Source of the DNA: Streptomyces coeruleorubidus | GTDB taxonomy: Bacteria; Actinomycetota; Actinomycetes; Streptomycetales; Streptomycetaceae | Direction: 5' to 3' | Length of the DNA: 64,000 bases | Assembly (NCBI RefSeq): GCF_028885415.1 | Contig: NZ_CP118527.1 | Span: forward strand, 1,240,001 to 1,304,000 | Shown: in pieces, positions 1 to 64,000 of the stretch | Numbering within the stretch: position 1 is the stretch's first letter | Layout: the number at the start of each line of letters is the position of its first letter | Made by a program: the position numbers and the translations under genes | Notes under the pieces: generated by a model | What the model saw: the letters and a program-made list of their open reading frames with translations, nothing else | Told to the model about the DNA's origin: nothing | Databases searched by the model: none

Positions 1-2
1 GG

Positions 3-767
3 ACGAGGTGGGGTTCGATGAACTTCGGCCTGTTCACCAACTGGTCGGAGATGGCCTCGGCCAGCCAGAACGCGATGTCAACATCCACCGTCGCACCCAC
101 GCTCTTCTACTTCGCGCCGAAGAACATCTGGGTGCTGGCCTACCAGTGGGGTCGTACTGCCTTCTCCTACCGGACGTCGAGCGACCCCACCAACCCGAAT
201 GGCTGGTCATCCGAGCAGGTGCTCTTCTCCGGAAGCATCTCCGGCTCCGGGACCGGACCCATCGACCAGACGCTCATCGCCGACGACCAGAACATGTACC
301 TGTTCTTCGCCGGTGACAACGGTAAGATCTACCGGGCCAGCATGCCGATCGGGAACTTCCCGGGCAGCTTCGGCTCGTCGTACACGACGATCATGAGCGA
401 TACGACGAACAACCTGTTCGAAGCCCCGCAGGTGTACAAGCTCCAGGGCCAGAACCGCTACCTCATGATCGTCGAGGCGATCGGCTCGCAGGGCCGCTAC
501 TTCCGCTCGTTCACGGCCACCAGTCTGAACGGCTCGTGGACACCCCAGGCCGCGACCGAGAGCAATCCCTTCGCCGGCAAGGCCAACAGCGGCGCCACCT
601 GGACCAACGACATCAGCCATGGCGAACTGATCCGCACCAGCCCCGATCAGACCATGACCGTCGATCCCTGCAATCTGCAGTTGCTCTACCAGGGGCGCAG
701 TCCCAACTCCGGCGGCGACTACGGCCTCCTGCCCTACCGTCCGGGTCTGCTGACACTGCGGCGCTGA
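3..767 (+). CDS. GH62 alpha-L-arabinofuranosidase, 3' part
   Basis: C-terminal part of a secreted enzyme that removes arabinofuranosyl side chains from arabinoxylan or arabinan. The reading frame is open to the left window edge, so the true start lies outside; the first in-window ATG (18) is internal. The frame before it reads TRWGS and runs into [12 protein letters not shown], typical GH62 core sequence. Further family blocks are [37 protein letters not shown] and the end [14 protein letters not shown], which closes the five-bladed propeller. About 254 residues are visible. No carbohydrate-binding module follows the catalytic domain, so any such module would be N-terminal and outside the window. 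Two tandem hairpins follow the stop. Family assignment is firm; substrate is inferred from the family. Confidence 0.9.
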
Positions 768-783
768 CGGCGTGACACGGGGT

Positions 784-835
784 CCGGCTCCGGTAGGGAG
801 CCGGCGTGGCGGGCTCGGCGGAAGGCCGAGCCCGC
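784..835 (+). terminator. tandem hairpin terminator after the GH62 gene
   Basis: Two perfect hairpins lie back to back just after the GH62 stop. The first has an 8-bp stem (784-791 with 797-804, 5-nt loop). The second has an 11-bp stem (809-819 with 825-835, 5-nt loop). No T-run follows, which is usual for high-GC actinobacterial terminators. Confidence 0.75.
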
Positions 836-1019
836 CCGGTCACGCGACCACGTCAGCGCTCATACGGCGATGGAGCACGGGGTCGGGCAACGCTCACCGG
901 CCCGAGGGCCATCCCGTAACGCGGTGCCGCCGCCGGTGGCGCTTGCCAACGGCCCGGGCGCACCGGGTCGCCTGGTGCGCTGCGGCGGACGAGCCGGGCT
1001 TGCCCCGGGCAATGCAAAC

Positions 1020-1133
1020 ACCGCGAGGTTCAGGGTCGACGCCGACCGGGCCGGCCTGCACGCGCTGCGCATCCGCTGCTCCAACCCCGAACAGGCCGAG
1101 GCCACGCACTACAACCCGGACCCACTGATGGAC
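1020..1133 (+). pseudogene. remnant of a carbohydrate-binding-type domain
   Basis: In this otherwise gene-free stretch (768-1217), one frame encodes about 38 residues that read like real protein. The core RIRCSNPEQAEATHYNPDPL recalls the RIRYSNPEQ...ATHYNPDPLARH type of segment I associate with secreted actinobacterial glycoside hydrolases that carry a galactose-binding-like module. No start codon or ribosome site precedes it, and sequence on both sides is unrelated. I read it as a leftover of a deleted hydrolase gene next to the GH62 gene. The resemblance is from memory and could be chance. Confidence 0.4.
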
Positions 1134-1217
1134 GCTCCCTCGTTCTCGTCTCCGCGAGCACCCCTGGTGCCGTTGAAGCGCTCGGCCCGTCGAGTGACGC
1201 ACTCGGGAGAGGGGCGG

Positions 1218-2159
1218 CTACGAGTTCGATGACACCAGCCGCGTACGAACGAGCGCTCGCAGCATCGCGGCGCCCGCCCCCACCGCTGCGAGGTGCAGGA
1301 CTGCCGCGAGCGCGAGGTTTTCCGGCAGGGCCGCATCGGCCGGTTGCGCGACTGCCAGGTACAGGGTGAACGGAAGCTTCCAGCCGCTCCAGGCGAACAA
1401 CGAGCCCGAGCCGAGCCAGCCGAGCACCATCGGGCCCCACCGAGGGACTCGTGCGGGCCGGCCTCGGACGGCAGCCCAGGTGGCGGCGGACGCCACGAAC
1501 GCCCAAAGCCCGAAGACTCCGGAGAGCACATGCCAAGCGAGGTCCCGCTCGCCGCGGTGGGCGACACCTGCGGTGCCGCCCACCGCCCAGTACAGCCAGA
1601 CGAGACCGACTGCGGCGCCGACCACGGCCATCCATGGCAGTGCCGTTGGCGAGCCCTCCCCACTGTCCCCGAGCCGGCCCGCGAACGCGTCCGGCCAGCG
1701 CCGCCGCAAGTACGTGGGCAGCGCGATGGCCAGACCCAGTCCCATGCCTACAAAGCCGATCTGAACCAGCGCGGCCTCCCAGACCGGCATCGACGGGCCG
1801 GCGTCACTCCGGCTCTTCGGATTGCCATCCGCCGAGCCCGGCAGCGAACTGAGAACGGCGTACGGCAACACCGGGACGAGGAATCCCGTCCCAACCCAAG
1901 CGCAGAGAGCCAACGGCGCTCCCGGTATACGCATCCCCCACGGACGCACCAGCGCGAGCGCCACCGCGATTCCGATCCCTGCCATACCGATCGTTGCGCT
2001 GTTGAGCACCACCCACTCCACCTTGCCGAACCCGGTCCCGACCGGCAGCAGCCCCAGGAGCGAACCGACCACCCACGACACCTTGATCAGCAAGTAGGGC
2101 GTCAGCGCCAGCGCTGCCCCATACGCCGCGACCCGCCCGATCCGATCCCACCGATCCAC
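1218..2159 (-). CDS. multi-pass membrane protein of unknown function
   Basis: About 313 residues with roughly seven or eight hydrophobic segments, for example AAYGAALALTPYLLIKVSWV near the N-terminus, GMAGIGIAVALALV, ALVQIGFVGMGLGLAIALP, MAVVGAAVGLVWLYWAVGG and LALAAVLHLAAVGAGAAML near the C-terminus. Charged linkers such as PGSADGNPKSRSDAGPS separate them. I recognise no catalytic motif. The start is placed at GTG 2159 because GGGAG lies 5 nt upstream. Upstream TTG codons at 2180 and 2171 keep the frame but have no good ribosome site. The start region is embedded in a 10-bp inverted repeat. The gene stands alone, convergent with the GH62 gene. Confidence 0.65.
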   Translation of the reverse strand: MDRWDRIGRVAAYGAALALTPYLLIKVSWVVGSLLGLLPVGTGFGKVEWVVLNSATIGMAGIGIAVALALVRPWGMRIPGAPLALCAWVGTGFLVPVLPYAVLSSLPGSADGNPKSRSDAGPSMPVWEAALVQIGFVGMGLGLAIALPTYLRRRWPDAFAGRLGDSGEGSPTALPWMAVVGAAVGLVWLYWAVGGTAGVAHRGERDLAWHVLSGVFGLWAFVASAATWAAVRGRPARVPRWGPMVLGWLGSGSLFAWSGWKLPFTLYLAVAQPADAALPENLALAAVLHLAAVGAGAAMLRALVRTRLVSSNS

Positions 2160-2191
2160 TTGAACTCCCAATTCAGGCAACGGAGTTCAAG
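2159..2191 (-). promoter_or_regulatory. inverted repeat covering the ribosome site of the membrane-protein gene
   Basis: CTTGAACTCC (2159-2168) and GGAGTTCAAG (2182-2191) are perfect 10-bp complements separated by 13 nt. On the minus-strand transcript the 3' arm contains the GGAG ribosome site and the first base of the GTG start at 2159. It could be an RNA hairpin that hides the ribosome site or a DNA operator. The rest of 2192-2491 holds no gene that I can support. Confidence 0.5.
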
Positions 2192-2491
2192 CCTCATTCA
2201 CCACTGCCCCCTCGGGCGTCAACCGCCGGGCGCATCCATGTCATCACTCAGGAGGAGTGAGAATCAGCCGACGGGAGCACGTAGAACTGCTGGAGCACAA
2301 GGAGCCGCCGATTCAAGCCCTCAGCCGCCAGATGCAGCGCTCAGTCGCATCCTTAGGGGACTCGACACCGCGAGGCGCCTGGTTCTCGATTCCACGGGTT
2401 CCTCCAATTTCACTGGGCACGGTCCTGGCAGACCGTGCCGGCGACCGGTGATGACGGCCGCCCCTATCGGTGGTGCTTCGCCGTCCCGGGG

Positions 2492-3526
2492 TCAGAGTCG
2501 GGGCGGCGAAGTCACCGATGCCCGTGCCACCAGCGGGCAGGGCAACTTCTCTTGGACAGCCGAACCAGTCCCCTGGCCCATTGCGTCCGTCAACGCGAGC
2601 AGTTGTGCGACAGCCCGCGCCCCCATCTCGTAGTGCGGCAGGGCCACGGTGGTCAGCCCGGGGAACATGCCCTCGCAGATGAGTTCCTGGTTGTCGAACC
2701 CGATGACCGACAGGTCGGCCGGGACCGACAGCCCCAGCTCGGCAGCGGCGTGGTACGCGCCCATCGCCATGCGGTCGGTGAAGCAGAACAGCGCGGTGGG
2801 TCGTTCCGCTCCCCGCAGCAGCCCGAGCGACGCCCGGTATCCGCCGGCGGCGTCACTGGTCTCGCTCACCACCAGCCGGGGGTCGTAAGGGACACCAGCC
2901 TCGGCGAGGGCCTGCCGGTATCCCGCGAGCCGTCCATGGGTGGCCGGGATGTCGTCGACGTTGTTGAGGAATCCGATACGGCGGTGGCCGTGGCGGAGCA
3001 GTTCGCGTACGGCGGTGCAGCCGCCCTGCACCTCGTCCGGCACCACCCAAGGTAGGGACGAGTCGTCCGAGCGGGCGTCCAGCAGCACCGTGGGGACCGA
3101 GCGCAGCTGCTCCGGCACTGACACGACCCGGTGGTACATGGACGCGTACAGCACCCCGTCGACCTGGTGCTGGAGCAGCAGTTCGATCTCCCTGCGCTCG
3201 AGCTCGGGGTCTCCGCCGGTGTTCAGCATGAGCAGCAGAAGGTCGTGCTTGGCGGCCTCCTCCTGCGCCCCGAGGATGATCCGGCCCGCGTGGGGGGTGG
3301 TGGCGATCCGGTCGCTGACGAAGCCGATGGTGTTCGACCGCTTCAGACGCAGCCCGCGTGCCAGGCCATTGGGCGCGTAGCCGAGCTCGCGGGCTGTGTC
3401 GAGAACGCGCTGCCGGGTCTCGGCGTTGATCCGCTTGCCCTCGACCTCGTTGAGGATGTGGGAAACGGTCGTGGCCGAGACACCGGCGGCTGCCGCCACG
3501 TCCTTGATCCCGATCCGCCTGCCCAT
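2492..3526 (-). CDS. LacI-family transcriptional regulator
   Basis: A 344-residue regulator of normal LacI length. Residues 1-50 form the helix-turn-helix headpiece (IKDVAAAAGVSATTVSHILN, then the hinge-helix region GYAPNGLARGLRLKRSNTIGFV). The rest is a periplasmic-binding-protein-like sensor domain with HGHRRIGFLNN, TALFCFTDRMAMGAY, SVIGFDN and GLTTVALP in the expected order. It sits beside the ABM-domain protein and GH32 levanase and is transcribed in the same direction, so a role in fructan or fructose control is plausible. The operator boxes at 6602-6631 and 7831-7859 could belong to this regulator or to the second LacI protein at 10967. The effector is not evident from sequence. Confidence 0.9.
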   Translation of the reverse strand: MGRRIGIKDVAAAAGVSATTVSHILNEVEGKRINAETRQRVLDTARELGYAPNGLARGLRLKRSNTIGFVSDRIATTPHAGRIILGAQEEAAKHDLLLLMLNTGGDPELERREIELLLQHQVDGVLYASMYHRVVSVPEQLRSVPTVLLDARSDDSSLPWVVPDEVQGGCTAVRELLRHGHRRIGFLNNVDDIPATHGRLAGYRQALAEAGVPYDPRLVVSETSDAAGGYRASLGLLRGAERPTALFCFTDRMAMGAYHAAAELGLSVPADLSVIGFDNQELICEGMFPGLTTVALPHYEMGARAVAQLLALTDAMGQGTGSAVQEKLPCPLVARASVTSPPRL

Positions 3527-3600
3527 GCCGCGCCCAATCGTTTTGGCAAGTGAGTGCGGGATGAGAGTGCGCCCCCGCAGGGATCCTTGTCAACGGCTCG

Positions 3601-3903
3601 TCACGGATTCCCGGCCAGAGGATCGAGGAACGTCAGCACGGAGGCGTCCTCCTCGATGAGCGGAGCGAGGGCGGTGTTGAAGGGGCCGCCGTACGGGGCG
3701 TTCAGATGCGCCTGGAAGGCGTCCTCGTCCCGGTACACCTCGAAGATCCAAAAGGCGCGGGGGTTCGCCGCCTTGGTGTAGACGTCGAAGGCCAGGTTGC
3801 CTTCCTCCTCGCGCACCTTCAGGGCGTACTCCCCGATCAGGCGGGCGACTTCGGCCTCCGCACCCTCGCGGGCGGTGAACTCGGCGAGCAGGGTCTTCTT
3901 CAC
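3601..3903 (-). CDS. antibiotic-biosynthesis-monooxygenase (ABM) domain protein
   Basis: A 100-residue single-domain protein of the dimeric alpha/beta-barrel ABM family (YgiN-like). The hallmarks are the opening KKTLLAEFTAREG, the conserved VREEEGNLAFDVY, the aromatic pair FWIFEVYRDEDAFQAHL and a short C-terminal strand. Family members include quinol monooxygenases and many proteins of unknown substrate. It lies 28 bp downstream of the levanase stop on the same strand and is probably co-transcribed, an odd partner for a polysaccharide hydrolase. The substrate is unknown. Confidence 0.75.
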   Translation of the reverse strand: MKKTLLAEFTAREGAEAEVARLIGEYALKVREEEGNLAFDVYTKAANPRAFWIFEVYRDEDAFQAHLNAPYGGPFNTALAPLIEEDASVLTFLDPLAGNP

Positions 3904-3931
3904 GGTCTGGTGTCCTTGTCGGTAGCGGGGG

Positions 3932-6490
3932 TCACTTGTGGGCGGAGTCGAGGTGCCAGACGACGGCCTTGTCCAGCTTCACCGAGCCGTTCTCGGCGAA
4001 GACCTCGACGCCGGTGCTGGAGGGGTCGGGGAAGATCTGGTCGGTGATCACTGCCTCGCCATTGCCGCCGAAGACCTCGACGGACGACCAGTCGACCAGG
4101 ATCCGCAGCTTCACCTTGCCGTTGTGGGCCTTGAGCGGGCCGGTCTGGACACCGGGGAAGGTGGCGTTGAAGTCCCCGGCGCCGGAGCGGCTGCGGTCGA
4201 CGTACAGCTCCTGCGTGGTGGTGTCGTAGCCGACGACGGTCTCCTCGCCGTCGGCACCCGCGCGCACCTTCAAGCCGAACCGTTCGGCGTCCTCCAGGGA
4301 GAAGGTCGCCTCGATGTCGAGCGCCTTGCCCTCGGCCGCACGGCCGATCAGGGGCTTGGACGTGCTCTTGACGGTAACCCCGGTCGCGGATGCCGGGTCC
4401 TGCCGCAGGGACCTCACGCTGTCGACCGGCTTGCTGGTCAGCCGGATCCGGCCGTCGATGGTGCGCAGGGCCATCTCCCGGGGGATGCTCTGCGCACCGC
4501 GCCAGGGAGACGTGGGGATGGCGCCGCTGTAGTCCCAGTTGTTCATCCAGCCGATCATGTACCGCTTGCCGCCAGGTGCGTTCTCCCAGGAGACGGCCGC
4601 GTAGTAGTCCTTGCCGTAGTCGGCCCAGTCGGCGCGCTGCAGGCCGAACTTGGCGGGGGCGTCGGCGGCTGTGAACCGGTCGGCGAGGATGTGGCCCCAG
4701 CCGGCGGTGTTCATGTCGACGATCTGGATCTGCGCCTTCTTGCCGGTGTAGGGACGCATGTCGAAGGAGGCCCAGTCCAGGGTCTCGCTGTTGGAGCCGG
4801 TGGCGCTGCGGACGACCTTGCCGTCGACGAGCAGGTTGACGGACGTCTCCTGGGAGACGGGCTGGGCCGGGGTGTCGGACAGCATGATGTGGTCGACGTT
4901 GAGGTGGCCCCAGCCGCCGGTGTTGTCGTCGACGATCTTTATCTGCGCCTTCTTCCCGGCGAGGTCGCTGACGTCCCAGGAGGCCCAGTTGAGTGCCTCG
5001 CCGTCCTTTCCGGTGACGCTGCGCACGACCTGGCCGTCCACGAGGAGTTCGATGGCGGTGGGGTTGTCCGCGCCGGCGGGGTGGTTGCCGCCGCCGATGA
5101 GGAAGTTGATGTGCTTCTTGTCGATGGTGAACTCGGGCGAGGTGAGGGTGCCCGTGGTGGAGTCGCCGTTCAGGTAACTGTTGACCAGGCCGTCACCGAG
5201 GAATCCGGAGACTTCCTGCTGGTTGGGCAGGGTGCCGGTGGCGGGTGCGGTGCCGAAGGCGTCCCCCGTCGTCGTCCAGTCGCCGTAGGTGCCGCCCTCG
5301 AAGTCGGCGAGGACCGTGCCCGCGGGCGGGGGCCCCTGTTCCATGACGGTTCCGGGTACGTGCGGATGCCGGCCGCCGCCGACCTTGAAGTTCAGGTAGG
5401 AGCTGTCGACGGTGAATTCCGGTGAGGTGAGGGTGCCGGTGGAGCCGTCACCTGCGTGGAAGCTGTTGGCGAGGCCCTTGCCGTCGAAGCCCGTGACCGT
5501 TCCCTGCCCGGCCAGTGCCCCGGCCGCCGGTCCCTGGCCGAACGCGGTGCCGGTGGTCGTCCACGTACCGAAGCCGGTGCTCTCGAAGTCCTGCACGACC
5601 TGACCGGTGGGCGGGGTGTAGGTGCCATTGTCGTCTGCGGTGAACTTCTTGCCGTCGAAGTCGCCGATGAAGTACTGGGCGGCCGAACCGCCCGCGATTC
5701 CACCGGGGTTGATGTTGACGACGAGGACCCACTTGATGTTGTTCTCGTCGCCGTCGACCGCGAGGGGGAACAGGTCGGGGCACTCCCACACGCCGCCCGT
5801 CGCGCCCTCGGGCCCGAACTCGCTGAGCAGCTCCCAGTCCTTGAGGTTCTTCGACGAGTAGAACTGCACCTTGTGCTCGGCGGAGAGCGACACCGTCATC
5901 AGCCAGCTCTTGGTCGGCTCGTACCACTGGACCTTGGGATCGCGGAAGTCCTTCGAGCCGATGTCGATGACCGGATTGCCCTGGTACTTGGTCCAGGTGC
6001 GACCGCGGTCGGTGCTGTAGGCGAGCGACTGGGCCTGCTTGCCGCCGTTCTTGTAGGCGCTGGTGTAGACCGCCACCATGGGCGGGTTCTTCCTGGTGCC
6101 GAACCCGGTGGTGTTGTCCCAGTCGACCACCGCGCTGCCGGAGAACACCATCTCCTCGTCGTCGTGCGACAGGGCGAGCGGCAACTCCTCCCAGTGCACG
6201 AGATCCCGGCTCACCGCGTGCCCCCAGGACATGTCGCCCCACGAGTTGCCGTTCGGGTTGTACTGGTAGAAGAGGTGGTACTCGCCCTTGTAGTACACGA
6301 GGCCGTTGGGGTCGTTCATCCAGTTCTTCTGCGGAGTGAAGTGGAACTGGGGCCTGTAGGTCTCGGTGTACGGCGGGGTGTCGGCAGCGACGGCCTGCGG
6401 GGCGAGCGGGGCGGCGGACAAGGCGCAGACGGTCGCCACCGCCGCCATCAACCGCATGCGGGCAGGCCGGAATACACGTCCAGAGCTCAT
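3932..6490 (-). CDS. secreted GH32 levanase/fructan hydrolase with nested inserted modules
   Basis: 852 residues from ATG 6490, chosen because AGGAG lies 6 nt upstream and a signal peptide follows directly (RMRLMAAVATVCALSAA, cleavage after AVA). An in-frame start at 6607 gives only a polar extension. GH32 catalytic residues are present: the WMNDPNG nucleophile Asp60, the RDP stabiliser Asp184 and the EC acid/base Glu236. The family's C-terminal beta-sandwich closes the protein (VDWSSVEVFGG). Between propeller blades, around residues 297-616, sits a long insert of two homologous sugar-binding-like units, one nested inside the other. The enzyme should release fructose or short fructans outside the cell for the kinase and ABC importer next door. 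Levan rather than inulin as substrate is a guess. Confidence 0.92.
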   Translation of the reverse strand: MSSGRVFRPARMRLMAAVATVCALSAAPLAPQAVAADTPPYTETYRPQFHFTPQKNWMNDPNGLVYYKGEYHLFYQYNPNGNSWGDMSWGHAVSRDLVHWEELPLALSHDDEEMVFSGSAVVDWDNTTGFGTRKNPPMVAVYTSAYKNGGKQAQSLAYSTDRGRTWTKYQGNPVIDIGSKDFRDPKVQWYEPTKSWLMTVSLSAEHKVQFYSSKNLKDWELLSEFGPEGATGGVWECPDLFPLAVDGDENNIKWVLVVNINPGGIAGGSAAQYFIGDFDGKKFTADDNGTYTPPTGQVVQDFESTGFGTWTTTGTAFGQGPAAGALAGQGTVTGFDGKGLANSFHAGDGSTGTLTSPEFTVDSSYLNFKVGGGRHPHVPGTVMEQGPPPAGTVLADFEGGTYGDWTTTGDAFGTAPATGTLPNQQEVSGFLGDGLVNSYLNGDSTTGTLTSPEFTIDKKHINFLIGGGNHPAGADNPTAIELLVDGQVVRSVTGKDGEALNWASWDVSDLAGKKAQIKIVDDNTGGWGHLNVDHIMLSDTPAQPVSQETSVNLLVDGKVVRSATGSNSETLDWASFDMRPYTGKKAQIQIVDMNTAGWGHILADRFTAADAPAKFGLQRADWADYGKDYYAAVSWENAPGGKRYMIGWMNNWDYSGAIPTSPWRGAQSIPREMALRTIDGRIRLTSKPVDSVRSLRQDPASATGVTVKSTSKPLIGRAAEGKALDIEATFSLEDAERFGLKVRAGADGEETVVGYDTTTQELYVDRSRSGAGDFNATFPGVQTGPLKAHNGKVKLRILVDWSSVEVFGGNGEAVITDQIFPDPSSTGVEVFAENGSVKLDKAVVWHLDSAHK

Positions 6491-6601
6491 GATGTCTCCT
6501 GTGCCGTGGCCGTCCACTCGGCGGAGCCTGCGGCCCTGGCGATGGACCGGCCGGAAAGTGACGCCCTGGCGGGCGGCGTCGTCCACGCCGCCGACCAGGA
6601 G

Positions 6602-6631
6602 TGTCATCGTTGACCAGTGTCATCGATGACA
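6602..6631. promoter_or_regulatory. tandem operator boxes upstream of the levanase gene
   Basis: Box 1 TGTCATCGTTGAC (6602-6614) and box 2 TGTCATCGATGACA (6618-6631, a perfect palindrome) start 16 bp apart. They lie about 110 bp before the levanase start. The same 13-mer occurs twice, again with a 16-bp period, at 7831-7859. The symmetry and central CG fit a LacI-family operator. Confidence 0.75.
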
Positions 6632-6713
6632 TCGAGAGCCTGATGATGAGCGCAACTCCGCCGTCACGTCAATGGCGCGGGGCGTGATTGCTCCGGCGCG
6701 TGCTGCCGGCGTG

Positions 6714-7676
6714 TCAGGCCTCGCCGGCCGTCGCGAGCTGTGCCAACTGGCTCTGCCACGGCGGATTGGGGCCGGCAACCGAGCAGGTCAGGGCCGCCAC
6801 CTTCACGGCGAACAGGCAGGCTGCCTCGACATCGGCGAGACGCAGGTTCGTCAGCCTGCCGCCGAGGAGTCCGTGGGCGCCGAGGTGGTGCAGCAGTCCG
6901 GCGGTGAAGGAGTCCCCCGCACCGACCGTGTCGACGACCGGTGTCGCCACCGCGGGCATCTGCACCCGCTCCCCGTCGAGTGAGGCCACAGCGCCCTCGG
7001 CGCCGCGGGTGATCACGACGAGCCGCACCCCCGCCGCATGCCAGGTGTCGCACGCCTGCTCGGGGGGCGTCCCGGGCAGCAGGAGATCCAGGTCGTCCTC
7101 GCTCAGCCGCAGCACGTCCGCGAGGTCGCACCAGTGCGCCAGCCGGCCGCGGTAGACCTGGGGATCCACCAGGAGCGGCCGGACGTTGGGATCGATGCTG
7201 ATGGTGGCCTGAGGCGAGGATGCCGCCAGGAATTCCTCCACCACCGCCGCGCCGGGCTCACGGACCAGCGCCAGTGACCCGGTGTGCACACAGGCGGCTT
7301 CGGAGAGCTCCACCCTCGCCAGTTCGCCGGGGGTCCACTGCCAGTCGGCCGTGTTCTGCGCATGGAACGAGAACGCCGCCTGCCCCGCGGCATCCAGTTC
7401 CGCCACGGCCAGCGTGCTGGGCTCGACGGCAGCGACGGCGTACGACAGGTCTACGCCGGACTCTTCCAGGTGGGCTCGGAACAGGCGCCCGAACACGTCG
7501 CCGGACAGGCGCGTAAGGAAGCGGGCCGGGGTGCCGAGGCGGGCCAGGGCCACCGCGGTATTCGCAGGTCCGCCGCCCGGCAGCACCCGCAGGGCGAGTT
7601 CGTTCGAGGCGCTGGCCGGTTCGGTGAAGGCGTCGGCGACACACTCTCCCAGAACGGTGATCTGACGCGGGCTCAT
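6714..7676 (-). CDS. PfkB-family fructokinase
   Basis: 320 residues from ATG 7676, preceded by a GAGAG-type ribosome site. An upstream start at 7844 would run through the operator region and adds no family sequence. PfkB hallmarks are GGGPANTAVALARLG (34-48) near the N-terminus and the C-terminal signature DTVGAGDSFTAGLL (249-262) with catalytic Asp255. The family phosphorylates sugars at a primary hydroxyl with ATP. Next to a levanase and a sugar importer, fructose to fructose phosphate is the natural reading. It is divergent from the importer across a shared operator region. Ribokinase activity cannot be excluded by sequence alone. Confidence 0.87.
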   Translation of the reverse strand: MSPRQITVLGECVADAFTEPASASNELALRVLPGGGPANTAVALARLGTPARFLTRLSGDVFGRLFRAHLEESGVDLSYAVAAVEPSTLAVAELDAAGQAAFSFHAQNTADWQWTPGELARVELSEAACVHTGSLALVREPGAAVVEEFLAASSPQATISIDPNVRPLLVDPQVYRGRLAHWCDLADVLRLSEDDLDLLLPGTPPEQACDTWHAAGVRLVVITRGAEGAVASLDGERVQMPAVATPVVDTVGAGDSFTAGLLHHLGAHGLLGGRLTNLRLADVEAACLFAVKVAALTCSVAGPNPPWQSQLAQLATAGEA

Positions 7677-7830
7677 GGGCTGCTCTCTCTCGAAAAGTGG
7701 GGCAAAGGCCGCGTCTCGACGCATCCGCTGATCCTGCGCGGGGACGCCGGGTACAGACGTTGCCGATTTGTGACGAGTGGAAGGCATTGACGTTGCCGGG
7801 ATCCGGAGTCCATCATCCTCGCCATGCAGA

Positions 7831-7859
7831 GTCAACGATGACATAGGTCAACGATGACA
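7831..7859. promoter_or_regulatory. tandem operator boxes between fructokinase and ABC importer
   Basis: GTCAACGATGACA occurs at 7831-7843 and again at 7847-7859, a 16-bp period. Each is the exact reverse complement of box 1 before the levanase gene. The pair sits 60-90 bp before the binding-protein start and about 155 bp before the divergent kinase start, so one regulator could switch both. Confidence 0.78.
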
Positions 7860-7921
7860 TCTCGGGCGGCATGCTCTGAATCCCGACCCCCGTGCCGCTC
7901 GCTATCCCACAGGAGTCGATC

Positions 7922-8944
7922 ATGTCTCGCACCACTCGCCTGCCCTCCTCCCTCTTCAGAGCCGCCGCTGTCACGGGCATCGCGGCCCTGACCCTGACGG
8001 CCTGCGGGTCCGGCTCCGGTTCCGGATCGGGTTCGTCCAGTGCCGGTTCGGGTGAGGTCAAGGTCGGCCTGATCACCAAGACCGACACCAACCCGTTCTT
8101 CGTCAAGATGAAGGAGGGCGCGGAGAAGACCGCAAAGGCCGAGGGCGTCAAGCTCATGACCGCGGCCGGCAAGTTCGACGGCGACAACGCCGGGCAGGTC
8201 ACCGCCATCGAGAACATGGTCGCCGCCGGAGTGAAGGGCATCCTGATCACCCCGAGCGACTCCAAGGCGATCGTGCCCGCGATCGAGAAGGCCAAGGCCA
8301 AGGGCGTTCTGGTCATCGCCCTGGACACCCCGACCGAACCGGAGAGCGCGGTCGACGCCCTCTTCGCCACCGACAACCTCAAGGCGGGCGAGCTGATCGG
8401 CGAGTACGCCAAGGCCGCCATGAAGGGCAAGACGGCGAAGATAGCCACCCTCGACCTCGCCCCGGGCGTCTCCGTCGGCATCCAGCGGCACAACGGCTTC
8501 CTGAAGGGCTTCGGCGCCACCGACAAGGACGTCGTGTGCGCCCAGGACACCAGTGGCGACCAGGCCAAGGGCCAGACCGCGATGGAGAACTGCCTGCAGA
8601 AGGCGCCCGACATCAACGTCGTCTACACCATCAACGAACCGGCCGCGCTGGGTGCGTACACCGCGCTGAAGGCCAAGGGCCGGGAGAAGGACGTGCTGAT
8701 CGTCTCCGTCGACGGCGGCTGCACGGGCACCCGGGCCGTCAAGGACGGCAAGATCGCCGCGACCTCGCAGCAGTACCCGCTGAAGATGGCCGCCGAGGGC
8801 GTCAAGGCCGTCGTGACGTACGCCAAGGACGGCAAGAAGGCGTCGGGTTACACCGACACCGGCGTCACGCTGATCACCGACAAGGCGCAGGACGGGGTCA
8901 CGTCGAAGGACACCGCCTACGGCCTGGAGAACTGCTGGGGCTGA
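7922..8944 (+). CDS. sugar ABC transporter substrate-binding lipoprotein
   Basis: 340 residues from ATG 7922 with AGGAG 7 nt upstream. The signal peptide ends in a lipobox (LTLTAC, lipidated Cys28), followed by a Gly/Ser linker. The mature part is a ribose/fructose-type binding protein (Peripla_BP_4): KVGLITKTDTNPFFVKMKEGAE, GILITPSDSKAIVPAIEKA, TNDNL-like ATDNLKAGELIGEYA, and VDGGCTGTRAVKDG. It captures the sugar outside the membrane for the permease and ATPase that follow in the same operon. The family includes fructose (FrcB) and ribose binders. With a levanase and fructokinase as neighbours, fructose is the most likely ligand. Confidence 0.9.
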   Translation: MSRTTRLPSSLFRAAAVTGIAALTLTACGSGSGSGSGSSSAGSGEVKVGLITKTDTNPFFVKMKEGAEKTAKAEGVKLMTAAGKFDGDNAGQVTAIENMVAAGVKGILITPSDSKAIVPAIEKAKAKGVLVIALDTPTEPESAVDALFATDNLKAGELIGEYAKAAMKGKTAKIATLDLAPGVSVGIQRHNGFLKGFGATDKDVVCAQDTSGDQAKGQTAMENCLQKAPDINVVYTINEPAALGAYTALKAKGREKDVLIVSVDGGCTGTRAVKDGKIAATSQQYPLKMAAEGVKAVVTYAKDGKKASGYTDTGVTLITDKAQDGVTSKDTAYGLENCWG

Positions 8945-9051
8945 GCCGCCCCGCGGGCCTCCCGTACCGCCCTTCCCCTCAGTCGGCGGGCCGGCTCCCA
9001 CCTCCCCGACCGGGAGTCGGCCGCCCTCTCATTCTCCGTCAAGGACCTCGC

Positions 9052-10065
9052 ATGACTGCCACGTCCACGCCACCGTCCACATCCTCGCCGTACGCAGAAC
9101 TCAAAACGCCCTCCACGGTCCGCAGGCTGCTCACGCAACCGACCACCGGCCCGCTGGTCGCGCTCCTGCTGGCCTGTGTGTTCTTCTCCGTCTCGACCGA
9201 CCAGTTCCTCACGGGCGGGAACTTTTCGCTGATCGTGCAGCAGGTCATGGTCGTCGGCACGCTGGCGATCGGCCAGACGCTGATCATCCTGACGGCGGGC
9301 ATCGACCTGTCGTGCGGGGCCGTGATGGCGTTCGGCAGCATCGTGATCGCCAAGATGGCGGCCGAGGGCTCCCTGCCGCCGCTCGCCGCGATCGCCCTGG
9401 GCCTGGTCGTGTGCGGCGGTTTCGGTCTGCTCAACGGACTGCTGGTGCAGAAGATCCCGCTGCCGCCGTTCATCGTCACCCTCGGCATGCTCAACGTGGC
9501 GTTCGCTCTGACCCACATCTACTCCGAGGAGCAGACCGTCACCAGCCTGCCCGGACCGCTGACGGCCCTGGGGCAGACCTTCCCGCTCGGCAAGACCGAC
9601 ATCACCTACGGCTCGCTCGTCACCATCGCCCTGTTCCTCCTCCTCGCCTACGCGCTGAGCAGCACGGGCTGGGGCCGGCACGTCTACGCCCTGGGCAACA
9701 GCCAGGAAGCGGCTCGGCTGAACGGCATCCGCACCTCCAGGCTGACCATCGGCGTCTACACCACGGCAGGTGTGCTGTACGGCATCGCGGCCCTGCTGCT
9801 CATCTCCCGTACCGGAGTGGGCGATCCGCAGGCCGGACAGACCGACAACCTCGACAGCATCACCGCCGTGGTCCTCGGCGGCACCAGCCTCTTCGGCGGA
9901 CGCGGCTCGGTCCTGGGCACCTTCATCGGCGTCCTCATCGTCGGCGTCTTCCGCAACGGCCTGCAACTGATGGGCGTCGCCTCCATCTACCAGACCCTGA
10001 TCACCGGAGTCCTGGTGATCCTCGCGGTGACCGTCGACCAGATCTCCCGGAAGAAGGCACGATGA
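9052..10065 (+). CDS. sugar ABC transporter permease (RbsC/FrcC type)
   Basis: 337 residues from ATG 9052, with AAGGA nearby. About eight to ten membrane segments are seen, including LVALLLACVFFSVS, VVGTLAIGQTLIILTAGIDLS, IALGLVVCGGFGLLNGLLV and LGTFIGVLIVGVFRNGLQL. The family blocks GIDLSCGAVMAFGS, FIVTLGMLNVAFAL, YALGNSQEAARLNGI (coupling helix for the ATPase) and VLGGTSLFGGRGSVLGT are all in order. It forms the channel for the sugar delivered by the upstream lipoprotein. Its stop overlaps the ATPase start (ATGA), indicating translational coupling. Confidence 0.92.
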   Translation: MTATSTPPSTSSPYAELKTPSTVRRLLTQPTTGPLVALLLACVFFSVSTDQFLTGGNFSLIVQQVMVVGTLAIGQTLIILTAGIDLSCGAVMAFGSIVIAKMAAEGSLPPLAAIALGLVVCGGFGLLNGLLVQKIPLPPFIVTLGMLNVAFALTHIYSEEQTVTSLPGPLTALGQTFPLGKTDITYGSLVTIALFLLLAYALSSTGWGRHVYALGNSQEAARLNGIRTSRLTIGVYTTAGVLYGIAALLLISRTGVGDPQAGQTDNLDSITAVVLGGTSLFGGRGSVLGTFIGVLIVGVFRNGLQLMGVASIYQTLITGVLVILAVTVDQISRKKAR

Positions 10066-10898
10066 CCGCCCTCTCCTCCCCCACCCCCGTCCTGCAGGCC
10101 CGCGGTCTGGTCAAGCGCTACGGCCACGTCACCGCCATCGACGGCGCCGACTTCGACCTACTGCCCGGCGAGGTCCTCGCCGTCATCGGCGACAACGGTG
10201 CCGGCAAGACCAGCCTGATCAAAGCCCTCACCGGTGCTGTGGTCCCGGACGAGGGCGAGATACGCCTCAATGGCAAGCCGATCCAGTTCTCCGGTCCGCA
10301 AAGTGCTCGCGCCCATGGCATCGAGACCGTCTACCAGGACCTCGCGGTGGCGGCCTCCATGGACATCGCCTCCAACATGTTCCTCGGCCGCGAACTGCGC
10401 CGCCCCGGCGTCCTCGGCAGTGTCTTCCGCATGCTGGACAAAAAGCGCATGCGCCAGGAGGCCGCCGAGCACATGGCCGACCTCAAGATCGGGCTGCGTT
10501 CCCTGACGCAGGCGGTCGAGACCCTTTCCGGCGGACAGCGCCAGGCGGTTGCCGTGGCCCGTTCCGTCGCCTGGGCCCGCAGTGTCGTCGTCATGGACGA
10601 ACCCACCGCCGCCCTCGGCGTCAAGGAGTCCGGACAAGTACTCGACCTCATCCGCCGCGTCCGCGACAAGGGCATGCCGGTCGTCCTGATCAGCCACAAC
10701 ATGCCACACGTCTTCGAGATCGCCGACCGGATCCACGTCCACCGGCTGGGCCGGCGGGCGGCCCTGCTCAAGCCTTCCGACTACTCCATGGCGGAGGTCG
10801 TCGCCATCATGACCGGCGCGCTCAGCGTCGACGAAGCCGGAGATACGGTCGTAGCGGATTCCGCAGCCGCGAAGGCCGCCGGAGTCCAGGCCACCTGA
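10062..10898 (+). CDS. sugar ABC transporter ATP-binding protein
   Basis: 278 residues with one nucleotide-binding domain: Walker A GDNGAGKTS (43-51), signature LSGGQRQA (155-162), Walker B VVVMDEP (175-181) and switch histidine in LISHNMPHVFEIAD. Ribose-type ATPases are often about 500 residues with two such domains. This one is a single-domain form like FrcA of the fructose system. The start overlaps the permease stop by 4 nt. The C-terminal tail (DEAGDTVVADSAAAKAAG) is low-complexity. Confidence 0.92.
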   Translation: MTALSSPTPVLQARGLVKRYGHVTAIDGADFDLLPGEVLAVIGDNGAGKTSLIKALTGAVVPDEGEIRLNGKPIQFSGPQSARAHGIETVYQDLAVAASMDIASNMFLGRELRRPGVLGSVFRMLDKKRMRQEAAEHMADLKIGLRSLTQAVETLSGGQRQAVAVARSVAWARSVVVMDEPTAALGVKESGQVLDLIRRVRDKGMPVVLISHNMPHVFEIADRIHVHRLGRRAALLKPSDYSMAEVVAIMTGALSVDEAGDTVVADSAAAKAAGVQAT

Positions 10899-10912
10899 CC
10901 ACCCACACTCAC

Positions 10913-10943
10913 AGGTTTCCGGCCGAGGCCGCGGCCGGAACCT
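10913..10943. promoter_or_regulatory. inverted repeat between ATPase and LacI genes
   Basis: AGGTTTCCGGCCG (10913-10925) pairs with CGGCCGGAACCT (10932-10943) with one bulged T and a 6-nt loop. It sits in the 68-bp gap before the second LacI gene. It may be an attenuator reducing readthrough, or an operator. No T-run follows. Confidence 0.45.
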
Positions 10944-10966
10944 ACGAGCACAGGAGACAGTCCCCC

Positions 10967-11986
10967 ATGGCAGCGAACCGCCGCCCGACCCTTGCCGACG
11001 TCGCACGAGAAGTCGGTGTCAGCGCCAAGACCGTCTCCCGCGTCCTCAACGAGGACGGACCCGCCTCCGCGGAGACGAGGGAACAGGTCCTCGCCGCCGT
11101 GGCCAAACTCGGCTTCCAGCCGAACCTCATGGCACGCAACATCCGCGTCGGCGGGCCCGACACCACCATCGGACTGGTCATCCCCGACCTCGGCAACCCC
11201 TTCTTCGGAGCCGTGGCCCGAAGCATCGAGGACACCGTCCGCGAACGAGGACTGACCCTCCTCATGGGCTCCTCCGCGGACGACCCCGACCGCGAACGCG
11301 ATCTGACCGACAAGTTCCTCGCCCGCCGCGTCAGCGTTCTGATGGTCGTGCCGTCCGTCGGCGCCGACCACTCCAACCTCAAGGCCCACCGCACCAGGGG
11401 CCTGCCCGTCGTCTTCCTCGACCGCCCGGGGGCGGGCTTGTCCACGGACAGCGTGGTCAGTTCCAACCGTACGGGCGCCCACGACGGCGTCGCCCACCTC
11501 ATCGCCCACGGCCACCGGCGCATCGGCTTCGTCGGCGACCTGCCCACCAAGCTCTACACCCGCCGTGAACGCCTCGCCGGTTACCGAGAGGCCCTCCAGG
11601 AAGCCGACATCCCCTACGACCGCTCTCTGGTCGCCAACGCTCACGACCAGCAAGGAGCCTGCGCCGTCACCTCCCAGTTGCTCGACTCGGCGGATCCGCC
11701 CACCGCTCTGTTCGCCGGCAACAACATCGTCGCCCTGGGCGTCGTCACCGAACTCGCCCGCAGCAAGAGGGACGACGTCGCCGTCGTCGCTTTCGACGAC
11801 GTGGAACTCGCTGAGGCCCTCGAACCGGCCCTGACGGTCGTCGCCCAGGACCCCGAGGAGATCGGCAGGACAGCTGCCACCACGGCACTGGCACGCCTCG
11901 ACGGCGACCGCTCCCGCGCACGCACCATCAGCGTCCCCACCCGGCTCATCGTCCGAGGCTCAGGGGAGCGCCCGGCTCCGGCGTAG
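10967..11986 (+). CDS. LacI-family transcriptional regulator at the end of the importer operon
   Basis: 339 residues from ATG 10967 with AGGAGA upstream. The headpiece reads TLADVAREVGVSAKTVSRVLN and the hinge GFQPNLMARNIRVGGPDTTIGLVIPDL. The sensor domain has VVFLDRPG, VAHLIAHGHRRIGFVGDL, TALFAGNNIVALGVV and VAFDDVELAEALEPALTVVAQDP. These are full-length features of a sugar-responsive repressor. Position at the tail of the transporter operon makes it a leading candidate to bind the GTCAACGATGACA boxes. The LacI gene at 2492-3526 is the alternative. Confidence 0.9.
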   Translation: MAANRRPTLADVAREVGVSAKTVSRVLNEDGPASAETREQVLAAVAKLGFQPNLMARNIRVGGPDTTIGLVIPDLGNPFFGAVARSIEDTVRERGLTLLMGSSADDPDRERDLTDKFLARRVSVLMVVPSVGADHSNLKAHRTRGLPVVFLDRPGAGLSTDSVVSSNRTGAHDGVAHLIAHGHRRIGFVGDLPTKLYTRRERLAGYREALQEADIPYDRSLVANAHDQQGACAVTSQLLDSADPPTALFAGNNIVALGVVTELARSKRDDVAVVAFDDVELAEALEPALTVVAQDPEEIGRTAATTALARLDGDRSRARTISVPTRLIVRGSGERPAPA

Positions 11987-12034
11987 CGTCTTCCGGTGGG
12001 GAGTCCTGCGGGGGTGCGGAACACGCGTTCACGT

Positions 12035-12649
12035 TCAGGGGGCCACGGCAGCTTCGGCCCGGGCCAGGGCGACTTCCAGTACGACCAGCAGCGCATCGCG
12101 GACCGAGCCCGTCTTCCGTGCGTCGAAGACGATCAGCGGAACGTGCTCGGCGATGTCCAGTGCCCACCGCACCTCGTCGAGGTCGTGCTCGACCTCCCCG
12201 TCGAAGGCGTTGACGGCGACCGCGAAGGGGACGTCCTTGTGCTCGAAGTAGTCCACCGCCGCGTAGCAGTCGTCCAGCCGGCGGGTGTCCACGATCACCA
12301 GACCGCCGAGGGCGCCCTCCACCAGGTCGTCCCACATGAAGCCGAACCGGTCCTGGCCCGGGGTACCGAACAGGTACAGCTTGAGCGTCGGGTCGATGGT
12401 GATGCAGCCGAAGTCCATGGCGACCGTGGTGGTGGTCTTGCCCGGAGTGTGCGTGAGATCGTCCACTCCCGCCGCGACCTCGGTGATCGCGGCCTCCGTG
12501 GTGAGCGGCCGTATCTCGGAGATCGAGCCCACGGTCGTGGTCTTGCCGACACCGAAGCCGCCGGCGATGACCAGTTTGACCGGCGTCGGCGGCTGTTCAA
12601 CTGGTGTCACGGAGTGTCCCCCGTGAGTCGGGGACGGCACGAAGACCAT
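12035..12649 (-). CDS. cvnD: CvnD-type small GTP-binding protein
   Basis: 204 residues, fourth gene of a conservon. P-loop GGFGVGKTT (30-38), the effector-like stretch SEIRPLTTEAAITE, the DxxG-equivalent FGTPGQDRF and VAVNAFDG as the nucleotide specificity loop match the Streptomyces CvnD family. Such GTPases cycle at the membrane with the kinase-like CvnA, CvnB and CvnC. The ATG at 12649 is chosen because family members often begin MVFG-like, here MVFVPS. A GTG at 12610 is the alternative. Either start overlaps the cvnC end. Confidence 0.9.
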   Translation of the reverse strand: MVFVPSPTHGGHSVTPVEQPPTPVKLVIAGGFGVGKTTTVGSISEIRPLTTEAAITEVAAGVDDLTHTPGKTTTTVAMDFGCITIDPTLKLYLFGTPGQDRFGFMWDDLVEGALGGLVIVDTRRLDDCYAAVDYFEHKDVPFAVAVNAFDGEVEHDLDEVRWALDIAEHVPLIVFDARKTGSVRDALLVVLEVALARAEAAVAP

Positions 12650-13040
12650 CGATAACCCTTCGCAGTACGGAGAGATCCTGGGCGGTCCCGGCGTTCGGCC
12701 GGTGGACCGCCAGATGCCCTGCGGCACGCAGGTCCTCGGCCAGCACACGGACCACGTTGAGGTGCAGTCGCAGCCCGGCGGCCAGTTCCGCCACCGACTG
12801 CGGCCGCCGGCAGGCCGCGATGATGTCGTGATGTTCGAAGGTGAGCGAGTGCAGGACGGAGAGCCCGGCCGAGGTCGACACGAGCTGGGTCTCGACCGGG
12901 ATGGGCAACGCCGCGCCGCCCCCCGACACCCGGCCTGCGGTCAGCAGGAACGGCCGGATCGCGGGGGCGCGGCCGGCGGCCGGATCCGGCGAGCCCCCGG
13001 CGTGCCCCGCCGCGTCGTGTGGTGGTCCGCCGACGGCCAT
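12597..13040 (-). CDS. cvnC: CvnC, DUF742 protein of the conservon
   Basis: 147 residues from ATG 13040, preceded by an AAAGGGA ribosome site. The DUF742 core is clear: IRPFLLTAGR, LVSTSAG, LTFEHHDIIAACRRPQSVAELAAGLRLHLNVVRVLAEDL and HRPNAG. Family members have a winged-helix-like fold and work with the CvnB Roadblock protein and CvnD GTPase. The gene overlaps cvnD and follows cvnB by about 50 bp. Confidence 0.88.
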   Translation of the reverse strand: MAVGGPPHDAAGHAGGSPDPAAGRAPAIRPFLLTAGRVSGGGAALPIPVETQLVSTSAGLSVLHSLTFEHHDIIAACRRPQSVAELAAGLRLHLNVVRVLAEDLRAAGHLAVHRPNAGTAQDLSVLRRVIDGLRAVPDSRGTLRDTS

Positions 13041-13089
13041 CACGGTCCCTTTCCGAAGTGCCTGTACCCGTGCCCCGGTCGGGGGACGG

Positions 13090-13566
13090 TCAGCCGGCCG
13101 GGGCCGCGCCGACACTGTTCTTCAGCTCCAGCACCAGCTGGGGGGTGAGCGCGGCCCCGGCCCGGTTGGCGAAGAGAGTCATCTCGTAGGCGATGTTGCC
13201 CAGCTTCGCCTCCTTGGAGGTCACCACTCCCAGGACGGCGCCGCAGCCGATGGCCGACACCAGCACATGGCCGCCTTCCAGATCGATGATGACCTTGTTG
13301 AGGCCGCCGAGCCCATAGTTGCCGGAGGCGCCCGCGGCGAGACTCGTCAGGCCGGACACGATCGCGGCGAGCCGCTCGGAGTCGGCGTGCTCACGCAGCT
13401 GGGAGACGGCGATCAGCAGGCCGTCGGACGACACGGCGATGGCGTCGACCACACCGGCGGTCTCCGTGGCGAATCGGTCGAGCAGCCAGGTGAAATCGGC
13501 CGCGGCGGCTCGCAGATCGGTGGGTTCCGGCCGCTCGGAACTGCTGTCAGCTGTCGACGTGGTCAC
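13090..13566 (-). CDS. cvnB: CvnB, Roadblock/LC7-domain protein
   Basis: 158 residues from GTG 13566, chosen because AAGGAG lies 8 nt upstream and the frame overlaps the cvnA stop by 20 bp, the usual conservon layout. Roadblock/LC7 sequence: DFTWLLDRFATETAGVVDAI, VSSDGLLIAVS, LAAIVSGLTSLAAGAS, and GGHVLVSAIGCGAVLGVV. These proteins act as regulators of the partner GTPase. Confidence 0.9.
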   Translation of the reverse strand: MTTSTADSSSERPEPTDLRAAAADFTWLLDRFATETAGVVDAIAVSSDGLLIAVSQLREHADSERLAAIVSGLTSLAAGASGNYGLGGLNKVIIDLEGGHVLVSAIGCGAVLGVVTSKEAKLGNIAYEMTLFANRAGAALTPQLVLELKNSVGAAPAG

Positions 13567-16063
13567 TGCCGGACTCCTTCTGGGATTGCTGGTGGTGCGA
13601 TGGTGCTGGTTTCGTCCGGGCGTGAGCACTGTCCTGCTCTGCCCTGCGTACGGCTGCCTCGAACTCGTCGAGCTCCGAGCGGACGGCCTCGGCGTCGGCG
13701 GGCTGCCGCACCGTCGGCGCCTCCCGGTCCGCCCGCGAAGAGGTCATGGCGAGTGTCGCGCCCCGTACCCGCCGCCGCAGCGGCCGTGAGTCCTGTGCGG
13801 CACGCTGTTCGGCCGAGGCGGCCGCCCGCTCCCCGCCGGCGTCCTCGACGGTCCGTTCCGCGGTGGTCGGTCCCGCGCCGGTGCGCGCCGGGATGCGCCG
13901 GGGAAGCGCGTCGTGCGACGAGGGGGTCACCGACCGCTCGGTGACACCGGTGGCGGAGACCGGTACGCGCGACGGCGCGGGCGCGGCGGTCTCCTGCCCG
14001 GACCTCACCGGGAACGCCGCCACGGCTCCGATCGGGCCCGTCTCCACGGGCTGCTCGGCGTCCTCGGGGTCCTCGTGACTCATGGTCAGCAGGAGCGAGG
14101 CGGGGATCCAGACGGTTGCGGTGACCCCGCCGCCCGGCGTACGGCTCAGCGACACGCGCACTCCCCACCGCCGGGCGAGACTGCCGACCGCGAAGAGGCC
14201 GAGCACCCTGGTCGGCACGAGGTCGAGCCGTTCCCGGCGCACGAGCCGGGCGTTCTCCTCGGCGAGGCGCTCCGCGCTCATGCCGAGGCCGTGGTCGATG
14301 ACCTCGATCAGCGCCCCGCCGTCCTCGGTGACGTCGGTCCCGGGGCGGACGGCCACCTCGACAGGCGTGTGGGAGGGCGAGAACGCGACCGCGTTCTCCA
14401 GCAGTTCGGCGAGCATCAGCGTCAGGTCACCGACGATGTCGGGCGCGACGGTGACCTCCGTCTCGGGCCGCAGCGACACCCGCTGGTAGCCCTCGATCTG
14501 GCCGAGCGACGCCCTGATGACGTTTGCCAGGGGGGTCGGCCGGGCCTCGACGCCGGTCTCCCGGATTCCGGCGAGCAGCATCAGGCTGTCGGCGTTGCGC
14601 TGGAGGCGTACGGCAATGTGGTCGATGCTGTACAGCCGTTCGAGCAGTTCGGGGTCGGTCTCCTCGCGTTCGACGGCGTCGATCAGCATGAGCTGACGGG
14701 TCGTCAGGTTGCTTACCCGTCGGCCGACGTTGCCGAACATCTCGGCGACGTTGCGCCGGCTGAGCACCTGCCGCTCCAGCAGCTGGGCGGCGGTGACCTG
14801 AACCTGGTTGAACGCCTCGGCCAGTTCGCCGATCTCGTCACGGACCGGGACCGGGATCGACCTCGGTCGCAGGGGGGTGCTGTCGGCGGACTCGTCGTCG
14901 GAGACCCGGGCGAGTTCCTCGCCCGCCACGTCGACCACCTCCTGGGCCGAGCGGGTCAGGGCCTCCAGGGGGCGCACGACCGAACGCCGGATCAGGACGC
15001 AGAAGGTCAGCCAGGCGGCGAAGCCGACCAGGGTCAGACCAAGCAGGTAGACGGCGTTCCGCAGGGCATCCGCGGAGACGGCGTCGGCCCGGGCGGCGGT
15101 CTGCTCGATCAGCGACCTGGTGATGCCGAGTCGGGCTTCGGACTGCCGGGTCCCGTCGGCGATCGCCTTGCGGAGCTGCGTCGGCGTCTGGCCCTGCAGG
15201 GCCCCGGGATCGATCTGGAGTTCCGCGAACCGGGCTTCGACACCGTGCTGTTCGGCGCGGCGCCGGATGCCGTCCATGCGCAGGACCTGCGCCGGTGTGG
15301 CGATGCGCTCGAACCGGTCCAACTGGTGGTCGTAGAGCTTGCGAGCACCGACCGCCCGGCTGTACTCGGTGAGGGCGTTGGCGTCCCTGGTCTGGGCGGA
15401 GAACACGGCGCTCTCGAAGGCCGCGTGGGACGCGTCGGCGCGCAGCACCGTGTCCAGGAGTGTCACGACCGAGGACGAGGTGCCGGAGTATCGCCCCAGG
15501 CCGATGCCGCCGATCAGGTACTCGACCGCGGAGGCGTACGCGGGGTCGATGTTGGCGGCGGGGACATAGCCACGTTCGAGCTTCTCGCGCAGGACACCGA
15601 GGCCGCGGATGTAGTCGAGCGCCTGCGCCTCCTCGGGCGGCAGGCCGGAGGCGAACGCCGCACGTACGGCGGCGGCTTGCGCGTCGGTGCTCCGCTGTGC
15701 CCGACGGTAGTCGGTGGTCGGCGGCAGCGGGACTCCGGGGCGGGCCGAGTCGTACTGCACGGAGAGCAGGAGCGCCTGCCGGTGTTCGGCCTGTATGTCG
15801 TTGATGAGCTGCGCGACCTGTTCACTGTCGCGCACCAGGTCCGCGATCCGGCCCGCGTCCCGGGCATGCCGCACCTGGCCGTAGGCGCCGACGCCGAGCA
15901 GTACGCCGACGACCGCGATGGGCGCGATCACCAGGACGTTGAGCTTGCGCCGGAAGGGCCACCGGTCGAGAACGGTCGCCATCTTGCGGCGAAACCGCGG
16001 AGTCCGGCGGGCATGCCTGGGCGGGTCCGGTGCGTGCGGCGGGTTCCCTGTGGTGGCGGACAC
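13547..16063 (-). CDS. cvnA: CvnA, membrane sensor histidine-kinase-like protein with NIT domain
   Basis: 838 residues from GTG 16063, selected for its AAGGAGG site 5 nt upstream; an in-frame start at 16231 lacks such a site. Order of parts: cytoplasmic basic tail, membrane segment LNVLVIAPIAVVGVLLGVGAYG, extracytoplasmic nitrate/nitrite-sensing-type helical domain (ADLVRDSEQVAQLINDIQAE onward), second membrane segment NAVYLLGLTLVGFAAWLTFC, HAMP-like region, then an ATP-binding domain (LMLAELLENAVAFSPS, IEVIDHGLGMSAERLAEEN). The C-terminal ~200 residues are disordered and rich in Ala, Arg and Glu. It is the first gene of a leftward cvnABCD operon that controls development or antibiotic production in other streptomycetes. 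The signal sensed here is unknown. Confidence 0.9.
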   Translation of the reverse strand: MSATTGNPPHAPDPPRHARRTPRFRRKMATVLDRWPFRRKLNVLVIAPIAVVGVLLGVGAYGQVRHARDAGRIADLVRDSEQVAQLINDIQAEHRQALLLSVQYDSARPGVPLPPTTDYRRAQRSTDAQAAAVRAAFASGLPPEEAQALDYIRGLGVLREKLERGYVPAANIDPAYASAVEYLIGGIGLGRYSGTSSSVVTLLDTVLRADASHAAFESAVFSAQTRDANALTEYSRAVGARKLYDHQLDRFERIATPAQVLRMDGIRRRAEQHGVEARFAELQIDPGALQGQTPTQLRKAIADGTRQSEARLGITRSLIEQTAARADAVSADALRNAVYLLGLTLVGFAAWLTFCVLIRRSVVRPLEALTRSAQEVVDVAGEELARVSDDESADSTPLRPRSIPVPVRDEIGELAEAFNQVQVTAAQLLERQVLSRRNVAEMFGNVGRRVSNLTTRQLMLIDAVEREETDPELLERLYSIDHIAVRLQRNADSLMLLAGIRETGVEARPTPLANVIRASLGQIEGYQRVSLRPETEVTVAPDIVGDLTLMLAELLENAVAFSPSHTPVEVAVRPGTDVTEDGGALIEVIDHGLGMSAERLAEENARLVRRERLDLVPTRVLGLFAVGSLARRWGVRVSLSRTPGGGVTATVWIPASLLLTMSHEDPEDAEQPVETGPIGAVAAFPVRSGQETAAPAPSRVPVSATGVTERSVTPSSHDALPRRIPARTGAGPTTAERTVEDAGGERAAASAEQRAAQDSRPLRRRVRGATLAMTSSRADREAPTVRQPADAEAVRSELDEFEAAVRRAEQDSAHARTKPAPSHHQQSQKESGSDHVDS

Positions 16064-16535
16064 CCGGGCCTCCTTCGACGTGTTGCTGAGCGGTGACGGG
16101 GACGTCGTGTTCACGGACCGCCGACCGGCCGGCACCGGACGTGACACTTTCGCGGCCTTCATCGCTGATAGGAACGAAGAGATCGCGCCAGGTGTCTGGA
16201 ACCAGCTGGGCGAGAGTATCGCCTTTACCATGACATGACAAAGTTTGGGTCATAAAGAATCAATGACGGAATGTTTGCGAAGTATCTCCCGAGTGCAACG
16301 CTTCGCCCGATGAGGCGCTCGTCGTACTGCGCACCGCTGATCGATCCACCGTGCGCAGTACGGACGTTGACGCGGACCGACCAGTCGAACGCGCCCCTCG
16401 GCTCGGGCACGCGCGGCTTCCTCCAGTCGCCGGCCTGATCCTCACGACAGCGGCCACGCGCGGGAACCGTCGCCGACCCCAACGCCCCGCCTCCCCACCC
16501 AGCCCTGCCCTCTCTCGCACCGTGTTGGAGACCCC
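16064..16535. other. 472-bp divergent promoter region
   Basis: This gap separates cvnA (leftward) from the orphan binding-protein gene (rightward). About 70 bp around 16220-16290 are AT-richer than the surroundings and are the likely site of the cvn promoter. I saw no repeat or gene here; short reading frames in it are non-coding in character. Confidence 0.45.
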
Positions 16536-17696
16536 GTGCACCCCACCCGCAAGGCGGCCGTGACGGCCACCGCTCTCCTGGCCTCGGCCACCATCACCCT
16601 CGCCACCGGCTGCGAGAGCGGTTCCACCACCGGCGGATCCGTCTCCGCCTCCGCCAGCGGTTCGTCCAGACCCGGCTGCCCCACCGCCCTCGCCGAGGCC
16701 AGGCGGGCCGTCAAGACGGCCGAGGACGTCAACGCCCCCTGGTCCGGGCCGACCAGCGGGCCCCGGGCCGTCCCCGACAAGACCATCGTCTACATCGCCC
16801 AGACCCTGACCAATCCCGGCGTGGCGGGCGTCGCCAAAGGCGTCCAGGAAGCCGCCGGCGTCATCGGCTGGCGCGTCCGCACCCTCAACGGCCAGGGCAC
16901 GCCCGCCGGAATCAAGGCCGCCTTCGCCGAGGCCCTGGCCCTCAAACCCGACGGCATCGTCATCGGCGGCTTCGATCCCACCTCCACCGCCGCACAGGTC
17001 GAGCAGGCGAACGCGGACGGCATCCCGCTGATCGGCTGGCACGCCGTCGCGGCTCCCGGACCCAGCGAGAACCCGAAGCTGTTCAGCAACATCACCACCA
17101 GGGTCGAGGAGGTCGCGAAGATCAGCGCCGATTGGATCATCGCCCGGTCCGACGGTCGCGCGGGCGTCGTCCTGTTCACCGACGCCTCGATCCCCTTCGC
17201 CAAGCGCAAGTCGGATCTGATCAAGAAGGAACTCGCCACCTGCTCCGGCGTCGAGCTGCTGAGCTACGAGAACGTCCCCATCCCGCAGGCGGGCAGCCTC
17301 ACCACCAAGAGGGTCTCCACCCTGGCCTCCCGCTTCGGCGACAGGTGGACCCATTCCGCCGCCATCAACGACCTGTACTTCGACCACGCGGGCCCCGCCC
17401 TGCGTGCCGCGGGCAGGCAGGGCGACGGCGCACCGTTCAACATCGGGGCCGGTGACGGCGACCCCTCGGCCTTCCAGCGCATCAACAGCAAGGAGTTCCA
17501 GGCCGCCACCGTGCCCGAACCGCTGTCCGAACAGGGCTGGCAGATCATCGACGAGTTCAACCGTTCCTTCGCCGGCAAGTCGGCCAGCGGATACGTCGCC
17601 CCCGTCCACGTCACCACCGCCGCCACCAGCGGCGGCGCACTGTCCTGGGACTCCGAGGGCTACCGCGAGGCCTACCGCAGGATCTGGGAGAAGTAG
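16536..17696 (+). CDS. orphan sugar-binding lipoprotein
   Basis: 386 residues. The signal peptide (KAAVTATALLASATITLATGC) ends at a lipobox cysteine near residue 26, followed by a Gly/Ser linker. The mature domain is a Peripla_BP_4 fold: KTIVYIAQTLTNPGVAGVAKGV, ALKPDGIVIGGFDP, IPLIGWHAV, GVVLFTDASIPFAKRKSD and a C-terminal QGWQIIDEFNR helix. No permease or ATPase gene is adjacent, so it either serves a transporter encoded elsewhere or is a sensor. The ligand is unknown. The mature protein is longer than the importer protein at 7922. Confidence 0.82.
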   Translation: MHPTRKAAVTATALLASATITLATGCESGSTTGGSVSASASGSSRPGCPTALAEARRAVKTAEDVNAPWSGPTSGPRAVPDKTIVYIAQTLTNPGVAGVAKGVQEAAGVIGWRVRTLNGQGTPAGIKAAFAEALALKPDGIVIGGFDPTSTAAQVEQANADGIPLIGWHAVAAPGPSENPKLFSNITTRVEEVAKISADWIIARSDGRAGVVLFTDASIPFAKRKSDLIKKELATCSGVELLSYENVPIPQAGSLTTKRVSTLASRFGDRWTHSAAINDLYFDHAGPALRAAGRQGDGAPFNIGAGDGDPSAFQRINSKEFQAATVPEPLSEQGWQIIDEFNRSFAGKSASGYVAPVHVTTAATSGGALSWDSEGYREAYRRIWEK

Positions 17697-17779
17697 ACAC
17701 GTAGCACACCGGCGACCGGCTGGACCCGTTCACCAGTGGGGCCGGCCGCGGTGGCACTGGGCATCCACCTGACCGACGT

Positions 17780-18190
17780 ACGATCCTGCGGCAGGGCACC
17801 AAGTCCCGCTCGCAGTACGACCTGGGCACCCAGAAGCTGAGCAACGACCGCAACGACCTGGGCATGGACCCCGGAAGCTCGTGCACGGCCTCAACTACGA
17901 CCGGCCCGGCACCGGCACCGGCACCGGCACCGAGCCCCTTGTGGGCAATGCCCGCGGCACGTACGCCTGCCCAGCCAACCGCTGACATCCGCTTCCGGGT
18001 CGAAGGCGGCGGCTCCACCATGACGGAGAGGGGGTGCGAGGTCACCGTACCGACCACCACCATGGGTTCGGTGACTGGTGCGCTGCCTACCCTCAACGAG
18101 CCTCTCGCGGCCACCGCCCTGATCGTGGGCATCGGCAGCGCCGTCCCACCCGCGGTCTGCCTCTGGCCGGCAACGCACCGCCCACGCTGA
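17780..18190 (+). pseudogene. eroded coding sequence
   Basis: Between the binding-protein gene and the tRNA, one frame from 17780 encodes about 30 protein-like residues (TILRQGTKSRSQYDLGTQ and LSNDRNDLGMD). After an apparent frameshift near 17870 another frame continues with RKLVHGLNYDRPGTG, crossing a short GGCACC repeat. No single frame spans the region and no ribosome site precedes it. I cannot name the parent family. It is best treated as the remains of a secreted-protein gene. Confidence 0.35.
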
Positions 18191-18242
18191 GGACGAGTAC
18201 CAGCACGTCGTGGTACGGGCCATCTGGAGGGCGCCGGCGTGG

Positions 18243-18318
18243 TGGCGGCGGGGGCAGGTCCTGAACCTGGGGACTGGGTTGTGAGCCCAGCGAGCTACCG
18301 AGGGTGCTCCTGCCCGCG
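18243..18318 (-). tRNA. initiator-like tRNA with anticodon CAC (possible tRNA pseudogene)
   Basis: Read on the minus strand, this 76-nt stretch folds as a tRNA derived from initiator tRNA-fMet. The D arm (GAGC/GCTC with TCGGTA) and anticodon arm CTGGG-CTCACAA-CCCAG match fMet tRNA except that CAT is CAC (18281-18283). Initiator hallmarks kept are the unpaired 1:72 position (C:C) and three G:C pairs at the base of the anticodon stem. It ends in CCA (18243-18245). Deviations are A at position 8, one extra D-loop base, C:C at 7:66 and 49:65, a short variable loop and discriminator G73. CAC would read GUG codons. It lies 41 bp after the carboxypeptidase stop on the same strand. It may be functional or decayed. 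Confidence 0.6.
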
Positions 18319-18359
18319 CCGGTATCACCAGCGTTCGTTCGAGTGCGCGTCAGCCCAGG

Positions 18360-19298
18360 TCAGTCCCTCTGTGCGCCCGTCGGCAGGGTGCGCAGCCGCA
18401 TGGTGCTCGCCGAGCTGGTGCCGAAGGCGTAGTCCAGCAACTTGGCGGCGTCTGTGTAGCGGTACTGGTCGTTGAGGAGCACGCCGATGACCGTCTTCTC
18501 GTTGCGGGTCGCGGCGAAGACGAGGCAGGGGCCGGACGGCGTGTTGGTGCCCGTCTTCACCCCGATCGCGCCGCTGTACGAGCCCAGCAGCTGGTTGGTG
18601 TTGTACCAGGTGTACGTGCGGGTGCCGCCGGTGCTCGTCGTCGCGTACTGCACGGTCTTCGGCTTCTTCACGATGCCCGCGAACGTCGAGTACTTCATCG
18701 CGCTGCGCGCGAGCTTGGCGAGGTCGCGCGGCGTCGTGTAGTTCGTGTTCTGCGTCGAGTTGCCGTCGAACGAGTCGAAGTGCGTGTTGGTCAGGCCGAG
18801 GGTGCCCGCCTTGGCGTTCATCTTGCTGATGAACGACTTGGTCCGCGCCGAGATGGTCGTACCGGTGCCGAAGGTGTCCGCGAGGGCCATCGCGGCATCG
18901 CAGCCGGACGGCAACAGCATCGCATGGAGCAACTGGCGGATGGAGACCTTGTCGCCGGTCTTGAGATCCGCGGTGCTCGCGCCCTTGGCCGTGACGTAGT
19001 CCCGGTAAGCCTGCTTGATGGTGACCTTCCGGTCGAGGTTCAGGTCGGGGGTGCTCAGCACGACGCGAGCCGTCATGATCTTGGTGGTGCTCGCCATGGG
19101 CCGCTTGGTGTCGGCGTACTTGCTGTAGAGCGTGGAGCCCGTCGCGCTGTTGAGCATGAACGCGCCCTTGGCGCTGACCGAGGGCGCGGTCGCCGCCTGC
19201 GCGGGCGCGGTCAGGGCGCCGCCCGCGAGCAGCGCGCCGGTGGCGCCGGCGACAGCTGCGGCTCTGCGGATACGTACGCCCTTGATGCCGGTTATCAC
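18360..19298 (-). CDS. D-alanyl-D-alanine carboxypeptidase (S11 family)
   Basis: 312 residues from GTG 19298 with GGAG 8 nt upstream; the signal peptide (RRAAAVAGATGALLAGGALTAPAQA) follows directly. Penicillin-binding motifs are SxxK = STTK (70-73, nucleophile Ser70) and KTG = KTG (248-250). The SxN motif reads SGC (131-133), so the usual Asn is Cys. The enzyme trims the terminal D-Ala from peptidoglycan stem peptides outside the membrane. A 25-residue Ala/Thr-rich linker precedes the catalytic domain and no C-terminal membrane anchor is seen, so it is probably secreted. Confidence 0.88.
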   Translation of the reverse strand: MITGIKGVRIRRAAAVAGATGALLAGGALTAPAQAATAPSVSAKGAFMLNSATGSTLYSKYADTKRPMASTTKIMTARVVLSTPDLNLDRKVTIKQAYRDYVTAKGASTADLKTGDKVSIRQLLHAMLLPSGCDAAMALADTFGTGTTISARTKSFISKMNAKAGTLGLTNTHFDSFDGNSTQNTNYTTPRDLAKLARSAMKYSTFAGIVKKPKTVQYATTSTGGTRTYTWYNTNQLLGSYSGAIGVKTGTNTPSGPCLVFAATRNEKTVIGVLLNDQYRYTDAAKLLDYAFGTSSASTMRLRTLPTGAQRD

Positions 19299-19611
19299 TA
19301 TGAACGCTCCGAGTGTGCCAAATGTCAGATGGCATGTGCGAAATGAAGCGGGGGGAGGCGCTAAGGAGACCCGCGGGGGACATCGAGGGTTGTACGGCGG
19401 GCGGAAGTAATTCCGGGCGACCTGCGAGCGGCCGCTGCGGCGGAGGCCACCCGGACCTGACAGGTCCGAACCCTGTAGACCGGGGCAAGTACAGATCAAA
19501 GATCCATTTGATTACGTAGAGGACCGGTCTGCTCCTGTCCGTCGGTATCCGAGGCATCCGGCACCGCATCGCCCGCAGGGGCATCGAAGCATCCGGTGCC
19601 GGTGCTCGCGG
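19299..19611. other. promoter region of the carboxypeptidase gene
   Basis: No gene is supported here. Two small symmetric elements are visible: GGACCTGACAGGTCC (19453-19467) and ATCAAA/TTTGAT arms (19495-19500 and 19507-19512). They could be operator sites but are short. The segment around 19495-19520 is AT-richer than its surroundings and is a likely promoter. Confidence 0.3.
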
Positions 19612-19651
19612 GGCTGGGCCGACGGCACATGTATGCGCCGTCGGCCCAGCC
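19612..19651 (-). terminator. hairpin terminator after the amidohydrolase gene
   Basis: A perfect 15-bp stem (19612-19626 with 19637-19651) with a 10-nt loop lies 27 bp beyond the amidohydrolase stop. Confidence 0.75.
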
Positions 19652-19677
19652 ACACTCCTCGCCTGCTGCTGTCTTGA

Positions 19678-20802
19678 TCAGAGGTTCAGCAGGTGTGTCG
19701 CGTTGCGGTGTGCGATGCGTTCGAGGTCGGCGCGGGACAGCGGCGCGGTGCGGAGGAACTCGACTGCCTCGGCGGTTGATTCGTAGGGGTAGTCGACGGC
19801 GAACAGCAGTCGGTCGGTGCCGATGGCGTGGACGGCTCCTAGGAGGGCCGCGTGGGAGAAGACGCCGCTGGTGGTCGCGTAGAGGTTGTGTCGCAGGTAG
19901 TGGGAGGGCAGGTGTCGTGGCCTGCTCTTGGGGTCGGCCTGGTGGTAGCGGCTGTCGAGCCGGGCCAGCTGGAAAGGCAGCAGCTCTCCCATGTGCCCCA
20001 GCGTCACCGAGGCCCCGGGGAACTCGTCGAACACTCCACCGTAGATCAGGCGAAGTGCGTGGGCGCCGACCTGCGCTGTCCATCCCCAGGACGGCCCGCT
20101 CAGCACGGGATGCCCCTGGAACACCCGCCACTGATCGGCGGGGAAGAGCGCGGGATGGAGGTAGAGCGTCACGCCGAGCCGTTCGAGCTCGGCCCACACC
20201 GGCCGGAACTGCGGCTCGTCCAGATAGTGACCCTGAACGTGGTCGTTGTGCAGGACCCCCTTGAGGCCCAGTTGCTCCACCGCCCGGCGCAGCTCCACCA
20301 CCGCGGCCTTCGGGTCCTGCAACGGCAGGGCGGCGAAGCCGGCGAACCGTGTCGGGTGGGCGGCGACCACTTCGGCCAGGCGGTCGTTGACCCGGCGGGC
20401 CGTGGCCACGGCCTCGGAGGGGTCCTCGATGGCCTCCACGCCGGGTGAGGTGAGCGACAGGACCTGCATGTCCACGCCATGCTCATCCATGTCCGCCAGC
20501 CGCAACTCCGTGAGGTCGGCGAGCCGGCGCCCCCACTCTTCCCCCCAGCCGGGAGGCATACGGGCCTCGCCCGGCCACGGGATCAGCTCCGGAACGGAGA
20601 ACGCCTCTTCGACTGCGATCACCTTCATGCCGCGCCCCGGGCGGCCGGCGGCGGTCCCGGCCGACGTGGAGGTGGCGGCCTGGGCGGCGGCGGGCGAGGC
20701 CGCGAGGGCTGCCGTGCCGGCGGTGGCACCGGCTGCGGCGGCCAGCAGACGCCGCCGCGAGGTGGCCGTGACGCGGGGGGATTCAGACGATCCTGTCGTC
20801 AT
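19678..20802 (-). CDS. Tat-exported amidohydrolase (amidohydrolase-2 / decarboxylase family)
   Basis: 374 residues from ATG 20802 (GGAAAGG 8 nt upstream; the ATG two codons earlier is too close to it). A twin-arginine signal SRRRLLAAAAGATAGTAALA ends in AQA. The catalytic part is an amidohydrolase-2 TIM barrel related to 2-amino-3-carboxymuconate semialdehyde and gamma-resorcylate decarboxylases: KVIAVEEAFSVPE at the first strand (Glu in place of the usual HxH start), GFAALPLQDPKAAV, GVLHNDHVQGHYLD, LYLHPALFP, GHMGELLPF and FAVDYPYES. It probably decarboxylates or hydrolyses an aromatic acid in the cell envelope. It is divergent from a MarR regulator across a double operator, so is likely induced by its substrate. 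Confidence 0.82.
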   Translation of the reverse strand: MTTGSSESPRVTATSRRRLLAAAAGATAGTAALAASPAAAQAATSTSAGTAAGRPGRGMKVIAVEEAFSVPELIPWPGEARMPPGWGEEWGRRLADLTELRLADMDEHGVDMQVLSLTSPGVEAIEDPSEAVATARRVNDRLAEVVAAHPTRFAGFAALPLQDPKAAVVELRRAVEQLGLKGVLHNDHVQGHYLDEPQFRPVWAELERLGVTLYLHPALFPADQWRVFQGHPVLSGPSWGWTAQVGAHALRLIYGGVFDEFPGASVTLGHMGELLPFQLARLDSRYHQADPKSRPRHLPSHYLRHNLYATTSGVFSHAALLGAVHAIGTDRLLFAVDYPYESTAEAVEFLRTAPLSRADLERIAHRNATHLLNL

Positions 20803-20869
20803 CGTCATGCCTTTCCATCGGTTCACGGGAATCAGGAGCATTGGGTCGCGAGGCAGGGACCCCGCGTCC

Positions 20870-20899
20870 ATTAGGTAACCTAATCGTAGGCTACCTAAT
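20870..20899. promoter_or_regulatory. double MarR-type operator
   Basis: ATTAGGTAACCTAAT (20870-20884) is a perfect odd palindrome. Next to it, CGTAGGCTACCTAAT (20885-20899) is a degenerate second copy in inverted orientation. The pair lies in the divergent region between the amidohydrolase and MarR genes, where a MarR dimer would repress both. Confidence 0.75.
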
Positions 20900-21004
20900 G
20901 AATGGGGTTCTCGGAAGCCCCGGTGATGTTGGGCACCAGACCTGACCGGCTTACGATCGGCAGACCGCGCCAAACCGACCGCCCCACCGTGAAAGCAGAA
21001 CCAC

Positions 21005-21481
21005 ATGCCCTCCTCCCCGCCTGAATCCGAGCCGCTCATCCGGCTGCTGTGGCGCGCACACAACTGGTTCCGAGCCGCCCTGACCACTGCGTTCGAGGCC
21101 CAGGAAGACGGGTCGGCCATCAGTGCGGCACACGTGACCCTGCTGAGTCAGCTCCCGTCAGAGGGGGCGAGCATCGCGGAGCTGGCTCGGCGTCTGGGCG
21201 TCAGCGCCCCGACTGCGCACCAGTGGGTCCATGAGCTTGTCGCCATGGGCGTGGTGACCGTCGAGAGCGATCCGCGGTCCGCCCGGTCGAAGCTCGTGCT
21301 CCTCTCGGCGGCCGGCGTCCGGCGCCGCGCTGAGACGATGCAGATACTGGCCGGGCTCGAAGCCGCGCTCGCCGGGCGCGTCGGCGCGGATACCGTCACC
21401 GCACTTCGGGCCGCACTGGAGGAACCATGGGGATCTCCGGAATCGGCGGTGGCGGAACTCCCCGGCCCTTCCACCCCGTAA
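21005..21481 (+). CDS. MarR-family transcriptional regulator
   Basis: 158 residues with the MarR winged helix: ISAAHVTLLSQLPSEGASIAELARRLGVSAPTAHQWVHELVAMGVVTVESDPRSARSKLVLLS shows the recognition helix followed by the DxR wing. The N-terminal LWRAHNWFRAALTTAF and the C-terminal helix form the dimer interface. It should bind the TTAGGT boxes upstream and respond to a small, probably aromatic, ligand of the neighbouring amidohydrolase. The ribosome site before ATG 21005 is weak. Confidence 0.88.
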   Translation: MPSSPPESEPLIRLLWRAHNWFRAALTTAFEAQEDGSAISAAHVTLLSQLPSEGASIAELARRLGVSAPTAHQWVHELVAMGVVTVESDPRSARSKLVLLSAAGVRRRAETMQILAGLEAALAGRVGADTVTALRAALEEPWGSPESAVAELPGPSTP

Positions 21482-21637
21482 CGCTGTTGGCTCCCGGGCG
21501 CAGTGGCCAGTCCCTCCCCGGGCAGCAGGCGCAGGGCCACGGCACGCGGGCCGCATGACTGGTCCGGCACGAACGAGCACGACAGCCAGGCCACGGAACG
21601 TCTGCGTAATCCCTGCCGACCCGCTCCCGCCGCGGTC

Positions 21638-21852
21638 CACGCCGACAAGGGTTACGACTACGACCACCCGCGTCGTTGGCCCCGCAAGCGCGACGTCACC
21701 CCGCAGGGACATGGAGTCCTCGAGCCTCCTGGGCCGCCGGTCAATGTCCTTAGAAGTCATGTCGTTTGGTGAGCCAGCGGAAGCAGACGAGGGCGCCCCG
21801 CTGGACGATCGAACGCACCACCTCCTGGCTGGCCGGATGCCGCCGGGCGCGG
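21638..21852 (+). pseudogene. remnant of an IS5-type DDE transposase
   Basis: Two fragments in different frames match the C-terminal part of IS5-family transposases. The first is HADKGYDYDHPRRWPRKRDVTP (21638-21703), and the second is APRWTIERTTSWLAGCRR (near 21793-21846). The second holds the conserved R..ER..SW catalytic Glu region. A frameshift and missing sequence separate them, and no N-terminal half or clear terminal repeats remain. Downstream to 21981 another protein-like frame (LRITAPARLADAGADLD) is of unknown origin. The rest of 21482-22208 has no supportable gene. Confidence 0.65.
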
Positions 21853-22208
21853 CTGGACCTGCTGCGCATCACCGCCCCGGCCCGCCTCGCCGACGCCGGT
21901 GCCGACCTGGACGCGGCCCGGGCCGCCGTCACGGACGGCGTGCTCGGCTACGCCCTGCTGACCGCAGTGAAGTCGCTCTGACAGCCCAGCGATCCACCCC
22001 CCGGTACGTAAGCGCTGCCGACATCCAGGACCAGGACGCCGGCGCGGCCTCCGACCCGATGAACGCCACCCGGTGGATCGGCGGCGCCGTCGGACTGGCC
22101 CCTCGCAGCCCTGTGCTCGGGCGTTGCCGTCCTGGTCTTCGCGCTGTCCCCCGCCCCGGCGTCCGGAGCCGGCAGCTCGATCTGACCACGCCGGCGACTG
22201 CGACCCTG

Positions 22209-22739
22209 TCAGCCGTCCGTTTCCGCTCCGATCAGGACGAATGCCATGGTGACCGGCCGGCCGCTGCGGTTGCGCCAGGCGTGGCGGGTGCCGTTCTGGA
22301 TCACGATGTCCCCTGATGACAGTGGGGTGCACCGGCCGTCGTCGAGTTCGAGGACGATCTCGCCCTGCAGCACGATGCCGTAATCCACGGTCGGCGTGGT
22401 GTGCATGCCGTCGGGCTCCATGAGGTCGGCGATACCCGGTGAGTCGGCCCGCTGTTCCTCGTCGAAGGTGACCGGGTCGAAGGCGGGGTCGGCCATCGCG
22501 GTGTCCGGCGGAAAGGTCAGGATGATGAACCGGGTGCCGCCGGGTGCCGGGAGCAGGCTGGTGACCTTCGCCGTTGGGTCCTCCCCTGTCCTGCCGACGT
22601 TGTCGCCGGGTTCGGTGGCCCACGGCAGGCGGGACACCCAGCCCGGCAGACTGGTGAAGTCCCGGCTGCGCGGGATCGGGCCGTCGCTGACGACGACCGA
22701 TCTGCCGTTCTCGTCGTGGCCGGTGACGACTCTGCGCAT
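22209..22739 (-). CDS. cupin-domain protein
   Basis: 176 residues from ATG 22739 with GGAGAG 6 nt upstream. The C-terminal two-thirds form a cupin barrel: TVDYGIVLQGEIVLELDDGRCTPLSSGDIVIQNGTRHAWRNRSGRPVTMAFVLIG. Motif 1 lacks the usual HxH (YG.V in its place), though the late His in GTRHAW is kept, so metal binding is uncertain. Related proteins accompany aromatic or hydroxyacid catabolism. It is the last gene of a leftward set with the kinase and dehydrogenase, 46 bp downstream of the kinase. Confidence 0.8.
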   Translation of the reverse strand: MRRVVTGHDENGRSVVVSDGPIPRSRDFTSLPGWVSRLPWATEPGDNVGRTGEDPTAKVTSLLPAPGGTRFIILTFPPDTAMADPAFDPVTFDEEQRADSPGIADLMEPDGMHTTPTVDYGIVLQGEIVLELDDGRCTPLSSGDIVIQNGTRHAWRNRSGRPVTMAFVLIGAETDG

Positions 22740-22785
22740 GTGTCTCTCCTCGTGCGGGTCGGCGGGGATCGTCGAATCGGTCGGG

Positions 22786-23850
22786 TCAGTCGGGCGGCAC
22801 ACTGCCGGGCCCGGCCGGGGCCGGCAGAGCGGCTTCCCAGGTCTCCAGGACATCGCCCACCGTGGGTGCGGGGGCCCGCAGCAAAGCAGTTGCCACGGTG
22901 CGCACGAGCATCCGGTGCCGGTCGTCCGTGAGGTACTCCACCGGGGACTTGCCGTCCACGCGCGCGAGCAGCAGCGCCGGCAGCAGTGTCGCGGCCCGTT
23001 CCTCAAGGGCGGGCCGGGGCTCCCAGTCGACGCACCGGACGTACTCCTGCGCCAGGACACGGGCCGATCGGAGGAGTTCGGCGCGGCGTCCTGGTACCAC
23101 CAGGCTCTTGAGGAGCAGATGGTTGACGCAGAAGGCCAGGTCGAAGGCGGGGTCTCCGTACCAGGCGCACTCGGCGTCCAGGAGCACGGGCCCGGACGGG
23201 CCGACGAGTATGTTCTTGGGGCTGACATCGCCATGGACCAGGGCCAGGTGGGTGGCGGCCGTGCGGTCGGCCAGACCCCGCAGGACATCGCCCAGACCGG
23301 GGTGTGCGGCGGCGGTGGCCAGCAGGTACGGCTCGATGCGCAGCGCGTGGAAGTTGTCGTCGGTGGCGAACTCCTGGGCGAGGGTGGCGTCCCCCGCACT
23401 CGCCGCGTGCAGGCTGCCGAGCAGTTCTCCGACGGCCGCCGCGGTCGCCGCCCGCACCTCGCCGCCCAGGAGCTGCGCCTTCCACACCGGGTACCGCTCG
23501 GGAGGCAGGTACGCCATCGCGAAGAGGCCGGCTTCGGGGTCGTGGGCCAGCAGGTCGGGCACGCTGTCCGGGCGGTGCCGGGAAGCGAACCGCATCCACG
23601 CCCATTCGTAGGCGTTGCGCGACACCGGTGCCTGCCAGTCGGCCGCGACCTTCAGCCTGGCCAAGGCGCGCTTCACGCAGAGGGACCGACCGGGCAGGTC
23701 CACCCGCCACAGGTCCGACGAGACGCCGCCGGCCAGCGGCGTCCAGTGAGCGGCTTCAGTCGGCTCCGCGATCCGCTGGTCGGTCAGGAAGTCCGTCAGC
23801 GCGGTGTCGGGCAGGGGGCCCGGGCCCACCTGCGCGGAGGTCGAGCTCAT
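22786..23850 (-). CDS. aminoglycoside-phosphotransferase-fold small-molecule kinase
   Basis: 354 residues of the APH/choline-kinase fold. The Brenner motif HGDVSPKNILV (206-216) holds the catalytic Asp208, and LLDAECAWYGDPAFDLA (223-239) holds the metal-binding Asp225. The N-terminal lobe has the phosphate loop LAGGVSSDLWRV and Lys60 in LCVKRA. The family phosphorylates hydroxyls on small molecules with ATP. Beside a 2-hydroxyacid dehydrogenase and in one inferred regulon with an enolase paralogue, a catabolic kinase is more likely than antibiotic resistance. The substrate is unknown. Its start overlaps the dehydrogenase stop by 4 bp. Confidence 0.82.
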   Translation of the reverse strand: MSSTSAQVGPGPLPDTALTDFLTDQRIAEPTEAAHWTPLAGGVSSDLWRVDLPGRSLCVKRALARLKVAADWQAPVSRNAYEWAWMRFASRHRPDSVPDLLAHDPEAGLFAMAYLPPERYPVWKAQLLGGEVRAATAAAVGELLGSLHAASAGDATLAQEFATDDNFHALRIEPYLLATAAAHPGLGDVLRGLADRTAATHLALVHGDVSPKNILVGPSGPVLLDAECAWYGDPAFDLAFCVNHLLLKSLVVPGRRAELLRSARVLAQEYVRCVDWEPRPALEERAATLLPALLLARVDGKSPVEYLTDDRHRMLVRTVATALLRAPAPTVGDVLETWEAALPAPAGPGSVPPD

Positions 23851-24851
23851 CGCTGGTCACCCGACCCGGCGGGCAGGCCACGGGGGCCGTTGCAGCCGTG
23901 GGCCGGGTTCTCGCCGGCCAGGATCCGTACGACTTCCTCGGCGGCTCGGCGGCGCAGTTCCGTGACCGACGCGTCGGAGGAGAAGGCGACGTGCGGGGTG
24001 AGCAGCGCCCCCGGCTGGGCCGACAGCCCGGCGGGCACATCCGGCTCGGTCTCCAGTACGTCGAAGGCGGCACCGTCCAGGTGCCCGCTGTCGAGGGCCT
24101 TGATCACCGCGTCGGTGTCGACCAGGCCGCCCCGGCTGACGTTGACGAGCAGGCCGCCCGGCTGCATGAGCGCCAGTTGTTCGCTTCCGATGATGTGGTG
24201 CGTGCCGGGGGTCAGCGGCACATGGAGGATCACCGCGTCACTGCCACGCAGGAGCTCCTCCAGGCCCACCATCTCCACCTCGGGGGTGTCCTTCGGCGCG
24301 TGCGGGTCGTGGGCCAGGATCCGGCAGCCGAACGCGCCGAGCTTGCGCGCCGTTGCGCGTCCGATCCGCCCGAATCCAACGATGCCGCAGGTCAGCGTCG
24401 ACAGCCGGCGCAGCCGTGCGCTCGCGGGGTCCCAGCGGCCCGCGCGGACCTCCCGGTCGAACACGGCCAGGCCCCGCGTCCAGGCCAGCACCATGCCGAC
24501 GGCATGGTCGGAGACCTCCTCGACGCAGTAGTCCGGCACGTTGGTGACCCACACGCCTCGCTCGGTGGCGGCATCGACGGCGATGTTGTCCAGGCCGACC
24601 CCGAGTCTCGCCACGATGCGAAGCTCCGGCGAGGCGTCGATCACGGCGGCGGAGACCGGCGCCCAGCAGGTCAGGATCCCGGCGGGCCGGTGCTCGGCGA
24701 CCAGTTCCTCGATCACCTCTGCGGAGGCGGGCTCGGCGGGGCCGGTCACCAGGATGTGGCCCGCCTGTTCGATGACCGATCGCTCGACGGAGTCGTCGGG
24801 CCAGGCGTAGTCGGTGAGCAGCACGGTGCCTGGGCGGCTCGGTGGTTTCAT
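23847..24851 (-). CDS. D-isomer-specific 2-hydroxyacid dehydrogenase
   Basis: 334 residues, about normal for the family (phosphoglycerate dehydrogenase/CtBP type). The Rossmann motif GFGRIGRATARKLGAFG is followed by the catalytic set: Arg in VNVSRGGLVDTDAVIKAL, Glu in AAFDVLETEPDVP and His in LLTPHVAFSSD. It interconverts a 2-keto acid and a D-2-hydroxy acid with NAD(P). It is first of a three-gene leftward operon with the kinase and cupin. A LacI-type box (25127-25140) lies about 275 bp upstream. Confidence 0.85.
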   Translation of the reverse strand: MKPPSRPGTVLLTDYAWPDDSVERSVIEQAGHILVTGPAEPASAEVIEELVAEHRPAGILTCWAPVSAAVIDASPELRIVARLGVGLDNIAVDAATERGVWVTNVPDYCVEEVSDHAVGMVLAWTRGLAVFDREVRAGRWDPASARLRRLSTLTCGIVGFGRIGRATARKLGAFGCRILAHDPHAPKDTPEVEMVGLEELLRGSDAVILHVPLTPGTHHIIGSEQLALMQPGGLLVNVSRGGLVDTDAVIKALDSGHLDGAAFDVLETEPDVPAGLSAQPGALLTPHVAFSSDASVTELRRRAAEEVVRILAGENPAHGCNGPRGLPAGSGDQR

Positions 24852-25632
24852 GGCAGGTCGTCCTCGCAGAATCGTGCGGCCGCGGCGGACGGCCGGGCGT
24901 CCCGCCCGGTCGCATCCGGTCAGCAGGTTTGATCGTCATCCAGAGCGGCGGCCGAGTCAGGTCCGATCAGGCCTTCGGGCCGCCATGGGTGGGTCGAGAG
25001 GGTCACTTGGCCGGGGTGGGCTGCCGGCGCTCGCCGACTTGTGGTCGGTTCGGGCGCCGCGCCACGCCCCTGGAACGGGTCACGAGATGCCGGGGCACGT
25101 CGAATCACTCTGTCACAGCCACGTGATGCTAACGATAGCACTCACGGACTTCGACACGTCAAGAGCGCGACGTACGACGGGTCCCCGACGCCTCGCGGCA
25201 CGGCCCGCCCAGAAGAGATGAACCCGGCCACCACGGGAAAACAAGGACCGTCGAAGAAATCCGTCGCCGACGTCTTGACGCGCCACGGACTTCCCTTCAT
25301 GGTTCTGGCAACGCCGACCGTGTGAGCCGATAAACGGCCGCACGAGGTCCGGCTGTCGAAGACGCCACAGCCACGGACGTCCCCGACGGGCGACCGGCTG
25401 AGTTCCGCATGCGGCATGCGACCGCGCGGCAGCCCCTCGCCCCTTTCCTCCAGTCGGCGGCCGCATCGCCGTCGCCGACCAGACCGAGTCCGTGTTCAGC
25501 TCACCGCTTCTCGTCTTCCCGTTTCCCGTGTCCGCTTCTTGTCTCACCGCTTCTCGTCGTCGCCCGTACGGCCCCGTACCGGTGATGCGTCCGCCGCGGC
25601 CTGCCGCGGCCCATTCCTCCTCAGGAGCCGCA
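24852..25632. other. 781-bp divergent intergenic region
   Basis: This long gap separates the leftward dehydrogenase operon from the rightward MFS gene. The only ordered element I can support is the LacI-type box at 25127-25140. A run of CTT/CGT-rich sequence from 25490 to 25560 precedes the MFS ribosome site. An open frame from 25492 into the MFS gene is leader sequence, not an N-terminal extension. Confidence 0.5.
25127..25140. promoter_or_regulatory. LacI-type operator box 1 of the catabolic regulon
   Basis: TGCTAACGATAGCA, with arms TGCTA/TAGCA. It lies between the dehydrogenase operon and the MFS gene and is one of five related boxes around the LacI gene at 27959. Confidence 0.75.
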
Positions 25633-26904
25633 ATGACTCACGCAGCACAAGTCGACACCAGTGCAGTGCCCGCCGACGGCACTCTTCAGGAAAGCACCCG
25701 TCCGCCCATTTCCCGGGCCATGGTCGGGGTGGGCTTCCTGTTGATCGTCCTCTCCTACATGGTCAACGCGATGGACCGCCAGGTCTTCCCTCCCCTGCTG
25801 CCCAAAATCCGTGAGGAGTACGGGTTCTCCCTGGAGCAGGGCGGGCTGCTGGCGACCAACTTCACCCTCGGCATGGCGCTGGCCGGCCTGCCCGCGGGTT
25901 ACCTCCTTGACCGTTTCCGCCGCAAGACGATCTTGCTGTCCAGCATCGTGATCTACTCCCTGGGCACGATGGCCACGCCGCTGGCCACCGGTTTCGCCGA
26001 CATGACCCTGTACCGGGTCGTCTCAGGCTTCGGTGAGGGCATGCAGTCCGCCGCCATCTTCGCGGCGATGGGCGCCTTCTTCGCCCACCGGCGCGGCCTC
26101 GCCTTCGGCATCATCGGCGTGGGCTACTCCGTCGGCGTGTTCATCGCCCCGCTCATCGGCGTCCATCTCACGGGCCTGCACGGCACCTGGCACTCGCCCT
26201 TCTACCTGTTCGGCACGGCAGGCCTGCTGATCGCCGCCGCCTCCCTGTTCCTCGTGCAGGCCGGTCTGACCGAGCACTCCACCGAGAAGGCCGTCTCGAC
26301 CAGGACCTACGACCACGTGCCGGCCTCCGCCTACAACCGCAACACCATCGCCCTGACCGTCCACGCCGTCGTCAGCGGCGTGGCCATCTACGGGTTCCTC
26401 GGGCTCTACCCGACGTACCTCATCACGTCGCTGCACTACTCCGCCGAGCAGGCCGCACTGGCCATGAGCTTCCTCGGCTTCGGTGGCATGTCGGCCATTC
26501 TCGGCGGCTGGCTCGGCGACCGGGTCAACCAGCGCAACCTGCTGATCCTCAGCCTGCTGGCCGTCTCCGCCATCAGCGTGTGCGTCTACGAGACGCAGGC
26601 CTCAGTGGGCCTGCAGTGCGTGTTCGCCTTCCTCATGGGCGCGTTCGGGCTGGGCTTCATCTACCCCAACACGAACAGCGCGATGCAGCGGGCTGTCCGT
26701 CCCGGGCAGATCGGACGCGCCTCGGGCCTCTTCGTCACGAGCTACTACGGGCCGGCGGCATTCTCGGGATTGCTCTTCGCCGCCTTCGTGGACTCCTACG
26801 GCTGGAGCCAGGCGGGTCTGCTCCAGGTCACGTTCCTCCCGCTGGTGGGCGTCGCCGCCCTGGTCTTCGTCCGTCCCGCACTGTTCAACAACGCGGTCCG
26901 CTGA
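25633..26904 (+). CDS. MFS transporter
   Basis: 423 residues from ATG 25633, with AGGAG 8 nt upstream. Twelve membrane segments are likely, starting MVGVGFLLIVLSYMVNAMDR. The MFS signature GYLLDRFRRK lies between segments 2 and 3, and a repeat-like GGWLGDRVNQR between 8 and 9. The AMDRQVFPPLLPKIREEYGFS opening resembles anion/cation symporters for organic acids and sugar acids. It probably imports the substrate of the LacI-controlled catabolic genes around it. Confidence 0.87.
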   Translation: MTHAAQVDTSAVPADGTLQESTRPPISRAMVGVGFLLIVLSYMVNAMDRQVFPPLLPKIREEYGFSLEQGGLLATNFTLGMALAGLPAGYLLDRFRRKTILLSSIVIYSLGTMATPLATGFADMTLYRVVSGFGEGMQSAAIFAAMGAFFAHRRGLAFGIIGVGYSVGVFIAPLIGVHLTGLHGTWHSPFYLFGTAGLLIAAASLFLVQAGLTEHSTEKAVSTRTYDHVPASAYNRNTIALTVHAVVSGVAIYGFLGLYPTYLITSLHYSAEQAALAMSFLGFGGMSAILGGWLGDRVNQRNLLILSLLAVSAISVCVYETQASVGLQCVFAFLMGAFGLGFIYPNTNSAMQRAVRPGQIGRASGLFVTSYYGPAAFSGLLFAAFVDSYGWSQAGLLQVTFLPLVGVAALVFVRPALFNNAVR

Positions 26905-26927
26905 CGAGCACACCGTCGGCACACCAA

Positions 26928-26962
26928 GGGGCCTGCCCACCGCCGAGCGGTGGGCAGGCCCC
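26928..26962. terminator. bidirectional terminator between MFS and FAH genes
   Basis: A perfect 16-bp stem (26928-26943 with 26947-26962) with a 3-nt loop sits between two converging genes and can serve both. Confidence 0.85.
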
Positions 26963-26993
26963 GTTGGGACGGAAGCCGACGGGCGTCCGCCGG

Positions 26994-27773
26994 TCAACGA
27001 CTTTCGGCCACGACCGGATTGCGCAGGACGCCGATGCCCTCGATCTCGACCTCCACCTCGTCTCCGGGGCGGATCGGCCCGACGCCTGACGGCGTGCCCG
27101 TCATGATGACGTCCCCGGGCAGCAGCGTCAGGTGGCGGCTGAGGTAGCCGACGAGGTCCGGAACCGGGAGCAGCAGGTCGGCCGTGGTCGCAGACTGCAT
27201 GACCGTGCCGTTCACACGGGTCGTCAGGGACAGTCCCGAAGGGTCGAGTTCGGTCGCGATGGCCGGCCCGAGCGGGGCAAAGGTGTCCTGGCCCTTCCCG
27301 ATCAGAAGCGTTCCGTAGGTGCTTTCCTTGCGCTGGACGATGCGGTCGCTGACGTCATTCCCGCACGTATAGCCGAGGATGTACTCATGAGCCTCCGAGG
27401 GTTTCACATGGCGGGCTTTCTTTCCGATGATGACCACCAACTCGCCTTCGAAATGGATCAGTTCACCGTCCGCCGGATACACGATTGCATCCCCCGGTCC
27501 CACAACGGCCGTGCTCGGCTTCATGAAGCAGACCGGAACTTCGGGAATCTCACGGTCGGTTTCGTCGACATGTGAGGCGTAGTTGTAGGCGAACCCGAAA
27601 ATCCGGGGTTGGTCGACCGGCGGGAGAATGACGACGTCGCCGACCTGGTCTACGTATCCCGTAGGGGACAACCCGGTGAAGGGATCACCCTCGAATCTCG
27701 CGATCCTCACGCCACCGGATTCGAGTTCTCCGTAATGACGCACGCCGCCGACGGCATACCTGACGATCCGCAC
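26994..27773 (-). CDS. fumarylacetoacetate-hydrolase-family protein
   Basis: 259 residues from GTG 27773, chosen for GGAGG 6 nt upstream. The FAH core is intact: FAYNYASHVDE, CFMKPSTAVVGPGDAIVYP, HFEGELVVIIGKKA (metal-binding Glu), GYTCGNDVSDR (metal Asp), GKGQDTFAPLGP, and VMTGTPSGVGPIRPGD as IMTGTPSGVGP. Members hydrolyse acylpyruvates or hydrate/decarboxylate 2-oxo-acids, typically after aromatic ring cleavage. Combined with the extradiol dioxygenase at 31421, a lower-pathway role in ring-fission product breakdown fits. LacI-type box 2 lies 54 bp upstream. Confidence 0.85.
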   Translation of the reverse strand: MRIVRYAVGGVRHYGELESGGVRIARFEGDPFTGLSPTGYVDQVGDVVILPPVDQPRIFGFAYNYASHVDETDREIPEVPVCFMKPSTAVVGPGDAIVYPADGELIHFEGELVVIIGKKARHVKPSEAHEYILGYTCGNDVSDRIVQRKESTYGTLLIGKGQDTFAPLGPAIATELDPSGLSLTTRVNGTVMQSATTADLLLPVPDLVGYLSRHLTLLPGDVIMTGTPSGVGPIRPGDEVEVEIEGIGVLRNPVVAESR

Positions 27774-27826
27774 GGAAAACCTCCGCAACTAGGCAGCCGC
27801 GGGCGGCTGCACGACCCATCCAGCAG

Positions 27827-27840
27827 TGCTAACGTTAGCA
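27827..27840. promoter_or_regulatory. LacI-type operator box 2
   Basis: TGCTAACGTTAGCA is a perfect 14-bp palindrome, 54 bp before the FAH-family start. It is the most symmetric member of the five-box set. Confidence 0.8.
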
Positions 27841-27898
27841 TAAGGCAGTGATCATTCCGGACTCCCCCCCTCCCGCCGACCATGGAGGGCAACGGCAG

Positions 27899-27912
27899 TG
27901 CTATCGTTGGCA
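27899..27912. promoter_or_regulatory. LacI-type operator box 3 (autoregulatory)
   Basis: TGCTATCGTTGGCA lies 47 bp before the LacI start at 27959 and differs from the palindrome at two positions. Its location suggests autoregulation. Confidence 0.7.
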
Positions 27913-27958
27913 CACGGAATGTGACGGCACGGGACAGTCAGTCGAGGGGATTCCTTAC

Positions 27959-28990
27959 GTGATCACGACCAGGGACATCGCCGAGCGCCTCGGAGTCTCC
28001 GTGTCGACGGTGGGACGGGCGCTCGCCGACGATCCACGCATCAGCGAGGAGACCAAGTTCCGGGTGCGGCAGGCCGCTTCCGAGATGGGGTACGTCGGCA
28101 ACCGCGCGGCCCGGATGATGCGCGGAGCGTCCAGCAACGTGGTCGCGCTGGTCATCCCGGACATCCGCAACAGCTTCTACTCGACGATCGCGCACGAGCT
28201 GTCCAAGAACATGGAGGCCCAGGGCTTCCAGCTGATGCTCTCGGAGACGGACGACGACCGGACGGCGGAACTGCGCCACCTGCGGGAGCTGTCCGCGAAC
28301 CGCGTGGCGGGCGTCATCATCGTGCCCACCGCGCGCCCGCACAGCGAGTCCGTCAAACTCCTGCGGGCACTACCGCACTTGCAGCTGCTGCGCAGGCACC
28401 AGTCGCTCGGCTCCCAGTGGTTCGGCGTGGACGACCACGAGGCGCTGCGTCAGGCCACGGCCCACCTGGTGGCACAGGGCCACACCCGGATCGCCTACCT
28501 CGGCGGTCCCGAGGAGCTGCCCACGGGCGCGGAGCGTCTGCGCGGCTTCCGCACCGCCCTGCGCGAGGGCCGGCTGCAGGAGGCGGCGGGGCGCGCTGAG
28601 CTGGGACCGCCGTCATCGGTCGCCCACGGCCGCGAAACGGTACGCCGGCTGCTGAAGGGGCCGGATGCGCCCACCGCGCTCGTGCTGGGATCGATCCAGC
28701 TCACCCTCGGCGTCCTGGAGGAGTTGTCCCGGCAGGGCGTCAAGGTGCCCGAGGAGCTGTCCGTGGTCGGGTTCGGGGACGAGCCCGGGTTCTCCTGGTG
28801 GGGTCCCGGACTCACCACGATCGGCCTGCCCATCCAGGAGATGGCCACAGGCTGCGCGCTGTGGATGATGCGGCGCCTCAAGACCAAACCGAGCAACGAC
28901 GGCCCGTACACGTCGGTCTCTCCAGGGTCACTGGTCCTGCGCGGCAGCACGGCACCCCCTGGCGGAAAGACTCCGTCCACGTCCGCCTGA
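27959..28990 (+). CDS. LacI-family regulator of the catabolic regulon
   Basis: 343 residues from GTG 27959, with GAGGGGA 8 nt upstream; a longer frame from 27848 would start upstream of the box at 27899. Headpiece TTRDIAERLGVSVSTVGRALADDPRISEETK, hinge GYVGNRAARMMRGASSNVVALVIPDI, then a sensor domain (STIAHELSKNMEAQGFQLMLSETD, HLVAQGHTRIAYLGG, TALVLGSIQLTLGVLEEL, VVGFGDEPGFSWWGPGLTTI). It sits at the centre of five TGCTAWCGWTAGCA-like boxes and is the obvious candidate to bind them. The effector is unknown. Confidence 0.9.
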   Translation: MITTRDIAERLGVSVSTVGRALADDPRISEETKFRVRQAASEMGYVGNRAARMMRGASSNVVALVIPDIRNSFYSTIAHELSKNMEAQGFQLMLSETDDDRTAELRHLRELSANRVAGVIIVPTARPHSESVKLLRALPHLQLLRRHQSLGSQWFGVDDHEALRQATAHLVAQGHTRIAYLGGPEELPTGAERLRGFRTALREGRLQEAAGRAELGPPSSVAHGRETVRRLLKGPDAPTALVLGSIQLTLGVLEELSRQGVKVPEELSVVGFGDEPGFSWWGPGLTTIGLPIQEMATGCALWMMRRLKTKPSNDGPYTSVSPGSLVLRGSTAPPGGKTPSTSA

Positions 28991-29037
28991 GTCAGGGGGG
29001 ACCCGCATGCGCGGGGACCTCGTCCACCACAGCGAAA

Positions 29038-29066
29038 GGCGCCCGGAGCAATGCGCTCCGGGCGCC
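29038..29066. terminator. bidirectional terminator between LacI and FMN-reductase genes
   Basis: A perfect 12-bp stem (29038-29049 with 29055-29066, 5-nt loop), extended by A:T pairs outside, between converging genes. Confidence 0.85.
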
Positions 29067-29086
29067 TTCCCGTTCCCGCCACCGGG

Positions 29087-29680
29087 TCAGTACGTCCCAC
29101 TGCGCAGCCGACGCATTACGGCAGCGGTGCGCACGAGCTCGTCGAGCATCTGCTCGGCGGCGGCCTCATGGATCTTGCCGGGCCGGAACGCACCGTCCTC
29201 GACGCGTTCGCTGACGAACGGAATGCTCACGGTCGGACCGATCGGCAGCATCCGCAGGTTGGCCACGACTTGCTTGGCCATCTGCACTGCGCGGGTGCCC
29301 GCCGAGACACCTCCGTAGCTGACGAACGCGGCCGGCTTGTGCTGCCACTCGACGACGAGGAAGTCCCACGCGTTCTTCAGGGGAGCCGGGAAACCTCCGT
29401 TGTATTCCGGGGTGACGAACACGAACGCGTCCGAGGCGTCGACGATCCGGCTCCATGCGCGGGTGTGGCTCTTCGTGTACGTCCGCAGAGCGGGCGGATG
29501 CGGCTCGTCGAAGAACGGCAGAGCGAGTTCTTGCAGGTCGACCAGGTGCGACTCGAACTGCTCGCACTCCGCGACCCGGGAGGTGAACCAGTCCGCGACG
29601 GACCTGCCCACGCGTCCGGGACGAGTGCTGGCCACCACCGTGGTGAGGGTCATGGGTGCCACAGAGGGCTCGGGTGTCAT
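29087..29680 (-). CDS. NADPH-dependent FMN reductase
   Basis: 197 residues of the flavodoxin-like ChrR/ArsH/SsuE superfamily. The phosphate-binding loop is VVASTRPGRVGRSVADW. The flavin contact block is FVFVTPEYNGGFPAPLKNAWDFL, and the nucleotide-side block is KPAAFVSYGGVSAGTRAVQMAKQV. It uses NAD(P)H to reduce FMN or a quinone. ATG 29680 is preferred; ATG 29653 is the alternative. LacI-type box 4 lies 130 bp upstream, so it is probably part of the regulon, supplying reduced flavin or removing quinones formed from catechols. Confidence 0.87.
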   Translation of the reverse strand: MTPEPSVAPMTLTTVVASTRPGRVGRSVADWFTSRVAECEQFESHLVDLQELALPFFDEPHPPALRTYTKSHTRAWSRIVDASDAFVFVTPEYNGGFPAPLKNAWDFLVVEWQHKPAAFVSYGGVSAGTRAVQMAKQVVANLRMLPIGPTVSIPFVSERVEDGAFRPGKIHEAAAEQMLDELVRTAAVMRRLRSGTY

Positions 29681-29809
29681 GTCGGCTCGCTTTCCTGTCG
29701 GCCGCGATCGGGCCCGGCGAACCCACGCTGCCCGTGCTGTCCGTCCGTCCAGGCAACGCGGGCTCGCCGGAGTTCTTGCCGCAGCGTCACAAGTCACGCG
29801 AGCGGACTA

Positions 29810-29823
29810 TGCGAACGATAGCA
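29810..29823. promoter_or_regulatory. LacI-type operator box 4
   Basis: TGCGAACGATAGCA, one mismatch to box 1, in the divergent region upstream of the FMN reductase. Confidence 0.68.
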
Positions 29824-29921
29824 CAAGCTCGTCCACGGCATGGATGACGGAAACAGGCAACACAACAGCCCACCGCAACAGCTTTCACCCTTGACAGAAC
29901 CATCGACACTTCCCACCATTG

Positions 29922-29935
29922 CGCTATCGTTAGCA
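29922..29935. promoter_or_regulatory. LacI-type operator box 5
   Basis: CGCTATCGTTAGCA lies 115 bp before the enolase-like gene. It matches the palindrome but for two positions. Boxes 4 and 5 together frame the divergent promoter region 29681-30049. Confidence 0.68.
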
Positions 29936-30049
29936 CTACGAGAGCCGGGTTCTCATACGCCTCCGGCTGCGCGGACGGCCGCCCCCTGATGACAGGCACA
30001 GGCACCGCTCGGCGCCCCGATCGTCCGAACTCCGAAAGGTTGCACCGCC

Positions 30050-31360
30050 ATGACAGACGCGCGGATCGCCAAGCTCCACGGCCGCAGGGTGTGGGACTCA
30101 CGCGGGCGGCCGACCGTGGAGGTCGAGGTCCATCTCGCAAGCGGCGCGACCGGCCGGGCCATCGCACCGGCGGGCGCGTCGACGGGCCGGGGAGAGGCGC
30201 TCGACCTGCGCGACGGCGGCAGCAGCTTCGGCGGACTCGACGTGCACCGTGCGGTCGGCTCCGTGAACCAGGAGATCGCACCCGCCCTCCTGACCCGCGA
30301 CGCGACCGACCAGGAGGCCGTCGACCGGCTCCTGGTGGACCTCGACGGCACCCCCGACCGCAGCCGTCTCGGCGGCAACGCGATCGTGGCCACGTCCATG
30401 GCGGTACTGCACGCCGCCGCCGCGTCCGCGGGCGTACCGCTGTGGCAGCATCTGGCCGGCGGACGACCGGTCCGCATCCCCCTGCCGGAGATCCAGATCT
30501 TCGGCGGCGGCGCCCATGCGGACCGTCGCGTCGACGTCCAGGACTTCATGGTGATGTGCCCCGCGGCCGGCAGCTTCTCCGATGCGCTGGACTGGACCGC
30601 GGAGATCTACCGGGCGGCCGGAGGCCTGATGCGCAAGGCCGGAAAGGCGCAGGGTGTAGCCGACGAGGGCGGCTTCTGGCCCGCGTTCGGCTCCAACGAG
30701 GAGGCGCTCGAGACGCTGACCCGGGCGATCGAGGCCGCGGGCTTCGCGCCCTCGACGCAGGTCGGCATCTCGCTGGACGTGGCAGCCTCGCAGTTCGGCA
30801 GCGGCGGTCGGTACACGCTGGCCCTGGACGACCGTACGCTGGACACCGCCGCGCTGATCGACATGCTGGGCGACTGGATCGAGCAGTATCCGATCCTGTC
30901 CGTCGAGGACCCCGTGGGTGAGGACGACACCGACGGCATGGTGGAGTTCACCCGGCGCCACGGCCACCGCTGCCAGGTGATCGGCGACGACTACCTGGTC
31001 ACGAACGCCAAGCGGGTGGAGGCGGCGGCCACCGGCGGGGCGGCGAACGCCGTCCTCGTCAAGCCGAACCAGGCCGGCACGGTCACGGAGGCGTTCCAGG
31101 CCCTGCGCGCCGGGAAGGACGCCGGCTTCGGCACCATCGTCTCGGCCCGGTCCGGTGAGACCGAGGACATCACCATCGCGCATCTCAGCGTCGGCTGGGA
31201 TGCCGGCCAGCTGAAGGTGGGCTCGTTCACCCGCTCCGAGCGCATGGCCAAGTGGAACGAGGTGCTGCGTATCGAGGAGTCCCTCGGCGAATCCGCGGAA
31301 TTCAGCGGATGGTCCGCCTTCACATTCCCCGAATCCGGGCCCTCCACAGCCAAGCCGTAA
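30050..31360 (+). CDS. enolase paralogue with altered active site
   Basis: 436 residues, aligned with enolase over its full length. Kept are the loop AGASTG (Ser44), His156 in GGAHAD, the base/acid pair Glu206 (ADEGGF) and Lys338 (VLVKPNQAGT), metal ligands Asp243, Glu286 and Asp313, and Lys389. Changed: the family's His of SHRSGET is Ala366 (SARSGET) and the QEF glutamate is Asp165. That His contacts the substrate in glycolytic enolase, so normal 2-phosphoglycerate turnover is doubtful. It starts a rightward set with an extradiol dioxygenase, CMD protein and dehydrogenase, and LacI box 5 precedes it. It is probably a dehydratase or lyase for a different, perhaps phosphorylated, acid. The housekeeping enolase should be elsewhere. 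Confidence 0.88.
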   Translation: MTDARIAKLHGRRVWDSRGRPTVEVEVHLASGATGRAIAPAGASTGRGEALDLRDGGSSFGGLDVHRAVGSVNQEIAPALLTRDATDQEAVDRLLVDLDGTPDRSRLGGNAIVATSMAVLHAAAASAGVPLWQHLAGGRPVRIPLPEIQIFGGGAHADRRVDVQDFMVMCPAAGSFSDALDWTAEIYRAAGGLMRKAGKAQGVADEGGFWPAFGSNEEALETLTRAIEAAGFAPSTQVGISLDVAASQFGSGGRYTLALDDRTLDTAALIDMLGDWIEQYPILSVEDPVGEDDTDGMVEFTRRHGHRCQVIGDDYLVTNAKRVEAAATGGAANAVLVKPNQAGTVTEAFQALRAGKDAGFGTIVSARSGETEDITIAHLSVGWDAGQLKVGSFTRSERMAKWNEVLRIEESLGESAEFSGWSAFTFPESGPSTAKP

Positions 31361-31420
31361 AAACACCCCGAAGTATTACAGTCACCGAAATACAGAGCCG
31401 ATCGGAGCACGGAGACCAGC

Positions 31421-32425
31421 ATGCTGCCACCCGTCAATATGCGCCCGAGTTTCAACATCACCCGCTCCAGCCATGTCCGGCTCACCGTCGCCGACCTGGC
31501 CGAGAGCCGGAACTTCTACGCGAGGGCGCTGGGGCTCGTCGTCAGCGACGAGGACGACCGCACCTGCCACCTGCGCGGCCTGGCCGAGGCCTGCCACCAC
31601 AGTCTCGTCCTGGAGCTCGACGAGGAGGGCGCGGGCGCGTGCAGGAGGATCGGCTTCAGGGTGCTCTTCGACGAAGACCTCGATCTCGCATACGCCTGGT
31701 TCCGTGAGCGCGGCCTGCCCGCCGAGTGGGTCGACGCCCCGTACCAGGGCCGCACCCTGCACGTCAGCGACCCCATCGGCACGCCGCTCGAACTGTGCGC
31801 CCACATGGAGACCAGGCCGCGGCTGCACATCGACTTCGCTCGGTACAAGGGCGCCCACGCTCAGCGTCTGGATCACTTCCAGACCTTCGCGCCGGACACC
31901 TACGAACTGACCGCCTTCTACGGCGAACTCGGCTTCCGCAACTCGGAGTACCTGGAGCACGGCGACAAGCTGCTGGGCGCCTTCATGTACCGCAAGGGCA
32001 CCTGCCTGGACCTCGCGATCGTCGAGAACACCGGGCCCGCCCTGCACCACTTCGCCTACACCGTCTCCGAGAGCCGCGACATCTTCTCCGCCTGCGACTG
32101 GGCAGGCATCCTCGGATACGGCGACGGCGTGGAGCGGGGCCCGGGACGGCACGGTCCGGGCGGGATGCTCTTCGCCTACCTCCGGGACCCCGACGGGCAC
32201 CGGGTGGAGGTCTTCAACAGCCATTACCAGACGATCGACACCGAGATCGAGCCCGTGCGCTGGGACGCGGCATCGCTGAGCACCAACGCGCGCTGGGGCC
32301 TGCCGGCCCTGGAGAAGTGGTACTTCGAGGCGTCGCCCTTCGTCGGCGTACCGCAGATCCCGCCGGCCGAGCCGCCGAAACCGATGTCGCTGGAGCGGTT
32401 CCTGCTCGAGCAGCCCCTCCCCTGA
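31421..32425 (+). CDS. type I extradiol ring-cleavage dioxygenase (VOC fold)
   Basis: 334 residues with two VOC domains, like homoprotocatechuate and catechol 2,3-dioxygenases. The iron ligands fit the family triad: His152 (RLDHFQTF), His210 (ALHHFAYTV) and Glu263 (DGHRVEVF), with the same spacing as in the actinobacterial homoprotocatechuate enzymes (155/214/267). The N-terminal domain starts RSSHVRLTVADLAESRNFYARALG and lacks a metal set, as usual. It opens a catechol ring next to one hydroxyl using O2 and Fe(II) or Mn(II). The C-terminal ~50 residues form the lid tail typical of this subgroup. The exact catechol is unknown. Confidence 0.88.
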   Translation: MLPPVNMRPSFNITRSSHVRLTVADLAESRNFYARALGLVVSDEDDRTCHLRGLAEACHHSLVLELDEEGAGACRRIGFRVLFDEDLDLAYAWFRERGLPAEWVDAPYQGRTLHVSDPIGTPLELCAHMETRPRLHIDFARYKGAHAQRLDHFQTFAPDTYELTAFYGELGFRNSEYLEHGDKLLGAFMYRKGTCLDLAIVENTGPALHHFAYTVSESRDIFSACDWAGILGYGDGVERGPGRHGPGGMLFAYLRDPDGHRVEVFNSHYQTIDTEIEPVRWDAASLSTNARWGLPALEKWYFEASPFVGVPQIPPAEPPKPMSLERFLLEQPLP

Positions 32426-32456
32426 CCTTCCGTCCACCCCGCCCCAAGGAGACGTC

Positions 32457-33008
32457 ATGGCACGAGTTCCCTACCTGCGCCGCGAGGACGCGGACGAGTC
32501 GCTGAAGCCGCTCTACGACCGGCTGGAGACCGAACGCAAGGTACCGACGGCGAACATCTTCCTCGCCCTCACCAACGCGCCCACCCAGCTGGACGCCTTC
32601 CTGACCTACGCCGACTCACTGCGGGCCGCCGACCTCAGCCCCAAGTTGCGCGAGCTGGCGATCCTGACCGTGGGTCACGCCACCCGGTCCGCGTACGAGG
32701 TCGCACACCACCAGTCGCACGGTCTCAAGGCCGGGCTCACCGAGGAACAGCTCGCGGCGGTGGCCGACTTCGAGTCGGCCGACCTGTTCGACGAGACGGA
32801 GAAGGCGGTCATGCGCCTCGCCAGGGAGTCCACGCTCCAGGTCGACGTCTCGGCGGAGACGTGGCGTGCCGCCGCCGCGCACCTGACGGACCGGCAGATG
32901 GTCGAACTGTCGTTGTCCATCGCCTGGTACAACTCCGGCGTCCGGATCATGGGTCTGCTGGACATCGACCTCGAAGACAATTACCCGAATCCTTTCCCGA
33001 ATTCGTAG
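32457..33008 (+). CDS. carboxymuconolactone-decarboxylase-family protein
   Basis: 183 residues from ATG 32457 with AAGGAG upstream. All-alpha CMD/AhpD-like fold: TNAPTQLDAFLTYADSL, LSPKLRELAILTVGHATRSAYEVAHHQSHGLKAGLTEEQL, VMRLARESTL and ADRQMVELSLSIAWYN-like TDRQMVELSLSIAWYNSGVR. The CxxC of AhpD peroxidases is absent (YEVAHH instead), as in the decarboxylase-like members. It probably acts on a ring-cleavage product or lactone. It lies 31 bp after the dioxygenase in the same operon. Confidence 0.82.
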   Translation: MARVPYLRREDADESLKPLYDRLETERKVPTANIFLALTNAPTQLDAFLTYADSLRAADLSPKLRELAILTVGHATRSAYEVAHHQSHGLKAGLTEEQLAAVADFESADLFDETEKAVMRLARESTLQVDVSAETWRAAAAHLTDRQMVELSLSIAWYNSGVRIMGLLDIDLEDNYPNPFPNS

Positions 33009-33048
33009 CTCTCGGCACCCTACCGCCCCTCAATTCCGGAGTTTTTCA

Positions 33049-34158
33049 ATGGCGAAAATGCTCGCTGCACGACTGCACGCGCTCGGTGAGCCGATGTCGG
33101 TGGACACGATCGACGTGCCGGTCCCGCGGCCGACCGACGTGCTGGTGCGGGTCAAGGCATGCGGAATCGTGCCGAACATGGCGAATGTGATCAACAACTG
33201 GCCCACCTGGTATCCCCACCAGCCCTTGCCCAAGCTCCCCGCGATCTTCGGTCTGGACCCGGCGGGCGTGGTCGAGGCGGTCGGCGAGGCGGTGCTCAAC
33301 ACCAAGCCCGGCGATTGGGTCTATGTGAGCCCGCTGCGATCCTGCGGCAGCTGTCAGGTGTGCCGCGGGGGCGAGCTCAGCCGGTGCCGCTACTTCACCC
33401 TGAACGGCTACTTCAGCACCTCGCGCGACGGCCAGCGGATCTTCGACCTCTACCCCTACGGCGGCTTCGCCGAGTACATGACGGCGCCGCAGTACTCGAT
33501 CGTCAACATCCCCGACAACATGACGTTCGAGCAGGCCGGCAAGCTCGGTTACATCGGCACCTCCTACGGAGCCCTCAAGCACGCGGCGGCCGGCCCCGGC
33601 CAGGTCGCGCTCATCGACGGGATCACGGGCACACTCGGTGTCGCCTCCACCCTCCTCGCACTGGCCTCCGGCGTCTCCAGGGTCCTCGGCACGGGCCGCA
33701 ACGAGGAACTCCTCAAGCGCGTCAAGGAGCTGGCCCCGGACCGGATCGAGGTCATGCGCCTGGGCGAGGGCTCCACCGGCGAGTGGGCCAAGTCCCGCAC
33801 CGGCGGCGAGGGAGCGGACTTCGTCATCAGCGCCCTCGGCGCCAAGGCCCCGGTGGAGACGATGCTCGACTCCATGCAGGGCGTGCGCCGCGGCGGCAAG
33901 GTGGTCAATGTGGGCGGCGTGGCCGACCGGCTGCCCGTCGACGTGAAGTGGCTCATGGACGAGCAGGTCCAGCTGATCGGCTCCAACTGGTTCACCACCG
34001 CGCAGGGCCAGGAAGTCGCCGACATGGTGGCGACCGGGGCACTGGACCTGTCGTACCTGATCACCAAGCCCTTCCCGCTGGCCGAGGTCAACGAGGCGAT
34101 TTCGGGGCGCGCCACCGACCTCGACGGCGGATTCAGCAACTACGTCGTGATCCCCTGA
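33049..34158 (+). CDS. zinc-type alcohol dehydrogenase/quinone reductase family protein
   Basis: 369 residues of the medium-chain dehydrogenase family. The structural zinc loop is complete (CGSCQVCRGGELSRC, four Cys). The catalytic zinc site is not standard: the first Cys is kept (KACGIVPN) but the usual GHE motif is GLD (FGLDPAGVV). The cofactor region reads ALIDGITGTLGVASTLLALASG. An unusual lengthened N-terminal segment (NNWPTWYPHQPLPKLP) is present. With a crippled zinc site it may be a zinc-independent reductase or use another chemistry. It is the last gene of the enolase operon, before a terminator. Confidence 0.82.
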   Translation: MAKMLAARLHALGEPMSVDTIDVPVPRPTDVLVRVKACGIVPNMANVINNWPTWYPHQPLPKLPAIFGLDPAGVVEAVGEAVLNTKPGDWVYVSPLRSCGSCQVCRGGELSRCRYFTLNGYFSTSRDGQRIFDLYPYGGFAEYMTAPQYSIVNIPDNMTFEQAGKLGYIGTSYGALKHAAAGPGQVALIDGITGTLGVASTLLALASGVSRVLGTGRNEELLKRVKELAPDRIEVMRLGEGSTGEWAKSRTGGEGADFVISALGAKAPVETMLDSMQGVRRGGKVVNVGGVADRLPVDVKWLMDEQVQLIGSNWFTTAQGQEVADMVATGALDLSYLITKPFPLAEVNEAISGRATDLDGGFSNYVVIP

Positions 34159-34178
34159 ACCAGCAGATCCCTCATACT

Positions 34179-34222
34179 CACCCCGCGGCGGCCCTGTTCT
34201 GCCCTGACGCCGCCGCGGGGTG
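34179..34222 (+). terminator. hairpin terminator after the dehydrogenase gene
   Basis: A perfect 14-bp stem (34179-34192 with 34209-34222) with a 16-nt loop. It ends 22 bp before the LysR start, so LysR needs its own promoter or readthrough. Confidence 0.7.
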
Positions 34223-34244
34223 TCCCGGCAAGACGGAGGAATCG

Positions 34245-35150
34245 GTGGAACTGCGCTGGCTGGAATCGTTCGTCGTCGTCGCGGAGGAACTGCACTTCGC
34301 GCGGGCCTCGGACCGTCTGCATCTCGCACCGTCGGCACTCAGCGCCCAGATCAGAGCCCTGGAGTCACACCTCGGCGTACGGCTCATCGACCGGGGACGG
34401 CGCACCCGCCCGGCTCTGACCAGCGCCGGGCGGCTCTTCCTCGAAGAGGCGCGGCTCACCCTCGCGCAGGCCGCGCGGGCCGAGGCGGTGGGCCGGCGTG
34501 CCGGTCGAGGGGAGCTGGGACATGCCCACATCGCGTACGTCGCCTCGGCCGCGTTCTCCGGCGTGCTGACCGACGTCCTCACCCGCTGCGCGGCCCCCGG
34601 CACCGAACTCACCGTACGGGTACGCGAGTTGGAAACACCGGCCCAACTGCAAGCGCTGGCCTGCGGGGACATCGACGTCGGCTTCCTGCGCTGGAGACCG
34701 GAGTACCCACCCGAAGTCACGGCCACCTGCCTGCTCACCGAGCAGATCGTCCTCGCGCTGCCGGCTACCGCGCCACTGGCGGCGTACGAGGCGGTACCGG
34801 CCGCCAAGCTGTGCGACGAGAACTTCGTGGCCCCGCACTTCGACGAGGAGTACGGCTGCCGTGACCAGATCCTCGAAGTGGCGGAGCAAGGGGGCTTCAG
34901 CCCGCGCTGCGCTCCTCCGGTGCGGGACTTCATCGCGGCTCTGACGCTGGTGGGCGGCGGTCTCGCGGTGGCCCTGGTCCCCGACTCGCTGCGCCGCGTC
35001 CAGATCCCCGGAGTGGCGTACCGGCCGCTGGCGGACGTGGCGCTGACGACCCGGCTGGTCGGCGCCTACCGCAAGGGGGAGACCTCACCTGCCGTGCGCG
35101 GCGTGATCCGCCGCCTCCGGGAGGCCGCTGCCGCCACGGCCACCGCCTGA
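34245..35150 (+). CDS. LysR-family transcriptional regulator
   Basis: 301 residues from GTG 34245 with GGAGGA 4 nt upstream. The winged helix is standard: ELRWLESFVVVAEELHFARASDRLHLAPSALSAQIRALESHLGVRLIDRG. The effector domain follows from about residue 90 (HAHIAYVASAAFSGVL). LysR proteins of this length usually respond to aromatic intermediates. It lies between the two catabolic modules and could control either. Confidence 0.88.
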   Translation: MELRWLESFVVVAEELHFARASDRLHLAPSALSAQIRALESHLGVRLIDRGRRTRPALTSAGRLFLEEARLTLAQAARAEAVGRRAGRGELGHAHIAYVASAAFSGVLTDVLTRCAAPGTELTVRVRELETPAQLQALACGDIDVGFLRWRPEYPPEVTATCLLTEQIVLALPATAPLAAYEAVPAAKLCDENFVAPHFDEEYGCRDQILEVAEQGGFSPRCAPPVRDFIAALTLVGGGLAVALVPDSLRRVQIPGVAYRPLADVALTTRLVGAYRKGETSPAVRGVIRRLREAAAATATA

Positions 35151-35227
35151 ACGCCGACCCGCAGCAGGCGTCCGGCACGAGCCTGACGCTCCGTCGGCAT
35201 GCAGACCTTCGGGACTGCGGACAGCGT

Positions 35228-35279
35228 CGAACCGGCGCACCTTTGTACGCGGATGACGCACCGTTCCAGCAGGTCAGAG
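35228..35279. promoter_or_regulatory. conserved ~50-bp element, copy 1
   Basis: The first 26 bp (35228-35253) match 44240-44265 at 22 of 26 positions (core CTTTGT-CGCGGA), and both copies end in AGGTCAGAG. Copy 1 lies about 90-140 bp before the 3-hydroxyacyl-CoA dehydrogenase start. It may be the binding site of the AraC regulator between the two copies. Confidence 0.6.
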
Positions 35280-35370
35280 GCTGTGTACCCGACCTACGCT
35301 CAACACGGCAGCACACACCGTGGCGGCGTCGGTCGACAGCCGCCCCACGCAGGGACAGGCGGAGCAGTAC

Positions 35371-36237
35371 ATGACAGCGATCAAGCACGTGGGCGTCGTA
35401 GGCGCGGGCCAGATGGGCCGGGGCATCACCGAGGTGTGCGCCCGGGCCGGACTGCACGTCACGTTGTGCGACGTGACCGAGGACAGGGCCCGGGCCGGTC
35501 TGGCGGGTGTGGCGGACTCCCTGCTGAAGGCGGAGAAGCGCGGTGCCCTCGCGCCCGAGGACCGCGCACACGCCCTTGCGGGGGTCTCGGTCACCGACGA
35601 CCTCTCCCGCCTGGGCGGGGCGGACCTGGTCATCGAGGCGGCCGTCGAGGACGAGCAGGCCAAGACTGCACTGTTCCGGCAGCTGGGCGAGGTGGTCACG
35701 GACCCTGCCGCCGTACTGGCCAGCAACACCTCCTCGATCCCCATCGCCCGTCTCGCCGCCGCGGCCGGACGTCCGGAATCGGTGGTCGGCCTGCACTTCT
35801 TCAACCCCGTCCCCGTCATGCCACTCGTCGAGGTCGTCCCCTCCCTGCACACCTCGAAGGCAACGGAACTGCGCGTGCGTGCCTTCGCGAGCGAGATCCT
35901 GGGCAAGCAGACGATCGTCGCGCAGGACCGTGCCGGCTTCGTGGTGAACTCCCTGCTGATTCCGTACCTGTTGGCGGCCGTGCGCATGGTCGGCTCCGGC
36001 ACGGCGACGGCGGAGGACATCGACACCGGGATGACCGCCGGCTGCGCTCACCCCATGGGCCCGCTGCGCCTGGCCGACCTCATCGGGCTGGACACCGTGG
36101 CGGCGATAGGCGAGGCACTGTACGAGGAGTACCGGGAACCGCTGTACGCCCCTCCCCCGCTGCTGCGGCGCATGGTCGAATCGGGCTTGCTGGGCGTGAA
36201 GTCGGGGCAGGGTTTCTTCAACTACCGGGCGGCCTGA
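35371..36237 (+). CDS. 3-hydroxyacyl-CoA dehydrogenase (3-hydroxybutyryl-CoA type)
   Basis: 288 residues from ATG 35371 (GGAGCAG upstream; an earlier in-frame start at 35320 lacks a clear site). Rossmann motif VGVVGAGQMGRGITEVCARAG, catalytic His in VVGLHFFNPVPVMPLVEVV, substrate Ser/Asn in ASNTSSIPI and the C-terminal domain GPLRLADLIGLDTV. It oxidises a short 3-hydroxyacyl-CoA with NAD(P). With a glutaryl-CoA-type dehydrogenase nearby, 3-hydroxybutyryl-CoA is plausible. No enoyl-CoA hydratase is seen in the window. Confidence 0.9.
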   Translation: MTAIKHVGVVGAGQMGRGITEVCARAGLHVTLCDVTEDRARAGLAGVADSLLKAEKRGALAPEDRAHALAGVSVTDDLSRLGGADLVIEAAVEDEQAKTALFRQLGEVVTDPAAVLASNTSSIPIARLAAAAGRPESVVGLHFFNPVPVMPLVEVVPSLHTSKATELRVRAFASEILGKQTIVAQDRAGFVVNSLLIPYLLAAVRMVGSGTATAEDIDTGMTAGCAHPMGPLRLADLIGLDTVAAIGEALYEEYREPLYAPPPLLRRMVESGLLGVKSGQGFFNYRAA

Positions 36238-36257
36238 AGGCCCACGCTGTTTCAGCG

Positions 36258-37208
36258 TCACCGGCCCGCCGTGCGCGCCTCCCGGGGACTCATGCCATAC
36301 GCCGCCTTGAAGGCGTGGCTGAAGTGGGCCGGGTCCGCGAAGCCCCAGCGCCCGCCGACGGCGCCGACGGGAAGGTGGTCCAGGGCCGGATCGGTGAGGT
36401 CACGTCGGCACCGGGCCAGACGCTGTTCCCGGATCCAGCCCGAGACCGTGTACCCCTGTGCCGCCAGCAACTTGTACAGGTAGCGGCGGGAGATGCGGTG
36501 GGCGGCCGCGATCCCCTCGGGGCTCAGCCCGGGGTCGGCGAGCCGCTGCTCCATGTAGACGAGGACGCGCTCGGTGAGCAGGTCCGGGCCGTCGTCTTCT
36601 GTTGTCCGGTCCGCGTCGGCGTGCTCCGCGAGCAGGGTGCCGATCAGGTCGATCACGTTGTCGGCAAGCCGGGGCGTGCCACGGGACTCCAGGTGCTCCA
36701 TCTGCCGCGCCAGCCCGTGCAGGAGAGGCAGTACCACCTGCCCGAGCCCGTCGTGGCAGGGCACCGGAGTCGCCGTCACGCGCGACAGATCACGCTCCGC
36801 CAGCGGCAGCATGCCTCGCGGGAACATCAGGACGAGACCGGTGTGGGACTGGTGGAGGTCGTAGCTGAAGGGACGACGCGTGTCGTAGACGACCAGTTCG
36901 CCCGGCCCCACCCTGGCCTGACGGTCCCGCTGGGTGAGCACGCCCTGCCCGGTGAGCTGCACGGTGAGCTGGAAGAAGTCGGGCGCGTCGGAGGCGATGT
37001 GCCGGCGGGTACGCGCGACGCTGTGCGGTGCGGCCGAGATGACGGACATCTGTACCTGGCCGACGCGCACGGCGTGCAGTGATGCCCTGAATTCGGCGTT
37101 CTCGCGCGGCAGGACCTCCAGGGGCACGAGGTTCCGGCCGACGGCGTCCCGCCAGCATTCCAGTCGCTCGGTGGCCGTGCCGTGGCTCGGCGTCGTGATC
37201 CGGGGCAT
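36258..37208 (-). CDS. AraC-family transcriptional regulator
   Basis: 316 residues from ATG 37208 with GGAGGAG upstream. The N-terminal AraC_binding_2-type domain includes CWRDAVGRNLVPLEV and TVQLTGQGVLTQRDR. The C-terminal double helix-turn-helix runs from LADPGLSPEGIAAAHRISRRYLYKLL to the signature GFADPAHFSHAFKAAYGMSPREAR. Such regulators commonly activate aromatic or acid catabolic operons. It converges on the hydroxyacyl-CoA dehydrogenase with only 20 bp between, and lies between two copies of a conserved promoter element it may bind. Confidence 0.9.
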   Translation of the reverse strand: MPRITTPSHGTATERLECWRDAVGRNLVPLEVLPRENAEFRASLHAVRVGQVQMSVISAAPHSVARTRRHIASDAPDFFQLTVQLTGQGVLTQRDRQARVGPGELVVYDTRRPFSYDLHQSHTGLVLMFPRGMLPLAERDLSRVTATPVPCHDGLGQVVLPLLHGLARQMEHLESRGTPRLADNVIDLIGTLLAEHADADRTTEDDGPDLLTERVLVYMEQRLADPGLSPEGIAAAHRISRRYLYKLLAAQGYTVSGWIREQRLARCRRDLTDPALDHLPVGAVGGRWGFADPAHFSHAFKAAYGMSPREARTAGR

Positions 37209-37529
37209 GCGGCTCTCCTCCCGGCTCGTCCGGCCCTGCGAGGAGCGGGCCCGGACGGTATTCCAGGTGAGGAATGGTAAGTCCCTCCGGGCGATCCGCG
37301 ACCAGCTCCCGGGACGTGTTCTCAACCACGCAAGTTACCGGTGCTCCCGGACGCAAGCAGGACCTGCGCCCCGCCCCACATCATGCGAGCAGTGACCGGG
37401 CCCCCTTCGGCCGGCGTTCGATCGCCCTCGCGCCGGAGCGGCCGCTCTCCGCAAGCCCATTCGAGGCTCCCCCATCAGCCGCACGCGGTTCTGCTGCCGC
37501 ACGACCGCAGGCCTTCACAAGGATCGATC
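37209..37529. other. 321-bp divergent promoter region
   Basis: Separates the AraC gene from the flavin-monooxygenase gene. I see no repeat matching the conserved element at 35228 or 44240 and no gene here. Confidence 0.4.
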
Positions 37530-38711
37530 ATGACGACATTGCTCGACTCCACCTCATCGCACGACCAGGAATCCGACGACGGGGTGCTGGGCCGCGTCCG
37601 CGCACACCTGCCCCGGATCACGGCACGTTCCGCCGAGGCCGAGGCCGCGCGGGCCGTTCCCACGGAGATCATCGCCGCTCTGCGCGAGGCCGGAGTGTTC
37701 CGAATGAGCCTGCCCAGGGCATGGGGCGGCGAGCAGCTGGACCTGGTGCAGAGCGCTCGGGTGGTCCGGGAGGTCTCGCGGGCCGACGGGTCCACCGGCT
37801 GGACCGTTCAGGCAGCGTCGATGGCCTGGTTCTTCGTACGGTCGCTGCCCCGGGAGACGCTTGAGAAGGAGGTGTTCGGCGAGGGTTCCGACCTGATGCT
37901 GCGTGGGGCGATAGCCCCGAAGGGCAAGGCGGTCGAGGTGGAGGGCGGCTACCGTCTCAGTGGGCGCTGGCCGCTGGCCAGTGGCTCGTTCACCCCGGAC
38001 TGGGTGCTGGCGGGCTTCGTGGTCGAGGGCGCGCCCCCGCTGCCGGACGGCGGCCCCGACATGCGCGTCGCGTTGATCCGCCCCGAGCAGGCCACGTTCC
38101 TCGACACCTGGGACGCGGTGGGCCTGCGTGCCACGCAGAGCACGGACTTCACGATGGACGACGTCTTCGTACCGGCGCGCTTCACCGGCCCGCTGGTGGG
38201 CGGCAACAACATCCCCGCGCCCTTCTACGGCCTGCCGTACACCGCCACCGGTGCCTCGCACGACGCCGTCATCATCGGCTGCCTGGAGGGCGCGCTCGAC
38301 GATCTCGCCGAACTGGCCGCCACCAAGCGGCCGGCGTTCAACCCCGGGGTGCTCATCGGTGAGGACCCGGTGTTCCAGGAGAAGTTCGGCGAGCTGCACC
38401 TGCGCACGGCGGCACTCAACGCCCTGCTGGAGCAGACCGGCCGCGTCGTCATGGACCGCGCGGTCGCGGGAGACGAGCCCACCCCGACCGAGTGGTTCGG
38501 CTACACCGGCGGCCACCAGCACATCCACCACGAGGGCAGCCGCATCCTCAACGAGATCATGACGCTGTCCGGCAGCTCGGGGCTCTACAGCTCCCACCCG
38601 ATGCAGCGCCGCTGGCGCGACGTCCGCTGCGTCTCCCAGCACGTGGCGGGCAACAACGGCTCGCTGCGGCGTCTGGGCGCGGTTCTGTCGGGTCAGGGGG
38701 ACGTCCGATGA
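37530..38711 (+). CDS. flavin-dependent monooxygenase, oxygenase component (acyl-CoA-dehydrogenase fold)
   Basis: 393 residues. It resembles group D two-component oxygenases such as HsaA rather than true acyl-CoA dehydrogenases: the catalytic Glu block YEGT is absent. Seen are LREAGVFRMSLPRAWGGEQLDLV, STGWTVQAASMAWFF, GYRLSGRWPLASGSFTPDWVLAG, LIRPEQATFLDTWDAVGLRATQSTDF and the C-terminal SSGLYSSHPMQRRWRDVR. It would hydroxylate an aromatic or related substrate with FADH2/FMNH2 made by the reductase, whose start overlaps its stop (ATGA). Start ATG 37530 has AAGGA upstream. Confidence 0.85.
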   Translation: MTTLLDSTSSHDQESDDGVLGRVRAHLPRITARSAEAEAARAVPTEIIAALREAGVFRMSLPRAWGGEQLDLVQSARVVREVSRADGSTGWTVQAASMAWFFVRSLPRETLEKEVFGEGSDLMLRGAIAPKGKAVEVEGGYRLSGRWPLASGSFTPDWVLAGFVVEGAPPLPDGGPDMRVALIRPEQATFLDTWDAVGLRATQSTDFTMDDVFVPARFTGPLVGGNNIPAPFYGLPYTATGASHDAVIIGCLEGALDDLAELAATKRPAFNPGVLIGEDPVFQEKFGELHLRTAALNALLEQTGRVVMDRAVAGDEPTPTEWFGYTGGHQHIHHEGSRILNEIMTLSGSSGLYSSHPMQRRWRDVRCVSQHVAGNNGSLRRLGAVLSGQGDVR

Positions 38712-39202
38712 GCCCGCTCGCGACGACACCGACGGATCCTGCCGTGCTGCGCCAGGCGTTCGGCTGCTTCCCGTCCGGGGTGACAGCCCTGTGCGCACTT
38801 GATTCGGGTACGCCGGTGGGCATGGCCGCGAGTACGTTCACTCCGGTGTCCCTTCGACCGCCTCTGGTGTCGGTCTGCGTCCAGGACACCTCGTCTACCT
38901 GGCCGAAGCTGCGCAAGCAGGGCCGCCTGGGCCTGAGCGTCCTGGCCGAGGGACAGGACCTGGTCTGCCGTTCGCTGGCCGGCAAGGACCGGGACCGGTT
39001 CGCGGATGTCGACTGGGAGGCATCCGAGGAGGGCAGCGTGTACATCCACGGTGCCGGCCTCTGGCTGGACTGCTCGGTCCACGCCGAGCTGCCCGGAGGC
39101 GACCACACGATCGTCCTGCTGGAGATCCACGCCCTGAGTGCCGAACCCGACCGGGAGCCACTGGTGTTCCACGGCAGCCGGTTCCGCCGTCTGGCCGCTT
39201 GA
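38708..39202 (+). CDS. flavin reductase component
   Basis: 164 residues of the HpaC/HsaB-type flavin reductase family: [45 protein letters not shown] is the classic flavin-binding opening, with [22 protein letters not shown] and [12 protein letters not shown] following. It passes reduced flavin to the oxygenase upstream, with which it is translationally coupled (4-bp overlap). A long hairpin follows the stop. Confidence 0.92.
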
Positions 39203-39219
39203 CGGGCCGATGGCCGAAG

Positions 39220-39273
39220 CGGGAGCTCCCGGTCCCCCTCCGCGCATGTGCCGAGGGGGACCGGGAGCTCCCG
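39220..39273. terminator. bidirectional terminator, 21-bp perfect stem
   Basis: 39220-39240 pairs perfectly with 39253-39273 (12-nt loop). It separates the rightward reductase gene from the leftward ETF operon and is the longest perfect hairpin seen in the window. Confidence 0.88.
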
Positions 39274-39345
39274 AAGTGCCAGGTGGCCAGGGGCTTCGCC
39301 AGGTCGGGGGCCGAGCCACCGTACCGGCCGTCGCGCCCCGGTCCC

Positions 39346-40311
39346 TCAACCGGCCTCCCTGCGGGCGGCCACTTCCCGGGCCAGCTGGGGGGCCACGGCG
39401 AACAGGTCGCCCACCACGGCGTAGTCGGCCAGGTCGAGGATCGGCGCCTCGGGATCCTTGTTGACCGCGACGATCGTCTTGGAGGTCTGCATGCCGGCGA
39501 GGTGCTGGATGGCCCCTGAGATGCCCAGGGCGATGTACAGCTGCGGGGAGACGGACTTGCCGGTCTGCCCCACCTGGTACTGGTGCGGGTAATAGCCGGC
39601 GTCGACCGCGGCACGTGAGGCGCCCACCGCTCCGCCCAGGACGTCGGCCAGTTCCTCCACCACCTTGAAGCCGTCCGCTCCCCCGACACCGCGTCCGCCG
39701 GACACGACGACGGTCGCCCCGGTGAGCTCGGGGCGGTCGCCCGCGAGCACGGCTCGCCGGGCGGTGATGCGGGCGGATGCCGCACGGCCGACCGGTGGCA
39801 GGGCGAGTTGCCGCTCCCCCGCATTGACGGGACGCTCCTCCGGCTCGAAGGAGCCCGGCCGCACGGCGATCACCGGCAGACCGTGGGTGACCTGTGAGCG
39901 CACGGTGTACGACCCGCCGAAGACGACCTGGGTGGCCACGCCGGCCGGGTCCACGTCGACCGCGTCGACCAGCAGCCCCGCGTCCAGCCGTGCGGCGAGA
40001 CGCCCGGCCACCTCCTTGCCGTCCGTCGTCGCGGAGACCAGAACGGCGGCCGGGGAGACCTCTCGGACCGCGATTTCCAGGGCGTCGACGGCCGGCGTGG
40101 AGAGAAACTCGTCCGCTTCGGGGGATTCGGCCGCGTAGACGCTCGTGGCGCCATGACGGGCGAGGGGATCCTTGAGGCGGGCCGCAGTGCCGGGGGTTCC
40201 CACGACGACTGCGGCCGGGTCGCCCAACCGCCGTGCGCCGGTGAGGAGTTCGTACGTGGACTTGTGGACGCGTGCCCCGTCGTGGTCGACGAGGACGAGG
40301 ACATCGGGCAT
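39346..40311 (-). CDS. etfA: electron transfer flavoprotein alpha subunit
   Basis: 321 residues. The C-terminal FAD-binding domain has [75 protein letters not shown], the diagnostic ETF-alpha block. The N-terminal domain begins [20 protein letters not shown]. With the beta subunit it accepts electrons from the acyl-CoA dehydrogenase encoded two genes upstream. It is last in a five-gene leftward operon and lies 38 bp after etfB. Confidence 0.94.
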
Positions 40312-40349
40312 GGGTGCCTGCTTCTGGTCGTACTGCTGGGGAGGGCGGT

Positions 40350-41132
40350 TCAGACGAGCTTCTGGGCGATCAGGTAGTCGACGAGTCGTCGGCCGGCCGA
40401 GCCGTCGTCCGTGACACGGATTCCGACGCCCCGTGCCGGACGCGGGACGGCCTCCACGACGTGGGTGCGGGTCGTGAGGAGCCCGGTGCCGTCCGCGTCG
40501 GGGAACAGGTCGTCGAGGCCGACCGTCTCCACCGGTTTCTTCTTGGCGGCCATGATCCCCTTGAAGGAGGGGTAGCGGGGTTCGTTGATCTTCTCGGTGA
40601 CGCTGACCAGCGCGGGCAGCGGTGCGTCAAGCGTCGCCTCGCCGTTGTCGGTCTCGCGCTCCGCGCGTACCCGCCCCGCGTCCACGGTCAGCTCCCTGGC
40701 ATGCGTCAGCTGCGGCAGGCCGAGCAGGTCCGCGACGATGGCGGGGACCGCGCTCGACTGTCCGTCGGTCGTCGCGTTGCCCGCGAGTACCAGGGCGACG
40801 TCCTTCACCGTCCGCACGGCGGCTGCCAGCACCTTCGCCGTGGTCACGAGGTCGGCGCCCCGGAGCCTGTCGTCGCAGATGTGGATGCCGCGGTCGGCGC
40901 CCATCGCCAGGACCTTGCGGATGGCATCGAGTGCGGAGTCGGGTCCCATGGACACGACGGTGACCTCGGCGCCCGCCGTCTCCTTCAGCGTCAGGGCCTC
41001 CTCCGCGGCCCGCTCGTTGATCTCGTCCAGGACGAGGTCGGCGTTCTCGCGGTCGAGGGTGTGGTCGGCCTCGGACAGGGTGCGCTCGGCAGCGGTGTCC
41101 GGAACCTGCTTGACGAGTACGACGATGTTCAC
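40350..41132 (-). CDS. etfB: electron transfer flavoprotein beta subunit
   Basis: 260 residues: MNIVVLVKQVPDTAAERTL opening, LDEINERAAEEALTLKE, VLAMGADRGIHICD, VLAGNATTDGQSSAVPAIVADLLGLPQLTHA and the EtfB signature near KINEPRYPSFKGIMAAKKKP. It binds AMP and forms the dimer with EtfA. A dedicated ETF pair beside an acyl-CoA dehydrogenase suggests a self-contained oxidation module. Confidence 0.94.
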   Translation of the reverse strand: MNIVVLVKQVPDTAAERTLSEADHTLDRENADLVLDEINERAAEEALTLKETAGAEVTVVSMGPDSALDAIRKVLAMGADRGIHICDDRLRGADLVTTAKVLAAAVRTVKDVALVLAGNATTDGQSSAVPAIVADLLGLPQLTHARELTVDAGRVRAERETDNGEATLDAPLPALVSVTEKINEPRYPSFKGIMAAKKKPVETVGLDDLFPDADGTGLLTTRTHVVEAVPRPARGVGIRVTDDGSAGRRLVDYLIAQKLV

Positions 41133-41158
41133 GGTCGTCTTCCTTCAGCCTTCGGTGG

Positions 41159-42334
41159 TCAGCGGAACGCCGGGTAGCCGGTGATCGCCTGACCGACGAC
41201 CAGGGTGTGCATCTCGCTGGTGCCTTCGTAGGTGAGGACGGACTCCAGGTTGTTGGCGTGGCGCAGGGGCGAGTACTCCAGGGATACGCCGTTGGCACCG
41301 AGGATCGTGCGGCACTCCCGCGCGATGGCGATGGCTTCCCGGACGTTGTTGAGCTTGCCGACGCTGATCTGCTCGGGCCGGATGCGGTGCTGGTCCTTGA
41401 GCCGGCCCAGGTGTACGGCGAGGAGTGCGGCGCTGCCCAGGGACACGGTCATGTCGGCGAGCTTCTTCTGGGTGAGCTGGAAGGCGCTGATCGGCTTGTC
41501 GAACTGCACCCGGGAGTCGGCGTAGGCGATGGCCGCCTGGATCGAGTCGCGGGCGGCGCCGACCGCGCCGAACAGGATGCCGAAGCGGGCCTCGTTCAGG
41601 CAGGACAGCGGTCCGCGCAGGCCCTCCGCGAGCGGGAGTCGCGCGGAGTCCGGCAGCCGGACGTCGTCGAAGTACAGCTCCGAGGTGATCGAGGCGCGCA
41701 GCGACATCTTCTGCTTGATGTCCTGCGTGGTGAAGCCGGGCGTGCCGCGCGGCACGAGGAAGCCGCGGATGCCGTCCTCGGTCTGCGCCCAGACGGTGGC
41801 CACATCGGCGATGCCGCCGTTGGTGATCCACATCTTGGAACCGTTCAGGATCCAGTCGTCGCCGTCCCGGACGGCCCTGGTGCGCATTCCGGAGGGGTTG
41901 CTGCCGAAGTCGGGCTCGGTCAGGCCGAAGCAGCCGATCGCCTCACCGGCGGCCAGCCGGGGCAGCCACTGGAGCTTCTGCTCCTCCGAGCCCCACTTCC
42001 AGATGGAGAACATCGACAGCGAGCCCTGCACGGAGACGAAGCTGCGGAAACCGGAGTCCGCCGCCTCCAGCTCCAGGCAGGCCAGACCGTAGCCGACCGC
42101 GTTGGTGCCGGCGCAGCCGTACCCTTCGAGGTGCATACCGAGCACACCCAACTTGCCCAGTTCGGGGGCGAGTTCGCGAGCAAAGTGGGCGTTCTCGAAC
42201 CACTCGCCGATATGCGGGCGCACCCGGTCGGCGAGGAACCTGCCGACGGTGGCCTGGATCTCGCGCTCCTCGTCGGTCAGGACGAAGGCGATGTCGAGCA
42301 GATCGAGGGGGTTCTTCAGAGGCTTGCCGCTCAT
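41159..42334 (-). CDS. gcdH: glutaryl-CoA-type acyl-CoA dehydrogenase
   Basis: 391 residues. The catalytic base is Glu370 in TYEGTSEMHTLVVG, the position and context of glutaryl-CoA dehydrogenase. Other blocks: GCFGLTEPDFGSNPSGMRTRA, WITNGGIADVATVWA, FDDVRLP and GRCLYD-equivalent VREAIAIARECRTILGANG. Glutaryl-CoA dehydrogenases oxidise and decarboxylate glutaryl-CoA to crotonyl-CoA and CO2, passing electrons to ETF. The adjacent CoA-transferase and ETF genes support this. Start ATG 42334 gives the usual length. Confidence 0.87.
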   Translation of the reverse strand: MSGKPLKNPLDLLDIAFVLTDEEREIQATVGRFLADRVRPHIGEWFENAHFARELAPELGKLGVLGMHLEGYGCAGTNAVGYGLACLELEAADSGFRSFVSVQGSLSMFSIWKWGSEEQKLQWLPRLAAGEAIGCFGLTEPDFGSNPSGMRTRAVRDGDDWILNGSKMWITNGGIADVATVWAQTEDGIRGFLVPRGTPGFTTQDIKQKMSLRASITSELYFDDVRLPDSARLPLAEGLRGPLSCLNEARFGILFGAVGAARDSIQAAIAYADSRVQFDKPISAFQLTQKKLADMTVSLGSAALLAVHLGRLKDQHRIRPEQISVGKLNNVREAIAIARECRTILGANGVSLEYSPLRHANNLESVLTYEGTSEMHTLVVGQAITGYPAFR

Positions 42335-42425
42335 CGTGTGGGCTCCTTGTCATCAGGGGTGGGAAATCGGGTGGTTGGCTCGGTCGCGATGCCGGCGCTG
42401 CGAATGGGTCGGGGGGCGTGCCGGG

Positions 42426-43652
42426 TCACACCGAGGGACGGTCGGACGGGCCGTGGAGGATCTCCGCGGTGTGCTGGCCCAGGCCGGGCGGGGGCAGGCG
42501 GTACCGCGCGGGTGTCCCGCTCAGCGAGATGGGGTGCGCGACCTGCCGGGCGGGCCTGCCTGCCTCCCCGTCGACCGGTGCGGCGGGGATGTCGACGACG
42601 CCGGGCAGGCCGAGCCTGTGGGCGAAGGCGAAGGCCTCGTCGAGGGTGTTGACCGGTCCGGCGGGCACCCCGGCGGCCAGCAGGACGGCCGACCAGTGGT
42701 CGGCGCCCGCGGCACCGAGCCGCTTGGCCAGGATGTCCCGGAGTTCGGCACGGTGGGCGACTCGGTCGGCGTTGGTGCGGAAGCGGTCGTCGACAGCGAG
42801 ACCGGGTTCCCCGACGACGTCGGCGAGCGCCGCGAACTGCCGGTCGTTGCCCACCGCGAGGGCGAGCGGACGGTCGGCGGTGGGAAGGGTCTCGTACGGG
42901 GAGATGCTCGGGTGCGCGTTGCCCATGCGTCCCGGAACCACACCGGCGACAGCGAACGCCGACGCCTGGTTGACCATGGCCGACAGCAGTGAGCCGAGCA
43001 GATTCACCTCCACGAGCTGCCCCTGACCAGTGGCGTCCCGGTGCCGGAGGGCCGCCAGGATGCCGAGCGAGGCGTGCAGTCCGGTGATCACATCGACGAG
43101 GGCCACGCCGGCCTTCACCGGCTCTCCGTGCGCCTCCCCGGTGACGCTCATCAGGCCGCCGACGGCCTGCACGAGCAGGTCGTACCCGGGGATCGCGGCG
43201 CCCGCACCGCTGCCGAAGCCACTGATCGAGCAGTAGACCAGCTCCGGGCGCTGCGCACGGAGTTCCTTGTGGCCGAGGCCCAGCCGCTCCATCGTGCCGG
43301 GCCGGAAGTTCTCCACCAGCACGTCGGACTCGGCGACCAGGGCGCGTGCCTGTGCCCGGCCGGCCTCCGTGGTCAGGTCGAGCACGATCGACCTCTTGTT
43401 GCGGTTGACGCTCAGGAAGTAGGTCGACGTGCCGTCATGGCCCGCCGGCGGGTGCCAGGCCCGGGTGTCGTCCCCGATGCCCGGCCGCTCGACCTTCACC
43501 ACGTCGGCGCCGAGGTCGGCGAGGAGCATGGTGGCGTAGGGCCCGGCGAGAACCCGGGAGAAGTCGGCGATGCGCAGGCCGTCGAGCGCGCCCCGCCCCG
43601 ATGCACCGGGATCGTCGGCCCGTCCGTCCGGAACGTTGTGCTGAGTGCTCAC
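42426..43652 (-). CDS. class III (CaiB/BaiF) CoA-transferase
   Basis: 408 residues from GTG 43652, with AGGAGGG 5 nt upstream. Family III marks: LRIADFSRVLAGPYATMLLADLGADVVKVERP at the N-terminus, NRNKRSIVLDL, VLVENFRPGTMERLGLG and the catalytic Asp158 in GYDLLVQAVGGLMSVTG. It transfers CoA between acids; succinyl-CoA:glutarate transfer is the role that fits the glutaryl-CoA dehydrogenase next to it. The donor cannot be read from sequence. Confidence 0.9.
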   Translation of the reverse strand: MSTQHNVPDGRADDPGASGRGALDGLRIADFSRVLAGPYATMLLADLGADVVKVERPGIGDDTRAWHPPAGHDGTSTYFLSVNRNKRSIVLDLTTEAGRAQARALVAESDVLVENFRPGTMERLGLGHKELRAQRPELVYCSISGFGSGAGAAIPGYDLLVQAVGGLMSVTGEAHGEPVKAGVALVDVITGLHASLGILAALRHRDATGQGQLVEVNLLGSLLSAMVNQASAFAVAGVVPGRMGNAHPSISPYETLPTADRPLALAVGNDRQFAALADVVGEPGLAVDDRFRTNADRVAHRAELRDILAKRLGAAGADHWSAVLLAAGVPAGPVNTLDEAFAFAHRLGLPGVVDIPAAPVDGEAGRPARQVAHPISLSGTPARYRLPPPGLGQHTAEILHGPSDRPSV

Positions 43653-43707
43653 GCACCCTCCTTCTCTGATCGCCCCGGCCCCGTGACTCCGATCGAGCCG
43701 GGTACTG

Positions 43708-44142
43708 TCACCAGCAGCGCTCCAACGACGTTGCCCGGTGGATGAGTTCGATGAGGGGAAGCCCTTGGTCGCGGGGAGCCACGGCCCGCACGACTCGTAC
43801 CCTCGCCCCGACCGCGACCACGACCGGCTCCGTCCTGGTCACCTGGCAGAGCAGGTTGAAGCCCTCGTCCATCGCGACGAACCACGTGTTGAGCGGAACC
43901 TGGCCGATACGGCGAACGAGGACCCCGGCACCGGTGCTGCGCTCCGGTTTGAAGGCAGTCGCCCCGCAAGCCCGGCAGAACGAGCGTCGGTAGGCCGGGG
44001 TGCCGCACCAGAGGCAGCGCTGGAAGAACAGTCCGCGACTGACCGCCGACGGCGTCGGTGTGCCTGCCGGTGTCGCGCCGACGACAGACGCTTCGGAGTC
44101 TTCCGCGAGCTCGGCGTGTTCATGGGTTTCTGTCTGGAGCAT
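43708..44142 (-). CDS. Zn-ribbon/OB-fold (DUF35-like) protein
   Basis: 144 residues from ATG 44142 with AGGAGG upstream. A rubredoxin-like zinc ribbon with CLWC (43-46) and CRAC (56-59) precedes an OB-fold domain (TGAGVLVRRIGQVPLNTWFVAMDEGFNLLCQVTRTEPVVVAVGARVRVV). Such proteins usually partner a thiolase or thioester enzyme and help bind acyl-CoA. No thiolase is nearby. It is the first gene of the operon, so may assist the CoA-transferase or a distant partner. Confidence 0.8.
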   Translation of the reverse strand: MLQTETHEHAELAEDSEASVVGATPAGTPTPSAVSRGLFFQRCLWCGTPAYRRSFCRACGATAFKPERSTGAGVLVRRIGQVPLNTWFVAMDEGFNLLCQVTRTEPVVVAVGARVRVVRAVAPRDQGLPLIELIHRATSLERCW

Positions 44143-44239
44143 CACGGCCTCCTGCACGCAGTCCGGTGACCGGAAACGGGAGATCGGAATCCGTTCCGGC
44201 TCCACCACCCTGGCCCTGCCGCGGATCGCCGGTCAACGA

Positions 44240-44290
44240 CGAGCCGACGCATCTTTGTGCGCGGAACGCGTTCCATTCATCGAGGTCAGA
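44240..44290. promoter_or_regulatory. conserved ~50-bp element, copy 2
   Basis: Matches the element at 35228-35279: 22 of 26 positions identical in the left part, and the same AGGTCAGAG end. It lies about 100-150 bp before the Zn-ribbon/CoA-transferase operon. Both copies are in the same strand sense although the genes they precede face opposite ways. Confidence 0.6.
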
Positions 44291-44604
44291 GCGTCCCGTC
44301 CGCACGTTGTCGCGGGCGGACGGTTGTACCGGAGGCCGCCGTCGGGGACGCACGTCGTCGCGAACATTAATGATCACGGTGGCCACCTCTGCCAAAAACC
44401 GCGCCGCTGACCAGCGCGAACGCATCAACGATCAAGAACTACAGCCGTCAATATGGTTTACGACCGCGCGGCCGGAAAAGCCAAATATTGACACCCGTCG
44501 CATTTCTCCAGGCCTTGACAGAGGTCAGTCTCGGACGATTATATGACTGCCATCACGGGGACGGGATGGCAAACGGGGGCCGGTAAGACCACACCCGCCA
44601 GAAG

Positions 44605-44646
44605 ACGGATCGCGGTATTCCGCAGCAAACGGATCGCGGTATTCCG
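44605..44646. repeat. tandem 18-bp direct repeat, 24-bp period
   Basis: ACGGATCGCGGTATTCCG occurs at 44605-44622 and, identically, at 44629-44646. Each copy has CGGA/TCCG arms, like an activator or repressor half-site pair. The repeats end 80 bp before the SnoaL-like start at the left edge of the phenazine cluster. Confidence 0.7.
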
Positions 44647-44726
44647 TCGAGGAGCGGGGCCGAGGGTCCAACGCTGCAGACGCGTTGTATTTACCTGGTT
44701 GCCATCTCCAGTTTGGGGGAGATGGC

Positions 44727-45323
44727 ATGAATAGGATCATGCGCACGTTGCCGATCGCTGCCACGGCCGTTTTGCTGACGGCTGGGAGCCTCGTCGGCCC
44801 CACCTTCGTCCTCCAGGCCGAGACGACGAATGCGTCGCCGGCCGCGAGCAACTCGACTGCCACCACGACCTCCGCGGATATCGGCGGTGCGCGGGCCGCC
44901 GCCAAGACCCCCGCCCAGTTGCTGGAGTTCCTGGGCGAGCGGATCAAGGCCAAGGACGTGGACGGAATCATCGCTCTCCATGAGCCCGAAGCGGCGATTG
45001 TCGATTACGACGGATCGATTGTCAGGGGTCACCAGGAAATACGGGAGTTCTACGTCGAATGGTTCAAGTCGGATCCGGTGCTCACGGTCAACCCTCGCCA
45101 GACCGTGCTGGCGGGAGGCAAGCGCACAGGTGAGAAAGTACGTGGCCGTACGGCGGCCATAATGGGCGACTATTCCCTGGAGCAGACCGGGCCGGATGGT
45201 ACCCGCGAGAGCTTCACCGGGAATTTCTGCGACACCGTACAAGAACAGCCGAATGGTACGTGGCTGTACGTCCAGGATAATCCCTACCCGCCCCACGGCA
45301 GCGGAACATCGGCCCACCACTGA
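44727..45323 (+). CDS. secreted SnoaL/NTF2-like protein
   Basis: 198 residues from ATG 44727, behind a GGGGGAGA site. The N-terminal signal peptide is TLPIAATAVLLTAGSLVG, followed by a Ser/Thr-rich linker. The remainder is an NTF2-like cone fold: AQLLEFLGERIKAKDVDGIIALHEPEAAIVDYDGSIVRGHQEIREFYVEWF and GRTAAIMGDYSLEQTGPDGTRESFTGNFCDTVQEQPNGTWLYVQDNP. The domain type (DUF4440/SnoaL) can be catalytic or ligand-binding; export is unusual for a pathway cyclase. It sits just before phzC and may be part of the phenazine locus. Confidence 0.75.
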   Translation: MNRIMRTLPIAATAVLLTAGSLVGPTFVLQAETTNASPAASNSTATTTSADIGGARAAAKTPAQLLEFLGERIKAKDVDGIIALHEPEAAIVDYDGSIVRGHQEIREFYVEWFKSDPVLTVNPRQTVLAGGKRTGEKVRGRTAAIMGDYSLEQTGPDGTRESFTGNFCDTVQEQPNGTWLYVQDNPYPPHGSGTSAHH

Positions 45324-45480
45324 TCGGGCCACCTCGGCAGTCTCGTCCTTTTCAAGCTCAGCGACTGGTCGGCGAGCCGGCTGCACAGACGGGAGTCAAT
45401 CCGCCGCCGGCCATCGGTTGCGGGTCATCGGTTGATGCGCGAATAGCGAGTTGCTGACATGTCCGAGGTTTGGAGAGAAC

Positions 45481-46689
45481 TTGAACGTCACCTCGCTGGA
45501 AGTTTCGCGGGCCCCGGTGGCGCGGCAGCAGCCTCAGTGGGAGGACCCGGCACAGGTCGAGCAGGTCCGGGATGTGCTGGCGGCCCTTCCCCCGCTCGTG
45601 GAAGCCGAATCACTGAGCGGGCTCCGGGAGTTGCTCGCCGGGGTTGCCGCCGGGCAGGCGCAATTGGTGCAGGCGGGTGACTGCGCGGAGGATCCCGCGG
45701 AATGCACCGCGGGTGACGTGGAGCGGAAGGCGGGACTCCTCGACGTGCTCGCCGGCGTCATGAACGCGATTACTCATCAGCCGGTGGTGCGGGTGGGCCG
45801 GATCGGAGGCCAGTACGCCAAGCCACGGTCGGCGCACACCGAGTGGGCCGGCGGCGTCGAGATCCCGGTGTACCGAGGGCACATGGTGAACGGTCCGGAG
45901 CCGGACCCGGAAGCACGGCGGGCCGATCCCCGGCGCCTCTTGGCGGGCTACCGGGCGGCGAGCCAGCTCATGGCCAACCTCACCCCGACGCCGCGGGCGC
46001 GCATCGAGCCGGCCGTGTGGACCAGCCACGAGTCTCTGCTGCTCGACTACGAGATCCCGATGCTGCGTCGGGACCGGGAGGGTCGGGTCGCGCTCACTTC
46101 CACTCATTGGCCGTGGATCGGCGAGCGAACCCGCCAGCTCGAGGGGGCCCACGTCGCGCTGTTGGCAGAAGTGGTCAACCCGGTTGCCTGCAAGGTCGGG
46201 CCGCGAATGACCGTCCCCGACCTGCTCGGGCTGTGCGCGCGGCTCGACCCTGGACGGGAGCCGGGCCGACTTACCTTGATCGCTCGGATGGGTGCTGACG
46301 CGACCATGGATCTGCTGCCGCCGTTGGTCCGGGCCGTGCGCGCCGCCGGACACCCGGTGATCTGGCTGGTCGACCCCATGCACGCCAACACGGTGACCAC
46401 CGCCGGGGGACGCAAGACCCGAGTCGTGGAGACGATCATCCGGGAGGTCACCGCGTTCCAGGTCGCCGTTCGCACAGCCGGCGGAATACCGGGCGGGATA
46501 CATCTGGAGACCACCCCCGACGCGGTGACCGAATGCGTCGACGCCCACTACGACACCGACCGGATCGGTGAGAAGTACACGACGTTGTGCGACCCGCGAC
46601 TCAACCCCCGCCAGGCAGTATCGGTGGTCTCGGCCTGGCAGGCGCAGATGATGACGAACCGGGCCGAGGGAGAACCGTGCCGGGCATAG
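45481..46689 (+). CDS. phzC: PhzC, class II DAHP synthase of phenazine biosynthesis
   Basis: 402 residues. It condenses phosphoenolpyruvate and erythrose 4-phosphate to DAHP, boosting shikimate flow to chorismate. Plant-type (class II) marks: [47 protein letters not shown]-like [32 protein letters not shown] and [25 protein letters not shown] 45481 with GGAGAG upstream is the likely start; TTG 45451 is possible. It opens a tightly coupled operon, its stop overlapping phzD by 13 bp. Confidence 0.93.
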
Positions 46690-47300
46690 CTCCGATCCCA
46701 GGCTACCCACTGCCGACGAAGGGCGAACTGCCCGTCAACACCGCGCGATGGACCCTCGACTCACGCCGGGCGGTGCTGCTCGTGCACGACATGCAGCGCT
46801 ATTTCCTCGCACCGTTTCCCTCGTCGGTGCGTGACCCGCTGGTACGCCACTGTGCGCTGCTGCGGGAGCGCTGCGCCGCGCTCGAGGTCCCGGTGTTCTA
46901 CACCGCGCAACCCGGTGGCATGACGGAGCAGGAGCGCGGCCTGCTGAAGGACTTCTGGGGTCCGGGCATGAGGGTGGACCCCCTCGATCGTCTGGTCGTC
47001 GAGGAGCTCGCACCCCGGCCGGCGGACCGGGTGCTCACCAAGTGGCGCTACAGCGCGTTCTTCCGCTCGGACCTGCTGGCGCGGATGCGCGACCAGGACC
47101 GCGACCAGCTGATCATCTGCGGCGTGTACGCGCACGTCGGCGTACTGGTGACGGCCATCGAGGCGTTCACCAACGACATCCAGCCGTTCCTGGTCGCCGA
47201 CGCGGTTGGCGACTTCTCCGCCGAGTACCACCGGCTGGCCCTGGACTACGCGGCCGCTCGCTGCTCGGTGGTCACCACCACCGAGGAGGTCTTCCGATGA
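46677..47300 (+). CDS. phzD: PhzD, isochorismatase-family hydrolase
   Basis: 207 residues from GTG 46677 (GAGGGAGA upstream). Near-identical in layout to known Phz[35 protein letters not shown] with catalytic Asp38, [39 protein letters not shown] and [34 protein letters not shown]. It hydrolyses 2-amino-2-deoxyisochorismate to trans-2,3-dihydro-3-hydroxyanthranilate. Its stop overlaps the phzE start (ATGA). Confidence 0.96.
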
Positions 47301-49201
47301 ACTCCCCTCACTTACTCGATCACGTGCTGGGACCCAACCCCGGCGCCTTCGCCCTTCTGCACCGCCCCGAGACCCTGGGCCCGGACCGGATGGAGATCCT
47401 GCTGGGCCAGGTCAGTACCCCGGCCCGGCTCGCCGACATCCCGCTGGCCGACGGGACCGGGCGGCCCGGCGAGGCCCGGCAGGAAGCGCTGGTCCTGGTG
47501 TCGCACCAGCAGATCACCGAGCGCGGCTTCGCCGCCGCTGAGGACGGCTCACCGCTGCTCGCGATGTCGGTGACCGACCAGGGCCGGATCGCCACGTCCG
47601 AGGCGCTGAGACGCCTGCCGGACGAGCCGATCGCCCTGACCGGTGGGCGTTTCGACACCGAGGACGACGCCTACGCCGACACGGTTCGCGCGGTGCTCGA
47701 CAACGAGATAGGCACCGGAGAGGGCTCGAACTTCGTCATCAAGCGCTCGTTCGTCGCCACCATCACCGGGTATTCCACGCGCAGCGCACTGAGCCTGTTC
47801 CGCCGGTTGCTCACCCGCGAGACCGGCGCCTACTGGACCTTCCTCGTGCACACGGGCACTCGGACCTTCGTCGGCGCCACACCGGAGCGCCACGTCAGCC
47901 TGCGAGACGGCGTCGCGGCGATGACCCCGATCAGCGGCACCTACCGCTACCCGCCGACAGGACCGGTGCTGTCGGAGGTCATGGACTTCCTCACCGACGG
48001 CAAAGAGACCGACGAGTTGTACATGGTCCTGGACGAGGAACTGAAAATGATGGCCCGGGTCTGCCGGGGCGGAGGCCGAGTGGTGGGCCCGTTCCTGCGG
48101 GAAATGGCCTGGCTTGCGCACACCGAGTACATCATCGAGGGGCGCAGCGACCTCGATCCCCGGGACATCCTGCGGGAAACGATGTTCGCCCCCACAGTGA
48201 CCGGCAGCCCGCTGGAGAACGCCTGCCGGGTGATCGCCCGCTACGAGCCGCGCGGCCGCGGCTACTACGGGGGCGTCGCGGCCCTCATCGGCCGGGACGC
48301 CGGCGGCGCGCGCACCCTGGACTCCGCCATCCTCATCCGCACCGCCGACATCAGTACCTCGGACCTCGACGGCAGCGGTCACGTCGAGGTGGGCGTGGGC
48401 GCAACGCTGGTCCGGCACTCCGACCCCGTCGCCGAGGTCGCCGAGACCCGCACCAAGGCCGCGGGCCTGCTTTCGGCGCTGGGCGCCGACGAGCGGCTCG
48501 ACGAGCACCCGTTGGTCCGGGAAGCCCTGGGGAGGCGCAACGCGACGATCGCGCGCTTCTGGCTCAGCGACGCCGACTCGCGAGCACAGCCGCAGCCGGT
48601 GCTGGCCGGCCGCCGGGCGCTGATCATTGATGCCGAGGACACCTTCAGCGCGATGCTGGCCCACCAACTGCGCGCCATCGGGCTGACGGTGGAGCTCACC
48701 CGCTTCGACGCGCCCCACCGCTTCGACGACCACGATCTCGTCGTTCTGGGCCCCGGTCCCGGCGACCCGCGGGAGGTTGACCATCCCAGGATGGCCCACC
48801 TCACCTCGGCGATCGAGCACTTGCTGTCCCGGCGCGTCCCCTTTCTGGCCGTGTGCCTGAGCCATCAGTTGCTGTGCCGGCACCTCGGGCTCGGGCTGAG
48901 GCGCCGGGAGGTCCCGAACCAGGGCACCCAGCGCGAGATCGACCTGTTCGGCTCGCGGGAACGGGTGGGCTTCTACAACTCTTACGTGGCCTGCGGGCGA
49001 GCCGAGCAGTTGGAGGTGCCTGGCGTCGGCGAGGTGAGGGTCAGCCTGGACGCCGGCACGGGCGAGGTACATGCCCTGCGCGGGCCGCACTTCAGCTCGG
49101 TGCAGTTCCACCTCGAATCGGTGCTCACCCAGGACGGGGAGCGCCTCCTGGGAGAGCTGCTGGCGCCGCTGACGGAGACCGAGGAGGTACTGAACGCATG
49201 A
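47297..49201 (+). CDS. phzE: PhzE, aminodeoxyisochorismate synthase
   Basis: 634 residues with two fused domains: a chorismate-using MST domain (residues ~110-410; [55 protein letters not shown]) and a C-terminal glutamine amidotransferase domain (nucleophile Cys520 in [14 protein letters not shown] near the end). It converts chorismate plus glutamine to 2-amino-2-deoxyisochorismate. Codon 6 (47312-47314) is TTA, so translation should need the bldA tRNA. Overlaps phzD and the next gene by 4 bp each. Confidence 0.95.
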
Positions 49202-49545
49202 AAGCCACCATCTCCTGGTGGGACCTTGCCGGGTCCGACCAGACCATCGACTCCCTACGCGTCTATCTGCGAGAAGAAGGCGTGGAGCCGTGGGCGCGGA
49301 TTCAGGGGCTGCGGTTGAAGTTCTGGATCTCCGACCGGGAGACCAACCGCTGGGGCGCGGTGATGCTGTGGGAGTCCACAGCCGACCTGACGGCACCGAT
49401 GCCGCCGAACCGGGCCACCGAGCTCATCGGATACCCGCCGACTCACCGAATGGCGACCGACGTCGAGGCCATCGTCGAAGGCGTCCACTCCGGCCAACCG
49501 GTCGATCGCGGCCTGGCCTTCGAACCGGTCAGGAAGTCGTCGTGA
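49198..49545 (+). CDS. small YdhR-like protein in the phenazine operon
   Basis: 115 residues, coupled to phzE (ATGA) and to phzG (GTGA). The pattern WARIQGLRLKFWISDRETNRWGAVMLWESTADL and GYPPTHRMATDVEAIVEG suggests a YdhR-type ferredoxin-like fold found in small monooxygenase-like proteins. No cofactor motif is seen. Its fixed place between two core phz genes implies a role in phenazine formation or modification, otherwise unknown. Confidence 0.7.
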   Translation: MKATISWWDLAGSDQTIDSLRVYLREEGVEPWARIQGLRLKFWISDRETNRWGAVMLWESTADLTAPMPPNRATELIGYPPTHRMATDVEAIVEGVHSGQPVDRGLAFEPVRKSS

Positions 49546-50159
49546 GCGCATCGATCCAACCGCCGGGTGCCGACGAGTTCTCCGCCCCGCCCGCCGAACC
49601 GATGGGCCTGCTCAAGGCCTGGTTCGACAGCGCGGTCGCGAACGCCGTCCGCGAGCCGGGCGCGCTGGCACTGGCCTCCGCCGATGCCCGCGGTCACGCC
49701 TCCAACCGGATCGTGCAGGTGCTCGCGGTTCGCGACACCGGTTTGGTGTTCGCCAGCCACGCCAACAGCCGCAAGGGCCGAGAACTGGCCGAGACGGGCT
49801 GGGCATCAGGCGTCCTCTACTGGCGCGAGGCCGGCCGCCAGGTGATCGTGTCCGGCCCGACCCATCCGTTGCCCGACGAGGAATCCGATGCCCTGTGGGC
49901 CGCCCGGCCGGTCGGCACGCACCCGATGTCGGTGGCTTCGCATCAGAGCGCGCCACTGCCGGACGAGGACGCGTTGCGCAAGCAGGCCCGGGAACTGGGC
50001 CGCGACGGCTTGGCGCTGCCTCGCCCGGCCGTCTGGCTGGGCTATCTGCTTCAGCCCGCGTCGGTCGAGTTCTGGCAGGCCGACCCGGACCGGTTGCACC
50101 AGAGGCTGCGGTACGAGCGTGACGGCCCCGGCTGGCGTGCCGGCCGGCTCCAACCGTGA
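49542..50159 (+). CDS. phzG: PhzG, FMN-dependent oxidase
   Basis: 205 residues of the pyridoxamine-5'-phosphate-oxidase fold: MGLLKAWFDSAVANAVREPGALALASADARGHASNRIVQVLAVRDTGLVFASHANSRKGRELAE, then QVIVSGPTHPLPDEESDALW and FWQADPDRLHQRLRYERDG at the end. PhzG oxidises the tricyclic hexahydrophenazine intermediates to stable phenazines. Start GTG 49542 overlaps the upstream stop. Confidence 0.93.
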   Translation: MSASIQPPGADEFSAPPAEPMGLLKAWFDSAVANAVREPGALALASADARGHASNRIVQVLAVRDTGLVFASHANSRKGRELAETGWASGVLYWREAGRQVIVSGPTHPLPDEESDALWAARPVGTHPMSVASHQSAPLPDEDALRKQARELGRDGLALPRPAVWLGYLLQPASVEFWQADPDRLHQRLRYERDGPGWRAGRLQP

Positions 50160-50201
50160 CCGCGCCCTGGACCGTGCACGCGAGAGGAAGAAGGCGAATC
50201 G

Positions 50202-52061
50202 ATGTGTGGAATCGCGGGATGGGTCTCGTTCGACCGGGATCTGACTCAGCACCGCGCGGACCTGGACGCGATGACAGCGACCATGGCCTGCCGGGGACCG
50301 GACGCCGAAGGCACCCGGCTCGACCGGCACGCGGCGCTCGGCCATCGCAGGCTGGCCGTCATCGACATCGAAGGCGGCAGCCAGCCCATGTGGGTGGACA
50401 CCGACGACGGTGCGGTGACGATCACCTACAGCGGAGAGGTCTACAACTTCCCTGAGCTCCGCAGCGAGTTACTCCGTCGAGGCCATCGGTTCCGGACCCG
50501 CAGCGATACCGAGGTGGTGCTTCATGGCTACCTCGAGTGGGGTGAAGCGGTCGCCGAGCGGCTCAACGGCATGTACGCCTTCGCCGTCTGGGATGCCAGG
50601 ACCGACAAGCTCGTGATGATCCGCGACCGGTTGGGCGTCAAGCCGCTCTATTTCTCCGGTACCGATGACGGGGTGCTGTTCGGCTCCGAGCCGAAGGCGA
50701 TCCTCGCCAACCCGCTGGCGGACCGGGCGGTCGACCTCGACGGACTGCGTGAGCTGGTCAGCTTCACCCAGACGCCAGGGGCTGCGGTGTGGTGCGGGAT
50801 GCGCGAGGTGGTACCGGGTGGCGTGGTCACCGTCGACCGCGCCGGCCTGCGTGAACGCCGTTACTGGACCCTGCCGACCCGCCCTCACACCGATGACCGG
50901 CAGACCACCATCGCCACCGTGCGCACGTTGCTCGAGGACATCGTGGGCCGTCAGCTGGTCTCCGACGTGCCGCGCTGCACACTGCTCTCCGGTGGGCTGG
51001 ACTCCAGCGTGATCACCGCACTGGCTGCCGCCAAGCTCGGCAGGCCCGGCGAGCACGGCGAGCCCGGCGAGCAGGTGCGCAGCTTCGCAGTGGATTTCGT
51101 CGGGCGGGAGGACGATTTCGTCGCCGACGACCTGCGCCCCACCACGGACGCCCCCTACGCGCGTGAGGTGGCCACGCACGTGGGTTCGCAGCATGAGGCC
51201 ATCGTGCTCAACCATGCCGCGATTGCCGACCCGGGGGTGCGCCGTGCGGTCATCACCGCGCGGGACAGCCCGCTCAGCCTCGGTGACATGGATGCCTCGC
51301 TGTACTTGCTGTTTCAAGCCATTCGTGAGCATTCCACGGTCGCCCTGTCCGGGGAGTCCGCCGACGAGGTCTTCGGCGGATACAGGTGGTTCCACCAGCC
51401 GGAGGCACAGGCGGCGGACACCTTTCCCTGGATGGCCGTCTTTGTCAGCGGCGCGCGGGCCCAAGTGTCCGATCGGTTCAATGCCGATATCACGGCCGCA
51501 CTCGACCTGCCCACCTATATTCGCGACCGTTACGCCGACGCGGTTGCCGAGGTCGAGCGGGCCGACGGTGAGAGCGACCACGAGATGCGGATGCGGGTGA
51601 TGTGTCACCTGCACCTGACCCGTTTCGTCCGCATGCTCCTGGAGCGCAAGGACCGGATAAGCATGGCCGTGGGACTGGAGGTCCGGGTCCCCTTCTGCGA
51701 CCACCGGCTCGTGGAGTATGTCTACAACACGCCGTGGTCATTGAAGACCTTCGACGGCAGGGAGAAGAGCCTGCTCCGCGCCGCGACTGCCGACCTGTTG
51801 CCGCAGTCGGTGCTGAATCGAGCCAAAGCTCCCTATCCGGCCACTCTCGATCCGCTGTACACCGGCGCTCTGCTACAACAGTGCAAGGAACTACTCTCGA
51901 CCGATGATCCGGTGTTCGATCTGGTCGACCGTAGCCGGCTGGAAGAAATTACGCGGCGAGACTCGGACGCGATGCCCATCGATGTCCGCAACGGCATGGA
52001 ACGAGTACTCGATCTGAGCACCTGGTTGGACATTTACCGCCCCGAGCTCCGTCTGCACTGA
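50202..52061 (+). CDS. asparagine-synthase-like glutamine amidotransferase (PhzH-like)
   Basis: 619 residues. An N-terminal class II glutaminase domain starts MCGIAGW (nucleophile Cys2) with RGPDAEGT and GHRRLAVID. The C-terminal synthetase domain has the pyrophosphate loop SGGLDSS (263-269) and LSGESADEVFGGYRWF. In Pseudomonas aeruginosa PhzH, of this family, converts phenazine-1-carboxylate to the carboxamide. The location right after phzG suggests the same kind of amidation here. Codon 90 (50469-50471) is TTA, predicting bldA dependence. Alternatives are amidation of another precursor or ordinary asparagine synthesis. Confidence 0.88.
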   Translation: MCGIAGWVSFDRDLTQHRADLDAMTATMACRGPDAEGTRLDRHAALGHRRLAVIDIEGGSQPMWVDTDDGAVTITYSGEVYNFPELRSELLRRGHRFRTRSDTEVVLHGYLEWGEAVAERLNGMYAFAVWDARTDKLVMIRDRLGVKPLYFSGTDDGVLFGSEPKAILANPLADRAVDLDGLRELVSFTQTPGAAVWCGMREVVPGGVVTVDRAGLRERRYWTLPTRPHTDDRQTTIATVRTLLEDIVGRQLVSDVPRCTLLSGGLDSSVITALAAAKLGRPGEHGEPGEQVRSFAVDFVGREDDFVADDLRPTTDAPYAREVATHVGSQHEAIVLNHAAIADPGVRRAVITARDSPLSLGDMDASLYLLFQAIREHSTVALSGESADEVFGGYRWFHQPEAQAADTFPWMAVFVSGARAQVSDRFNADITAALDLPTYIRDRYADAVAEVERADGESDHEMRMRVMCHLHLTRFVRMLLERKDRISMAVGLEVRVPFCDHRLVEYVYNTPWSLKTFDGREKSLLRAATADLLPQSVLNRAKAPYPATLDPLYTGALLQQCKELLSTDDPVFDLVDRSRLEEITRRDSDAMPIDVRNGMERVLDLSTWLDIYRPELRLH

Positions 52062-52106
52062 GTGCCACTTACAAGAAACACGCATCCCACAGAAGAGGTA
52101 ATCCAC

Positions 52107-52508
52107 GTGTCACACACGATCGTCAATCCAGACGGTTTGCACGACCCCAGCCCGTTCGGCTACAGCCACACCGCCTCCGTCCCGGCCGGCACGGAGCTGG
52201 TGTTCGTCTCGGGTCAGTACGGATCGGGCCCGGACGGCATGGTCGTCTCGAACGACTTCAACGAGCAGGTGCAGCAAGCGTTCAGCAACCTCGGCACGGC
52301 CCTCGCGGCCCACGGGCTTGACCTCACCGACGTCGTCCAGCTCAGGACGTACGTGGTGAACCCCGACTTCGACAAGCTCAAGGCAATCGGCCAGGCCGTG
52401 GCGAGCGGCGGCGCGGAGAAGCCGCCCACGCAAACCGTCATCGGGGTCGCCGGCTTGGCCATGCCCGACATCCTGTTCGAGGTGGAAGCGGTCGCCACGC
52501 GGTCCTGA
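52107..52508 (+). CDS. RidA-family protein
   Basis: 133 residues from GTG 52107 (AAGAGG upstream). RidA trimer marks: FGYSHTASVPAGTELVFVSGQYGSGPDG, QVQQAFSNLGTALAAHGLDLTDVVQLRTYVVN and a C-terminal PPTQTVIGVAGLAMPDILFEVEAVA. The arginine of canonical enamine deaminases (RxC/RxY) is not clear here (TQTVIGV). In a phenazine cluster it might handle reactive imine or enamine intermediates. It is followed by a strong hairpin. Confidence 0.82.
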   Translation: MSHTIVNPDGLHDPSPFGYSHTASVPAGTELVFVSGQYGSGPDGMVVSNDFNEQVQQAFSNLGTALAAHGLDLTDVVQLRTYVVNPDFDKLKAIGQAVASGGAEKPPTQTVIGVAGLAMPDILFEVEAVATRS

Positions 52509-52513
52509 AACCC

Positions 52514-52561
52514 TGCCGCCGCCCGTGTTCCGGGGGCATCACCCGAACACGGGCGGCGGCA
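52514..52561 (+). terminator. hairpin terminator before phzB
   Basis: 52514-52530 pairs perfectly with 52545-52561 (17 bp; 14-nt loop with a small GGG/CCC inner stem). It splits the phzC-ridA operon from phzB. Confidence 0.82.
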
Positions 52562-52632
52562 CAGGGCCGTGCGACAAGCATCGAAAACAGGCCACAACTG
52601 GGCGGTCACATCCTGGAGTGGGGGGATTCGAG

Positions 52633-53124
52633 ATGGCAGACACCAGTACGCAGCCCGAGGGATTCGGCACCGACGTCGAACTCCGCCGCCGGAACCGCGA
52701 GGTCGTCGCGGACTACATGAGCCGAAAAGGCGAGAACCGCTTGACGCGGTATCTGCTGTTCACCGAGGACGGTAGCGCCGGCCTGTACACCACGGACACC
52801 GGCGAACCAGTCGTCTCGCAGGGCCACGAGAAACTCAAGGCGCACGGCGAGTGGTCATTGCGAATGTTCCCCGACTGGGAATGGAAGAACGTGCAGATCT
52901 TCGAAACACAAGACCCCAACAGATTCTGGGTCGAGTGTGACGGAGAGGGGCAGATCCTCTATCCGGACTACCCGCCCGGCTACTACAGGAACCACTTCAT
53001 ACACTCGTTCCTGCTCGAGAACGGAAAGATCAAGCAGAACCGAGAGTTCATGAATCCGTTCCAGCAGTTGCGTGCGCTGGGGATCGACGTGCCGGAGATC
53101 AAGCGCGGCGGGATCCCCACGTAA
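52633..53124 (+). CDS. phzB: PhzA/PhzB-type phenazine condensing protein
   Basis: 163 residues from ATG 52633 (GGGGGA upstream). NTF2-like fold with PhzA/B sequence: ELRRRNREVVADYMSRKGENRLTRYLLFTEDGSAGLYTTDTGEPV, KLKAHGEWSLRMFPDWEWKNVQIFETQDPNRFWVECDGEGQI and YPPGYYRNHFIHSFLLENGKIKQNREFMNP. It directs condensation of two PhzF-derived ketones into the tricyclic scaffold. Only one copy is present, as usual in streptomycetes. Confidence 0.95.
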   Translation: MADTSTQPEGFGTDVELRRRNREVVADYMSRKGENRLTRYLLFTEDGSAGLYTTDTGEPVVSQGHEKLKAHGEWSLRMFPDWEWKNVQIFETQDPNRFWVECDGEGQILYPDYPPGYYRNHFIHSFLLENGKIKQNREFMNPFQQLRALGIDVPEIKRGGIPT

Positions 53125-53172
53125 GGGACTTCCAGGTTCGAGTCGTTTCGCACTCTCAGCAAGGAGCATCAG

Positions 53173-53583
53173 ATGGGATCTCAGCTCAACCCGTACATCG
53201 CATTCAACGGCAACGCACGGCAGGCCATGGAGTTCTACCGGGAAGTCCTCGGCGGCAAGCTGGAGATGGGCACGGTCGGCGAGTTCGGTGCACCGGACGC
53301 GCCCAACGCCGACAAGATCATGCACGCCATGCTCAGCACCCCGGACGGCTACACGGTGATGGCGTGGGACGTCCCGCAGGAGGTGCCCTTCAACCCGGGC
53401 AACAACGTCGCGCTTTACCTCGGCGGCGACGACGCCAGACTCCGCGACTACTTCGAGAAGCTGTCCGCCGGCGGCATCGTGACGATGCCTCTGGAGAAGC
53501 AGGCGTGGGGTGACGAGGCCGGCTCGCTCGTGGACCAGTTCGGGATCACCTGGATGGTCAACATCAGCCAGCAGCGGTCCTGA
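53173..53583 (+). CDS. VOC-fold protein (PhnB-like)
   Basis: 136 residues beginning QLNPYIAFNGNARQAMEFYREVLGGKLEMGTVGEFG, with MLSTPDGYTVMAWDVP and ALYLGGDDARLRDYFEKL, and the end AWGDEAGSLVDQFGITWMVNI. This is the PhnB/3-demethylubiquinone-methyltransferase-like VOC subfamily, mostly of unknown function. Within a phenazine cluster it may bind or sequester phenazine, as related VOC proteins do for other antibiotics. That is inference. Confidence 0.8.
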   Translation: MGSQLNPYIAFNGNARQAMEFYREVLGGKLEMGTVGEFGAPDAPNADKIMHAMLSTPDGYTVMAWDVPQEVPFNPGNNVALYLGGDDARLRDYFEKLSAGGIVTMPLEKQAWGDEAGSLVDQFGITWMVNISQQRS

Positions 53584-53623
53584 TCGACCACGGGGCTACT
53601 GCGTTCGAACCAGCCCCGAACCG

Positions 53624-53998
53624 ATGACGGACGAGTTGGATGACAGGTTGGACCGGATCGGGCGGCACCCCTTCCGCGCGAAGTTTCGGCTGCGCGGAAG
53701 GGACCGTGCGGTGGTCGACTTGCGCGGGATCATGACCGTCCGCAGGCACGCCGAGGATCTGATCGGTCGCAGGTTGGCCCCGGCCGAACCGCGCAACGAC
53801 GGCCGTCAGACGCCCTACCGCGGACATCCCGTCTTCGTCGCCCAGCACGCCACCGCGACGTGCTGCCGCACCTGCCTCGCGCGCTGGCACGGCATCCCCG
53901 CCGGGCACGCACTCGACGACGCCGAGCGGGCCTACGTCGTGGAGGTGATCTGCCGGTGGATCGTGAAGCAGTACGCCCCCCACCACCCGCCGCCGTGA
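53624..53998 (+). CDS. DUF4186 protein
   Basis: 124 residues. The block RHPFRAKFRLRGRDRAVVDLRGIMTVRRHAEDLIGRRLAPAEPRNDGRQTPYRGHPVFVAQHATATCCRTCLARWHGIPAGHAL matches the DUF4186 family, with a conserved CCRxCL motif that may bind metal. The function of the family is unknown to me. It lies 40 bp after the VOC gene. Confidence 0.75.
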   Translation: MTDELDDRLDRIGRHPFRAKFRLRGRDRAVVDLRGIMTVRRHAEDLIGRRLAPAEPRNDGRQTPYRGHPVFVAQHATATCCRTCLARWHGIPAGHALDDAERAYVVEVICRWIVKQYAPHHPPP

Positions 53999-54137
53999 CC
54001 TGTCGAGGCGCCACGGCCGGCTGACGGGTGAAGGGTGGGAGGTCTCCCGGTGTGTGGTGGGGCTGTCCGCTGGTTCCGCTTCACACCGGGAGGTCCTCGG
54101 GGCCCCGGGTGCTCATGCGAAGGATGGGGAGGACTCA

Positions 54138-55145
54138 ATGACAGTCGACGTGCAGGCCACTCGAGAGGTGGTCGACATCATCACCGGTGGGTGGAGGGCG
54201 CAGGCCCTGTACACCGCGGTCAAACTCAGACTGCCGGACCACATAGAGGCCGGCCGGACCACCTGCGGCGAACTCGCCAAATCGACGGGGGCCGATGAGA
54301 AGGGCCTTCACCGCCTGATGCGCCTCCTGGTGGCCATGGGCGTATTCGAGGGCAGCGAGTCGACCGGCTACCGGAGTACCCAGGTGAGCGCAGCGCTGCT
54401 CGACGGCCCTCAGTCCCTGCGCGACATGTGCCTGCTCTACGGCGAGGAGTTCTACTCCGCCTGGGGTCACGCCCACCACGCCATCAGCACGGCAAGCTCG
54501 GGTTTCGAAGTCGCCTACGGCCAGTCGTTTTACGACTATCTCAGTCAGGACGCGGCCACCGCCAGGCGGTTCCAGCACACCATGAACGCCGGAAGCATGT
54601 TCTTCCACCAGGTCCCGGAGGTCTTCGACTTCTCCGGCGGCAAGATGGTCGTGGACGTGGGCGGAGGGGGCGGGCACCTCCTCGCCACGATCCTCGGCGC
54701 CGCACCAGATGCCAGAGGCACGCTCTTCGACCGCGAACACATGATGCCCAAGGCGCGTGAGCACCTGGCCGCCACCATCGGACCGGACCGCGTCCACCTG
54801 GTCGGGGGCGACATGTTCGAAGACGTCCCGACGGGCGGGGACGTCTATATCCTCTGCCGAGTGCTGGCCGGCTGGGACGACGACGCGGTCGTCAAGGTCT
54901 TCGAGAACTGCCGCCGCGCCATGGCGGACTCCTCGTCGCGACTGCTGATCCTCGATCGTTTCGTCGAGGACGAGGACTCCACCGTGCTGCCTGCCCTCTG
55001 GGATCTGCACCTGTTGATGACGACGGGCGGCGAGCACCGCACCCTCGACCGGGTCACAGCGCTGCTGAACCGAGCCGGCCTGGACATCGCACGGATCGCC
55101 GAATTGCCCATGGAGACGACCGCCCTGATCGCTGCCGCCGGGTGA
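54138..55145 (+). CDS. SAM-dependent methyltransferase (PhzM-like)
   Basis: 335 residues from ATG 54138 with GGGGAGGA upstream. N-terminal dimerisation helices (REVVDIITGGWRAQALYTAVKLRLPDHI) and winged-helix (CGELAKSTGADEKGLHRLMRLLVAMGVFE) precede a Rossmann methyltransferase: MVVDVGGGGGHLLATILGAAPDARGTLFDR (SAM loop), RVHLVGGDMFEDVPTGGDVYILCRVLAGWDD. This is the O-methyltransferase-2 family that includes PhzM, which N-methylates phenazine-1-carboxylate. O- or N-methylation of the phenazine made here is likely. It is coupled to the next gene region (GTGA at 55142). Confidence 0.88.
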   Translation: MTVDVQATREVVDIITGGWRAQALYTAVKLRLPDHIEAGRTTCGELAKSTGADEKGLHRLMRLLVAMGVFEGSESTGYRSTQVSAALLDGPQSLRDMCLLYGEEFYSAWGHAHHAISTASSGFEVAYGQSFYDYLSQDAATARRFQHTMNAGSMFFHQVPEVFDFSGGKMVVDVGGGGGHLLATILGAAPDARGTLFDREHMMPKAREHLAATIGPDRVHLVGGDMFEDVPTGGDVYILCRVLAGWDDDAVVKVFENCRRAMADSSSRLLILDRFVEDEDSTVLPALWDLHLLMTTGGEHRTLDRVTALLNRAGLDIARIAELPMETTALIAAAG

Positions 55146-55195
55146 CGCGCCAGCGAACCGAATCAGCAGCAAGCAATCAAGCGGACGGGAGATCT

Positions 55196-55684
55196 GTGGT
55201 GCTCAAGGTGGCAACAATCGGCGTCTATGGCTTCGACGGCGAGTCCTACCTGCAACGACTGCAGCAGGCGAATGTCCGCCTGCTGCTCGACGTACGCCAG
55301 CGCCGCGGCGTGCGCGGACCCGAGTACGCCTGGGCGAACTCACGCCGGCTGCAGGCGGCCCTCGCCGCTGCCGGGATCGCCTACGAGCACCACCGGGAAC
55401 TCGCCCCGACAACCGAGTTACGTCAGCTCCAGTACGCCGAGGACGACCGCCGCGGGGTCGGCAAACGCTCGCGCCGCGAGCTCGCCGCCGAGTACACCCG
55501 CCGCTACACGAGCGAGATCCTCGACCGCGCCGACCTCGCGCCGATCGTGTCGGCGCTGCCGAGCAGCGGGACCGCAGCGCTGTTCTGTGTCGAGCGCGAC
55601 CCTGAGGCCTGCCATCGATCGTTGGTCGCCCAGCGGCTGGCCGAGCGGCACGGCGTCACGATCGAGCACCTGCGCCCGTTGTGA
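55196..55684 (+). CDS. DUF488 protein in the phenazine cluster
   Basis: 162 residues from GTG 55196 (GGGAGA 6 nt upstream). A start overlapping the methyltransferase stop at 55142 is an alternative. DUF488 marks: VATIGVYGFDGESYLQRLQQANVRLLLDVRQRRGVRGPEYAWANSRRLQAALAAAGIAYEHHRELAP, and a C-terminal ALFCVERDPEACHRSLVAQRL with conserved Cys/His pair. Family function is unknown. Codon TTA at 55418-55420 (in TELRQ) again suggests bldA control. It overlaps the asparaginase-like gene. Confidence 0.78.
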   Translation: MVLKVATIGVYGFDGESYLQRLQQANVRLLLDVRQRRGVRGPEYAWANSRRLQAALAAAGIAYEHHRELAPTTELRQLQYAEDDRRGVGKRSRRELAAEYTRRYTSEILDRADLAPIVSALPSSGTAALFCVERDPEACHRSLVAQRLAERHGVTIEHLRPL

Positions 55685-57357
55685 TGCGTGAAATCCTTCC
55701 GGGCGGCGCGCCGCGGCCGCGGATCGCGGTGTTCGCCGGGCCGACGGCGACGATCCTCAACACACCGGACCTGATCACATCGAACAAGGCACGTACACGT
55801 CACGGTCTCCCGCTGCGCCCCGCGCACTTCGACGTCCTGCGCCCCCAGCGGCTCGCGGCACCTGTGACGGTCTACATCGAGGCGTTCAGCGCGCATCCAC
55901 TCGAACGAGACGCAGCCCGCTTGTACGCTCCCCCGGACGGCTGGCTCGACAAGGACGGCACATTCCACCAGGAGCAGCCTCACGTCGACGCCACACCGGT
56001 GTACGCCGTCGAACTCCGCCCCGACGACGGTCTCTATCCCCTCCCCTACATGGCCAGGCAAGCGGATGGGTCCGCTTGGGAAGAGACCGCGACCACACCG
56101 TTCGCACCACCGGAAGCCGCTCGACAAACGTTCTACCCCGATGCCCGCCGCCTCTACGAGGAGATCGAGCGGTTCGGCCTTGCCGACCACGGAACTCCCG
56201 TCGAGCTGTGGTCGATCGCCGACTTTGACTTCTTCCGCGCCGCTCCGTCGGGCGGATACACCGCGGACCCCGATTCCGAACGCCTCGGGCAGGACTTCTT
56301 CGTCTACTACCCGTACCACCTGCAGCGCGAGCCCGGCCTGACGAGCCTCGCCCAGGCGACCAATCAGGTCCAGGCTGTCCTCGCTACCGGAGATTACGAC
56401 GGCGCCCAATGGCTCGAGGGAAGTCCGACCGTCGAGGAGACCTTGTACTGGCTCGGACTGATGGTCGACACGACGGTGCCACTCATCGGACACGCCGCTC
56501 AACGCCGTCACCAATCGTTGAGCGCCGACGGCGACCGCAATGTGGTGGACGGCGTGAAGTACATCGCGTCAGGCGTCGCCCTGGACGAACGGGGCGAAGA
56601 CCGCGTGGGTGCCTGCGTGATCGTCGATGAACTCGTCTACGCGGCCCGGGACGTGACCAAGGTCGACGCCCGACCGGGGGGTTACGAAGTCACCGGCGGT
56701 CATGGCGGAGTCGTTGCCGACCTGGGTGGCTATGGCCCGCCTCAGCTCACGTACCTCCCCGCCCGTCGTCACACCCATTGCTCGGACCTACGCCTCACCG
56801 TGCTCCCCGAGCAGGTGACCGGCGTCGCCGGCACATTGGACACGGGCGTGTCCTTGGTCGACGTTTCGATCAGGGACACCGACGGACTCGTCCCCACCGC
56901 CATGCCGCACGTCACGATCACCAAGTACGGCCGGTACGCGGCGACGCGGATCGACACCGACAGTCCGTCCACGGCTGACGAGGAAGTGGAGATCCTCGCA
57001 CGGATCAAGGCCAATCTCGCCACGGCACCACTGGCCGGTTTCGTATGTGAAGGCATGTCACCGTTCGGGATGGCCGACCCGACGAGGAATGCGGCATTGA
57101 GCGTCGCCATCTTCGCCGGTATGCCGGTGGTCCGCACCGGCCGCGGCAACACCGGAGGCATGGCCTACCGGACCGACCCGACGTTCATCTCGGGCAACAA
57201 CCTCACAGCTTCCAAGGCGCGCATGCTTCTCATGGCCGCGCTACTCAAACTTGGTGCACTTCCCCCCGCGGCCGATCCGTTCGACCCGACCTCTGACGAG
57301 CGTGCAGCAACAGAACAGGCAGTCGCTCGATACCAGACCCTGTTCGACACCCACTGA
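55684..57357 (+). CDS. asparaginase-fold protein with degenerate active site
   Basis: 557 residues from ATG 55684; GTG 55681, one codon earlier, overlaps the DUF488 stop. The C-terminal ~350 residues follow the type I/II asparaginase order: EGSPTVEETLYWLGLMVDTTVPLIGHAAQRRH, DGDRNVVDGVKYIAS, and AGMPVVRTGRGNTGGM with NNLTASKARMLLMAALLKLG. In the key HGTDT motif, His, Thr and Asp are replaced (EGSPT), and the N-terminal threonine motif reads VFAGPTATIL, so classical amidohydrolase activity is doubtful. The ~200-residue N-terminal part is extra. It may be a repurposed enzyme of the phenazine pathway; the substrate is unknown. Confidence 0.75.
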   Translation: MREILPGGAPRPRIAVFAGPTATILNTPDLITSNKARTRHGLPLRPAHFDVLRPQRLAAPVTVYIEAFSAHPLERDAARLYAPPDGWLDKDGTFHQEQPHVDATPVYAVELRPDDGLYPLPYMARQADGSAWEETATTPFAPPEAARQTFYPDARRLYEEIERFGLADHGTPVELWSIADFDFFRAAPSGGYTADPDSERLGQDFFVYYPYHLQREPGLTSLAQATNQVQAVLATGDYDGAQWLEGSPTVEETLYWLGLMVDTTVPLIGHAAQRRHQSLSADGDRNVVDGVKYIASGVALDERGEDRVGACVIVDELVYAARDVTKVDARPGGYEVTGGHGGVVADLGGYGPPQLTYLPARRHTHCSDLRLTVLPEQVTGVAGTLDTGVSLVDVSIRDTDGLVPTAMPHVTITKYGRYAATRIDTDSPSTADEEVEILARIKANLATAPLAGFVCEGMSPFGMADPTRNAALSVAIFAGMPVVRTGRGNTGGMAYRTDPTFISGNNLTASKARMLLMAALLKLGALPPAADPFDPTSDERAATEQAVARYQTLFDTH

Positions 57358-57409
57358 CCTGGACTTCAGCGGATGAGCCGCGATGACCCGACGTCGAGGA
57401 CGGAAACCG

Positions 57410-58261
57410 ATGGGTACATATGAGTACGTGGTAGCCGACGTCTTCACCGACGTCCCGCTGGAAGGCAACCCGACCGCGGTCTTCGTGGATTCCGTCGGTA
57501 TTCCTCCCGAGCGCATGCAGCGGATCGCACAGGAGATGCACCTGTCGGAGACCGTTTTCGTCCTCCCCGCGGAAGACGACGGTGATGTACGGGTCCGGAT
57601 CTTCACCCCGGTGAACGAGTTGCCGTTCGCCGGGCATCCGACCCTGGGTACCGCCATCGTGCTCGGCGAGTCGAACGCGGCGGAGACGATCCGGATGGAG
57701 ACCGCCATGGGCACTGTGGCGTTCCGTCTTGAGCGGGCCGGCGACGGCCGGGTCGGCGCGGCCCGCATGACGCAACCCATCCCCACGTGGGAGCTCTACG
57801 ACCATGCGGACGAGTTGCTCGCCGGTCTCGGTCTGGCGGCGTCCACCTGCACCCTGCCGGTCGAGGTCTACTGCAACGGACCGCGGCACGTGTTCGTCGG
57901 CCTGGACAGCGTGGCTGCGCTCTCCGGTCTGGAGCCGGACCAGAGGATTCTCGCCAGGCTTCCCGATATGGCCGCCAACTGCTTCGCGGGTTCGGGTTCG
58001 CGATGGAGGCTGCGGATGTTCTCGCCCGCCTATGGCGTGGTGGAGGACGCGGCCACCGGCTCGGCCGCCGGCTCTCTCGCGGTACACCTGGCCCGGCACG
58101 GTCTGATCCCGTTCGGGGAGTGGATCGAGATCCGCCAGGGTGTCGAGATCGACCGTCCTTCGACTATGCGGGCTCGGGCCACGGGGACGTCGGAACGGAT
58201 CGAGTCGGTCCAGGTGGCGGGATCCGCCGTCGTCGTCGCCCGGGGAACGCTGTACGCGTAG
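57410..58261 (+). CDS. phzF: PhzF, dihydrohydroxyanthranilate isomerase
   Basis: 283 residues from ATG 57410. Diaminopimelate-epimerase-like fold: YVVADVFTDVPLEGNPTAVFVDS, the catalytic Glu47 in MHLSETVFVLP, RIFTPVNELPFAGHPTLGTAIVL, RMFSPAYGVVEDAATGSAAGSLAVHLARHG. It isomerises trans-2,3-dihydro-3-hydroxyanthranilate to the aminoketone that self-condenses to phenazine. It completes the core pathway (phzC, D, E, F, G, B). Confidence 0.96.
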   Translation: MGTYEYVVADVFTDVPLEGNPTAVFVDSVGIPPERMQRIAQEMHLSETVFVLPAEDDGDVRVRIFTPVNELPFAGHPTLGTAIVLGESNAAETIRMETAMGTVAFRLERAGDGRVGAARMTQPIPTWELYDHADELLAGLGLAASTCTLPVEVYCNGPRHVFVGLDSVAALSGLEPDQRILARLPDMAANCFAGSGSRWRLRMFSPAYGVVEDAATGSAAGSLAVHLARHGLIPFGEWIEIRQGVEIDRPSTMRARATGTSERIESVQVAGSAVVVARGTLYA

Positions 58262-58281
58262 GTGTGACGGCAGACATGGGT

Positions 58282-58313
58282 TCCGTTCATGAGACGTAGG
58301 GTCCGTTCATGAG
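58282..58313 (+). repeat. 12-bp direct repeat before rarA
   Basis: TCCGTTCATGAG at 58282-58293 is repeated exactly at 58302-58313 (20-bp period, two helical turns). It ends 27 bp before the rarA start and could be a regulator site. Confidence 0.6.
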
Positions 58314-58340
58314 TGACCACCCCACACAGGAAGGGCAGTG

Positions 58341-59699
58341 ATGACTGCCGAGGAGCAGGGGCTGTTCGAGTTACCGACGTCCGACACCCTGTCCGACACC
58401 CCGCCCGCCGAGCCCGTGCGGGCCACCGCGCCGTTGGCGGTGCGGATGCGGCCGCGCACGCTCGATGAGGTCGTCGGCCAGGCGCACTTGCTGCGTCCCG
58501 GCGCCCCTCTGCGGCGGCTGGTCGAGGGCGGGGAGGCGGCGTCGCTGTTGCTCTACGGCCCGCCGGGCACCGGGAAGACCACGATTGCGCGCCTGCTCGC
58601 CGCCGTCGATACCCGGCACTTCGTCGCCCTCTCCGCGCTGTCCAGCGGAGTCAAGGAACTGCGCGAGGTGATCAACGACGCGCGCCGTCGCCACCGTCAC
58701 AACCGGCGAACCGTGCTGTTCATCGACGAGGTGCACCGCTTCTCCAAGACGCAGCAGGATGCGTTGCTCGGCGCTGTCGAGGACAGGCTTGTGTTGCTCG
58801 TTGCCGCCACCACGGAGAACCCGTCGTTCTCGGTGGTGTCGCCGCTGCTCTCGCGGTTGCTGGTGTTGCAGCTCCAGTCGCTGAGCGAGGACGAGGTCCG
58901 CGAGCTGCTGCGGCGGGCGGTGACGGATCAGCGCGGCCTCGGCGGTTCGGTCTCGCTGTCGGCCGAGGCCGAGGACGCCCTGGTGCGCCTTGCCGCCGGC
59001 GACGCCCGTAGCGCGCTGACCGCGCTGGAGGCGAGTGCCGACGGGGTGGCTGACACGGGCGGCATGGTGATTGACGTGCCGGCCGTGGAGCGGGCCATCG
59101 CCGAGACCACTGTGCGCTACGACCGGCAGGGCGACCAGCACTACGACGTCATCAGCGCGTTCATCAAGTCGATCCGCGGTTCGGACCCCGACGCCGCGCT
59201 GCATTACCTGGCCCGCATGCTCGTGGCAGGGGAGGACCCGCGGTTCGTCGCGCGGCGGCTGCTGGTGCACGCCAGTGAGGACGTCGGGCTGGCCGACCCG
59301 ACAGCGCTGCAGGCGGCCGTCGCCGCGGCGCAGACGGTCCAGCTGATCGGGATGCCCGAGGCTCGTCTCGCCCTGGCGCAGGCCACCGTGCATCTGGCCC
59401 TGGCGCCGAAGTCGAACACGGTGATCGTCGGGATCGACGAGGCCATGGCGGACGTCCGAGCGGGCGCCGTCGGTGAGGTGCCCGCTCACCTGCGGTACGG
59501 CCGCTACACAGGCGCCGCGGAGCTGGGCAACGCGGTCGGCTACCGCTATCCCCACGCCACGTCCGACGGAGTCCTGGAGCAGCAGTACCCGCCGGACGCA
59601 CTGGTGGGCAAGGACTACTACCGCCCCACGCAGCACGGCGGGGAACGCACCCTTCGCGAGCGCCTCACCAAGCTCCGCCGTGCGGTCCGCGGCGGGTAG
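58341..59699 (+). CDS. rarA: RarA/MgsA-type AAA+ ATPase paralogue
   Basis: 452 residues from ATG 58341 with AAGGG 7 nt upstream. AAA+ marks: Walker [11 protein letters not shown] (72-81), Walker B FIDEVHRF (127-134), sensor [10 protein letters not shown], and the RarA C-terminal blocks [51 protein letters not shown], and [19 protein letters not shown]. RarA helps stalled replication forks together with single-strand-binding protein. Codon 11 (58371-58373) is TTA, unexpected for a housekeeping gene, and no alaS neighbours it, so this is probably an extra, cluster-linked copy protecting against phenazine DNA damage. Confidence 0.87.
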
Positions 59700-59736
59700 A
59701 GGCATTGCCACACGCTCCATGGGCGTGGCTGCCGGC

Positions 59737-59768
59737 CCCGGCGCGGCGTGCGCGCCGCGGCGGGGTGC
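59737..59768. terminator. imperfect GC-rich hairpin between converging genes
   Basis: An imperfect inverted repeat (CCCCGGCGCGGCG against CGCCGCGGCGGGG) lies between rarA and the CU044_5270-type gene and may end both transcripts. Confidence 0.5.
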
Positions 59769-59778
59769 CGGGTGCCCG

Positions 59779-60918
59779 TCAGCCGATGCGGTCGGTCCAT
59801 CCGACCTTGAGGTAGGTCGTGCGGACGAGGGAGGTGGCGCCGAGTTCGCTGGTCTGTTCCAGTACGCGGCTGGTTCGCGGGTCGATGAAGTAGTAGGGGC
59901 CGTCCACGTAGGTGCGGGAAGCGGCGGAGGGCTCCGCCCCCATCTTCTCCTTGCGATTCTCCACCTCGCGGCGGAGGTTGATCACGGTGCCCGGACGGCC
60001 CTGGCTGTCCTTGACGTTCTGGGTCATGGTCACCCCAGGGGTCTCCGCGACGATCTGGAACAGCGCGGAGCGCAGCCGGGGGCTCGCCGGGGACTCCGCG
60101 AGCAGCGCCATGGCCTGGTCGAACCGCTGTGCGGCGCCCTTGGAGAAGTGGGCCTTCAGCGCTTCCGGGTCGGTGGGCAGCCGGTCGAAGTCGGTCCAGG
60201 ACAGCCGTCGGTCGCCCACGGGCCAGTCGGCGATGTTGTGGCCCGACCTGGTCACCTTGCCGCTGGGGTGCCGAATCCAGGTGGCGCCCGACCGGTCGCT
60301 GTAGACGGTCACCGTGGCCGTCGCCCGGCCGTCCTTCGCCCAGTAGTGGGACATCCAGTACTTCCCCTGGGGCGCCGGGGCCTCTGTCGAGACCTCCGCC
60401 ATCTCGTTCAGGAACCGGGTGGCCGCCGAGGCCGTGGACGCGGGCTTGCCTCCCACGTCCAGCACCGGATACGCAACCGCCCCCGCGGCGAGCACCGCCA
60501 CCGCCGCACCCGCGACCAGCAACCGGCGGCGGCGCGGGCCCCGGCTTCGCCGGCCCCCGGTCCCCGACGGTTCCTCCCCGTCCGGGCCGTGCGCTGCGCG
60601 GCCGACGAGCCGTGGTGTCCGCGGAGGGGCCAGGTACGCCGTCGGACCGTCCCGTCGCGCCACGGCGGGCGGCAGCACGGCGTCATGCGCCAGGGCGGCG
60701 CGCGTGTTCGTGGTCTCGCGCTCCGCGAGGCGTGCCAACAGGTCGCGTGCGGCGGTGAGTTGGTCCGCCCGGGGCGGAGCCACGGCTCCGGCCGCTATCA
60801 GTTCGTCGGCGCCCGGGAAGTCGAGAAGGTCGTCGCGTTCGTTCATCCTGCCCGTCCCGTCCATCCCATGGTTTCCGTTCCTGCTGTTCATGCCGTTCAC
60901 TCCTTCTGTGTCCGTCAC
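59779..60918 (-). CDS. CU044_5270-type membrane-anchored protein
   Basis: 379 residues. The N-terminal ~130 residues are cytoplasmic and charged. One membrane segment (LLVAGAAVAVLAAGAVAYPVL, preceded by RRSRGPRRRR) follows, then an extracytoplasmic domain (GKYWMSHYWAKDG, WIRHPSGKVTRSGHN, TPGVTMTQNVKDSQGRPGTVINL and TSRVLEQTSEL). This architecture beside an ECF sigma gene fits the CU044_5270 family, probably an anti-sigma-like or envelope sensor. GTG 60918 overlaps the sigma-gene stop (GTGA). ATGs a few codons later are also possible. Confidence 0.82.
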   Translation of the reverse strand: MTDTEGVNGMNSRNGNHGMDGTGRMNERDDLLDFPGADELIAAGAVAPPRADQLTAARDLLARLAERETTNTRAALAHDAVLPPAVARRDGPTAYLAPPRTPRLVGRAAHGPDGEEPSGTGGRRSRGPRRRRLLVAGAAVAVLAAGAVAYPVLDVGGKPASTASAATRFLNEMAEVSTEAPAPQGKYWMSHYWAKDGRATATVTVYSDRSGATWIRHPSGKVTRSGHNIADWPVGDRRLSWTDFDRLPTDPEALKAHFSKGAAQRFDQAMALLAESPASPRLRSALFQIVAETPGVTMTQNVKDSQGRPGTVINLRREVENRKEKMGAEPSAASRTYVDGPYYFIDPRTSRVLEQTSELGATSLVRTTYLKVGWTDRIG

Positions 60919-61472
60919 GTGGGGCCGCCTGTCAGCTCGCGGGAGGCGCCGGAGCGCATGCGGTTGCGGGCGCGGTGCAGTCGAGTGCGAGCCGTCGCGG
61001 CGGGTATGCCGACCACGGCCGCGGCCTCGCTCGGCGTCAGCTGCTCCCAGGCGACCAGGAGCAGCAACTCGCGTTCGTCCGGGGGCAGTTCAGCGAGAGT
61101 CGCGCGCAGTCGCGGGGCCATCGCGGCGGCGACGAGCCGGTCGTCGACCGCCTCCCAGGGATCGTCGGCCCCGCTCGATCCCGCCGGGCCCGGCGGCCGG
61201 GATGCCGCGAGCCGCCGCCAGTGCGCGGACAGGACGTTTCTGGCCACGCCGAACAGCCAGGCTCGTACGGACCCCCGGTCGGGATCGAAACCGTGTCGCG
61301 TCGCGTACGCCTGGAGCCACAGCTCGGCGAGCAGGTCGTCGGCGGCTGACGGCGCGCGGCGCGCGAAGTAGCCGTGCAGGCCCACCGAATGTCGCTCGAC
61401 CAGCGGCTCGAAGGCTGCCGGGTCCAGCACTGCAGGGGTCGGCGCATGCTTGTCGTTCAGGTCCTTGGTCAC
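60915..61472 (-). CDS. ECF-type RNA polymerase sigma factor
   Basis: 185 residues. Region 2: FEPLVERHSVGLHGYFARRAPSAADDLLAELWLQAYATRHGFDPDRGSVRAWLFGVARNVLSAHWRR. Region 4: LRATLAELPPDERELLLLVAWEQLTPSEAAAVVGIPAATARTRLHRARNRMR. It should direct polymerase to a small set of promoters and is likely held by the CU044_5270-type membrane protein, whose gene overlaps it by 4 bp. The target regulon is unknown. Confidence 0.9.
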   Translation of the reverse strand: MTKDLNDKHAPTPAVLDPAAFEPLVERHSVGLHGYFARRAPSAADDLLAELWLQAYATRHGFDPDRGSVRAWLFGVARNVLSAHWRRLAASRPPGPAGSSGADDPWEAVDDRLVAAAMAPRLRATLAELPPDERELLLLVAWEQLTPSEAAAVVGIPAATARTRLHRARNRMRSGASRELTGGPT

Positions 61473-61628
61473 CGGACCTCCGTCTCAGGACCTCTGCCGG
61501 CGGACCGCCGGTCGGCGGTCTCACCCTCTACTTGGCGGAAACCGGCTCGAGCGTTCGCGAGACCGGTGGTGCCGTTGTCGTCGGCGACGAGGCGGGCGCG
61601 TGGGTCAGGTTGCGAGGTTCATGGTCCG

Positions 61629-63518
61629 TCACCGGTCCTGGGACAGGGAGACGAGTTCCGCGAACAGGCCTCCGGCGTTCGCCAGTTCCTCGTACGTGCC
61701 CTGTTCGATGACGCGGCCCTGGTCCATGACGATGATGCGGTCGGCGAGCTTGGTGTTCTCGAGCTGGTGGGTGACGACGATCGTCATGCGCTCGGCGGCG
61801 ATCCGCTTGATCTCCAGGAAGATGGCGTGCTCGCCGCGGGCGTCCATCTGCGAGGTCGGTTCGTCCAGGATCAGGAGCGGGGTCCGCCTGTAGAGGGCGC
61901 GGCCGCATGCGAGGCGTTGCCACTGCCCGCCTGACAACTCGGCGCCGCCCCACAGCTCTTTGGCGAGGAGGGTGTCGAGCTGCTGGGGCAGTTTCCCGAT
62001 CGCCTCGCGCATGCCGACGGCGTCGACGACGTCCCACACCGGCCCGTCGTCGAGCGTCCGGGGCTGGCCGAGGGTGATGTTCTCGCGGGCGCGCAGGGGC
62101 CAGGCGGCGAAGTTCTGCGGGACGAGCGCGGTGCGTTTCCACACGGCGTCGGGGTCGGCCTGGGCGAGGTCGGTGTCGTCCCACAGGACGCGGCCCTTGT
62201 CGGCGAGCAGGATGCCGGTGATGAGTTTGGTCAGGGTCGACTTGCCCGAGCCGTTCTCGCCGACGACGGCCAGGATCTCGCCGCGCCGCAGCGTGAGCGA
62301 TACGCCTGCGACGGCGGGTTCCTCCTTGCCGGGATACTGGTAGACGACCTCGTCGAGGCGGATCTCGTCCACTCGTTCCGGGACGGCCAGGTCCCCGCGC
62401 CTGGGTGCGCGCTCACTCGCCATGTCGAGGAAGGACCGCATGTCGGCGAGGTAGAGCGAGGTGTGGAACATCGCGGCGCCGTGGATGACGAACTGGGAGA
62501 GCGCGGCCAGTGTGGTCTGGACGGCGACCACGGCGGTGGCCGCGACGGGCAGGGCGATGCGGCCGGTGGCGGCCAGCCAGGCCAGCGTGGTCCAGGTGCA
62601 CAGCAGGAAGACCCCGCCCAGGGCGCTGGTGCCGAGGGTGATGCGCAGCATGCGCGGGGCAGCGGTCAGGGTGCGCTCGTCGATCCGGTCGGACAGGGCG
62701 CGGTACCAGTAGGTGAGGTAGCCGGTCATGCCGTTGGCGCGGACCTCGTCGCCGAAGCGGGAGTAGGTGGCCCACCAGCGCATCATGGAGCGCACGTTGC
62801 GGTCGCCGAGGTTGAGGTAGTGGGTCTCGTAGTCGACGCGTGCCGACAGGACGGCTCCGGCGCCGGCCGGGAGGACGGCCAGCAGGAGCAGGGGCAGCAG
62901 CAGCGGGTGCAGCGTCGTGACGACCCCGCTCGCGGCGACCATGCGGATGAGGGCGGACATGAACCGCTGAGCGTCCTGCACCATCAGCCGGGTCCGGGTG
63001 ACGCCGATTTCGGCGGCCTCCTGCCGGTCGGCGAATCCGTCCTCGCCGTAGGCGCTCGACTCCACGCGGCACACGGCGGTCACCAGCGCGATGTCCGCTT
63101 CGGTCGTCAGCAGCGGGGTGATGCGTCCGTCGGCGTACGAGGACAGGGCGCCGCTGATTCGGCCGATGGCGGCGGCCGTCGTCACGACGATCAGGGCGGG
63201 CAGCGCGGCGTGCAGGCGTTCGGACACGGTGCCGGTGCCGAGGATGTGGGTCATCGCCTGTGCGGTGAACGCGAGGACGACGGCGGCCGCGCCGCCGGTC
63301 AGCAACTGGCAGGCGAGGAGCAGCACGACGCCGGTCCTGTCGACGGCCCACGCCATCCGGGCCGTGTGCCCGAGCACGGCGGGCAGACGTCGGCACATCG
63401 CGGTGAAGCCGGCGTCTGCCAGCGGGTTCTTGCCGAACTTGCCCTCGAAGGTGATGGTGGCCGGGGGTGGAGGGGGCGGCGACTTCGCGTTGTCGGTCGA
63501 GGCGTCGGTGACCGTCAT
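61629..63518 (-). CDS. ABC exporter-type transporter, fused membrane and ATPase domains
   Basis: 629 residues from ATG 63518, with GAGGAG 8 nt upstream (ATG 63524 is too close to it). The membrane domain (residues ~55-320) has about six segments, e.g. GVVLLLACQLLTGGAAAVVLAFTAQA and MLRITLGTSALGGVFLLCTWTTLAWLAA. The ATPase domain has Walker A VVGENGSGKSTL, signature LSGGQWQRLACGRAL and Walker B PLLILDEPTSQMD. Exporters of this half-size type work as dimers and export drugs, lipids or peptides. Its Pro-rich N-terminus (KSPPPPPPATITFEGKFG) is unusual. It may export a metabolite from the nearby cluster, but this is unproven. Confidence 0.88.
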   Translation of the reverse strand: MTVTDASTDNAKSPPPPPPATITFEGKFGKNPLADAGFTAMCRRLPAVLGHTARMAWAVDRTGVVLLLACQLLTGGAAAVVLAFTAQAMTHILGTGTVSERLHAALPALIVVTTAAAIGRISGALSSYADGRITPLLTTEADIALVTAVCRVESSAYGEDGFADRQEAAEIGVTRTRLMVQDAQRFMSALIRMVAASGVVTTLHPLLLPLLLLAVLPAGAGAVLSARVDYETHYLNLGDRNVRSMMRWWATYSRFGDEVRANGMTGYLTYWYRALSDRIDERTLTAAPRMLRITLGTSALGGVFLLCTWTTLAWLAATGRIALPVAATAVVAVQTTLAALSQFVIHGAAMFHTSLYLADMRSFLDMASERAPRRGDLAVPERVDEIRLDEVVYQYPGKEEPAVAGVSLTLRRGEILAVVGENGSGKSTLTKLITGILLADKGRVLWDDTDLAQADPDAVWKRTALVPQNFAAWPLRARENITLGQPRTLDDGPVWDVVDAVGMREAIGKLPQQLDTLLAKELWGGAELSGGQWQRLACGRALYRRTPLLILDEPTSQMDARGEHAIFLEIKRIAAERMTIVVTHQLENTKLADRIIVMDQGRVIEQGTYEELANAGGLFAELVSLSQDR

Positions 63519-63662
63519 CCGCATCGCTCCTCGGGTCGTGCCGCACCTGGATGGCTCGGCGGTGCACGGCATAACGACGCAGCGCGGGAATCGAACGCGA
63601 TCGATTCCGGACGCGTGCGCCCCCAGGTGCGGCAAGGACGCGAACGGGTGGACGCGGTACTG

Positions 63663-63682
63663 AAGCCGCCCCGGGGCGGCTT
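63663..63682. terminator. 20-bp perfect palindrome terminator
   Basis: AAGCCGCCCCGGGGCGGCTT is a perfect palindrome located 69 bp downstream of the short-chain dehydrogenase stop, able to form a hairpin with a 4-nt loop. Confidence 0.65.
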
Positions 63683-63751
63683 CGGTTGGCCGAAACGCCG
63701 AGGCCTGAAACACGAGTGACGGATGAGGTTCGCGGACCTGGAGCCCGGCTG

Positions 63752-64000
63752 TCAGAGCTTGGAGACGAGCTCCGCCTGGTCGCGCTTGGTGGTGTGCAGT
63801 TCCCAGTAGAGGGGGGAGATCCGCTCGGGCTTGGTCGCCTCCAGCCCGGGGATGACGGAGACGCCGATCGACGCGTCGATACCGACATGGGCGGCCTGGA
63901 TGCCGGTGCCTGCGTCGGCCAGTTCCTTGTGCAGGTTCATCGCCCAGTTGCGCAGGGCCGCGGCGGCGGCGTTGACGTTGGCGACCCTCGGGTCGGGCCA
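63752..64000 (-). CDS. short-chain dehydrogenase, 3' part
   Basis: The frame is open to the right edge, so the gene starts outside the window. The visible ~82 residues include RVANVNAAAAALRNWAMNLH, KELADAGTGIQAAHVGIDASIG and a C-terminal ISPLYWELHTTKRDQAELV. This is the end of an SDR-fold protein: the helix after the missing catalytic Tyr-Lys and the terminal substrate-lid segment. The Rossmann GxxxGxG region lies outside. An ATG at 63940 is internal, not the start. Function beyond NAD(P)-dependent oxidoreductase cannot be judged. Confidence 0.75.
   Translation of the reverse strand, partial: WPDPRVANVNAAAAALRNWAMNLHKELADAGTGIQAAHVGIDASIGVSVIPGLEATKPERISPLYWELHTTKRDQAELVSKL

Follow-up and report, generated by a model that had tools for sequence, protein, structure and literature searches.

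Does this genome carry an initiator tRNA matched to GUG start codons? The question is raised by a tRNA-like sequence that combines the body of an initiator tRNA with the anticodon CAC. The sequence lies in the window, by which we mean the whole stretch of DNA analyzed here, 64,000 nt long and covering positions 1,240,001 to 1,304,000 of one 9.41 Mb contig, which its relatives place in the genus Streptomyces. GUG is recognized as a start by the normal CAU initiator as well, and ordinary tRNA-Val(CAC) genes of the genome occur in two places among the scanned loci (L015 and L016). Judged by titles and the openings of abstracts, we recognized no literature report of a natural CAC initiator or a dedicated GUG initiator, nor of the locus described here. 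Our analysis suggests that this locus is very probably a decaying and probably silent pseudogene of an initiator tRNA, in which the change to CAC looks like just another of the many mutations of a dead gene and not like a new way of starting translation at GUG. The features of the region are listed in Table 1.

Table 1. Features at and around the tRNA-like locus, with positions given in the window.
Feature	Position	Strand	Remarks
Initiator (fMet) tRNA copy, very probably decayed	18243..18318	-	76 nt, CAC anticodon, CCA encoded
Probable remnant of the -10 box	18330..18335	-	AACGCT where intact copies usually have TANNNT at equal distance
Probable remnant of the 5' half of the terminator hairpin of CCA-encoding initiator genes	18226..18238	-	Flank similarity
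Spacer from the carboxypeptidase stop codon to the tRNA copy	18319..18359	-	41 nt; similarity to the tRNA-less genome G098 ends at about 18339
Peptidase S11 (D-Ala-D-Ala carboxypeptidase) gene, upstream on the same strand	18360..19499	-	PF00768, E 1.6e-44; start taken from the open reading frame list
Periplasmic binding protein gene, neighbor on the other side	16536..17696	+	PF13407, E 1.4e-20

Initiator-Derived Body of the Locus

Read on the minus strand from 18318 to 18243, the locus has the sequence CGCGGGCAGGAGCACCCTCGGTAGCTCGCTGGGCTCACAACCCAGTCCCCAGGTTCAGGACCTGCCCCCGCCGCCA. Its coordinates and strand, CAC anticodon, encoded CCA, unpaired C1:C72, and three G:C pairs in the anticodon stem were all read in the sequence as the first-pass annotation had given them, and so were the C:C oppositions at 7:66 and 49:65, the A at position 8, and the one extra base in the D loop. 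Further changes are C15, G58, a discriminator G73 instead of A, and a variable loop of 3 nt versus 5 nt in intact initiators; A14 is retained. Pairing is complete in the D stem (4/4) and the anticodon stem (5/5) and reaches 4/5 in the T stem and 5/7 in the acceptor stem, where 1:72 is open as in initiators. The copy in the window folds into a cloverleaf of -30.7 kcal/mol (z -0.89), which is no worse than the fold of an intact initiator (-29.6 kcal/mol, z -1.12).

Orthologous copies were found in S. swartbergensis and in a Streptomyces genome designated G123. The initiator marks C1 x C72, A11:T24 (an R11:Y24 pair), and three G:C pairs at 29–31:39–41 are retained in this genome and in S. swartbergensis; in the G123 copy, pair 31:39 is G:U. 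In each of the three copies the anticodon arm has all its pairs, two of them G:U in G123. The S. swartbergensis and G123 copies do not have a cloverleaf as their minimum-energy fold. Two other properties of initiators, the CAU anticodon and near-invariance across species, are absent from the locus.

When the locus was compared with the whole genome by BLAST, the next hits after the locus itself were three initiator genes with 80–82% identity (E 1.5e-12 to 3.5e-11), all of them assigned a CAT anticodon by ARAGORN. This likeness is far beyond chance and upholds the earlier claim of an initiator-derived body. Scores were obtained with a covariance model trained on 25 tRNAs from this genome and run with filters off; the intact initiator L033 was in the training set, and L032 and L046 were outside it but have the same body. 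The locus was the best match in the 64 kb window at 22.5 bits (E 1e-4), compared with 16.5 bits for the runner-up, which rules out a chance resemblance. The runner-up, located at 6804–6867 on the plus strand, has no D arm, lies within an open reading frame of 376 aa, and was taken as a chance match. The S. swartbergensis and G123 copies reached 25.5 and 19.7 bits, respectively, and the next match in the eight scored loci reached 11.0 bits. Intact initiators scored 74 bits (L032, L033, and L046), and the variant initiator L043 scored 66.7 bits. The ancestry of the locus from an initiator tRNA is real, but about 50 bits have been lost.

With its default settings, ARAGORN detected no tRNA in the window; at lowered thresholds the locus was missed at 100% and 95% and called as tRNA-Val(CAC) at 90%. 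The Rfam family RF00005 did not report the locus at its gathering score, a cut-off of 29 bits. At E 10, the locus was not listed in a search of a 271-base stretch, nor was it among the 75 matches in the genome, a search whose loose first look may have skipped it. The covariance-model check proposed by the first-pass annotation bore out the locus as the best match in the window, but at some 50 bits below intact initiators and with default ARAGORN and Rfam silent. By our measure of a functional tRNA, at least 29 bits with RF00005 together with a default ARAGORN call, the locus falls short.

Core Positions, Promoter, and Terminator

The L-shape of tRNA is held by U8, A14, R15, and A58, and A14 alone is kept at the locus. 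T8 and A58, the latter corresponding to column A59 of the first sequence in the 25-tRNA alignment, do not vary among the sampled tRNAs of the genome (25/25), and none of the three copies of the locus has either. Position 58 is G in this genome and in S. swartbergensis and C in G123. Common to all three copies are also C:C at 7:66, C15, G73, and the 3-nt variable loop.

The signals around the tRNA body have changed as well. The motif TANNNT is present near -10 in 50 of 51 distinct flanks of intact initiators, a set that was chosen by core sequence match and hence describes canonical genes only, and in none of the three locus copies, which have AACGCT instead. The -10 test is not absolute, since the one exception, L048, is intact and also has no TANNNT. 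At the 3' side, a hairpin of -23.9 kcal/mol or stronger is found in 51 of 52 intact copies chosen in the same way, and the corresponding values are -13 to -16 kcal/mol in the three locus copies (-13.2 in the window). The exception here is L032, an intact gene of this genome, with -9.1 kcal/mol.

The locus thus unites clear homology to a functional tRNA gene with disabling changes in body and signals, as is typical of a pseudogene. The first-pass annotation had hedged that the odd substitutions hint at decay, and the lost core positions, -10 box, and terminator hairpin give that hedge better support. Its headline, a working GUG-matched initiator, is not supported in view of the same losses, the CAT anticodon in G123, and the rarity of the altered anticodon arm, as detailed below.

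Distribution, Divergence, and Origin of the Copy

The locus with its flank was found in two of 392 Streptomyces genomes (this genome and G123) and additionally in S. swartbergensis. A second search of the genus, with 381 genomes, produced no additional carrier genome; both searches scored two candidates per genome, so that a flank-diverged ortholog could hide behind intact initiators. BLAST of the region against the collected loci returned the copy with its upstream flank only in G123 (L040) and S. swartbergensis (L069). The suggestion to search other Streptomyces genomes beside the carboxypeptidase gene was fruitful to this extent, with a CAC copy in S. swartbergensis, but the G123 copy has CAT. 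The D-arm pattern, with up to three mismatches allowed, occurred in 103 of 199 genomes (G123 not included) and was exact, among the matches listed, only here. Matches with two or three mismatches look like chance, because a reversed D-arm control gave more matches in most genomes. Viral contigs contained no exact D-arm match.

Comparison of syntenic sites showed that G098 and G025 have the same neighbors on both sides and no tRNA copy, with gaps of 129 and 102 nt, respectively; the gap between these neighbors is 458 nt in G123 and 663 nt in this genome. Presence of the copy therefore varies among close relatives, as would be expected of a pseudogene. The similarity of G098 to the carriers stops about 20 nt upstream of the tRNA start, and an insertion into the ancestor of the carriers seems simpler than a deletion in G098. 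The periplasmic binding protein gene is common to G123, G098, and G025 and was not seen on the S. swartbergensis contig, where the carboxypeptidase gene is present and the sequence downstream differs from that of the other carriers. From about position 5233 of L069, the S. swartbergensis sequence is unlike this genome and G123, so that a rearrangement has taken place near the tRNA copy.

The anticodon is CAC in this genome and in S. swartbergensis and CAT, accompanied by C38, in G123. A search for the exact anticodon-arm pattern in which position 36 is not T matched one of the 392 Streptomyces genomes, namely this one, and no viral contig. Over the carboxypeptidase gene, S. swartbergensis is 96.8% identical to G123 and 94.6% identical to this genome at the nucleotide level; longer alignments among the three carriers give 95–96% all round. 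CAC is possibly ancestral, because two species have it and yet S. swartbergensis is nearer to G123 over the carboxypeptidase gene. On these alignments, the common ancestor of the three carriers may already have had CAC, with a reversion in G123, or CAC may be newer than that ancestor.

The tRNA body differs at 4/76 positions between this genome and S. swartbergensis, at 10/76 between this genome and G123, and at 8/76 between S. swartbergensis and G123. The fourfold sites of the carboxypeptidase gene differ at 9/218, 8/213, and 8/220 positions for the same pairs, so that overall the tRNA body diverges at or above the fourfold-site rate, although these sites may be slowed by codon bias. Intact initiators vary far less. 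An identical 75-nt body is present in 23 of 26 Streptomyces copies (loci L042–L068 without L044), the others being L043, L051, and L065. A class-wide search gave a match in 94 of 98 genomes, and the near-full-length matches among those listed are 95–100% identical, with the exception of four tRNA-Pro(CGG). These four, with 79–80% identity, were considered as diverged initiators recurring in other actinobacteria and were discarded as such once their isotype was recognized. Because the body diverges this fast while intact initiators hardly change, the comparison indicates that the copy is not maintained as an initiator. All 11 variable columns of the three copies fall within positions 29–76, the first 28 bases being identical; the hypergeometric chance of this is 0.004 for a split that was picked after the data were seen.

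As for the source of the copy, CCA is encoded in the locus and absent from the three intact initiator genes of this genome. It is encoded in two of five initiator loci on linear plasmids and not in the other three, and intact CCA-encoding initiators also occur in other Streptomyces contigs and in other actinobacteria. The 3' flank of the locus resembles the 5' half of the terminator of CCA-encoding initiators, and its 5' flank resembles their -10 region. This resemblance on both sides suggests the copying of a gene along with parts of its signals, rather than of a tRNA fragment.

A divergent functional source was sought among plasmids and phages and rejected in both. The tRNA region (18226–18338) matched 87 of 72,556 plasmid records, none at 90% or above, and the highest identity among the 60 matches listed was 81.8%. 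A longer query matched 10 plasmid records at 95–99%; these matches presumably lie outside the tRNA region, because that region alone gives none so high. Phages gave three matching records of 50,697, two in the tRNA region at 77% and 80% and one elsewhere at 92%. An initiator tRNA match is frequent on Streptomyces plasmids, the tRNA-region search having recorded it in 57 of their records. Five plasmid loci (L203, L211, L212, L213, and L214) are all on linear plasmids and have CAT; the body is the standard one in four of them and, in pFRL6 (L203), a variant like that of L043. In L211, L212, and L214, three of the four close-range plasmid loci, the initiator tRNA closely follows a cold-shock protein gene of the same strand.

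Taken together, we propose that a CAT initiator gene, probably of the CCA-encoding type of linear plasmids or other replicons, was copied behind the carboxypeptidase gene in the ancestor of the carriers. Judging from the flank similarity, the copy would have brought part of its promoter and terminator. By comparison with intact copies, it has since lost the -10 box, the terminator hairpin, core positions, and two bases of the variable loop. Most likely the copy is not transcribed as a tRNA and plays no part in initiation. Several observations were counted against plain decay: the invariant 28 bases, the paired anticodon arms, the possibly ancestral CAC, the kept stems, and the cloverleaf fold, together with the intact L048 without TANNNT, the weak hairpin of L032, and the possibly slow fourfold sites.

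Alternative Readings and Comparison with Known Systems

The same observations were weighed for readings other than a pseudogene. The copy could have been co-opted as a tRNA-like element at the 3' end of the carboxypeptidase mRNA, where it would provide an RNase P site or the transcript end, or within a regulatory RNA, with no role in translation. The position of the locus, 41 nt behind the carboxypeptidase stop on the same strand, fits this idea, as do the first 28 bases, invariant across three species. A precedent is tRNA-Other of Bacillus cereus, a pseudo-tRNA for which membership in a larger regulatory RNA has been suggested (PMC3399842). Carboxypeptidase loci were collected by a GTDB scan in which the best 80 were kept, 24 of them counted as Streptomycetaceae from their titles; 13 loci were folded, comprising nine of these 24, S. 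swartbergensis included, and those of four genomes. Nine of these 13 have a strong hairpin (-31 kcal/mol or stronger) after the stop codon, and none was found at 18319–18420 of the window or at the equivalent positions in G123, S. swartbergensis, and G098, which leaves room for a role of the copy at the mRNA 3' end. However, G098 has neither the strong hairpin nor the tRNA copy, which argues that the copy is not needed as a hairpin replacement. Further points against it are that a search of 17690–18420 for a terminator-like site with a T run gave none, that the 3' half of the copy varies, and that the best folds of the S. swartbergensis and G123 copies are not cloverleaves. We regard this co-option as unlikely.

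A working CAC initiator in the lineage of this genome and S. swartbergensis appears very improbable. Such a tRNA would still be made as an RNA and would read GUG and start some proteins there, most likely with formyl-valine, or would compete with the normal initiator at GUG starts. In its favor, CAC sits in a fully paired arm in two species with the initiator marks kept, and E. coli initiators can function with a changed anticodon (PMC2268962), as one bearing the valine anticodon GAC is aminoacylated by ValRS and formylated. By analogy with that initiator, valine would be the expected first amino acid of proteins begun by a working CAC initiator. The loss of U8, R15, and A58, the missing -10 box and strong hairpin, the CAT of the G123 ortholog, and the occurrence of a non-CAT arm pattern in 1/392 genomes all stand against it. 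So does the change of A73 to G73: methionine and valine identity are reported to be split by the anticodon, with A73 a determinant common to both (PMC9976931), and G73 would be expected to weaken charging with either amino acid. If true, this reading would represent a natural dedicated GUG initiator. Fainter still is the idea that the locus is a scar left by a mobile element whose attachment site was a tRNA gene. It would account for the S. swartbergensis similarity that stops shortly past CCA and for the binding protein gene not being found downstream there. However, the gene seems to be there in full, together with parts of its promoter and terminator, and not merely as a 3' end, and this genome and G123 retain the same neighbors on both sides.

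The reading as a decaying pseudogene matters little beyond annotation. It carries the lesson that a changed anticodon in a tRNA-like sequence should be judged alongside the core positions, promoter, terminator, and orthologs.

Among known systems, the locus shares with the Streptomyces initiator tRNA (tRNA-fMet, CAU, RF00005) its ancestry, the D and anticodon stems, the unpaired 1:72, A11:T24, and the three G:C pairs. It departs from that tRNA in CAC, A8, C15, G58, G73, C:C at 7:66, and the 3-nt variable loop, as well as in having no TANNNT -10 box or strong hairpin and a model score about 50 bits lower. The engineered valine-charged E. coli initiator G34C36 likewise joins an initiator body to a valine anticodon, but it is a laboratory mutant and its anticodon is GAC, not CAC (PMC2268962). 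B. cereus tRNA-Other is also a tRNA-like sequence for which a role in translation is not expected; it is reported to be expressed in larger RNAs and to give phenotypes on deletion (PMC3399842). Anticodon/isotype conflicts among tRNA pseudogenes are flagged by tRNAscan-SE 2.0 (PMC8450103). Apart from the invariant first third in the three copies, nothing distinctive was seen to separate the locus from such pseudogenes, with which it shares the body of one isotype and the anticodon of another, a low score, lost core positions, and a patchy presence in relatives.
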